Below, one piece after another: positions 1 through 37,473 of a DNA stretch of 37,473 bases (position 1 is the first letter of the stretch; the number at the start of each line of letters is the position of its first letter). Origin of the DNA: Pseudomonadota bacterium (GTDB taxonomy: Bacteria > Desulfobacterota > Desulfobulbia > Desulfobulbales > Desulfocapsaceae); contig JAHJLI010000287.1 of assembly GCA_018821785.1 (NCBI GenBank), forward strand, positions 1 to 37,473, written 5' to 3'. The position numbers and the translations under genes were made by a program. The notes under the pieces were generated by a model that saw only the letters and a program-made list of their open reading frames with translations, made no database searches and was not told where the DNA came from.

Positions 1-355
<355 letters not shown>

Positions 356-410
356 TTTTTTGATTGAACAACTACTGAATACTCTACTATTCGATTATCT
401 AGAAACTCTT

Positions 411-442
411 GAAATTCTCTTTGGTTTTTCAAAGAGAATTTC
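411..442 (+). repeat. 12-bp perfect hairpin in the 23S-5S spacer
   Basis: GAAATTCTCTTT (411-422) and AAAGAGAATTTC (431-442) form a perfect 12-bp stem with an 8-nt loop in the spacer between 23S and 5S rRNA. Such stems in rRNA spacers often guide RNase III processing; here that role is inferred. No tRNA gene lies in this spacer. Confidence 0.6.
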
Positions 443-515
443 TTAGAGATTCTTATCCCCGAAGGGGGCGCTGTCAGCCTGCCCTTGGGGAGTTTATATA
501 ATAAAACCGCTTTAT

Positions 516-629
<114 letters not shown>

Positions 630-639
630 TTTTTACGCT

Positions 640-675
640 AAACCCCTATTGAGCTTCGCTCAATAGGGGTTTTTG
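640..675 (+). terminator. Intrinsic terminator of the rRNA operon
   Basis: The stem AAACCCCTATTGAG pairs with CTCAATAGGGGTTT across a CTTCG loop and runs into a T-tract (about 670-674). The long GC-containing stem, UUCG-type loop and T-run directly after the 5S gene make this the rRNA operon terminator. Confidence 0.9.
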
Positions 676-717
676 CGTTTCGCTCAGGATTTGAAAAATG
701 CACATGAATTTGCTTTC

Positions 718-1413
718 TTATTTCAGGTCTGAAAGATATTGCAACTCCCTCATTACCCGGTCAAACCACCCTTGCTGCACCTTCGGGGCATAAAGACGTG
801 AGGTGGCCTCGTCAAACTCCCCATGCTGTTTGAGAGTCTCCTCTTGCAATTCTTCCATCCATTGATCAACAATGACCGAGATTTTGGTTTTTCCAGCTTC
901 TAAATCGGCCGCACAGGAAACCAACTGGTCTTGTTCTTTTGTCGCTCTGAGATTGAGATGCCGGGCGGCTACCTCCATCAAGGCAAAATGTATTTGCTCG
1001 TGCTGTAATACATACGCTTCTTGGTCTTTTGCCAAAGTCGAATTCCACCAACTCTTTTCGGGAAGCATCACTGCTTCGAAAACCAGGTTTTCAGCGTGGC
1101 CGCACCACAACTGACCGTCTCCGTTGCCCTGCAAGGAAAAATCAAATTTAGCTCCAGGTAGGGACCTGATGGCAACAGAAGTGTGGGCATTCAGTTCATG
1201 TCCATGGCTGCGTAAATCTTCGGGAAGCGCCGTGGCATGAAAATCATTCGTAGTCAATTCTCTGTAAGAGATAACCTGGGAGAACCGGAAAACGTCACCA
1301 GTCTCAACTCGCGGTTGACTGTAAGTCGGTAATCTACTGCAACCGATGAAAAATATAAGCCCGAGCAATATTCCCACCGGGATAATTTTAATCGTGTCGG
1401 ACACATTCACCAT
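718..1413 (-). CDS. Putative DUF922-like lipoprotein with HExxH-type motif
   Basis: This 231-residue protein begins with a lipoprotein signal: a hydrophobic stretch (about residues 9-24) ending in FFIGC, with Cys25 as the likely lipidated residue. The mature part matches the DUF922 pattern: a SYRELTTNDF segment near residue 50 and a QHEQIHFALMEVAARH segment near 137-152 that carries the HEQIH (HExxH) zinc-metalloprotease-like signature. A conserved Trp-Trp (SWW) precedes it. The function of DUF922 proteins is unknown; peptidase activity is inferred only from the motif. It is transcribed toward the rRNA operon and stands alone. The start has only a weak ribosome binding site, but it places the signal peptide correctly. 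Confidence 0.7.
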   Translation of the reverse strand: MVNVSDTIKIIPVGILLGLIFFIGCSRLPTYSQPRVETGDVFRFSQVISYRELTTNDFHATALPEDLRSHGHELNAHTSVAIRSLPGAKFDFSLQGNGDGQLWCGHAENLVFEAVMLPEKSWWNSTLAKDQEAYVLQHEQIHFALMEVAARHLNLRATKEQDQLVSCAADLEAGKTKISVIVDQWMEELQEETLKQHGEFDEATSRLYAPKVQQGWFDRVMRELQYLSDLK

Positions 1414-1974
1414 CCATCATTTATTTTTTCGTTTCTGTCTGGTAACTTCTTACGTAAAACTCAGTGACAGGCTATTCCTTCCTGCCACTTTGCTGCGGGG
1501 TAATCGCTATTCGCTGCCATCATTTTCACTATCACTAGCCGTGTTCTACGGTCTTCTTGGGTGTGACTATGACCCGTGTGCCGAGCTTACGCCCCTGTAA
1601 CCAGGAAGAAGACATTCGACCTCCAGGTAGGCATCACCTCTATCCCAAACCCCCTCTTAAGGCAAATCACAGTGGGCATAACCAAGGCTCACCTTGTGGA
1701 CAACAAAAAAGGCCGGCAGGAACGAGCTGTGGTTACTGAACCAGGCCAAATTGTAATGCTTTGTTGTTATAATTCATGGACAAGAAAAATCAATGGTTTC
1801 ACCGGTAATAGCTCACTTAGCGGATGATCAGCACCATTGGAACTCCAGTCCGTCACCTCATCTCGAAGAGATTATCTGGTTTGTCAGTGTGAATCGAGAA
1901 GACAAGTGTTTATTTCCAGGCACTTTTGCTATACTGATGTATTAGCCGATCTTTCAAGAGAAGTTCGCATAGGC
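1414..1974. promoter_or_regulatory. 561-bp divergent intergenic region with an extended -10 promoter
   Basis: This gap separates the divergent DUF922-like and DUF3786 genes. At 1927-1935 the sequence TTGCTATACT gives an extended -10 element (TGnTATACT) about 40 bp upstream of the DUF3786 start, a plausible promoter for that gene. The rest contains only short overlapping open frames that resemble no protein I recognise. It may hold decayed sequence. Confidence 0.4.
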
Positions 1975-2628
1975 ATGATGAAGATTACCAGCACAACCTT
2001 CAAAATAACCATCGGGGGAAAACACACAGTGACAACCTACGTCGACAACAACTATTTCAATGACCTGGCCAAAGCCAATCCTTCCGATATTTGTCGCAAT
2101 GACCGTTGCAGTTATGATCCAACCTCTAAAAGTTATGCTCTGCAAATTTGGGGTGATACGTATATCATTGACTGGACACAAGGCAGGATTGAACGAAGCG
2201 ACGCAACCATGCCACCTCCTCACTCATTTTTTTATCTGTTCATTATGTACTATCTGCTTCTTCCACTGGATATAAAACCGCAAGGAGAATGGATCTCAGA
2301 GAAGGATTTACCGGGCGGCGCCACCTTTTTCCGCGGGCCGCACCTCCTGCCGACCAACCTGATCAGCGATCGATTCGGCAATGATCTTCAGGGATTTTCC
2401 GACTGTTGTAGAAGACTTGGCGGATCACCGCTTGAACTTGCGGACGCAGCTTTCTCGTTCACCATAGCCAAGGAAATCACCATAGCGATTTTGTACTTTA
2501 CCGGAGATGAGGATTTTCCTGCCGAGGCAAAAATTCTTTACGACAAATCAATTTCCGCCCCACTACCAATAGATATCGTCTTTGCCTTGGCGGTTGAAGT
2601 TTGTAGCCGTATCGGTGCTGTCGATTAA
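1975..2628 (+). CDS. DUF3786 family protein
   Basis: From the paired ATGs at 1975/1978 this encodes about 217 residues. The segment LPGGATFFRGPHLLPTNL (about residues 115-132) and the following D-L-x-x-F-x-x-x-C-R-R-L-G-G motif are typical of DUF3786, a family seen in anaerobic bacteria and archaea and sometimes attached to corrinoid iron-sulfur proteins of the acetyl-CoA pathway. Its biochemical role is unknown. There is no signal peptide, so it is probably cytosolic. The open frame extends upstream to 1837, but the ATG pair lies downstream of the likely promoter and the family alignment begins after it, so the shorter start is preferred. It converges on the small Cys-tailed gene. Confidence 0.75.
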   Translation: MMKITSTTFKITIGGKHTVTTYVDNNYFNDLAKANPSDICRNDRCSYDPTSKSYALQIWGDTYIIDWTQGRIERSDATMPPPHSFFYLFIMYYLLLPLDIKPQGEWISEKDLPGGATFFRGPHLLPTNLISDRFGNDLQGFSDCCRRLGGSPLELADAAFSFTIAKEITIAILYFTGDEDFPAEAKILYDKSISAPLPIDIVFALAVEVCSRIGAVD

Positions 2629-2671
2629 CTATAAAGGATATACGTCGGTTGTCTGCCCTTTTGCTCTGTGG

Positions 2672-3076
2672 CTATAAAGAACCGCAGCCACAATCGCAAG
2701 AACCACCGCAGCCACTATGCCCGGTCGATTTCGCCAGGGCCTTGACCACTTCCCGGTTATCGGCATCGACCACCGACTTCACAATTATCTGTAAACAGAG
2801 CGTCGGGGGGAAGAGGTGCAGCCCGAGAAGATGACGGATCGGCCCGAGGAAACGACCGAAAAACTGGGGCACTTCATCTGCTGTAAGGGTTAAGAGCAAA
2901 TTTTCTCCTGGGCTTTTAGCGCTGAGGGCCACCTCAAAAGGCTCTAGTCCGTCAGCGCCGATCCCAAAAATAAACTCAAAAACAACAGGAGCGGCGGTCA
3001 AACCGTACTGCCCAGCTTCACTGCCTGCCAAAATGGCAAGATTCACCTTTTTCAAGTTTTGGATGATTGCTGTCAA
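2672..3076 (-). CDS. Small conserved hypothetical protein with Cys-rich C-terminal tail
   Basis: This is a 134-residue protein with a TTG start preceded by a strong GGAGG ribosome binding site seven bases upstream. The body is mixed hydrophobic (VVFEFIFGIG, GENLLLTLTADEVPQFF) and the C-terminus is a compact Cys-rich tail (GHSGCGGSCDCGCGSL, five Cys in 14 residues) that could bind a metal or an iron-sulfur cluster. The layout loosely recalls SlyD-like FKBP proteins, which have a beta-rich body and a metal-binding tail, but the FKBP active-site motifs are not evident, so I do not assign that function. A palindrome lies in its upstream region. Confidence 0.6.
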   Translation of the reverse strand: MTAIIQNLKKVNLAILAGSEAGQYGLTAAPVVFEFIFGIGADGLEPFEVALSAKSPGENLLLTLTADEVPQFFGRFLGPIRHLLGLHLFPPTLCLQIIVKSVVDADNREVVKALAKSTGHSGCGGSCDCGCGSL

Positions 3077-3128
3077 GGGGATCCTCCATGAATAATTTCC
3101 TAATTTTTAAAATTGAACAATCCTGCTA

Positions 3129-3145
3129 GATATTGTTGCAATATC
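3129..3145. promoter_or_regulatory. 17-bp palindrome, candidate operator
   Basis: GATATTG-TTG-CAATATC is a perfect 7-3-7 inverted repeat between the divergent small Cys-tailed gene (minus, start 3076) and the 47-codon ORF (plus, start 3216). Its size and place fit a repressor operator. No specific regulator can be named. Confidence 0.4.
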
Positions 3146-3215
3146 CCTAATTTCCTGGAACAGTGTCGAAAGCCATCTTCTGTTACCTGACACTGATGCC
3201 CAAAAAGGAGAAATA

Positions 3216-3359
3216 ATGAAAGACGAAGAAATAATAATTGCCGCACCCACCACCAAAACCATCAAACCGGAAAAATTTTGGGGTGCTTTTATTATCGATA
3301 TCCTGAAAAAATGGCTGGGATACAACCAGCTGACTTACGGAACTAAGAAAAAATTTTAA
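3216..3359 (+). CDS. Candidate 47-residue small protein
   Basis: An ATG preceded at ideal spacing by AAAAAGGAG (3202-3210) opens a 47-codon frame ending in TAA. The product is basic toward its C-terminus (ends GTKKKF) and has an amphipathic segment (FWGAFIIDILKKWLGY, about residues 21-36) suited to membrane or partner binding. No family is recognised. Support comes from the strong ribosome binding site and from the fact that it fills an otherwise empty gap between two minus-strand genes. The short length leaves room for chance. Confidence 0.45.
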   Translation: MKDEEIIIAAPTTKTIKPEKFWGAFIIDILKKWLGYNQLTYGTKKKF

Positions 3360-3391
3360 CCGAAGCCAGCATCGCAAAAAAAATCATTCGC

Positions 3392-5665
3392 CTACACCTC
3401 CGGCGTATACCATCTGAGTCGCAGGGCGTTGCTGACCACCGAGACCGAGCTGAGAGCCATGGCTGCCCCGCCGATCATCGGATTGAGGGTCGGCCCTCCG
3501 AAAATGGCCAGAACTCCGGCCGCAACCGGAATACCCACGATATTATAGGCAAATGCCCAGAAAAGATTCTGGCGGATATTGCCAAGGGTTGCCCTGCTGA
3601 GACCGATAGCCCGGCAGACGCCCGAAAGATGGCCGGTCATCAATACGATATCGGCGGATTCGACAGCAACATCGATACCGGTCCCCATGGCGATACCGAC
3701 GTCAGCGCGAGCTAAGGCCGGGGCGTCGTTTATGCCGTCGCCGACCATGGCAACAATTTTACCTTCCTGCTGCAACCGAACAATTTCCTGCTCCTTCTTA
3801 TCCGGCAGCACTCCCGCCACAACCCTTTCAATCCCGGCCTGTTTTGCCACTGCCAAGGCGGTTTCCACATTATCTCCAGTGAGCATGACCACCTCTATCC
3901 CCATCGCCCCGAGACGGTTGACGGTGTCAACTGCCTCAGGTTTCAGGGGGTCGGCGATAGTCATAAAGGAGGCAAGGCTCTGATTAACAGCGAGAAAAAG
4001 CACTGTTTTCCCCTGCTTCGAACGTTCATCTACATTACCGATAATACTTTCGGTTAGACCTGCGATCTTTCTTTCCTGCAACAGTTCCCTATTACCGATA
4101 AGCACCTCGAACACCTCATCGCCACTTGACACCACCGCCGTTATCCCCCGCCCGGGAATGGCGAGAAAAGAAGCTACCGGCAACTCCCTACAATTTTCAG
4201 TTTCGGCCGCCCTGAGAATCGCCTCGGCAAGTGGATGTTCGGAGCGGCTTTCCGCAGCGGCAGCAATGCTTAGAAGCATTTTTTCATCATAGGCAGCAAA
4301 AGGAATAATCTCGGTTACTGTTGGTCTGCCGACGGTGAGAGTCCCCGTTTTATCAAATACCACACAGCTCACCTTCTCTGCAAGTTCCAGGACTTTTCCG
4401 GTTTTCACCAGGACACCCAACTGGGCGCCGCGACCGGTGCCGACCATGATCGAGGTAGGTGTTGCCAGTCCCATGGCGCAGGGACAGGCAATGACCAAAA
4501 CTGCAATAAAGATGCGCAGGGAAAAACTAAAATCGGCTCCACCAATAAAAAACCAGGAAAAGCCTGCAAGAGTGGCAATAACCATAACGATGGGAACAAA
4601 ATAGAGGCTGATGCGATCCGCCAAATTGGCAATCGGCGCCTTGGTTCCCTGGGCCTCCTGAACCAGCCTGACAATCCGCGCCAGCATGGTATCGCCGCCG
4701 ACTTTTCCGGCAACCATGGTCAACGCCCCGTTCTTGTTAAGGGTTCCGCCATAGAGAGAATCACCCTGCTTTTTCCGGACCGGCATGCTCTCTCCGGTGA
4801 GCATCGATTCGTCGACCGCCGATTCCCCGTGAAGAATAGTCCCGTCCACAGCAATTCGTTCTCCGGGTCGGATAAGGATACGGTCGTCAACCTGGATTTC
4901 CGCCACCAGAACTTGTCGCTGACCATTATCATCAATCAGGGTGGCAGTGTCGGGAGCGAGCTGGAGAAGCTGCTTGATGGCGTCGGTCGTCCGCGCCTTC
5001 GACCCAGCCTCCAGATATTTTCCCAGCGACACCAAGGCAAGAAGCATCGCCGCAGATTCGAAATAAAGATCGTGGGCGCGTGCCACCGGGTCAATTCCCA
5101 AACTGATCTCGATGAGATTCCAGGTTGAATAAATAAAGGCCGCACCGGTACCAATGGCAATGAGGGAATCCATGTTCGGTATCCCCCGGAAAAGTGCAGG
5201 GATACCGCTTATGTAGAAATTCCGGCCGAGATAGAGAACGGGCAAGAGAAGAAAAAATTGCAAGAGGGTGTGGTTCAGAGGTGCTCGCTGTGGATCAATA
5301 AAACTTGGCAGGGGGATTCCCAGTATATGTGCCATGGACAGTACCATGATACAAAGAGCCAGAACAAACGAAGGGAACAAGCGCTGACGCATGACCGCAA
5401 GCCTTTTTTCACCATCCTCTCTTTCTTTTGTTTGATCGGGAAGATCGTCTGCATTTTCCGCAGTAAAGCCAAGATCCCCTATCGCCTCAGCAATGGTCAA
5501 TGTCGTGATTGCATCAGAGTCATAGTCTATTTTTGCTCTTTCCGTTGCCAGATTCACCGAACATCTGGACACCCCTTCCAGGTTGCCGACGACCTTCTCG
5601 ATGCGCGTCGAACAGGCGGCGCAATGCATGCCGAGAATCATCGCCCTGTATGTTTGTTCTGCCAT
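3392..5665 (-). CDS. copA: Copper-translocating P1B-type ATPase
   Basis: This 757-residue protein exports Cu(I) across the inner membrane using ATP. An N-terminal heavy-metal-associated domain carries GMHCAAC (Cys15 and Cys18). The membrane core carries the Cu-specific CPC motif (CPCAMGLATP, near residue 395). The soluble domains carry TGES (actuator loop), DKTGTLT (phosphorylated Asp, near 436), SEHPLAEA (nucleotide-binding HP motif) and GDGINDAPALARADVG (hinge). There is one N-terminal metal domain and the length is normal for bacterial CopA. It is transcribed away from a methyltransferase gene that is followed by a small CopZ-like HMA protein, which may deliver copper to it. The ribosome binding site is weak. 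Confidence 0.96.
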   Translation of the reverse strand: MAEQTYRAMILGMHCAACSTRIEKVVGNLEGVSRCSVNLATERAKIDYDSDAITTLTIAEAIGDLGFTAENADDLPDQTKEREDGEKRLAVMRQRLFPSFVLALCIMVLSMAHILGIPLPSFIDPQRAPLNHTLLQFFLLLPVLYLGRNFYISGIPALFRGIPNMDSLIAIGTGAAFIYSTWNLIEISLGIDPVARAHDLYFESAAMLLALVSLGKYLEAGSKARTTDAIKQLLQLAPDTATLIDDNGQRQVLVAEIQVDDRILIRPGERIAVDGTILHGESAVDESMLTGESMPVRKKQGDSLYGGTLNKNGALTMVAGKVGGDTMLARIVRLVQEAQGTKAPIANLADRISLYFVPIVMVIATLAGFSWFFIGGADFSFSLRIFIAVLVIACPCAMGLATPTSIMVGTGRGAQLGVLVKTGKVLELAEKVSCVVFDKTGTLTVGRPTVTEIIPFAAYDEKMLLSIAAAAESRSEHPLAEAILRAAETENCRELPVASFLAIPGRGITAVVSSGDEVFEVLIGNRELLQERKIAGLTESIIGNVDERSKQGKTVLFLAVNQSLASFMTIADPLKPEAVDTVNRLGAMGIEVVMLTGDNVETALAVAKQAGIERVVAGVLPDKKEQEIVRLQQEGKIVAMVGDGINDAPALARADVGIAMGTGIDVAVESADIVLMTGHLSGVCRAIGLSRATLGNIRQNLFWAFAYNIVGIPVAAGVLAIFGGPTLNPMIGGAAMALSSVSVVSNALRLRWYTPEV

Positions 5666-5911
5666 GGTGAGATACGATCCCTTTTTCTATTGGAATATTG
5701 AGGTTGCAAGCGCCAGCCGCATCGGAGACAAATGTTCATCATCTTCTCAGTCTTTCAGGGTAAGCATGACAGTTCAGGAAAGCAAATCAGCCCCAATATC
5801 GGAGTGGACTGAGAAATTAATTTTTATGTTCGCAAACACCCACTGAGTTCCTTATAGTAACACAACACATAAGGTAGCAATCTCGATTACTATCCTTCAG
5901 GAACTTACACT
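5666..5911. promoter_or_regulatory. Divergent copA/methyltransferase promoter region with inverted repeat
   Basis: This 246-bp region separates copA (minus) from the methyltransferase (plus). CCTTAT (5850-5855) and ATAAGG (5869-5874) form an inverted repeat with a 13-bp spacer, about 40 bp upstream of the ATG at 5912. It could be an operator for a metal-responsive regulator; no CueR/MerR or CsoR gene is in the window. AGGA at 5899-5902 is the likely ribosome binding site for the ATG at 5912. Confidence 0.35.
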
Positions 5912-6850
5912 ATGAATACGACAAATGCAGGCACTCTCAAATCCGGCGGCTGACCCCCCAGAAACGAAGCTGGCGGACGCCAGTTACAGACGACCATTGG
6001 TTCCTCCATTAAACAAAGAAATCAGCTCCAGGCAGGCACGTTTTCACCCGAGGAGGTGCAACAGATACGTGTTGCAATTAACAAAAAGTATGCCGCCGTT
6101 GCCGCCTCCGCCACAGGATATTTCAAGTACATGGTTGGCAAGGAAGGGGCGTTACAGTTAGGATATTCGAAGGAGTTGCTTGATCAAATTCCCGAATCCC
6201 TGCTCAATTCCTTCTGCGGTGTCGGAAACCCATTGAATATCGAAACCATCCCGGGGGGGAGCTGCATACTCGATATAGGGTGCGGCGCCGGATTTGATCT
6301 TTTTGCCGCATCCCGTCTGACCGGTGCTACCGGCCGAGTTTTTGGTGTTGATCTCACTCCGGAAATGGTTGCACGAGCGCGAGCCAATCTTACAGCATTG
6401 CAGGCAAATACCTGCGAGGTGCTGGAGATCAGTTCAGAATCCTTGCCCTTCTCTGACCAGACCTTTGATGTGGTATTGTCAAACGGCGTCATCAACCTCA
6501 GTCCGGATAAACCAAACCTCTTTGCCGAAATTCGCCGGGTCTTGAAGCCAGGAGGAAGACTCCAGTTTGCCGATATAATTCTAGACAAGGAGCTTCCGCC
6601 ACATCTTGCGGCGGGAGTTGAATCATGGTCACAATGAATAGGCGGTGCGATCCCCGGGGGGGATCAAATCATATTGATGGAGAAGGCGGGCTTTATTGAA
6701 GTTGCAGAACTCGGAAGGACTCCGGTGAAAACCTCGGAATACACGGTCGGTGCGCTGTTCCTGGCGAGAAAACCAGCGTGGAGCATCCCTTTTCCTCGTG
6801 CATCGGAAAATAACCGAGATCTTCAATGCACCACCCAACTTCGCAAATAG
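5912..6850 (+). CDS. ArsM-like SAM methyltransferase, selenoprotein (one strong, one possible Sec)
   Basis: Read through in-frame TGA, this encodes about 312 residues of a SAM-dependent methyltransferase related to arsenite methyltransferases. Motif I is ILDIGCGAGFD, followed by VFGVDLTPEMV, VVLSNGVINLSPDKP and EIRRVLKPGGRL. A TGA at 6635-6637 gives WSQ-U-IGGAIP, where ArsM relatives have a conserved Cys. The frame then continues through family-like sequence (MEKAGFIEV, TSEYTVGALFLARKP) to TAG at 6848-6850. The start at 5912 is chosen because AGGA precedes it at good spacing. The only other in-frame start before the domain, GTG at 6056, has no ribosome binding site and would cut the first helix (SPEEVQQIR). 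That start implies a second in-frame TGA at 5951 (SGG-U-PP). The substrate (arsenite or another metalloid or thiol) is unproven. Confidence 0.72.
5966..5986 (+). promoter_or_regulatory. Candidate bacterial SECIS after the TGA at 5951
   Basis: AGCTGGC (5968-5974) pairs with GCCAGTT (5979-5985), including one G-U pair, around the loop GGAC (5975-5978). The apical loop begins 21 nt after the TGA and has G in its first two positions. This matches the general bacterial SECIS pattern of a short stem 16-37 nt from UGA with a G early in the loop. Conservation has not been tested. Confidence 0.4.
6649..6665 (+). promoter_or_regulatory. Bacterial SECIS hairpin after the TGA at 6635
   Basis: GATCCCC (6649-6655) and GGGGATC (6659-6665) form a perfect 7-bp stem around the loop GGG. 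The loop begins 18 nt after the in-frame TGA at 6635-6637. Distance, stem length and a G at the start of the loop all fit the bacterial SECIS model that recruits SelB to insert selenocysteine. Confidence 0.7.
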
Positions 6851-7014
6851 CAACAGAATGTTTATGGTGCACTAATGCTTATAGCCATCAATGGTTTTAT
6901 AGAGTTTCTGCCTTGCCAGCCGCAAACCTGTATCTTCAGCATGGAGGACTCGAATGCTTCAGCAGAAGCTCTCAACCGAAATCTCAACCCGCTCGTCGGG
7001 ACAAGGAACATGCA

Positions 7015-7212
7015 ATGGATACCCTGAATATTAAAGGAATGAGTTGCCAGCACTGCGTTAGTGCTGTGAAAAAGGCTCTGGAAAAATTCCCCGAACTGTC
7101 GCAGATAACTATTAATCTTGAAGCAGGACAAGCTACATTTATCAATAATGGCGCGGATCGTCAGCTGCTCCGAGCCGCCATCAGCAAAATTGGTTTTGAG
7201 CCGGAAGAATAG
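7015..7212 (+). CDS. copZ: CopZ-like heavy-metal-associated domain protein
   Basis: This 65-residue single HMA-domain protein begins MDTLNIKGMSCQHCVSAVK and carries the metal-binding GMSCQHC motif (Cys11 and Cys14). The rest follows the ferredoxin-like beta-alpha-beta-beta-alpha-beta pattern of CopZ and MerP. It probably carries Cu(I) in the cytosol to the nearby CopA. AAGGAA at 7003-7008 sits six bases before this ATG, which is why it is preferred over the longer open frame from 6826. It lies 164 bp after the methyltransferase on the same strand. A role with a metal other than copper cannot be excluded. Confidence 0.85.
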   Translation: MDTLNIKGMSCQHCVSAVKKALEKFPELSQITINLEAGQATFINNGADRQLLRAAISKIGFEPEE

Positions 7213-7358
7213 ACTCCGTGAGTTTGCTGCCGACATACTCCTTCCGTACAAACCTGGAAAATGACAGGTGATCGACCAAATTGGAATGGCTGCAGAGTCG
7301 CTCAAAATCCCCTTGCCATACCGAACAGAAAGTGGTCAAGACACGACATTTCCATCCT

Positions 7359-8018
7359 ATGACCCGAACTCAACAAACCTCCCAATATTCCTTTCGAGAA
7401 GAACTTGCCCACGGTATCAGCCATGGCATAGGTACGGGCCTGGCCATCGCCGGTCTGGTCTTTCTGCTCATCGAGGCCATCCGTTACGGTGAAAACCGTC
7501 ATGTCACCAGTGCGGCGATCTACGGCAGCAGCCTGATTCTTCTCTATCTGGCCTCAACTCTTTATCATTTGATCCCCACCCCCGGAATTAAACGGATTTT
7601 CCAGAAGCTTGATCATGCAATGATCTATGTTCTTATTGCCGGCACCTATACCCCTCTCACCTTAGTGACACTGCGCGGTGCATGGGGATGGACTCTTTTC
7701 TGCCTGGTGTGGGGATCGGCCATCTGCGGCATGGTTCTCGAGATGGTCCTGCCGCGAAGAATCGGTTGGCTCTCCATCAGCCTCTATCTTGGTATGGGCT
7801 GGGTGATCGTCATCGCCGGCAAACCGCTCCTGGCGTCTCTGGCAACGGGTGGTATCATTCTTCTAGTTACCGGCGGCCTGCTCTACTCGCTCGGGGTGAT
7901 CTTCTATGCATGGAAAAAACTCTCCTATCACCACGCAGTATGGCATCTCTTTGTTCTGGCCGGCAGTACGGCACACTTCTTTGCCATCCTCCTCTATGTC
8001 TATGCCCCTTCACCCTGA
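7359..8018 (+). CDS. trhA: Hemolysin III / PAQR family membrane protein
   Basis: This is a 219-residue, seven-helix integral membrane protein of the hemolysin III (TrhA/YqfA, PAQR) family. The family features are visible: the N-terminal EELAHGISHGIG segment, YGSSLILLYLASTLYHL, then KLDHAMIYVLIAGTYTPLTL, and near the C-terminus HHAVWHLFVLAGSTAHFFAIL. The conserved His and Asp residues of these motifs form the likely zinc site of the family. Bacterial members are linked to membrane lipid homeostasis; a cytolytic role is not established. The ATG at 7359 is preferred because upstream codons are unlike the family. Confidence 0.92.
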   Translation: MTRTQQTSQYSFREELAHGISHGIGTGLAIAGLVFLLIEAIRYGENRHVTSAAIYGSSLILLYLASTLYHLIPTPGIKRIFQKLDHAMIYVLIAGTYTPLTLVTLRGAWGWTLFCLVWGSAICGMVLEMVLPRRIGWLSISLYLGMGWVIVIAGKPLLASLATGGIILLVTGGLLYSLGVIFYAWKKLSYHHAVWHLFVLAGSTAHFFAILLYVYAPSP

Positions 8019-8325
8019 TTGCTACCGAAACCGTCGACGCGGATATTCGACAAACATGGTATTTCTCTGGATTTTCAGCTGATTTTTTTCTAGCTAAAAT
8101 GTCTAAAAAAACGCCTCGTTATGACTCTGCATAAGGAGCAAGAAAAAGGTATTGAACCTTCCGAAGTATTTTCTTTTTGACACACATTCGAAAATTTTGT
8201 AATAACTCTAGTGTTACGTTATTAAATATTATAGCACTGAAGACACCGGTCCATTTCCTTAGTGAACAAGCCAAGCAAAGGAAAGACCTTATAAACATCA
8301 ATTACTTTATTTGGAGAAACAGATC
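8019..8325. promoter_or_regulatory. Promoter region of the Co/Ni transporter operon
   Basis: A consensus -35 TTGACA (8177-8182) is followed by TGTAAT (8198-8203, a 15-bp spacer) as a possible -10. A perfect inverted repeat TAATAAC-N11-GTTATTA (8200-8224) overlaps the -10, and GTGTTAC lies within its spacer. This arrangement suits a metal-sensing repressor such as NikR, but the assignment is inferred. The ribosome binding site GGAGA (8313-8317) precedes the ATG at 8326. Confidence 0.5.
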
Positions 8326-9360
8326 ATGCATATGGCCGACGCCCTTCTCTCCCCCGCTGTTGGCGCCACAATGTGGGTCGCTACCGCCGGCACCATCGCC
8401 TATTGTGCGAAAAAGGTGCAGCAGGAACTTGATGACCGCAAGGTGCCCCTGATGGGGGTGCTCGGCGCCTTCATCTTCGCCGCCCAGATGATCAATTTTT
8501 CCATTCCTGCAACCGGCTCCTCCGGCCATCTGGGCGGAGGGATGATCCTTGCCATACTCCTCGGTCCCTACGCGGCTTTTCTGACCATTGCCTCGGTGCT
8601 TACCGTCCAGGCCCTGTTTTTTGCCGACGGCGGCCTCCTTGCCCTTGGCTGCAACATCTTCAACCTTGGGATTTTCCCCTGTTTTATTGCCTACCCACTG
8701 ATCTACAAACCTCTTGCAGGACAAAAACCTACGCCGCTGCGCATAAGTCTCGGGGCCAGCATCGCGGCGGTTGTCGGTCTGCAACTGGGGGCACTGGGCG
8801 TGGTCTTCGAGACCGTAGCGTCGGGGATTTCCGAATTGCCGCTGTCGGCCTTTCTCTCGGTGATGCTGCCCATCCATCTGGCCATCGGCCTGGTTGAAGG
8901 TATTGTTACCACTGCGGTGGTCACCTTTATCTGGCGGGCACGGCCGGAGATTCTCGAACTTACGGCAAACAGTAAACCTCTGGGCAATCTGGCTATGGGC
9001 AGGATAGTCGCAACGATTGCGGTTGCCGCAATGGTCATCGGCGGGGCCCTGTCCTGGTTCGCCTCTTCTTCTCCGGACGGTCTGGAATGGTCGATGGCCA
9101 AGGTATCCGGCAAGGAAGAGTTGGAAAGCCCGGAAAAGGGCATCCATCACAGTCTTGCCGCCCTGCAGGAGAAAATTGCCTTCCTGCCGGATTACGGTTT
9201 CAAGACCACAAGCCCTGACGCCGCCGGCGAAGCAAAAGAACAAAAATGGCCTGTGGTCGACAGCGGCACCACAACCTCAGGCCTTGTCGGTGGTGCTCTG
9301 ACCCTGATTCTGGCCTTAATTATTGGCATGCTCCTCCGAAAACGAAGGCAAGCCGCATAA
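8326..9360 (+). CDS. cbiM: ECF-type cobalt/nickel transporter S component, CbiM-CbiN fusion
   Basis: This 344-residue membrane protein is the substrate-binding part of a Co2+/Ni2+ energy-coupling factor transporter. It starts MHMADALLSP, and the N-terminal Met-His is the metal-binding end in CbiM/NikM proteins. The CbiM core follows (MGVLGAFIFAAQMINF, GSSGHLGGG, GCNIFNLG). From about residue 225 there is a helix, an external segment with PDGLEWSM, and a final helix, corresponding to CbiN/NikN (PDGLE domain), so M and N are fused. The true start is the ATG at 8326 rather than the TTG at 8311, since the protein must begin Met-His. Genes for the T and A components follow. Cobalt and nickel cannot be told apart from the sequence. 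Confidence 0.93.
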   Translation: MHMADALLSPAVGATMWVATAGTIAYCAKKVQQELDDRKVPLMGVLGAFIFAAQMINFSIPATGSSGHLGGGMILAILLGPYAAFLTIASVLTVQALFFADGGLLALGCNIFNLGIFPCFIAYPLIYKPLAGQKPTPLRISLGASIAAVVGLQLGALGVVFETVASGISELPLSAFLSVMLPIHLAIGLVEGIVTTAVVTFIWRARPEILELTANSKPLGNLAMGRIVATIAVAAMVIGGALSWFASSSPDGLEWSMAKVSGKEELESPEKGIHHSLAALQEKIAFLPDYGFKTTSPDAAGEAKEQKWPVVDSGTTTSGLVGGALTLILALIIGMLLRKRRQAA

Positions 9361-9392
9361 GCTAAAAGCCTTCCAGCCAAACCTTGTCATCC

Positions 9393-9427
9393 ACGGGCAG
9401 TGGTGGTATTGTGCCACCTCTGCCCGT
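9393..9427 (+). repeat. Strong intercistronic hairpin between cbiMN and cbiQ
   Basis: ACGGGCAG-T-GGTGG (9393-9406) pairs with CCACC-T-CTGCCCGT (9414-9427): 13 base pairs interrupted by one T/T mismatch, with a 7-nt loop. No T-tract follows, so it is more likely an mRNA stability or processing element, or a partial attenuator, than a full terminator. Confidence 0.6.
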
Positions 9428-9461
9428 TGTTATGTCGAGACCCGTGTCAAGGAGCTGCCGC

Positions 9462-10274
9462 ATGGCAAAAATCGAATCCGCTTTTTTTGATCTGAGCTAC
9501 CTCGAGGCTTTGGCCGGCGGCAACACCATCGTCCATCGCCTCGATCCGCGGGTTAAGGTGTTGACGGTCGCCCTCTTCATGCTTGCCGTCGTCTCTTTCG
9601 ACAAATACATAATCTCGGCGATGCTGCCCTTTGGTCTCTTTCTTGTTATTATTATGGGCCTTGCCGACATCCCGGCCGAATATCTCGGAAAGAAACTTCT
9701 CCTTGTTTCACCTTTTGCCGTCATGGTCGGTATCTTCAATCCCTTTCTCGACCAGCAACCACTCCTGCAGATAGGCACCTTTACCGTCACAGGTGGCTGG
9801 CTCTCCTTTCTTTCCATCCTCCTGCGCTTCACCCTTACCGTCAGCGCCGTGCTCATTCTCATCGCCACCACCGGTTTCAATGCGGTCTGCATGGCCATGG
9901 TGAAAATGGGCATGCCGAAAATTTTTGCGGTCCAGCTCCTCATTCTCTACCGCTATATCTTTGTCCTCATAGACGAGGGCCTCTCCATGTACCGTGCACG
10001 GAGTATGCGATCCTTTCAGCGGCGGGCTATGAGCCTGAAGACCTTTGCCCACCTAGTCGGGCAACTGCTGCTCAGGACCCTTGACCGGGCCCAACGGATT
10101 CATCTGGCCATGCTGTGCCGAGGCTTTGACGGCACTCTTCGGATTCGTCAGGTTCTTCGTATCACCGCATCCGACCTCTTTGTCCTTACCAGCTGCGCCA
10201 CCCTCTTCTTCCTTATGCGTTCTTATGATCTGCCGGAGATGCTTGGCAGGTTTGTAACGGGATTATCATTATGA
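9462..10274 (+). CDS. cbiQ: ECF transporter T component CbiQ
   Basis: This 270-residue integral membrane protein couples ATP hydrolysis by CbiO to metal uptake through CbiMN. It begins MAKIESAFFDLSYLEALAGG, then has the family segment VHRLDPRVKVLTVALFM and several hydrophobic helices. Near the C-terminal half the coupling-helix region YRARSMRSFQRR contains the A-R-S/G-type motif that contacts the ATPase, and a related segment, LCRGFDG, follows. The start at 9462 has AAGGAG (9449-9454) at good spacing; the open frame upstream is not family-like. Its stop overlaps the start of cbiO (ATGA), so the two are translationally coupled. Confidence 0.93.
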   Translation: MAKIESAFFDLSYLEALAGGNTIVHRLDPRVKVLTVALFMLAVVSFDKYIISAMLPFGLFLVIIMGLADIPAEYLGKKLLLVSPFAVMVGIFNPFLDQQPLLQIGTFTVTGGWLSFLSILLRFTLTVSAVLILIATTGFNAVCMAMVKMGMPKIFAVQLLILYRYIFVLIDEGLSMYRARSMRSFQRRAMSLKTFAHLVGQLLLRTLDRAQRIHLAMLCRGFDGTLRIRQVLRITASDLFVLTSCATLFFLMRSYDLPEMLGRFVTGLSL

Positions 10275-11035
10275 GTCACCACATCGTCGAGGTCCAGGAT
10301 CTCAACCATACCTATCCAGACGGCACCAAGGCGGTGCGCGGCATCTCCTTTCGCATCCATCATGGCGAATCGGTGGCAGTGGTCGGGGCCAATGGCGCGG
10401 GGAAATCGACCTTGCTCCTGCATCTGAACGGCTATCTTACCCCACAGACCGGGATGGTGCGCATCGGCGATTTCCCGCTGACCAAAGCCACGGTTACCAA
10501 TATCCGCAAAACCGTCGGAATGATTTTCCAGAATCCCGACGACCAGCTGTTTATGCCGACGGTTTACGAGGATGTCGCCTTCGGCCCGCAGAATCTTGGC
10601 CTGCCCCCGGAAGAAGTTGAACTGCGGGTCAACGACGCCCTCACCCGTACCAATGTGACGCACCTCAGAAACCGCCCACCCTACAAGCTGTCCGGCGGAG
10701 AAAAACGGGCCGTGGCCATTGCCACCGTGCTCTCGATGAGCCCGGACATTCTGGTCATGGATGAACCCACCTCAAATCTCGACCCGAAGGCACGACGCAC
10801 ACTTATAGAGCTTCTTGGCGGATTTCAGCACACCAAGATTATCGCCACCCATGATCTTGATATGGTCCTCGACCTCTGCGAGCGCACCATAGTTATTCAC
10901 GAGGGCAGAATCATGGCCGACGGCCCAACCGCCAACATCTTTCAGGATGTTGATCTCCTGGCGGCAAGTCATCTGGAAAAACCCCTCCGCATGCAAGCCT
11001 GCCCCATCTGCAACCAATCAAGGAAGGCGACCTGA
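10271..11035 (+). CDS. cbiO: ECF transporter ATPase CbiO
   Basis: This 254-residue ABC ATPase energises the Co/Ni transporter. Walker A is GANGAGKST (about residues 37-45), the Q-loop is FQNPDDQLF, the signature motif is LSGGEKR, Walker B is ILVMDEPTSNLDP, and the switch His lies in ATHDLD. The FQNPDDQ Q-loop is typical of ECF ATPases. Its ATG overlaps the cbiQ stop. The C-terminus ends with a CPIC pair that is not part of the catalytic fold. It is the last gene of the operon and converges on the SbmA-like gene after 44 bp. Confidence 0.94.
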   Translation: MSHHIVEVQDLNHTYPDGTKAVRGISFRIHHGESVAVVGANGAGKSTLLLHLNGYLTPQTGMVRIGDFPLTKATVTNIRKTVGMIFQNPDDQLFMPTVYEDVAFGPQNLGLPPEEVELRVNDALTRTNVTHLRNRPPYKLSGGEKRAVAIATVLSMSPDILVMDEPTSNLDPKARRTLIELLGGFQHTKIIATHDLDMVLDLCERTIVIHEGRIMADGPTANIFQDVDLLAASHLEKPLRMQACPICNQSRKAT

Positions 11036-11079
11036 AGCCCGTTTTTTGAAAAAAAGGCAACCCACCCCAATCCGTTACA

Positions 11080-12042
11080 TCAATAGTTGATATTGAGCTG
11101 AAACTCCTGCAATCGTTTATATATGGAGCGAAGTTCAGTGATGGTGGTCCAGTTGGCGATAAAGATTGAAAAAGATTCGCGCACCTTGCTAAAGGCATTG
11201 GATACCTGCACCAGCACTCCGAGGGTGATAAGCCCTGTAAACAGTCCCGGTCCCATGATCAGATACGGGACTATTACCATTAGCTGCTCAAAGAAATTAA
11301 CCCAGATATCAAAATAGCCGTAGTGCAGAAAAAGCCGATTATAATTGAATTTCAGGCCGATAAACAGTTCGACGATGGTCTCGGTCCGGCCGTAATTGAC
11401 CTTGTCGTCCTCGGCATAGACCAGCTCCTTCCGAAAAGCCGCTTCCACCTTCTGGTTGTTATATTCAAGGCCGGGCAGTTTGATTCCGACAAACCAGGAA
11501 ATCAGTAAGCCACCGAGGGATACTACGAGCGCCACCCACACCAGACTGCCAGGGATAGTCTTGATCATTTCCAGTTCAACCCCTTTACTCAGGGTCCAGA
11601 GTATCGGTAGAAAGGCGATCAGGGTCATGACCGCCCTGACGACCTGCAGACCTAGGCTCTCAACAATTCTGGCAAAGCGGTAGATATCCTCCTGAATACG
11701 TTGACTGGCGCCTTCAACCTCCTGTTCCACCGTCTGCCATTTGGCGACATAGGAAAAGGTCATGGCTTCCCGCCATTTAAAGGAATAGATCCTGGTAAAA
11801 TATGAGGTCAGGGTGGCAATCAGTACATAGGGGAAGGCAATCCTCGCAAACTGCGCCATGTTCGACCAGAGTTCTTCGACCTTATGCTCGGTGGCCTTTT
11901 GCAGAATATTGTAAAAGGCGCCGTACCATGCGTTGATCTGCACGGTCAATTCGACCTGGACAAACAATGCAACAAACAGGGTCAAACCGCCGCCATAGGC
12001 CCAGAAAAACCATCTTTTACTTTGGTAAAATGAACGAAACAT
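11080..12042 (-). CDS. sbmA: SbmA/BacA-family peptide transporter-like membrane protein
   Basis: This 320-residue inner-membrane protein aligns with the SbmA/BacA family, which imports antimicrobial peptides and other modified peptides by proton coupling. Family landmarks include VQINAWYGAFYNILQKA, FKWREAMTFSYVAKWQ, EGASQRIQEDIYRFA, LMTLIAFLPILWTLS, IKLPGLEYNNQKVEAAFRKELVY and NWTTITELRSIYKRLQEF. E. coli SbmA has about 406 residues; this one lacks the N-terminal helix pair of about 85 residues and begins directly at a membrane helix. No ABC ATPase domain is present. It appears to be a single-gene unit. The substrate is unknown. Confidence 0.85.
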   Translation of the reverse strand: MFRSFYQSKRWFFWAYGGGLTLFVALFVQVELTVQINAWYGAFYNILQKATEHKVEELWSNMAQFARIAFPYVLIATLTSYFTRIYSFKWREAMTFSYVAKWQTVEQEVEGASQRIQEDIYRFARIVESLGLQVVRAVMTLIAFLPILWTLSKGVELEMIKTIPGSLVWVALVVSLGGLLISWFVGIKLPGLEYNNQKVEAAFRKELVYAEDDKVNYGRTETIVELFIGLKFNYNRLFLHYGYFDIWVNFFEQLMVIVPYLIMGPGLFTGLITLGVLVQVSNAFSKVRESFSIFIANWTTITELRSIYKRLQEFQLNINY

Positions 12043-12122
12043 AGTTTTTTTTTCTCATGTAATTCTGCTTCACAATCGACATTACACCCCTCTCTCACTA
12101 GACCGAAGGGCACCATACACGG

Positions 12123-13538
12123 TTAAGGCTCTTCCGTCGTCCGCTTTTCTTCCTTTTTTTTCATTTCTTTTACGAGACTTCGAGCCATGGATGCCAACAG
12201 GCCGACTCCGAGGATGAGAGTCGCCCAGAGCAACCATTTTTTCCAGGGCGGTGGCGGAGGAATCGGCTGCAGGGCTTTTTCACCGGCCAGTTCAATCCTT
12301 TTTCCCAAACGAGCCGGTACAACGCCCTGACTTCTCTGGGCAGTCCCTGCCGCCTGCAGAATCATTTCACTCTCCCCCTTCCCCTCCTGATGTTCCAGTT
12401 TGGCACTACCAAAAGCAAGAAGATAGGGCGGCGCACCCCTGGCAACGAACAACAATTCATTGGGTGTCCAGCCAAGCTGCAGGATCGGGGTCTGGCCCCG
12501 AACGCCAATCCCCGCTCCGTCCTCCCGCACCAGAGCCCGCCACAGAGGATCGGAAGTCGGGGAAAAGGTGCATGGTTCGTTGCGCACCTCGGCAGCGGCT
12601 AAGCTGAGGCTATAAAACACCTGCTCACAGCGGGTCCGCCAGGGATCTTTTTCGTCGGCCCGCGACTGAAGAGCAATCCTGGCCAGAGGATTCTTGTCGC
12701 GAAAGATCATCTGCGCACTGCCGGCCGGCAGGCGTGCGGACGTTTCATAAAGAACAGTCAGTTCTTTATCACCAGGCTGCACGCTTCCATTTGCCAGATC
12801 AATCCATTGGCGTCGCTGCAGAGACGGAATAATCTGCGACAAGCCGACAACCTGGGTGAGATGCAGGGACGGCCCTTTCCCCTGCCGGGTGAGTCGAAGA
12901 TATCTTAGCGGTTTGTAAGCAAGCGGCACGGTCCTTTTTTCTATTCGCTCTCCACCATGCTGCAGGTCGACCAGGGCCGCTGTTGCCACCAGGGGGGTCC
13001 AGCGCTGAAGATCATTACTGTGCTGCAGGCTTATATTGAAAATCGAAGAATCCTGGCTCGCCGCCCAGGTGAACTCCAATCCTCCGACCGGCCACTTCAG
13101 CCCACTGAGATCGAGCAGATACTCAGTTATCGGTGCTTCCTCCGGGTTGTGCAGCGAACTCGCATTGATATTGACGATGGTGCCGACACTATTGCGGGTA
13201 ACCAGCATGGTCAGGTCGGCCTGTCCGGTCGCCATGGTATTCCAGTGCAGGGGGAAAAACGGAATACCCTGTTTCTGCCGCACCGCCTCCGGTCCTATTG
13301 TCACATTTCGCAGCGCGTGCGGAACCACCTCCCCGGCACCGTTGAACACCCGAATATCGCCAAGATCGGAACGGCGTACCGTGCGATACACCTCAAGGGG
13401 TAATTCCAGGACATGGAACGGACCGGCACCGACGATTTCCAGGTAATAGCCTGCGGCGAAATCTACGGTCGTTATCTCTTCAGCCTGGACATGTACGGCG
13501 GACAAGAGAATTACCAGCAGGATCAGTAAATGTTTCAT
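12123..13538 (-). CDS. DUF3999 family exported protein
   Basis: The 471-residue product has a clear signal peptide (MKHLLILLVILLSAVHVQA), a large beta-rich extracytoplasmic region and one C-terminal membrane helix (WLLWATLILGVGLLASM) followed by a charged tail. The pattern of DIRVFNGAGEVVPHAL near the N-terminus and repeated W-x-P-L/L-R-L-T-R segments fits DUF3999. The start at 13538 was chosen because it gives the signal peptide; the open frame continues upstream only as a shadow of the next gene. The ATG overlaps the stop of the DUF2339 gene by four bases, so the two are coupled. Function is unknown, probably in the cell envelope. Confidence 0.85.
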   Translation of the reverse strand: MKHLLILLVILLSAVHVQAEEITTVDFAAGYYLEIVGAGPFHVLELPLEVYRTVRRSDLGDIRVFNGAGEVVPHALRNVTIGPEAVRQKQGIPFFPLHWNTMATGQADLTMLVTRNSVGTIVNINASSLHNPEEAPITEYLLDLSGLKWPVGGLEFTWAASQDSSIFNISLQHSNDLQRWTPLVATAALVDLQHGGERIEKRTVPLAYKPLRYLRLTRQGKGPSLHLTQVVGLSQIIPSLQRRQWIDLANGSVQPGDKELTVLYETSARLPAGSAQMIFRDKNPLARIALQSRADEKDPWRTRCEQVFYSLSLAAAEVRNEPCTFSPTSDPLWRALVREDGAGIGVRGQTPILQLGWTPNELLFVARGAPPYLLAFGSAKLEHQEGKGESEMILQAAGTAQRSQGVVPARLGKRIELAGEKALQPIPPPPPWKKWLLWATLILGVGLLASMARSLVKEMKKKEEKRTTEEP

Positions 13539-16219
13539 TGTTTGTCCTCCCCTGTTTTGGGCGGAATCGGTGAGAAATAGCCTATAATAAGCATCAGACC
13601 GCCAACCACCAGAAAGGAAACGATACGGCCGATTGTCCCGGTCCCGGAGAGATCCACGAGAAAGAGTTTGACTACCACCATAGCCAGGAGAACGGCGCCT
13701 ATCGCCCACAGAGTCCTGCTGCCCCGTCGGGTCGCCCAGATGGTGATCGCCAGAGCCCCGGTTCCCCAGAGGGCGGCGATCGCCGCCTGGAAAATTGCTG
13801 AATGATACAGCGAATCAGGGTAATAGGGAATTCCTGCAAAAAAATGTACTGTGCGGGCGACTATGCTGTTGAGCATGAAAAAGAGCAGAATGCCGACCAG
13901 GCCCAGCACATACTTATCCGGCAGATACCTGACAGGAGTTTCATTCTTCCGGCACTGCGATACCCAGCGAAAGAGGATGAGAATTGCCAGAAGCCCGCTC
14001 AACTCCAGAGGATTAACGAGTGGCAGATAGGGAAGAGGTGCCGGGTCTCCTGCCAGCCGAAAAGAGGCAAAAATCAACAGAACAAGAACCACAGCTGGTA
14101 GAGCACCTCCCGCGCCAAGATACGCATCGGGAAATTTACCGACCGGCCACAAGCTGCCCCCCGCCAGTCGCATGAGCAGGACAATTCCGCCGCTCGGCAC
14201 CAGTGACCAGCAGATCATCGACCAGATCGGCGAAATCCCGGCGACCTGCCCAACCGCCCAGACGGCCTCATGACTTACCACAAAGAGCAGCAGCCACATA
14301 CTGCCGAGATGCCAGGCAACCTCACTCTTTTTCGGCCACTTATCGGCAAACAGGTAAAGAATCCTGTACTGAACGATAAAGGCAATGGTCCATGCAACCC
14401 CTCCCCAGCCAGACAACAGATGCGACGTACCATGGAACCCCAAGAAGCTGACCGGCACGAGAATAACCATGGCCGGCAACTGCAGAAGCAAGGCAAGGGT
14501 CAATCGCGACCACTGCAACTTTCTGACAACAATGCCTACAAGAATCGACGTGGCACTGCAGAAGAGAAGAAATCCATGCACCTCCTCGCGCACCGGAAAC
14601 TGTCTATCCGCTTCCTGCACGCCCCCCAGATACCACCAGGCAAGTCCCCAAATCAGCAGGGGCAAAGGGTAATAGCGCTCCCAACTTTTCAAGAGGTGCT
14701 GGTGACGATCAAGAAAATAGCTGGAAACGAGAGCTGCCAACGATAAAAACAGACAACCGAGGAAATAGCGGTTGGCAAAGGGCAGTGCTCCCAGGGGATA
14801 CAATACCGAATCAAGGAAAATAAAGGCCGCGGCAATTTGCAGAAGCAGACCGAAATGACGGGCAAGAACCCTCTGCTGCCTGGCCCCGACCCAGACCATG
14901 CCGGCACCCTCTAGGGCCCAGATCGAAGCCGACCAGTGACCGTCGAGAGCAAGCGGGATGGCCAGGCTGCCGAATACCACGCCCAGGGCAAGAAACGCCT
15001 CACAGAGAAGATGCATCGATTCGGACAGCCTTCGCCAGAGAAATAGGGCCAGCGACAGATAAAAGAGACCAAAGCCCAGCGCCGACAAGGCCATGCCGTA
15101 CTCACTGTCCCGTACGAGATAATACTGCAGACCGGATACCACCAGCGGCAGACCGAAAACCAGCGGGCCGTCTATAAACCCCCGGAGGTTGACATTTTGG
15201 CGATGGGCGAAAAGAATGGAAATCAAAACATAAAAGAGGAAAAAGAGGAGGAGAAAGGGTTCCGTGGTGGCGAAATGCTCCGGTCGATATCCGGAACTGC
15301 CCCACAGGGTGCCGATGGCAAAGGTAAAAAGAAAGCCGATGAGATTGAGTTCCCTCCATGCCTTGGCCCAGGCGATACCGAAAATCCCGGCGTTGAGGAG
15401 AGCATAATAGGAAAACAACATGACATGGCTCCCACTGCCCGTGGACATCAAAACCGGGGCGAGAAAACCGCCGACAACCCCGAACACCGCAAGCGCTCTT
15501 GCATCCTGAAGAACCGCCAGCAGACAGGAGAGGGCTACAAGTCCGACCATTACCGCCAAAGCGAGAACCAGGGGCAGCAGGCCGTAAAGTTTGGCGGCAC
15601 CGAAAACCACAAGGTAAAGAACACCAACACCTCCGCCCTGCAGGACAAGACCGTAACCGGTTTTGGTGTGGCGCAGCCACCAACCTGCCCCGAGCAGGGC
15701 GAGACCACCAAGGGCCACACCGATAAGACGCAGCTCAAGAGGCACCATATTGCGCTGGGCGGCGTATTTCAACAGGAAGGCAACTCCAAAAAACACTATG
15801 ATAACGCCGATTTTTAAAACTACGTTGCCGGTGCTGAAGAAGTCTTTAACCTTGATAAAAAATGCGGCAGAACCTTGGCTAAGAGAGGCAAAAAATCGGT
15901 CGACAAAGGATGGTGCCCGGTTAATATCCTCAACCGGACCAGGAAAAACTGTCGGCCCGGTTGCGGCGGATACCGGCCTCGGTCGCTGCGGGGCTACGTG
16001 TGCACTGGGTGGTGCCACCGGAGCAAAAATAACTTCCTGCTCAGCCTCCTTTGCTTGCTGCTCCCCACCGGCCACCTTTTTCTCAAGACCCCCGAGACGC
16101 TTGCGCAAAACAAAGACCTCTGCTGTTAACGCCCCTACCACGCATCCTATAAGCGCACTGCTAAAACCGAACTGCAGCATTACCAGAAAACCAACCACCA
16201 CTCCCAGGATCAGATGCAT
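13535..16219 (-). CDS. DUF2339 family large polytopic membrane protein
   Basis: At 894 residues this is a large membrane protein with a short N-terminal helix, a coiled-coil-like segment (about 35-65, KRLGGLEKKVAGGEQQAKE), a Pro/Ala-rich linker and then more than twenty predicted hydrophobic helices. Segments such as NVVLKIGVIIVFFGVAFLLKYA and LGGLALLGAGWWL are typical of DUF2339. The family commonly sits beside DUF3999, as here. Its function is not known; envelope or polysaccharide-related roles have only been guessed. It is the first gene of the pair. Confidence 0.88.
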   Translation of the reverse strand: MHLILGVVVGFLVMLQFGFSSALIGCVVGALTAEVFVLRKRLGGLEKKVAGGEQQAKEAEQEVIFAPVAPPSAHVAPQRPRPVSAATGPTVFPGPVEDINRAPSFVDRFFASLSQGSAAFFIKVKDFFSTGNVVLKIGVIIVFFGVAFLLKYAAQRNMVPLELRLIGVALGGLALLGAGWWLRHTKTGYGLVLQGGGVGVLYLVVFGAAKLYGLLPLVLALAVMVGLVALSCLLAVLQDARALAVFGVVGGFLAPVLMSTGSGSHVMLFSYYALLNAGIFGIAWAKAWRELNLIGFLFTFAIGTLWGSSGYRPEHFATTEPFLLLFFLFYVLISILFAHRQNVNLRGFIDGPLVFGLPLVVSGLQYYLVRDSEYGMALSALGFGLFYLSLALFLWRRLSESMHLLCEAFLALGVVFGSLAIPLALDGHWSASIWALEGAGMVWVGARQQRVLARHFGLLLQIAAAFIFLDSVLYPLGALPFANRYFLGCLFLSLAALVSSYFLDRHQHLLKSWERYYPLPLLIWGLAWWYLGGVQEADRQFPVREEVHGFLLFCSATSILVGIVVRKLQWSRLTLALLLQLPAMVILVPVSFLGFHGTSHLLSGWGGVAWTIAFIVQYRILYLFADKWPKKSEVAWHLGSMWLLLFVVSHEAVWAVGQVAGISPIWSMICWSLVPSGGIVLLMRLAGGSLWPVGKFPDAYLGAGGALPAVVLVLLIFASFRLAGDPAPLPYLPLVNPLELSGLLAILILFRWVSQCRKNETPVRYLPDKYVLGLVGILLFFMLNSIVARTVHFFAGIPYYPDSLYHSAIFQAAIAALWGTGALAITIWATRRGSRTLWAIGAVLLAMVVVKLFLVDLSGTGTIGRIVSFLVVGGLMLIIGYFSPIPPKTGEDKQ

Positions 16220-16252
16220 TGTCCTCTCCTTCTCTTTGACGAATATTTTCTC

Positions 16253-16834
16253 TCAACCAATAAAATCCGCAGTCTCTTTATCCCCTGGCAGATCTCTTTG
16301 CTGTAGATAAGTGCAAATTTTTTCCTTGTCGGCAGCCGATTTTTTCTGGGCTAGATTGGCCTTGGCGGAGATCGACTCAACCCGCACCGCGACAACGGTG
16401 CACAGCTCAACGGCCGTGGTTGTGGCAGTGATCAAAGCAAACTCCGGGGCATTTTCATGACACGCCATCAAGGCATTGAGGGCTTCCACCTTTTCAGCTA
16501 CATCAAAAATAATTTCCGCCCGACCTCGAATCACCACCGACTGATAAAATTGTCCGACATCGCAAACCGGCATGTTTTTATCATAGCCGGTGTCCAGATA
16601 GGCAAGGGGCCTGTCGACGGCAAAACAGACCTTCGGATCGCGCCGCAGATTATCAAGTTTTTCGCCCTGCCGGGCGCAGTGAAAATAGATGGCCCCTCGA
16701 AAGAAAACAAAGTTCACCGGGGTGATATATGGATAGCCATCCTGCCCGAGGGTAGCCAATCTGCCGATTCTTGCCCCCAGTAATATTGCTTCGATATCCT
16801 TCTTGTCGGTTATTTCATTGAATTTTCTGCGCAT
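16253..16834 (-). CDS. Pyridoxamine 5'-phosphate oxidase-like flavoprotein
   Basis: This 193-residue cytosolic protein belongs to the PNPOx-like split-barrel flavin-binding superfamily, subgroup near NimA (nitroimidazole resistance). Landmarks are ARIGRLATLGQDGYPYITPVNFVFFRGAIYFHCARQGEK and DNLRRDPKVCFAVDR, which build the FMN pocket, and VVIRGRAEII. Members bind FMN or heme and reduce varied substrates; the substrate here cannot be told. It lies downstream of the radical SAM gene on the same strand, 17 bp away, so it is probably in that operon. The start gives the usual N-terminus of the family. Confidence 0.85.
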   Translation of the reverse strand: MRRKFNEITDKKDIEAILLGARIGRLATLGQDGYPYITPVNFVFFRGAIYFHCARQGEKLDNLRRDPKVCFAVDRPLAYLDTGYDKNMPVCDVGQFYQSVVIRGRAEIIFDVAEKVEALNALMACHENAPEFALITATTTAVELCTVVAVRVESISAKANLAQKKSAADKEKICTYLQQRDLPGDKETADFIG

Positions 16835-16851
16835 CGCTTTTTCCTCGTTCG

Positions 16852-17682
16852 TTATATATCAAGACCGGGTTGTTCTGCGGGCATAAGGCCCACTACCTGC
16901 TTCACCGAATCTTTCCATCGTACCAGTGGGACTGATGCCAACTCTTTGTAAATTCGTAAAATATGTGTATCTTCTTGACCCTTTTTCAGCATCTCAACCG
17001 CCACCCGCATAGCCGCTGAATCTACAACAACTCGCTGATCGATCTTATTCATCTTGCCTAACCAGATAGAATGGCTGATAAAAGGCAGGAGTTCATGTAC
17101 CATAGCTACAACATCCTGGGTATCAAGCATTGGTTCGACGCTGACCGAGGTGGCAAAGCTCTGGCGGAATGCGTACCGAAGGCAGGATTTTCGTTCTTCA
17201 TATCCCGGCGCCCGAGGTTCCCAGATACCAAGAAGTCCCTGATCTCTTGCGGTGATGGTAAAACGAAAGAGCAGCCTGTCGCGGGCAACGCCAAACCTTG
17301 CACAGAGTGCGCGAATACACTCAAGATGTGGCTTTGACACCACCAGGACTTTATTGCCGGCAGCCAGCAGATTGTCAATCGTCGCCATACAGACGTCGAG
17401 ATTGTCAGGAATAATATCATGGGCTGTCGGAAACATAACCTGACCAGGATAAAGTGGATGCAAACGGGCGACATCTTCCTCCACCGTTCGACATTGCTGC
17501 CACTCCTCCGGGGATAGGATGCGTCGACGTTCCACCATATCATAACGGGCGTAACAGTACCTGCAACCGTGAGGGCAGCCATGGCAACAATTGATTTCCG
17601 CAACTGCCCACTCCCTGCTACCATGAACAGGTTTTGCTCCACACGCCGTTTTCTTCCCCGCCGTCATCTCAGGCCTGCCCAC
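16852..17682 (-). CDS. Radical SAM protein (SPL-like)
   Basis: This protein of up to 276 residues has the radical SAM cluster motif in CCHGCPHGCRYCYAR (CxxxCxxC with Cys at GCPHGCRYC). It resembles spore-photoproduct-lyase-like radical SAM proteins (Rv2578c type), with VMFPTAHDI and KVLVVSKPH downstream. Its substrate is unknown. The GTG at 17682 follows directly on the RNase PH stop, and an in-frame ATG at 17667 is an equally good start. It lies between rph and the PNPOx-like gene on the same strand, so all three are probably co-transcribed. Confidence 0.85.
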   Translation of the reverse strand: MGRPEMTAGKKTACGAKPVHGSREWAVAEINCCHGCPHGCRYCYARYDMVERRRILSPEEWQQCRTVEEDVARLHPLYPGQVMFPTAHDIIPDNLDVCMATIDNLLAAGNKVLVVSKPHLECIRALCARFGVARDRLLFRFTITARDQGLLGIWEPRAPGYEERKSCLRYAFRQSFATSVSVEPMLDTQDVVAMVHELLPFISHSIWLGKMNKIDQRVVVDSAAMRVAVEMLKKGQEDTHILRIYKELASVPLVRWKDSVKQVVGLMPAEQPGLDI

Positions 17683-18375
17683 TCACCAGAGATTGAAAAG
17701 TTCGGCGATTCCACTGCGTGCAAGATCGGTTATAGCCATATAGGCCTCATCGGAAAAGGGCCTGTTTTCGGCCGTAGCCTGGATCTCTATCCACCGACCA
17801 TCACCAGCCATGACAAAGTTCGCATCGGTTTCAGCGGTTGAATCTTCAGCATAATCTAGGTCAAGAAAAGGAGTCCCATTGACAATTCCCGCAGAAATAG
17901 CTGCAACCGGCAAGATTTCCGGGAGTTTTTCCAACTTATTCAGAGAGACGAGCTTTATCAATGCATCGCGGACCGCCAGGGCCCCGCCGGTAATCGAGGC
18001 AGTCCTTGTGCCGCCGTCGGCGTTGATCACATCGCAATCAACCCGCAGAGTACGCTCTCCGATGGCGGCCAGATCAACCATCATCCTGAGGCTTCTCCCA
18101 ATCAGCCGCTGAATTTCCATAGTGCGCCCCGACTGCCCCTGGGTCTCCCTGCGATAACGACTGTTTGTGGCACAGGGAAGGACGCCGTATTCGGCTGTGA
18201 TCCAGCCGCGTCCGGTATTCTGCAGGAAGGGGGGAACCTTCTCTTCAATGGACACACCACAGAGCACATGGGTGTTGCCCATGCGAATTAAAACCGAGGC
18301 ATCTGCCTGATATTGCAGCCCCCTCTCAATAGATAAAGGCCTGAGACAGTCCGGCTGCCTGTTGTTGCTTCTCAT
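17683..18375 (-). CDS. rph: Ribonuclease PH
   Basis: This 230-residue phosphorolytic 3'-5' exoribonuclease trims tRNA 3' ends. Characteristic segments are [80 protein letters not shown] (phosphate-binding region) and [18 protein letters not shown] with its catalytic-site Asp residues. The ATG at 18375 is preferred over the longer open frame (to 18468) because GGAGAA precedes it and family proteins begin at this point. The C-terminus is slightly shorter than in E. coli. The radical SAM start abuts its stop codon. Confidence 0.96.
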
Positions 18376-18947
18376 GGTTCTCCATTCAGTGTAATTAATC
18401 ATTCTCCAACAAGCGTCCGACGTGCTGATTCGAATCGATAAAGTGAGCCTTTCGGCCGCCAAGCGCAAATGAGGCCTGGCAAGCCGTCATGGTATACCAG
18501 GCCAATTATCCTTTCCCTGTTTTCATATACTTTTTTCTGTACTGCAACCACTTTTTCTCTGCATTACAGCTGCCTCTAAAAAAACTGCCCTTATTATTGC
18601 CCTGGTGTTTTGTCGGAAAGAAGGGCAGGAACGCCGTGACCAGATATCTTTGAACACGGTACTTCAACCAGGATCATCCTGGTTGTGTACTTTTTTGGTT
18701 TTTCCCAAGGTTTTGTTTTGGCTACATAGAAACACTGCTAAAATTTTCTTAAGTTGATGAATTTCATAATGTTATCGTGTTTTTATCGAACAACAGGTTT
18801 ACAAGAGACTCATCTTTTTTTCATTTCCTGTAATGCTGCTTGAAGTTGATAGTCGAATATTGCAACATTTATGTTATTATGGTTGGAATATCACTTGAAT
18901 GCGAACTGAGAAAATAATTATTTTCATTCTGTGCCGGAATTACCCCT
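18376..18947. other. 572-bp divergent intergenic region
   Basis: This gap lies between rph (minus) and the Ser/Thr kinase gene (plus). It holds three consecutive hairpins ending in a T-tract (described separately), and near the kinase a weak promoter candidate TTGATA (18846-18851)-N18-TATGTT (18870-18875). TATACT at 18526-18531 could be a -10 for a transcript through the hairpins. No protein-coding frame is convincing. Confidence 0.4.
18585..18696 (+). ncRNA. Candidate structured RNA with terminator-like 3' hairpin
   Basis: Three stems follow one another. CTGCCCTT (18585-18592) pairs with AAGGGCAG (18621-18628). GCCGTG (18633-18638) pairs with CACGGT (18655-18660, one wobble). CAACCAGGA (18665-18673) pairs with TCCTGGTTG (18677-18685) around a TCA loop. 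Six T follow at 18691-18696, and flanking GTAC segments can extend the last stem. This is what a small RNA or leader with an intrinsic terminator looks like. It matches no RNA family I know. Confidence 0.4.
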
Positions 18948-21251
18948 ATGGCCATTAATCATCCTGAAAAACTGGGAAATAAATACACGCTGCTAAATCT
19001 CATCGGCACGGGTGGTATGGCCGAGGTATTCAAAGGAAAACTGTCAGGCGCGGAAGGGTTTGAAAAACTCGTTGTCCTGAAAAAACTCCTCTCACAGTTG
19101 GCCCAGGACTCCGAAATTGTCGCACATTTTATCTCTGAAGCAAAGCTTGCAGCTCTTTTGCAGCATGAAAATATTGCCCAAATCTATGATTTTGGCGAAC
19201 TCGACGGGAGTTATTTTATAGCCATGGAATATCTCTTCGGCAAGGACCTGCAGAGTGTCATGCAGAGAGCCAAAGAGTTAAATGACCCCATGGGGGTGGA
19301 ACAAGCCCTCTATATAGTTGCCAAAGTTTGCGAGGGAATGGAGTATGCACACTCTCTCAGGGATTTCCAGCAACAGCCACTGCATATTATTCATCGAGAT
19401 CTCAGCCCGCACAATATCTTTATTACCTATGAAGGAAGAGTCAAGATCATCGATTTTGGCATCGCTCGGGCGGAACTGTTCGACAACAGGACGCAGGCGG
19501 GGGTGGCCAAAGGCAAACTCTCCTATATGTCTCCGGAACAACTCGCAGCAGAGAGAATCGATAAGCGATCAGATATTTTTGCCATCGGCATACTGCTTTA
19601 CGAAATGCTCAGCGGCAAACGGATGTACTCCGGGGATACAGCAACGATGATCCGCAAATGCATGTACGTGGATTATGATAAACTGCAGGTTGTTTGCCCC
19701 GGCCTCCATCCGGCGATATATGAAATACTCGATAAAGCTCTGGAAAAAGACGTCGGCCGCAGATATCAATCTTGCGCTCACATGCAGGCCGATGTCGAAG
19801 AAAGCCTTTTCAACATTAACAAGCGACCAAATGCTCATCTTCTGGAAAGCTATATTGGCCGCCTTTTTGCGGGAGAATTGGCTGCCGAGAAAAGAGGCCT
19901 ATCACAATATCTTACACCCGCGATCGACACCACCAGTCGGACAGTGCTCGTTTCCTCAGCTTCTCAAAAAATATTGGCGCATGGCTCTGCAGCTCTCAAG
20001 GTGAGCAGCCTTGAACAACCAGAGCTTGGTCCTCTTTCTGGTCGTTTTTCACAATCGACCGAAGGGCTTTCTGATGCACTGCCAACGCGGCGTTCTCGCA
20101 GGGTAAAGCTGTTTCTTGTCGGCAGCCTCTGCGCTATCGTTGTTGTTATCTTAGCTTTTATCTTGGAGTTCGGAAGAAACTGGGACATCGGAGAGCCTCT
20201 TCCTCCAGGAGAGCCAAGAGTGGTCTCAATACCTTTAAAAGAGCAGCTACGATCAAAAGTCCCCTCCGAGCCAGCCACACCTCCCGAGCCTGCACCAGTC
20301 CCCGCGATGGAACAGCCGGATATAGCTCGGAAGATTCTTGATCAAGCGGGAAATATTGTGAGTCAAAACAGACCCGAGCCGTATGAACTGGAAACCGCAC
20401 AAAGGCTGTATCGGCAAGTTCAGGAAATGGAGCCAAATAACAAGGAAGCCCTTGCCGGCCTAGACCGTATCCGAGAACACTATCGCGCTGCAACAGAGGA
20501 GGCTCTGAAAGTCAGCAATTTCCCCCAAGTAAAAAACCATATTTCCAAATCGATGTTTCAAGCTCCCAAGGATGGCCGATTTTCATTACTTCAGGAATCG
20601 TTTGAGGTGAAACGACAGACGATAATAAATAATCTGGCAGAAAAGGCTGATGAAACGATGCAAAGCAATCGTTTGACCACTCCTGCCGATGACAACGCAT
20701 ATCATTATTTTAGCAAAATGTTGGAGCTTGACCCACAGAATGACGAGGCTCAGAATGGGATCACGAGGATTACTGACAAATATGCCGACCTGGCAGAGGA
20801 GGCCTTTCGCAATCTGAAGACAGCAAGCGCCAGAGAATATGTGCTAGAGGGACTGGCAATCAACCCTCACCACAAACAACTCCTTCTCTTACAAAGAGAT
20901 TTGACCATAGCCGAACTCGCCCAAAAGGCAGAAGAAGCGGTTCAAAAAAATCATATGATCACTCCTGCCGATGACAACGCCTATCAATATTTTAGCGAGA
21001 TATTGCAACTCGACCCAGAGAATATCACGGCGCAGAATGGGATAACGAGGATTGCAGACAGATATGCCGACTTGGCGGAAGATGCCTACCGAAACAGGAG
21101 GATTCCAAGTGCCAGAGAATATGTGCAACAGGGCCTGACAATCAGCCCTCACCACAAACAACTTCTGGAGCTGCAGAGAGATTTAACCAGAAGCAAACCG
21201 GGAATATTTTTAAAAAGCATCGAAAAATCCTTTCTTTTCATGTTCCAATAG
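18948..21251 (+). CDS. Membrane-anchored Ser/Thr protein kinase with tandem C-terminal repeats
   Basis: This 767-residue Hanks-type kinase has the glycine loop GTGGMAEVFKG (20-30), VVLKK (Lys about 45-46), HRDLSPHN (149-156), DFG (169-171) and SYMSPEQ (192-198). A membrane helix (about 387-407) separates it from a Pro-rich linker and an external region. That region contains two near-identical 94-residue units (about 560-747, repeat period 282 bp at DNA level) with TPADDNAY(H/Q)YFS, DP(Q/E)N and ADLAE segments, similar to TPR-type helical repeats; a weaker copy precedes them. The repeats probably bind a partner or ligand in the periplasm. The start has a poor ribosome binding site. The ankyrin gene follows closely. 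Confidence 0.93.
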   Translation: MAINHPEKLGNKYTLLNLIGTGGMAEVFKGKLSGAEGFEKLVVLKKLLSQLAQDSEIVAHFISEAKLAALLQHENIAQIYDFGELDGSYFIAMEYLFGKDLQSVMQRAKELNDPMGVEQALYIVAKVCEGMEYAHSLRDFQQQPLHIIHRDLSPHNIFITYEGRVKIIDFGIARAELFDNRTQAGVAKGKLSYMSPEQLAAERIDKRSDIFAIGILLYEMLSGKRMYSGDTATMIRKCMYVDYDKLQVVCPGLHPAIYEILDKALEKDVGRRYQSCAHMQADVEESLFNINKRPNAHLLESYIGRLFAGELAAEKRGLSQYLTPAIDTTSRTVLVSSASQKILAHGSAALKVSSLEQPELGPLSGRFSQSTEGLSDALPTRRSRRVKLFLVGSLCAIVVVILAFILEFGRNWDIGEPLPPGEPRVVSIPLKEQLRSKVPSEPATPPEPAPVPAMEQPDIARKILDQAGNIVSQNRPEPYELETAQRLYRQVQEMEPNNKEALAGLDRIREHYRAATEEALKVSNFPQVKNHISKSMFQAPKDGRFSLLQESFEVKRQTIINNLAEKADETMQSNRLTTPADDNAYHYFSKMLELDPQNDEAQNGITRITDKYADLAEEAFRNLKTASAREYVLEGLAINPHHKQLLLLQRDLTIAELAQKAEEAVQKNHMITPADDNAYQYFSEILQLDPENITAQNGITRIADRYADLAEDAYRNRRIPSAREYVQQGLTISPHHKQLLELQRDLTRSKPGIFLKSIEKSFLFMFQ

Positions 21252-21361
21252 GTATATCTCATAACGATGTGGATGAAACACCCACAAACTTCCTCTATTG
21301 CCACAGTCAAAACAAAATATTGCAAAGCAGAAAACTTCGGACAAAACTTTTGGTGAACCTG

Positions 21362-21841
21362 ATGCTAATGAAACATCCTTACATGCAGTTTCTGGTGTTT
21401 TTCGGAATCTTAATACCATTCGTATTCGTTAATACGATTTTTGCGAATACAACAAACGATGAGTTAGACGCTGATTTCATAAAAGCGGCATTTTCCGGCA
21501 ATTTGCCGGAGGTCAAACGCCTCTTTGAAAAAGGTGCAAATGTCAACGCAAAGAGAGAAAACGGCATAACTGCATTAATTGGTGCCTCAATTGAAGGCCA
21601 TCAAGAGGTCGTAGAGTTTCTCCTCTCAAAGGGAGTCGAGGTCGATGCAAAGGTATTTTTCTTCGGCCGCAGCGACGGCGCAACCGCATATGATCTTGCA
21701 TCTCAGAAAGACCACCAAGAGATCATGAAACTACTAATCAGAGCAGGAGCCTATCATGAGGCGAAGGCTGCCGCCCCGCCCCCGCCCCCGCAACCCAGCC
21801 AAGCATCAAAGAGAAACATAGGGAATAGGGACAACAGGTAA
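21362..21841 (+). CDS. Exported ankyrin-repeat protein
   Basis: From the ATG at 21362 (or 21368) the product has about 159 residues: an N-terminal signal-type helix (FLVFFGILIPFVFVNTIFA), then ankyrin repeats with the typical DFIKAAFSGNLPEVKRLFEKGANVNAK, ENGITALIGASIEGHQEVVEFLLSKGVEVDAK and ATAYDLASQKDHQEIMKLLIRAGA pattern, and a tail with a proline run (AAAPPPPPQP). It is probably periplasmic and binds another protein. It follows the kinase gene by 110 bp on the same strand and may work with it; that link is inferred from position only. The open frame extends upstream to 21269 but lacks family support there. Confidence 0.82.
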   Translation: MLMKHPYMQFLVFFGILIPFVFVNTIFANTTNDELDADFIKAAFSGNLPEVKRLFEKGANVNAKRENGITALIGASIEGHQEVVEFLLSKGVEVDAKVFFFGRSDGATAYDLASQKDHQEIMKLLIRAGAYHEAKAAAPPPPPQPSQASKRNIGNRDNR

Positions 21842-21992
21842 AAAGGCAAATACTCATGAGACCAGGCAACTTGATTCAGTTATTCCAAAGGAAAAAGTTA
21901 TCGGAATATGCCCATATTATTTGACTGACAAAATAAAATCTAGAAAGGCATCAACGTCATATAAATACTTGCATTAAAGGAATATCACAGCA

Positions 21993-22406
21993 ATGTCGGA
22001 CCTCTTTACCTACGGTTCACTGATGTGCAACGATATCATGCACCAAGTTGCCGGTTGTCGTATCGACTACGTTTCTGCAACCCTCAAGGATTTCAAACGC
22101 TCTAAAATTGTCGACGAAGAATATCCCGGTATTGTTGCTCATCCTGGCGCCGAGGTCAAAGGTGTTCTGTACCTTCACCTGCCATCAACGGCGATTGCGA
22201 GACTCGATATTTTTGAAGGAGAACAATACTCCCGCCAGGAAGTTCAGATTATAACTGCACAATTGGCTCCACACATGCCCATGAGCTATGTGATCAAACC
22301 CGAATACAGTCATCTTTTAACCGACGAAACATGGGATTACCGGCACTTTCTTGCCATTGGCAAAACCAAATTTCAAAAAGCCTACCTCGGGTTTCAGAAA
22401 ATCTGA
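21993..22406 (+). CDS. Gamma-glutamylcyclotransferase-like (AIG2/GGCT) protein
   Basis: This 137-residue cytosolic protein begins MSDLFTYGSLM; the YGSLM motif forms the substrate-binding loop of the GGCT/AIG2 family. Further landmarks are the YPGIVAHPGAEVKGVLY segment and LDIFEGEQYSRQEV, with Glu of FEGE as the expected catalytic residue. Members act on gamma-glutamyl peptides or related amines. AAAGGA precedes the ATG at normal spacing. It stands alone between the ankyrin gene and the chemotaxis receptor. Confidence 0.9.
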   Translation: MSDLFTYGSLMCNDIMHQVAGCRIDYVSATLKDFKRSKIVDEEYPGIVAHPGAEVKGVLYLHLPSTAIARLDIFEGEQYSRQEVQIITAQLAPHMPMSYVIKPEYSHLLTDETWDYRHFLAIGKTKFQKAYLGFQKI

Positions 22407-22575
22407 CACAAAATACCCCCCTCCCTGCCTTTATTCAGCAAATTCTTCCAACTCTTTCTCACATGAATCTTCTATTTTTTTGCTCTGTCCCCTTCCAAAT
22501 TGAAGCCAAATAGTTGTAAACTCAAAAGGGTTGAAGATGGCTTTGAATAGATTAAAAAAAATGGCAGAAATTGCA

Positions 22576-22594
22576 AACTCAGTACCACTGAGTT
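22576..22594 (+). repeat. 8-bp hairpin just upstream of the chemotaxis receptor
   Basis: AACTCAGT-ACC-ACTGAGTT is a perfect inverted repeat ending about 11 bp before the ribosome binding site (GGAG, 22606-22609) of the MCP gene. It could be an operator or a structure affecting translation start. Confidence 0.45.
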
Positions 22595-22615
22595 ACACAA
22601 CTGAAGGAGCACGAA

Positions 22616-24601
22616 ATGAAGAACATGAAACTGGCGATGAAAATAGGGATTGGATTCGGCATCATTATTCTCTTGACCATGACCGTTTCCCTTTTCTCAT
22701 GGCGAGGATTGACCACGCTGGACCAGGGCGTTTCCGATTTTCGCGGCATCGCGCACCAGACCAATCTCATTGGCCGTATCCAGGCCAATATGTTGATGGC
22801 GCAAATCAGTGTCAAAGATTTTCTCATCTCCGGCACTGAGAACGACACCAAACGCTACAAAGAATATCTAGAAAAAAGCAAAGGGTACATAACGACCGCC
22901 CGCCAGTCTGTCGAAAACCCGGATCTTGCAGAAAAGCTGAAAAGCGCTGACGAAAAAATCGGCCAATATGACACCACATTCGGAAAAATGGTCACCTTAA
23001 AAGCCGAGCAGGACAGTCTCGTACTGATTCTCGAAAGGCTCGGCGTGTCCATGGAGCAGACTCTCACCGAGCTAATGGACAAGGCCGCCAAGACCGGAGC
23101 TACAAGCACCGGGTATACTGCCGGCCTGAGCATCCGTCTCCTGCTCATTGGCAGATCGCATACCAGCCGTTTTCTCGACAGCGGTTCCGCCGCCGATGCA
23201 GGTTTGGTGGTCAAGGATCTTACCGAGCTCGGGCCAACCCTGGTAGATTTGAAGGATGCCCTGCTGCGTGTGGAGTGGCAGGCAATGGTCGACACATTGG
23301 AAAAAAACCTGGCTGAATACCTGGCAAAATTTTCCATTCTGGTCTCGAAAACCAATGAACGGAACGCCCTTGTCAGCAAATCGCTCGACAAACTGGGGCC
23401 AGAAATAATCGAGACGGCCGACAACATCAATTTAAGCTATCTCGCAACACAAGACGAATTAAGCCCAAAACTGGCAGCTGCCAGCCGCTCTGCGCTCATT
23501 ACCATGCTGATTGTTGCGGCCATCGCCATAGTCTTTGGCATCACCGTCGGAATCTTTCTCACCAGGGCGATTACCGGCCCAATCCGCAAAACAGCTGCCT
23601 TTGCCAAAACCATGGCCAACGGTGACTTTACCAAGAATCTGGATGTTCATCAATCCGACGAGATAGGCGTCATGGCCGACTCTCTCAACACCATGGTTAG
23701 TCAGCTTGGCTCCATGGTCAAGGAAATTATCGTCGGGGTCAATACCTTGACAGGCTCAGCCTCCGAATTGACTGACATATCAGGGCAACTGAATACCGCA
23801 GCGCAGGAAACTTCCGCCAAATCAACCTCGGTTGCAACCGCTGCCGAGGAAATGAATGCCAACATTCAGTCAGTTTCAGCAGCCATGGAAGAAAGCTCCA
23901 GCAACGTCGGCATAGTTGCCACCTCAACCGATGAAATGACCGCCACAGTCAATGAAATTGCCAAAAACACCGAGAAAGCCAGGTCAATCACCGCAGCCGC
24001 GGTCAGTCAATCCCACCAGACTTCAACAAAAATGGCTTCTCTTGGTGAATCCGCCAACAAAATAGGAAGGGTAACCGAAACCATTACCGAGATCAGCGAG
24101 CAAACCAATCTCCTTGCCCTCAATGCCACCATTGAGGCGGCAAGGGCGGGAGAAGCAGGCAAGGGTTTTGCCGTCGTCGCCAATGAAATCAAGGAACTCG
24201 CCAAGCAGACTGCGATAGCCACAATAGATATAAAAAATCAGATCAATGAAATGCAAAACACAACCACCTCAACCATTACCGATATAGAAAAGATATCGAA
24301 GATAATTGAAGAGATCCACGAAATGATCGATGCAATCGCCACGGCCGTGGAAGAGCAATCAACAGCTACCAGCGAAATCGCCAACAACATTACCCAAGCC
24401 TCTCAGGGTATCGCCGAAGTAAATGAAAATGTAGCGCAGAGCACCATTGTTATTACCGACATCACCAGAGAAATCGCCGATATCAATGTCCAGTCGACAC
24501 TCGTTGAGAGCAACAGCAACCAAGTTCAGCACAGTGCAACCGCTCTGTCCGAGCTGTCTGTACAGTTGAAATCCCTGGTCAACCGCTTCAAGGTGGGTTG
24601 A
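22616..24601 (+). CDS. Methyl-accepting chemotaxis protein
   Basis: This 661-residue receptor has a membrane helix at about 9-30, a long helical periplasmic sensor (about 31-285, possibly a helical bimodular HBM-type domain, judged from its length and helical character), a second helix at about 290-315, a HAMP domain ([22 protein letters not shown]) and a signalling domain with the hairpin tip [35 protein letters not shown]. It signals to CheA/CheW, which are not in the window. The ATG at 22616 has GGAG at good spacing. There is no C-terminal CheR-binding pentapeptide. Its end meets the convergent lysE-type gene. Confidence 0.93.
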
Positions 24602-24602
24602 T

Positions 24603-25232
24603 CTAACTGGTTTTCCCCAACAATACTTTTATACCGAGGAGAACCATGGCACCGCCCAAAAACCTGTCGATCCAGTGTCCAGCTCTTTGAAACTGGCTGT
24701 TTATCGAAGGAATGGACAGCACCAGGACAACGAAGGAAAACCAGACGAGTTGGATAAACATTATCCAGATGCTGAAAATTACCAGTTGAAACAAAGGCAT
24801 CTCAGGTGAAAGCACCAGAGTAAAGAGGGAAAGAAAATAAATCGGCGCCTTGGGGTTCAGGGCATTACAGAGAAAACCGGCGCCGACAGTCCGCAGCGCT
24901 GACCGTGGTTGCGCTTGAACCACCAGCACCCTGCTCCCGGCCAAGGCTTTGGCCCTCAGTCCTCGTATCCCAAGATAAATGAGGTAGCTGCCGCCGATCA
25001 TTTTCACCCACCACAGCAAATCCGCAGAATGGGCAACAAGGGTTGCCAGGCCAAAGGCCGAATAGCCAAGATGGACAGACAACCCAAGGGCAATCCCCAG
25101 GCTGCACAAGAGCCCGTTGCGTCTGCCACCGGCCAGGGTCTGCTGCGAAACAAAAACAAAGTCCGGGCCTGGTGATGCAGCTGCCAGGGTATGCACGATT
25201 GTCAGCACTACCAATCCGTGGACAATATCCAT
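24603..25232 (-). CDS. LysE/RhtB-family amino-acid exporter
   Basis: This 209-residue inner-membrane protein has six predicted helices and the family's N-terminal signature ASPGPDFVFVSQQTLAGGRRNGLLCSLGIALGL. FLCNALNPKAPIYFLSLF is the second conserved region. Members export amino acids such as homoserine, threonine or leucine. It lies 32 bp downstream of a phenylacetate-CoA ligase gene on the same strand and may be the last gene of that operon; if so, it could export an amino acid or a related product, but that is speculation. Confidence 0.92.
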   Translation of the reverse strand: MDIVHGLVVLTIVHTLAAASPGPDFVFVSQQTLAGGRRNGLLCSLGIALGLSVHLGYSAFGLATLVAHSADLLWWVKMIGGSYLIYLGIRGLRAKALAGSRVLVVQAQPRSALRTVGAGFLCNALNPKAPIYFLSLFTLVLSPEMPLFQLVIFSIWIMFIQLVWFSFVVLVLSIPSINSQFQRAGHWIDRFLGGAMVLLGIKVLLGKTS

Positions 25233-25264
25233 TTATCAGCTCGTTTTTTCAACCAGAGTAAGCC

Positions 25265-26563
25265 TTACAGCTGACGCTTATCAATCACCCGTGCCGCCTT
25301 GCCGTTAAACCGTTCAAGGGAACGTTCTTCGACGAGCTTGATCTCCACCCCAACGCCCAACTCCGTCGCCAGGCGCTTCTTGATGGTTTCGACCAAGGCC
25401 CTTTGTTTTTTCATCTCATCAAAAAAGATCGATTCAACAACCTCGACCATGACCGTTAATTTATCCTCGTTATTCTCCCTTTCAACAATCAAGCGATAGT
25501 GGGGCTCGGTACCTTCGATCTCAAAGAGAACCGCCTCGATCTGCATGGGAAAGACATTAACCCCTTTAATAATCAGCATATCATCGGAACGACCGAGCAT
25601 CCTGCTCATCCGCACAAAAGTCCGGCCGCAAGGACAAGGCTCTGGGATAAGGCGGGTCAGATCCCTAGTCCGGTAACGAATAACCGGAAAGGCCTCTTTG
25701 GTGAGGGTGGTGAGCACCAATTCGCCAACTTCTCCAGGTGCCACCGGCTCCAAGGTGTCGGGATTGAGAACCTCGACCAGGAAATGATCTTCGTTGATAT
25801 GCAGCCCATTACATTCCTGACATTCGCCGGCAACACCCGGCCCCATAACCTCAGATAGGCCGTAGTTATCGGTCGCCTGAATCCCCAAGCGTTCATTGAT
25901 TTCCTGACGCATCCCCTCCGACCATGGTTCGGCGCCGAAAAGCCCATAGCGCAGCGACAAACCATTGGGGTTGACCCCCATATCCATCATCACATCGGCC
26001 ATTTTCAGGGCATAGGATGGGGTGCAGACCAAGGCGGTAGTCTTGAAATCCTGCATGATCTGGATCTGCCTTTTGGTGTTGCCCGAGGAAATCGGGATAA
26101 CCGAGGCACCCAGCCGCTCCGCGCCGTAATGCAGGCCGAAGCCGCCGGTAAAGAGGCCGTAGCCGAAGGCAATCTGGATGACATCGTCGGGAGTCACCCC
26201 GGCGCTGCAGAGAATGCGGGCCACCATGTCCGACCAGGTAACAATGTCATTGCGGCTGTAGCCGACAACTGTGGCCGTCCCGGTCGTCCCGGACGAGGAG
26301 TGCACCCGGACCACATCGCGCAGCGGCACAGCAAAAAGGCCGTAGGGATAATTATCACGGAGATCCTGCTTGGTGGTGAACGGATAACTACGCAGCTCTT
26401 CGAGGCTGGTAATGCACTCTGGATGGAGTTTTAACTCGTTGAATTTATTTCTATAAAACGGCACATTGGTGCCCACCCGCTTGAGGGTATTGGTAAGCCG
26501 CTCCAGTTGCAAGCTTGTAAGCTCCGGCCGTGGCAGACACTCTTGATCTTTTTGCCAGTACAT
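25265..26563 (-). CDS. paaK: Phenylacetate-CoA ligase (paralog 1)
   Basis: This 432-residue AMP-forming ligase activates phenylacetate-type acids to CoA thioesters. The ATP-binding P-loop-like motif is [14 protein letters not shown]. Other landmarks are [61 protein letters not shown] and a C-terminal lid with [20 protein letters not shown]. Length and order are normal for PaaK. A second PaaK and the two indolepyruvate oxidoreductase subunits lie upstream in the same direction. In amino acid-fermenting or sulfate-reducing anaerobes these enzymes connect aryl acids and aryl-CoA esters formed from aromatic amino acids. Direction of the reaction in vivo is not determined. Confidence 0.94.
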
Positions 26564-26627
26564 TGCGGTCCACTAGGTAACAATTTTTGTTGAGAGAGCC
26601 CGGCACAGAGGCACAGGCCACAGGCTA

Positions 26628-27059
26628 TTACAAGCTGCAGATCTGTTCCCGGCTGAGAATGGTGAAGCCTTCCTTTTGCAGGGTGGCCAGCGCCTCTTCC
26701 ATCTTCTCAAAACGGAAGATCAGTACTGCATTTTCCCCAGTTTTGTTGACAAAGGCATACATGTACTCGACATTGATCCCGGCATCTTTGATGCATTTCA
26801 GGACCTTTGCCAGCCCTCCGGTCTTATCTTCCACCTCGACCGCCAGGACCTCGGTCTTGCCGACGGTAAAGCCGTTTTTGCGCAGCACCGCTTTGGCTTC
26901 CTCAACCTTGTCGACAATGAGCCGCAGGATGCCGAAATCGGCGGTATCGGCCACTGAAAGGGCGCGAATATTGATGGCGTTTTCGGCCAGGATGGCAGTG
27001 ATCTCCGCCAGTCTTCCAGACTTGTTCTCTAAGAATACGGCAATTTGTTCTACCAGCAT
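26628..27059 (-). CDS. Tandem ACT-domain protein
   Basis: This 143-residue cytosolic protein consists of two ACT domains. The first starts at residue 1 ([29 protein letters not shown]) and the second near residue 72 ([32 protein letters not shown]). ACT pairs bind amino acids and act as allosteric sensors. Genes of this type commonly sit beside PaaK genes in anaerobes. Lying between two paaK genes, 15 bp from one and 64 bp from the other, it may sense an aromatic amino acid and regulate the pathway. No enzyme domain is present. Confidence 0.9.
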
Positions 27060-27074
27060 GATAACCTCTCTGTC

Positions 27075-28385
27075 TCAGATTTTACGCTTGTCGATAACCC
27101 GCTGCGCTTTGCCTTCGCTGCGCTCTATGGTCTTCGGTTCAACCAGTTTCACCTTGCAGGTGACTCCAAGCAGATCCTTTATCTCTTTCTGAATATGCTT
27201 GCTCAGGTTTTCCAGCACCCGGATTTCATCAGAGAAGATCCCCTCGCTGACCTCCACCTGCACCTGCATGGTATCGAGATTTCCTTCCCTTTCAACGACA
27301 ATCAGATAATGCGGTTCAACGCCCTCTATACCGACAAGGACATGTTCCACCTGCGATGGGAAAACATTTACCCCGCGGATGATGAGCATATCATCGGTCC
27401 GTCCGGTCACTTTTTCCATGCGCACAAGGGTCCGGCCGCAACCGCAGGGTTCATAAATGAGCCTGGAGATATCCTTGGTCCGGTAGCGGATGATTGGAAA
27501 GGCCTCCTTGGTAAGCGTAGTAAAGACCAGCTCGCCCTTCTCACCAGGCGGCAGCACCGCACCGGTTTTGGGATCGATGATCTCCGGCAGGAAATGGTCC
27601 TCGCAGATATGCATGCCGCGATCAGTCACCAGACATTCCTGGGCAACCCCCGGCCCCATGACCTCGGAAAGCCCGTAGATATCGGTGGCTTTCAGATTCA
27701 GCTTGCGCTCAACCTCCTCGCGCATGCTTTCACTCCACGGCTCAGCCCCGAAGATGCCCACCCGCAGGGACAGTGACTTCGGATCAATCTTCATGGCATC
27801 CATGGCATCGGCAAGATTGAGGGCATAGGATGGAGTTGAGAGCAGCACCGTCGAGCCAAAATCACGCATGATATTGATCTGTCGTTTGGAATTGCCTCCG
27901 GATACCGGGATGGCGGTGGCCCCAAGTTTTTCAATACCGTAATGAGCGCCGAGACCGCCGGTAAAGAGGCCATAGCCGTAGGCATTATGAATCATATCAC
28001 CCTTGGTGGCCCCGGCACAGCACAGGGCGCGGGCCATGACGTTGGCCCAGGTGTCGATATCTTTGGCGGTATAGCCAACCACGGTTGGTTTGCCGGTAGT
28101 CCCGGACGAGGCATGGACCCGAACGACCTCCTCCAACGGCACGGTAAAAAGACCGAATGGATAGTTGTCACGCAGATCGTCCTTGATCGTGAAGGGCAAC
28201 TTGGCCAGGTCGGCAAGACTTTTGATATCCTCAGGTTTGACCCCGGCTTCTTCCATCTTCCGGCGATAGGGTTTCACCGTCCGGTAAACCCGCGCAACCA
28301 GATGCTGCAAACGGCGCAGCTGGATCGACTCCAGACCGACCCTGGGCAGGGTCTCCATTTCTTCATCCCAGTAATGTACCGACAT
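27075..28385 (-). CDS. paaK: Phenylacetate-CoA ligase (paralog 2)
   Basis: This 436-residue PaaK is clearly homologous to paralog 1 but diverged. It has [76 protein letters not shown] and [20 protein letters not shown]. The first gap after iorB is 18 bp, so it is part of that operon. Its difference from paralog 1 suggests a different substrate, for example an indole- or hydroxy-substituted aryl acetate, matching the aryl pyruvates processed by IorAB. That assignment is inferred. Confidence 0.94.
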
Positions 28386-28403
28386 TTTTTTGTTTCCCCC
28401 TGA

Positions 28404-28985
28404 TCATTTACTGACGTTTCGTCCCGCCAGAAAGGCCTTCATATTGACCTCCCGGAAGCGCTCCGGCACCCGGGCGCGGATAATCTCTTCAAAAACTGCC
28501 GGGTCTACCGGCAAAAATGCCGACAGCGCCCCCACCATAACCACATTGGCGGTCTTCACTTCGCCGACAGCGCGGGCCAGATCAAAGGCGTCTACCGGCA
28601 CGACAACGATTTCCCGCTGGGTAAGATGGTCAAGCACATTTTCCGGATAAACGGCCTTGCCGGTGGCAACAGAGGGCGGCAGGATTCTCTGGGTGTTGAC
28701 AATCACCTTGCTGCCCTTGTGGAGATAAGGGAGATAGCGGACCGCCTCCATCATCTCGAAGGCCATCTGGATGTCGACACAACCCGGTTCAATGAGCGGT
28801 GAAAAGACCTTCTTGCCGTAGCGCAGTTGGGCGGTGACCGAACCTCCGCGCTGGGCCATACCATGCACCTCACTCTTTTTGGCATCGTACCCGGCCGACA
28901 ACAGGCTGTATACCGTAATTTCACTGGCCAGGAGAATGCCCTGGCCACCTACTCCGGAAAAGAGGATGTTTCCATTCTCGTTCAT
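28404..28985 (-). CDS. iorB: Indolepyruvate ferredoxin oxidoreductase, beta subunit
   Basis: This 193-residue subunit belongs to the pyruvate/2-oxoacid:ferredoxin oxidoreductase gamma-type fold. The GVGGQGILLASEI motif, SEVHGMAQRGGSVTAQLRYG, and the LPYLHKGSKVIVNTQRILPP region are typical of IorB. With IorA it oxidises aryl pyruvates (from Trp, Phe, Tyr) to aryl acetyl-CoA plus CO2 and reduced ferredoxin. Its ATG overlaps the stop of iorA (ATGA), so translation is coupled. PaaK paralog 2 follows. Confidence 0.95.
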   Translation of the reverse strand: MNENGNILFSGVGGQGILLASEITVYSLLSAGYDAKKSEVHGMAQRGGSVTAQLRYGKKVFSPLIEPGCVDIQMAFEMMEAVRYLPYLHKGSKVIVNTQRILPPSVATGKAVYPENVLDHLTQREIVVVPVDAFDLARAVGEVKTANVVMVGALSAFLPVDPAVFEEIIRARVPERFREVNMKAFLAGRNVSK

Positions 28986-30796
28986 TTTTTCCCCTCCCCG
29001 CGGGTGATGGCGTTAAATTTACAGAGCGAAGCACACTGGCCGCAGTCGTTGCAGATGATTTCATCGATCTTTGAAATGCCTTTCTGACTACTTCGATAGC
29101 CGCGACTCTCGGCCTCGCCATCACCAAAGGAGGTCCAGCTGATGGCCGGACAGCCGAGACGGATGCAGGACATACAGCCGACACAGTTTTCCTGATTGGT
29201 AAAATAGGAGACTGGTTTTCGCTCCTTCATCTCCGGCAGGAGTACGCAGGGCGCAAGAGAGATAACTACCGAGGGTTCGCGCAGTTCCACAGCTTCCTTC
29301 AACACCTTGCGGGTTTCAACGACATCATGGGGGTTGACCGTATACACATGCTTTACCCCCACCGCCCGACACAGGGCTTCGAGATCAAGACTGCTGGCCG
29401 CCTCACCCTTTATTGAATAGCCGCTGGCCGGGTTGTGCTGCTGACCGGTCATAGCGGTAATACGGTTGTCGAGGATAATGAGGGTCGAGGCGGAGTTGTT
29501 GTAAACCGTATTGATGAGGCCGGTGATGCCCGAGTGGATGAAAGTCGAGTCACCAATCACCGAGACTACCTTGTTGTAGCCGTCCTCACCCAGGGCCTTG
29601 GCCATGCCGTGGGCAATCGACACCGACGCGCCCATGCAGACGCAGGAATCCATGGCCGACAGTGGCGGTAAAAACCCCAGGGTATAGCAGCCGATATCGC
29701 CGGAGACAAAGACTTTCATCCGGGAAAGGTTGTAGAAGATTCCCCGGTGCGGGCAACCGGCGCACATATTCGGCGGGCGGTTGGGCAGTTCCACCGCGGC
29801 AAAAAGCTCCGGCCCAGAACCCGGTTCGATAGCCTGGCGAACAATGGCAGTATTCAACTCGCCCTGGTTGGGGATGCAGTCCTTACCGTGGCAGACAATG
29901 CCCATGGCCTTGATATGGGTTTCAAGAAAGGGATCAAGCTCTTCGACAATGATGAGCTCTTCGACCATGGCGGCAAATTCGCGGATCTTTTTCTCCGGCA
30001 GCGGCCAGCACATGCCGAGTTTCAGAACGGCGGCCTCGGGAAAGGCCTCCTTGACATAAAGATAGGAGACCCCGGAAGTGATGAACCCCCGTTTGCAATC
30101 TCCCGGCTCAATGCGGTTAAATGCTGCGGTCTCGGCCAGCTCGCGGCATTTCTGCATGCGCTCTTCCACCACGATGCGGCGCTGCCGTGCCATGGCCGGG
30201 AGCATGACAAGCTTGCCGGGGATTTTGTTGATGCCGCAGACTGCGCTTGAAGTGGTTTTTTCGCCCTCTGCCACCACCCCTTTGACATGCGATACCCTGG
30301 TGGTAATGCGCAGCATTATCGGGGTGTCAAAATCCTCGCTCAACTGAAAGGCCAGCTTCACCATGTCTTTCGCCTCACTCGGGTCAGACGGCTCAAGCAT
30401 AGGCAGCTTGGCGGCAAAGGCGTAGTTGCGGTTATCCTGCTCATTCTGCGACGAATGCATCTCCGGATCATCGGCGCTGACGACCACCAGCCCGCCGCAG
30501 ACACCGGTGTAGGAGGCGGTAAAGAGCGGATCGGCGGCGACGTTGACCCCGACATGCTTCATGGTAGCCAGCGCCCTGACACCGGCAAAAGAGGCACCGA
30601 TTGCAACTTCCAGACCGACCTTCTCGTTGGGCGCCCATTCGGTATATACACCCTCATAGCGCGACAGGTTCTCCATGATTTCCGTCGACGGAGTACCGGG
30701 GTAACCGGAAGCAATCTTCACTCCGGCTTCATAGGCCCCGAGCGCGATAGCTTCATTGCCGGACATCCACAGACCATTTTCTTTAGCGTGTGTCAC
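28982..30796 (-). CDS. iorA: Indolepyruvate ferredoxin oxidoreductase, alpha subunit
   Basis: From the GTG at 30796 this encodes about 604 residues. The N-terminal part has SGNEAIALGAYEAGVKIASGYPGTPSTEI and AIGASFAGVRALATMKHVGVNVAADP (pyrimidine-binding domain). The centre has the TPP-binding region (GDSTFIHSGITGLINTVYNN), and the C-terminus has two ferredoxin-type cluster motifs (CVGCMSCIRLGCP and CNDCGQCASLCKF). The GTG follows AGGAG by five bases. A longer frame starts at TTG 30859, but a promoter-like -10 (TATAAG) lies right next to that codon, which favours the downstream start. It heads the iorA-iorB-paaK-ACT-paaK operon. Confidence 0.95.
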   Translation of the reverse strand: MTHAKENGLWMSGNEAIALGAYEAGVKIASGYPGTPSTEIMENLSRYEGVYTEWAPNEKVGLEVAIGASFAGVRALATMKHVGVNVAADPLFTASYTGVCGGLVVVSADDPEMHSSQNEQDNRNYAFAAKLPMLEPSDPSEAKDMVKLAFQLSEDFDTPIMLRITTRVSHVKGVVAEGEKTTSSAVCGINKIPGKLVMLPAMARQRRIVVEERMQKCRELAETAAFNRIEPGDCKRGFITSGVSYLYVKEAFPEAAVLKLGMCWPLPEKKIREFAAMVEELIIVEELDPFLETHIKAMGIVCHGKDCIPNQGELNTAIVRQAIEPGSGPELFAAVELPNRPPNMCAGCPHRGIFYNLSRMKVFVSGDIGCYTLGFLPPLSAMDSCVCMGASVSIAHGMAKALGEDGYNKVVSVIGDSTFIHSGITGLINTVYNNSASTLIILDNRITAMTGQQHNPASGYSIKGEAASSLDLEALCRAVGVKHVYTVNPHDVVETRKVLKEAVELREPSVVISLAPCVLLPEMKERKPVSYFTNQENCVGCMSCIRLGCPAISWTSFGDGEAESRGYRSSQKGISKIDEIICNDCGQCASLCKFNAITRGEGKK

Positions 30797-30865
30797 AATC
30801 TCTCCTGGTGGGTAGAAATCTGTAATACTATGGGATCTCAGATCATCGACTGCAGACAAAAAATC

Positions 30866-30894
30866 CTTATAGCGACTGTAAAATAACTGAGCAA
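30866..30894 (-). promoter_or_regulatory. Candidate promoter of the iorA operon
   Basis: On the minus strand TTGCTC (30889-30894) and TATAAG (30866-30871) are separated by 17 bp, a sigma-70-like pair with a good -10. It would give a 5' leader of roughly 60 nt before the GTG at 30796. Confidence 0.4.
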
Positions 30895-31033
30895 ACTACT
30901 CTGAAACCAGGCATTCCGGCAAGTTATTTTTCATTTCCCAAAGAACCACACTCTCCCGGCTCCGTCAACACTTTGCCGTTCTGTTCGTCAGGGTATTTAT
31001 CTTAATTATTCTGTCCAGAAGAAGACCTTTGCT

Positions 31034-31061
31034 TTGACAACTCCACCACTCTCTCTATAAT
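31034..31061 (+). promoter_or_regulatory. Consensus sigma-70 promoter of the CBS-ACT gene
   Basis: A perfect -35 TTGACA (31034-31039) and a perfect -10 TATAAT (31056-31061) with a 16-bp spacer lie 78 bp upstream of the ATG at 31139. GGAGG (about 31124-31129) is the ribosome binding site. Expression is probably strong. Confidence 0.8.
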
Positions 31062-31138
31062 AAGGGAATTCACACAGAAAAGACCTTATTCAACCGATAA
31101 TTGCTTTTCAGCTATTTTTTTACGGAGGAAGTAACACC

Positions 31139-31810
31139 ATGTATATCGACAGAATAATGCATACCGATCTCATCACTGTCTCACCCAAGACCACCCTCGT
31201 TCAGGCACGCGACTTGATTGAAGAAAAGAAGATTGATCACCTTCTGGTAGTAAATGACAAGAAAAAACTTGTGGGCATCATCTCAGATCGCGATCTCAAA
31301 CAGAACTGGGCTTCGCCTGCCACTTCTCTCAGCACCCACGAACTGAGCTATCTGCTGCAGAAAGTACTGGTATCGATGATCATGATCAAAACAGTGGTAA
31401 CTATTCCCACAAATACCACTATTGAGAGGGCGGCTCTCATCATGCAGCAAAACAGGATCAGCGCCCTGCCGGTCATGGAAGAGGGTGAACTGGCCGGAAT
31501 CATTACCAGCAGTGATGTCATGGCGGTGTTGCTGCAGGCCATCGGCATCAGTGATGAAAGTGTGCGCCTCAGCATCTTTGTACGTGACACAATCGGCAAA
31601 CTGGCGGAGGTCGCCGATACATTAAAGGATGAAGGAATTAACATTCAGAGCCTTTTCTGCTGGCCGGAAAACAGGCATCCGGGCATTACCGAAATGGTAC
31701 TGCGGGTTGCCAACCAGGATGGCGTCAAAGCCATGGAGGCCCTGAATGGCAAGGGTTTCAAGGTAAAGAATCGGTATGAGAAGGATATAACCCCGTTCCT
31801 GCCGAAATAA
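31139..31810 (+). CDS. CBS-pair and ACT-domain protein (AcuB-like)
   Basis: This 223-residue cytosolic protein has two N-terminal CBS motifs (residues about 1-60 and 78-135), with typical VSPKTTLVQARDLIEEKKIDHLLVVND and IPTNTTIERAALIMQQNRISALPVMEEGELAGIITSSDVM. A C-terminal ACT-like domain (about 142-215) includes VRDTIGKLAEVADTLKDEGINIQS. CBS pairs bind adenine nucleotides and ACT domains bind amino acids, so it is likely a sensor; similar proteins are called AcuB. It is transcribed divergently from iorA and has its own near-consensus promoter. Target unknown. Confidence 0.9.
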   Translation: MYIDRIMHTDLITVSPKTTLVQARDLIEEKKIDHLLVVNDKKKLVGIISDRDLKQNWASPATSLSTHELSYLLQKVLVSMIMIKTVVTIPTNTTIERAALIMQQNRISALPVMEEGELAGIITSSDVMAVLLQAIGISDESVRLSIFVRDTIGKLAEVADTLKDEGINIQSLFCWPENRHPGITEMVLRVANQDGVKAMEALNGKGFKVKNRYEKDITPFLPK

Positions 31811-31841
31811 TTACCTGAGAGAGTGGGTATAGAGCAATGCG

Positions 31842-31875
31842 GGTCGTTGCCTCCGCCATGGCAGAGGCAACGACC
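31842..31875. terminator. 12-bp hairpin between convergent genes, probable bidirectional terminator
   Basis: GGTCGTTGCCTC (31842-31853) pairs perfectly with GAGGCAACGACC (31864-31875). The loop contains the palindrome GCCATGGC. It sits in the 79-bp gap between the converging CBS-ACT and rubredoxin-DUF2231 genes. There is no T-run on either side, so termination may be weak or factor-dependent. Confidence 0.55.
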
Positions 31876-31889
31876 TCAAGCAAGCGATG

Positions 31890-32699
31890 TTATTTCCGTG
31901 TTCCGAAAACCAGCTTGCCGCCGAGATGTCCGGCGATACCAACCGCAACAAGCAGACCGGCGGCGACACCAAGATAGATTAGCCTGGATGGGGAACCCAG
32001 GGCCAGGACCGCAGGATCGATAAGCCGCCAGAAAACGAGAATGTTTGTTGCCGCAAGGACCACCACGCTGCAAAATATTTTGGTGATAAAAATCATGCTC
32101 TTGACACCTTTATAACGTTTTTGCCATTCAATAAAGCCGGTCAGCATGACAACCGGCAACATCAGCAGGACAAAGATCAGATTATAATAGGCAGCCAGCT
32201 CCAGGCCGACGATATTGAAGTACCCGGCGATCGCCAGAAAAGCCACGACCGCAGGTATAATGCCGTTTGGAAAATGGACGGTTATCGGATGCAAATGGAG
32301 TTTCAGCACCAGATTGCCAAGTGTATTAAAGAGCGAACCGCCCTTCTTGCCGGTTTTCTCACTTCCTGCAACCGACTCGACGACGATTGCCAAGCCGCTC
32401 TCCACCCCGATTTTTTTGCCATCCGCATCGATTTCCACAAACTGGTTTTTGGGAGCAGCACAAACCGGACAAGTGTCCGGCGGTTCGTTGCCGCTATGGA
32501 TATAGCCACAAATTGAACACCGCCATCTTCGCACGGAAGCGCTGGTGGCGGCTACACTACCACCTTCCTGCTTCGCCCCGACAACTATTTCCTTGAACAT
32601 TTTCCCAGGGGCCTCACAAACCGGGCACTTTTCTGGGACTTCGCCTGCCTTATGAATATACCCGCAAACTCCACACTCCCAATTGCTGCTCATAGACAT
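31890..32699 (-). CDS. Double-rubredoxin/DUF2231 membrane fusion protein
   Basis: This 269-residue protein has two rubredoxin-like iron-binding modules in its N-terminal 100 residues: WECGVCGYIHKAG with CPVCEAP, and WRCSICGYIHSGN with CPVCAAP. Each provides two CxxC pairs for a mononuclear Fe(Cys)4 centre, as in rubrerythrin C-termini. A linker leads to a DUF2231-type membrane domain with four hydrophobic helices (LHPITVHFPNGIIPAVVAFLAI, YYNLIFVLLMLPVVMLTGFIEW, and two more). It could pass electrons between a soluble redox partner and the membrane. It is the last gene of a tight minus-strand operon, three bases after the FAD oxidoreductase gene. ATG at 32699 or 32693. Confidence 0.88.
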   Translation of the reverse strand: MSMSSNWECGVCGYIHKAGEVPEKCPVCEAPGKMFKEIVVGAKQEGGSVAATSASVRRWRCSICGYIHSGNEPPDTCPVCAAPKNQFVEIDADGKKIGVESGLAIVVESVAGSEKTGKKGGSLFNTLGNLVLKLHLHPITVHFPNGIIPAVVAFLAIAGYFNIVGLELAAYYNLIFVLLMLPVVMLTGFIEWQKRYKGVKSMIFITKIFCSVVVLAATNILVFWRLIDPAVLALGSPSRLIYLGVAAGLLVAVGIAGHLGGKLVFGTRK

Positions 32700-32702
32700 A
32701 CC

Positions 32703-33815
32703 TCAATGTAAACTAAATGTTTTGATAAACCGCCGATCTATCCAGTCTTTGATGGTAAATGCAAGTTTTCCGGCAAAGGAAATCGACCATTTTCCGAGAA
32801 CCCCCTGTCCATCACCCAGATTATATATGAGGAGGTAACTCCCCCCGGGTGAGAATTTTACCAGGGCCCGTCCTTCAAGACAGGCCAACAGGTTGTGGTA
32901 CAACACAGGATTCTGGCGAACCGCATAGACACCTACCTTATGCAGGGGCTTCTTGGCGAAATAGATACAGTCCCCGCCGCCGAAGATAAAGGGGTAGCGG
33001 ATCGACTGCAGGTATTCGTTCACCTGCAGTCCACCATCCGGGCCAATAGGCAGGCCGGAACGCGCAAAAATCTGCGATGGCTTGACCCCTACAGCGGCAA
33101 AGGTGACATCCGCCTGATACTCCTGGCCATTGTCGAGAAAGATCCGATCACTTTCAATGAGCCGAACATGCCCGACTTCAAGGATCTCAATTCCTTTCTT
33201 TATAAGTGCCGTTTTCACCAGGCGGCGAATCCGGGCTGGCCGCCCGGACATGAAAACTCGGCTGCCGAAGAGTTGAATGACAGGCATGGTCACGTCGTGC
33301 CTATGGCACAGCTGATGGATATTGCCGGCAATTTCAATGGCCGACGGTCCGCTGCCGATAACCGCAACCCGTATTTTCCTGTCTTTGGCCAGTTCGAGAA
33401 TTTTCTCTTTGGCCCGTTGCAGCTCCTCTATAGGCTTGGGGGTGAAAACATTGGGATAATCCCCTTTCACTATCTTTCTAGGAACATACGAACCGGCATT
33501 GCAGGACAGGACATCAAAGGGGATCTCCTCCTCCGTACCCTCAAGATACACCAGGCGTTTATGTGGATCGATCCGATAGGCCTTGCCGAGAATAAAGCGG
33601 CCACCCTGAGCCTCAACCTGACGGCGCGTGGCAAAGCTGATCTCTTCCGGCTGATAGGTCCCGCCCAGCATGCCCGGCCCCATGCCGCTGTAATAATGGC
33701 GTTCGGAAGGCTGAATGACGGTGACGTTAAAACCTTTGGCGATAATGTTTTGTATGTTGGCAAGGGTCACCATATGAGCATGACCTCCACCAATGAGAAG
33801 CAGCTGTTTTTTCAT
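32703..33815 (-). CDS. FAD/NAD(P) oxidoreductase of the SelD-associated type
   Basis: This 370-residue pyridine nucleotide-disulfide-type flavoprotein begins KKQLLLIGGGHAHMVTL, an FAD-binding GxGxxH-like motif with GGGHAH. YYSGMGPGMLGGTY, a second dinucleotide site (VIGSGPSAIEIAGN, about 165) and the FAD-anchoring GGGDCIYF follow. This combination is typical of the family (TIGR03169) found as the N-terminal half of some SelD proteins, while also occurring alone, as here; no SelD domain is present. A role in selenium or sulfur reduction is suggested by this relation and by the upstream Sec-rhodanese. It overlaps that gene's stop by four bases. NDH-2-like quinone reductase activity is an alternative. 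Confidence 0.87.
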   Translation of the reverse strand: MKKQLLLIGGGHAHMVTLANIQNIIAKGFNVTVIQPSERHYYSGMGPGMLGGTYQPEEISFATRRQVEAQGGRFILGKAYRIDPHKRLVYLEGTEEEIPFDVLSCNAGSYVPRKIVKGDYPNVFTPKPIEELQRAKEKILELAKDRKIRVAVIGSGPSAIEIAGNIHQLCHRHDVTMPVIQLFGSRVFMSGRPARIRRLVKTALIKKGIEILEVGHVRLIESDRIFLDNGQEYQADVTFAAVGVKPSQIFARSGLPIGPDGGLQVNEYLQSIRYPFIFGGGDCIYFAKKPLHKVGVYAVRQNPVLYHNLLACLEGRALVKFSPGGSYLLIYNLGDGQGVLGKWSISFAGKLAFTIKDWIDRRFIKTFSLH

Positions 33816-34666
33816 ATGAGATCCTGCTGATGATCGATATAGTGGCTCAGCCTGGCGATATGCGAACGTTCTTCCGCAGCAATCCGGCGCAGCACCCGCT
33901 CACTGCCGGCCTCTGTGCTTTTTTCCGCCGCACGGAGATACAGATCAAGCGCCTGCGCCTCAATCGCCATGGCCAGGGACAGGACTTCCGACTCGGAATC
34001 AAGGTCAGTCTTATACAGCTGCAGATACTCCTCTGTCGTCAGGCCGCCTTCCATCGCCGGTTCGGCAATTTTTTCGGCGAAATCGGCAACAGAGAGCTGC
34101 GTGCCGGTAATCTCGCCATAAAGCTGCACCAACTGCTCCTGGTGCAGGATTTCAATATCGGCCAGTTTGCTAAAAAGGGCCTTGGTCGCCTCCCGCACCA
34201 CTCGTTTTTGCATGGCGAGATAAAAATCCCTTAAACCCATTTCCAGGCCGAAACCGATAGTGATTGCCTCCTCGCCGCTCAATACCCGGTCAAACAGGTG
34301 CAGACCAGTATCTTCAGACCCCACAGCGACCTCTTTGTCCCAGGCCTTGATACCACCCGACAGATTATAAATCTTTTCAAAACCTTTTCCAGCCAGCATC
34401 TGCGCAGCAACCCTGCTACGCCCACCGATAGCTCAATAGATGACAATCGGCTTTTCCCGGGCAAGTTCGCCAAGGCGGTTCTCTAAGTCTCCGAGAGGCA
34501 AGAGTTTTGCGCCCGGCAAGTGCCCGGCCGCATATTCCTGCGGCTGCCGGACATCAAGAAAAAGTACGTCTCCGTCCGGGTGGTCGGCAACCAGTTGGTT
34601 GGCCTCCTCCCAGTTAATTGACGCGACAGGGGTGAAAAACTGCAGCCATTTCATAGCATGCTCCAA
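33812..34666 (-). CDS. Rhodanese/ferritin-like fusion, selenoprotein (Sec at catalytic position)
   Basis: Read through one in-frame TGA (34433-34435), this encodes 284 residues. Residues about 15-110 form a rhodanese domain (VLFLDVRQPQEYAAGHLPGAKLLPLGDL, then KPIVIY-U-AIGGRSRVAAQML). The TGA lies exactly where rhodaneses carry their catalytic Cys, so Sec78 would form the persulfide or selenide intermediate. From about 130 a ferritin-like four-helix domain follows, with a complete set of diiron ligands: Glu in GLEMGLRDFY, EILH, Glu in MAIEAQALDLY and EERSH. A SECIS-like hairpin follows the TGA. The frame is intact on both sides of the TGA. The gene is coupled to the FAD oxidoreductase by a four-base overlap. 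A pseudogene is the alternative, but less likely. Confidence 0.83.
34402..34421 (-). promoter_or_regulatory. Bacterial SECIS hairpin after the TGA at 34433
   Basis: On the minus strand GCGTAGCA pairs with TGCTGCGC (8 bp, one G-U pair) around the loop GGGT. The loop begins 19 nt after the in-frame TGA, with G at its first positions. This fits the bacterial SECIS model and lies inside the coding sequence, as required. Confidence 0.7.
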
Positions 34667-34916
34667 CGGGTGAAAATTTACCAGTCGAGTTAAATAATCG
34701 GCATAAGCAGAATATATCTAGCTCATCGCCGACCTCTAACAGCCAGATACCATAATACATCTTTTTGGTATGACCTGTCTACTCTATCGATGACTTTTCT
34801 GCCTTACCTCGAAGACTCCTGGAAAAATCTGTTGCCGGTCAGGATAATGTCGACTACGATTACTGGCCGATGCGAAAGAGGAACAATGGTGCGATACTCA
34901 GGACAGTGGAGGATAG
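34667..34916. promoter_or_regulatory. Divergent promoter region of the Sec-rhodanese operon and the M20 peptidase
   Basis: This 250-bp region serves two divergent units. ATACCA (34747-34752) and TGGTAT (34766-34771) form a weak inverted repeat that could be an operator. GGAGG at 34909-34913 is the ribosome binding site of the peptidase gene. No consensus promoter stands out. Confidence 0.35.
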
Positions 34917-36302
34917 ATGGACAGTCAGGCGAAGCTCAACAATTATCTCAATGAAAACTTTGACCGTATAGTCAGCATGCTGCAGGAGTGGCTGACCATA
35001 CCGAGTATCAGCACACTCCCCGAGCACGCGGGAGACGTTCAAAGAGCCGCCCAATGGGCGGTAGAAAGACTGTCGGCCATTGGCTTTCCTGAGGCAAGAA
35101 TCGTTTCCACCGCCGGACACCCCTTAGTCTACGCAGAATGGCAGGTTGATAGCCAACAACCGACACTGCTGATATATGGCCATTATGATGTCCAGCCGGT
35201 CGACCCGGTGCACGAGTGGTCTTCGCCGCCCTTTCAGCCGACCCTTCGGGACGGCTACATATACGGTCGCGGGGCCAGTGACGACAAGGGCCAGATTATG
35301 CTGGTCCTGGCCGCACTGGAGGCATGGGCCGAGACAAATACCACCCAGCCGGTGAATGTCAAAATCCTCCTGGAAGGAGAAGAAGAGGCCGGCGGAGCGG
35401 CAGTCGGCGACTATGTTCTGAACCATCCGGAAACACTTCGCGCCGACGCCGTACTGATCTGTGATACCCATATGGTCAATGCCGGGCAGCCGTCACTCAT
35501 TACCTCTTTGCGAGGTATTCTGTACACCGAAATCGCCGTGTCGGGTGCAAAAACAGATCTGCATTCCGGCAGTTATGGCGGAGTTGCCCCCAATCCGCTG
35601 CATGCCCTCTGCCTGCTGATCAGTCGCCTGAAAAGCGAAGATGGCAGCATCCACATCCCGCAACTGGCCTCGGCCATCCCGGCAGCATCACTTACTGAAA
35701 AACAATTCTGGCAGGAGGATCCCCTCCATATACAAAAGGAATTGCTGGTCGAAATGGGAGTGAATAAAATGGTGGGCGAGACCAGCTATCCGCCACTGGA
35801 GCGGATCGGCCTGCGCCCAACCCTCGAAGTTCACGGCATTCGCGGCGGTTTCAGCGGTGAAGGGGCAAAAACCGTAATCCCCGCACGGGCGGTTGCCAAG
35901 GTGAGCTTGCGTCTCCCGGCAAACCTTGACCCAAACGAGGTGTTCGGCTGGCTTCTTCAGGCCGTGCAGAGCAACATGCCTGCCGGGTATCAATTCCACC
36001 TCAGCAACCTGCATGCCGGGAAAGGTATATCAGTAAATCCGGACAACCCTTATATCCGTGCCGCCGCCGAAGCCGTTGAAGTCATATTTGGCACTCTGCC
36101 GGTCTTTATGCGCGAGGGTGGATCAATACCCATTGCCGCACTCTTCGACGAGGTGCTGCAGGTGCCGATAGTGCTGCTCGGTTTCGGCCTTCCCGGCGAC
36201 AGAGTTCATGCCCCCAATGAAAATTTCAGCCTGGACCAATTCCGTAAAGGGATGAAGACGGTTGCTGATTTTCTTGGACGTATCCGCCATTCCAAGCCAT
36301 GA
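34917..36302 (+). CDS. M20-family dipeptidase/metallopeptidase
   Basis: This 461-residue protein belongs to the M20 di-zinc peptidases (dipeptidase/CNDP-like group). The metal-binding His is in LLIYGHYDVQPVDP, followed by GRGASDDKGQIM (bridging Asp), EGEEEAGG (catalytic Glu pair), CDTHM, and HAPNE near the C-terminus. The dimerisation domain begins around TDLHSGSYGG. It hydrolyses peptides in the cytosol; the substrate is not known. The ATG at 34917 has GGAGG at short spacing. It overlaps the open frame of the VanZ-like gene but the two are separate. Confidence 0.95.
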   Translation: MDSQAKLNNYLNENFDRIVSMLQEWLTIPSISTLPEHAGDVQRAAQWAVERLSAIGFPEARIVSTAGHPLVYAEWQVDSQQPTLLIYGHYDVQPVDPVHEWSSPPFQPTLRDGYIYGRGASDDKGQIMLVLAALEAWAETNTTQPVNVKILLEGEEEAGGAAVGDYVLNHPETLRADAVLICDTHMVNAGQPSLITSLRGILYTEIAVSGAKTDLHSGSYGGVAPNPLHALCLLISRLKSEDGSIHIPQLASAIPAASLTEKQFWQEDPLHIQKELLVEMGVNKMVGETSYPPLERIGLRPTLEVHGIRGGFSGEGAKTVIPARAVAKVSLRLPANLDPNEVFGWLLQAVQSNMPAGYQFHLSNLHAGKGISVNPDNPYIRAAAEAVEVIFGTLPVFMREGGSIPIAALFDEVLQVPIVLLGFGLPGDRVHAPNENFSLDQFRKGMKTVADFLGRIRHSKP

Positions 36303-36315
36303 AAAAGGATGTATT

Positions 36316-36876
36316 TTGTCAGAAAAAAAACTTTACGCAATAGTATCATTGCTTTTCATTATTTTCCTTTACTCATGCTCGGGCCTGCTTCGCCAACTTT
36401 CGAATAGTATTCGACAATTGGTCGGCGACAGTTTGAACGTCCTGGTGACTGTCGCCCTCCTCACCATTCTGTTGTTTTTTATTTATTTCCGAAGACTTGC
36501 CATACAGCAAGAGCGTATTGTCTTCACTGCACTGCTGATCTCTTGCTATGGGCTGGCGTTTTGGTATCTGGGCATTCCGGAGGAACGACTGCACCTGCTG
36601 CAATATGGCTTGCTAACCTATTTCTTTTCCAGAATGATGCCGGATCGAATCCAAACGATACCCAGGTATCTGCTGGTTGTAAGTCTGGTGACTTTGGTCG
36701 GTGTCGGTGACGAGATCATCCAGGCCCTCAGACCGGACCGCGTCGGAGATGTCCGGGACGTGGTGATTAATGGTTTTTCCGCGCTGTTGGCACAATCCCT
36801 TTTTGTTGTGACATCAGTTCCTGATGCCACGGAATCAACTACAAGCCCAGAGCCACAGTCGTTGCCCAATCCATAG
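36316..36876 (+). CDS. VanZ-family membrane protein
   Basis: From the TTG at 36316 this encodes about 186 residues with four to five predicted helices. The VanZ signature is visible in the second half: EERLHLLQYGLLTYFFSR and VGVGDEIIQALRPDRVGDVRDVVINGFSALLAQ, where the E-x-x-Q-x-x and D-x-x-D-V-x-x-N motifs are typical. The TTG is chosen because AAGGA lies seven bases before it; the open frame begins earlier, at 36262, inside the peptidase gene. VanZ-type proteins are linked to glycopeptide or phosphatidylserine-related envelope traits, but the role is unknown here. Confidence 0.85.
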   Translation: MSEKKLYAIVSLLFIIFLYSCSGLLRQLSNSIRQLVGDSLNVLVTVALLTILLFFIYFRRLAIQQERIVFTALLISCYGLAFWYLGIPEERLHLLQYGLLTYFFSRMMPDRIQTIPRYLLVVSLVTLVGVGDEIIQALRPDRVGDVRDVVINGFSALLAQSLFVVTSVPDATESTTSPEPQSLPNP

Positions 36877-36889
36877 CCTGTCCCGGCAT

Positions 36890-36917
36890 CCCCTTGTATA
36901 AGGTACTAAACAAGGGG
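36890..36917. terminator. Hairpin between convergent VanZ-like and DUF3820 genes
   Basis: CCCCTTGT (36890-36897) pairs with ACAAGGGG (36910-36917) across a 12-nt loop. It covers the 3' end of the DUF3820 gene and the gap after the VanZ-like gene, so it may terminate in both directions. There is no long T-run. Confidence 0.4.
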
Positions 36918-37127
36918 GGCAAACAGATATTCAAGACCGTTGATCTTGATTTCATGGACAATAGCCAGCATCTGCCCCAATTTGCCTTCCGGAAACCCCT
37001 TCCGGGCAAACCAGACTACGTAGGGCTCCGGCAGGTCGATGAGCCGTCGTCCGGCATATTTACCAAAGGGCATCTTCATTGCCACAAGCTCCAGTAGGAG
37101 GGCATGATCGTATTCGACTTCGTGCAT
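36906..37127 (-). CDS. DUF3820 family small protein
   Basis: This 73-residue protein has the DUF3820 core MPFGKYAGRRLIDLPEPYVVWFARKGFPEGKLGQML, which is conserved in this family of small bacterial proteins (also described as putative quorum-sensing-regulated virulence factor). The name is not evidence of virulence here. It is likely cytosolic and its function is unknown. It lies downstream of cobT in the same direction with a 61-bp gap. Confidence 0.85.
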   Translation of the reverse strand: MHEVEYDHALLLELVAMKMPFGKYAGRRLIDLPEPYVVWFARKGFPEGKLGQMLAIVHEIKINGLEYLFAPLV

Positions 37128-37188
37128 TCTTTCTCCTCACTCTTTGCTTGATACATAAACGAAAATGACGTATATCAAAAAAATCACG

Positions 37189-37473
37189 CTACAGCGAGCC
37201 GCTGTCGACCCCCGCCTCGGCAAAAGAGGCCATCTCTCGCATCATCCGGCAGGACAGATCGATAAGGTTCATGGTGATGGCCGCCCCCGTCCCCTCACCA
37301 AGTCGCAGGTCAAGATCAAGGACCGGCTTAAGTCCCATGATCTCCAGGGCGATCTCCTGCCCCTTCTCAACCGATTTATGGCCGGCCACCAGATACTCCC
37401 CAACGCCCGGACAGAGACGATAGGCGAGAAGTCCTGCCGCCGTTGAGATGATGCCGTCCAGCACTACGCAGCA
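37189..37473 (-). CDS. cobT: Nicotinate-nucleotide-dimethylbenzimidazole phosphoribosyltransferase, C-terminal part (partial)
   Basis: The window ends inside this minus-strand gene; 94 C-terminal codons are visible. DGIISTAAGLLAYRLCP, the GHKSVEKGQEIAL segment, LDLDLRLGEGTGAAI and the final membrane-like AGVD region match CobT, which attaches ribose phosphate to dimethylbenzimidazole for the lower ligand of cobalamin. The catalytic Glu lies in the GEGTGAA stretch. It suggests cobalamin synthesis in the organism, consistent with the Co/Ni transporter. The 5' part is outside the window. Confidence 0.95.
   Translation of the reverse strand, partial: CCVVLDGIISTAAGLLAYRLCPGVGEYLVAGHKSVEKGQEIALEIMGLKPVLDLDLRLGEGTGAAITMNLIDLSCRMMREMASFAEAGVDSGSL

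Follow-up and report, generated by a model that had tools for sequence, protein, structure and literature searches.

The window analysed here, a stretch of 37,473 nucleotides from a draft genome of the Desulfocapsaceae (5.47 Mb in 315 contigs, 94% complete), carries on its minus strand a gene that joins a rhodanese domain to a rubrerythrin-type ferritin-like domain and has a TGA triplet at the rhodanese catalytic position (Table 1). The frame running from its ATG to its terminal stop is open apart from this triplet, and the surrounding catalytic loop reads VIY-U-AIGGRS. The first-pass annotation of this DNA had already recognised that a TGA stands in place of the catalytic cysteine codon and that translation could continue through both domains, and Pfam agrees, since Rhodanese (75.5 bits for a cut-off of 22.2, with C substituted for U) and Rubrerythrin (37.6 bits for a cut-off of 22.8) are both found above their thresholds. 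The gene boundary it had proposed, at 34666, is a TTG codon and needed correction, as did its numbering of the selenocysteine as residue 78. We place the start at ATG 34654, and the selenocysteine at residue 74, because of the spacing of the GGAG motif and because the matches of all 80 loci compared start at that residue, which is a methionine in each. These loci are the best 80 of 287 relatives found in a scan of named genomes, ranked by their similarity to a selenocysteine-rich alignment.

Table 1. Features of the locus, in coordinates of the window
Feature	Position	Strand	Details
Probable rhodanese-rubrerythrin selenoprotein gene	33812..34654	minus	280 aa; ATG 34654; stop TGA 33812-33814
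Rhodanese domain	34334..34600	minus	residues 19-107; Pfam PF00581
Rubrerythrin-type ferritin-like domain	33845..34255	minus	residues 134-270; Pfam Rubrerythrin PF02915
Internal TGA, very probably read as selenocysteine	34433..34435	minus	residue 74, rhodanese catalytic position
Bacterial SECIS-like hairpin	34402..34421	minus	19 nt between the TGA and the apical loop GGGU (34410-34413); stem of 8 bp
Probable ribosome-binding site GGAG	34661..34664	minus	6 nt between its end and the ATG
Flavin/pyridine-nucleotide oxidoreductase gene	32703..33815	minus	370 aa; related to TIGR03169
Gene for a protein that combines a DUF2231 membrane domain with two rubredoxin-like (RUBY_RBDX) domains	31890..32699	minus	269 aa

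The stop codon of the fusion gene overlaps the ATG of an oxidoreductase gene in the sequence ATGA (33812-33815), so that the two are probably translated together. The best NCBIfam match of the oxidoreductase is TIGR03169 ('Nterm_to_SelD'), which owes its name to a domain found at the N-terminus of some SelD proteins; because the score of 249.2 bits falls short of the cut-off of 310, we regard the protein as related to this family and not as a member of it. In 66 of the best 80 loci the match to a homolog of the oxidoreductase starts no more than 311 bases downstream, in the same orientation; ten loci lack it, and four lie at the end of a contig. An association specific to the selenocysteine form can be rejected, since the gene follows 46 of the 52 selenocysteine loci and 20 of the 24 cysteine loci (66 of the 76 that could be assessed), which are similar proportions. 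The only near-invariant cysteine of the oxidoreductase is C283, in an FGGGDC motif (62 of 64 proteins). The first-pass annotation made no mention of this conserved pairing.

The gene is less regularly placed in a more distant set of 20 stretches. There it occurs in six, downstream of the fusion in L149 and L150 and upstream in the four members of the subclade with the loop U-H-S-G; none was seen in the stretches of the selenocysteine subclades L133-L135 and L139-L141. The third gene of the cluster in the window, encoding the rubredoxin-like and DUF2231 domains, was rejected as a general partner, because near-full-length relatives occur in three of the best 80 loci alone (L053, L056 and L060).

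Domain architecture and structural models

The residues expected to matter in each domain are strongly conserved. Within the CxxGxR(S/T) loop of the rhodanese domain, the selenocysteine or cysteine, the G, the R and the S are present in 108 of 108 proteins. The same is true of the putative diiron ligands E138, E168, H171 and E232 and of an additional glutamate, E202, in an MEGG motif, and the putative ligands E262 and H265 are present in 107 of 108, the last having a gap. By analogy with the rubrerythrin family, these glutamates and histidines would bind iron. Classical rubrerythrins have a C-terminal rubredoxin domain, but Pfam gives Rhodanese and Rubrerythrin alone for the window protein.

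An AlphaFold2 model of the fusion, built with 41 sequences, has a mean pLDDT of 80 and a pTM of 0.76, with a linker (residues 100-112) of low confidence. The modelled rhodanese domain lies near those of NADH-dependent persulfide reductases, CoADR-RHD, a beta-lactamase-rhodanese protein and a persulfide dioxygenase-rhodanese fusion. The modelled four-helix domain resembles the COG1633 protein 2oh3, and nigerythrin, ferritins and Dps are also listed among its neighbours. Modelling the ferritin part alone gives a better model (pLDDT 88.6), and with this part alone Foldseek returned weak matches and none at E <= 0.001, which is why we assign its fold from Pfam, profile search and VIA-align 2.

The ferritin-like domain might instead serve mainly as a ferroxidase or iron store, with the rhodanese domain supplying sulfur for the repair of iron-sulfur clusters. 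The weak matches to the MbfA and encapsulin-cargo ferritin-like families, together with ferritins and Dps among the fold neighbours, would fit such a role, but the Pfam match is to Rubrerythrin, and the conserved partner is a flavin oxidoreductase gene and not one for iron-sulfur assembly, which makes this explanation unlikely.

On the window protein every NCBIfam model scores below its cut-off, including that of the rhodanese selenoprotein family NF041203 (40.7 bits, cut-off 115), and among the 22 families matched by a set of 41 proteins none, by its name, spans the entire fusion.

Codon usage at the catalytic position

The codon at the catalytic column was compared in several sets of relatives. 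A protein search of 193 related genomes gave some match in 189, many of them to rhodanese domains only; the 18 best-scoring rows, including that of the window itself, contain exactly one in-frame TGA each, and 30 loci taken from this search comprise 25 with TGA and five with a cysteine codon at the catalytic position. Among the best 80 of the 287 relatives it is TGA in 54, TGC in 18 and TGT in eight, with no other codon, a ratio of 54:26 that is not an estimate for nature because the loci were selected with a selenocysteine-rich alignment and cysteine was written into one of the two scan patterns. A cleaner test used the ferritin part as query, which excludes the catalytic codon, on 118 genomes of the phylum that are at least 90% complete; at E <= 1e-30, 16 genomes match, nine with TGA (including that of the window) and seven with cysteine. 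The 20 more distant or hand-picked stretches, which include a near relative (L150) and a cysteine form broken by TAG and TAA (L151), have 12 TGA and eight cysteine codons at the catalytic site. Distant TGA forms also occur in the contexts U-A-A-G-V-R-S, U-H-S-G-V-R-S and U-R-S-G-V-R-S.

The catalytic column thus holds TGA or a cysteine codon throughout, in 80 of the best 80 loci and in 16 of the 16 genomes matched by the ferritin part, which upholds the earlier suggestion that a TGA at precisely this codon is not a matter of chance. The fusion had also been regarded as a rarity. It is instead a family, found mostly in Thermodesulfobacteriota, in which selenocysteine and cysteine have repeatedly been exchanged.

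The simplest objection to selenocysteine is that a cysteine-type gene, now a pseudogene, acquired the TGA by nonsense mutation or through a sequencing error. TGA is formally a stop, TGC and TGT are one base away from it, and cysteine occupies the site in 26 of the best 80 loci. Still, TGA is found in 54 of these loci and in several distant subclades, the identical triplet is present in independent assemblies, the gene in the window has no second disruption, and a hairpin accompanies the TGA. Such conservation across relatives rules out this explanation in practice, and we give it next to no probability. Because many sulfate-reducing bacteria share this arrangement, the apparent stop most likely belongs to the coding sequence and is no error. 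We therefore regard the gene, with high confidence, as a genuine selenoprotein gene whose TGA is read as selenocysteine, a decoding that sequence comparison comes close to showing.

A tree of 108 proteins, computed with the active-site residue masked, requires at least 14 changes between selenocysteine and cysteine, and branches with SH-aLRT >= 95 force 11 of these; it was made by a quick method without a mixture model, has two long branches that were flagged, and does not distinguish gains from losses. On this quick tree the two residues appear to have been exchanged at least 11 times, and these changes offer natural comparisons for finding out what selenium contributes. The selenocysteine form is found, for example, in Desulfospira joergensenii and Desulfogranum marinum, and the cysteine form in Desulfosarcina widdelii and Desulfobulbus rhabdoformis. 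All are strains held in culture collections, and the existence of both natural versions in such strains makes the effect of selenocysteine in place of cysteine directly testable. A viral or plasmid origin was considered and rejected: 34 stretches of viral contigs matched a search pattern, none of them a relative, and among the 447 plasmid records that matched, none had one place covering 80% of the query.

Hairpin and decoding machinery

Published constraints on bacterial SECIS elements are a loop of 3-9 nt, a stem of 4-16 bp, a distance of 16-37 nt from the UGA and an energy of at most -7.5 kcal/mol, with a G in the first two loop positions (PMC13188914). The first-pass annotation had described a hairpin after the TGA, and its stem, loop and distance were all found as it gave them. 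As a contiguous hairpin its energy is -11.8 kcal/mol, and all four published constraints are satisfied according to a script written for this purpose, which was used in place of bSECISearch.

The association of such hairpins with TGA was assessed on 130 sequences, pooled from the 30 loci of the protein search, the best 80 loci and the 20 more distant or hand-picked stretches, of which 22 were removed as identical to another over the first 235 residues, leaving 108 (74 TGA and 34 cysteine genes). The SECIS model is satisfied by 58 of the 74 TGA genes and by six of the 34 cysteine genes, and the rate among synonymous recodings that follow each gene's own codon usage is 4% for TGA and cysteine genes alike; the strict contiguous-hairpin model misses 16 of the 74 TGA genes. 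Folding energies relative to a synonymous null are lower in TGA genes (z -2.21) than in cysteine genes (z -0.73; Mann-Whitney p 4e-9, for related sequences that are not independent). The six central pairs of the stem are complete in 46 of the 74 TGA genes and in three of the 34 cysteine genes, and they covary (CGCAGC/GCTGCG and CGAAGC/GCTTCG).

The association becomes weaker once phylogeny is counted. Over 11 independent selenocysteine/cysteine pairs of the tree, the stem agrees with the expectation in about five, opposes it in none and shows no difference in about six (median p 0.06), and an energy threshold follows the expectation in 3.9, runs against it in 2.4 and shows no difference in 4.7 (median p 0.69). 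Some cysteine forms, such as L040, have retained the hairpin, as expected if they derive from selenocysteine forms.

The genome from which the window comes encodes SelA, SelB, two SelD and a tRNA-Sec, all above curated cut-offs. Together with the residue at the homologous column and the hairpin, these genes, whose presence had been proposed as a check, support the earlier reading of the TGA as selenocysteine. UGA might alternatively be read as another amino acid, for example as cysteine by an unusual tRNA or with sulfur replacing selenium, which would make the protein functionally a cysteine form. Two tRNA-Sec matches in this genome indeed exceed the cut-off, and the second (54.7 bits) is called a tRNA-Cys by ARAGORN; but its anticodon, gca, reads UGC and UGU and not UGA, so we rejected it as a decoder of UGA. 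The other match carries anticodon tca and is a tRNA-Sec. Since the genome also has selA, selB and selD, and a hairpin accompanies the TGA, decoding as another amino acid is very improbable.

The sel genes do not separate genomes with the selenocysteine form from those with the cysteine form in the order to which the window belongs, where selA is found in 69 of 74 genomes and the other five all have selB and tRNA-Sec matches above the cut-off. Three genomes with the selenocysteine form lack a selA match (G012, G036 and G057), and in these selB and tRNA-Sec score above the cut-off. Most genomes of the order tested that have the cysteine form also have selA, and the absence of selenium use is therefore no general explanation of this form. 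The cysteine form occurs in genomes with and without selenium use. In three Scalindua genomes (completeness unstated) it is found together with the oxidoreductase, and selB is below the cut-off in all three; selenium itself thus does not seem to be required for the system.

Possible function and relation to known proteins

Rhodanese domains carry sulfane sulfur on their catalytic residue, rubrerythrins reduce peroxide using electrons from rubredoxin, and selenocysteine surpasses cysteine both as a nucleophile and as a leaving group. The protein in the window brings selenium, sulfane sulfur and a probable diiron site together in one chain, beside a conserved flavoprotein. We tentatively propose, with substrate and electron path inferred by analogy, that the pair may carry out an NADH-driven removal of sulfane sulfur and peroxide in anaerobes that meet both. 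SelB, tRNA-Sec and the hairpin after the TGA very probably insert selenocysteine at the rhodanese catalytic position, where it would accept sulfane sulfur, donated by polysulfide, persulfide or thiosulfate, and carry it as a selenenyl-sulfide (Se-S-). Electrons from NADH, for which the flavoprotein is a possible route, would set sulfide free and maintain the diiron site in its reduced state, and in the genome of the window the double-rubredoxin protein might also belong to this path. The diiron site would in turn destroy the peroxide or oxygen that would oxidise the selenocysteine and the persulfide. Selenium would provide a faster and more easily reduced catalytic residue, and the cysteine form presumably has the same job.

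It is rather doubtful, if conceivable, that the protein is a selenium-dependent diiron enzyme in which the selenenyl-sulfide would be handed to the diiron centre, or turned over with it, and be reduced through NADH and the flavoprotein. Such turnover is described for no selenoprotein in the accessible portions of the open-licence literature searched.

The proteins might also act in selenium metabolism, with the selenocysteine of the rhodanese domain carrying a perselenide and, together with an oxidoreductase of the SelD-associated type, giving reduced selenium to SelD. The best match of the oxidoreductase to TIGR03169 points in this direction, as does the rhodanese domain of MnmH, a selenouridine synthase, whose models match weakly. 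However, the score for TIGR03169 is below the family's cut-off and there is no obvious role for a diiron domain. The cysteine form beside the oxidoreductase in the Scalindua genomes, where selB falls below the cut-off, disfavours a role confined to selenium delivery, and we hold little belief in such a function, preferring the removal of sulfane sulfur and peroxide outlined above.

Rhodanese selenoproteins as such are not new. As the first-pass annotation noted, they are known from metagenome surveys, having been listed since those of the Sargasso Sea and GOS (PMC1088965, PMC2398784), and two reviews also include them (PMC9312934, PMC13188914). Work on marine Deltaproteobacteria mentions a selenocysteine-containing rhodanese-like domain as well as a sulfurtransferase and, in the part available, says no more about their anatomy (PMC8318568). 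The words 'ferritin' and 'rubrerythrin' are absent from the main texts of these five papers (PMC1088965, PMC2398784, PMC9312934, PMC13188914, PMC8318568), nor is such a fusion described in the accessible parts of PMC8346489, PMC5317093, PMC7376266 and PMC10599522. Rhodanese-like selenoproteins of forms 1-5 likewise have selenocysteine in the rhodanese domain, according to one review (PMC13188914); the motif UxxG of forms 2 and 4 fits the U-A-I-G of the window protein, and both forms, for which MBM9537886.1 and MCY3690685.1 are example accessions, are entered in its table with PF00581 alone.

As far as the accessible parts of the open-licence literature searched extend, we found no account of a rhodanese-rubrerythrin or rhodanese-ferritin selenoprotein or of its gene pair, and within these bounds the architecture and the pairing with the oxidoreductase appear to be new. 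A 2007 study is said to have treated the selenoproteome of the Olavius algarvensis symbiont, where a prior listing could exist, and it is possible that an earlier table lists a member of the family under a bare rhodanese name. An annotation that halts at the TGA would be expected to yield two genes in place of one, the first for a truncated rhodanese and the second for the ferritin-like part, and a widespread selenoenzyme of sulfate reducers is therefore easily missed.

Several characterised proteins share parts of this organisation. TsoB, a rhodanese/DsbD-like protein (NF045694), is also a rhodanese selenoprotein with a second domain, but this domain differs from that of the window protein, which scores 24.6 bits against a cut-off of 805. 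The likeness to rubrerythrin and nigerythrin lies in the four-helix ferritin-like domain, with ExxH in helix 2 and in the last helix; in contrast to them, the window protein has no rubredoxin domain on the same chain and has a rhodanese domain in front, the rubredoxin-like domains being encoded by the third gene of the cluster. The NADH-dependent persulfide reductases and CoADR-RHD (PDB 3nta, 3icr, 6pfz), which have some of the closest solved rhodanese domains, combine in one chain the flavoprotein and the rhodanese that the window has in two neighbouring genes. They lack a diiron domain and, we assume, use cysteine instead of selenocysteine, whereas the flavoprotein of the window is closest to another family, TIGR03169. 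The persulfide dioxygenase-rhodanese fusion (PDB 5ve3) also joins a rhodanese domain to an iron enzyme, but has cysteine where the window protein has selenocysteine; its partner is presumably a non-haem mononuclear iron enzyme of the metallo-beta-lactamase type and not a diiron four-helix bundle.

Further selenocysteine subclades of the fusion and genes that follow the pair

Eleven further loci (L133-L143) belong to additional Sec-containing subclades of the rhodanese-rubrerythrin fusion, with active-site loops U-A-A-G, U-H-S-G and U-R-S-G. In all eight of these loci for which values were listed, the hairpin after the TGA was stronger than in synonymous recodings of the same gene.

In several relatives, we identified the genes that follow the pair formed by the fusion and the flavin/pyridine-nucleotide oxidoreductase (see table). 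The TsoY-family match in Desulfosarcina widdelii is well above the cut-off (435.7 bits against 150), and its position next to the pair may tie the latter to the Tso selenoprotein group. Two other loci share a 714-residue protein at this place, and in a third (L121) the pair is likewise followed by an ORF of that length.

Selenocysteine machinery in the genome and its order

The genome carrying the window has two SelD genes, on contigs C175 (L020) and C156 (L021). They are probably both selenoprotein-type copies, because each scores above the cut-off and contains a single in-frame TGA. Sec-like tRNA-Cys species have reportedly been described (Mukai and colleagues, 2017). The tRNA-Cys on contig C289 of this genome, which we take to be similar to them, matches the model for tRNA-Sec at 54.7 bits, above the model's cut-off of 47.

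Within the order, selA was not found in G036, G057 and G019, genomes of one or two contigs where selB and tRNA-Sec are present. Among the 69 selA-positive genomes, the best selA match starts at most 600 bases from the first base of its contig in 15.

Feature coordinates and the edge of the window

The start of the window (1-630) looks like a contig break at an rRNA operon: the 3' part of a 23S rRNA gene comes first, followed by a 5S rRNA gene.

Positions of the features discussed
Feature	Location	Remark
23S rRNA gene, 3' end	window 1-353	at window start
5S rRNA gene	window 514-630	
tRNA-Cys, anticodon gca	L004 1499-1590	12247-12337 on contig C289 of the window's genome
TsoY-family (seleno)protein gene	L099 8008-9168	D. 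widdelii, Cys form; next after oxidoreductase
714-residue protein, VTT membrane domain and disulfide-oxidoreductase domain	L085 8010-10151	after pair
714-residue protein, same domains	L114 7984-10125	after pair
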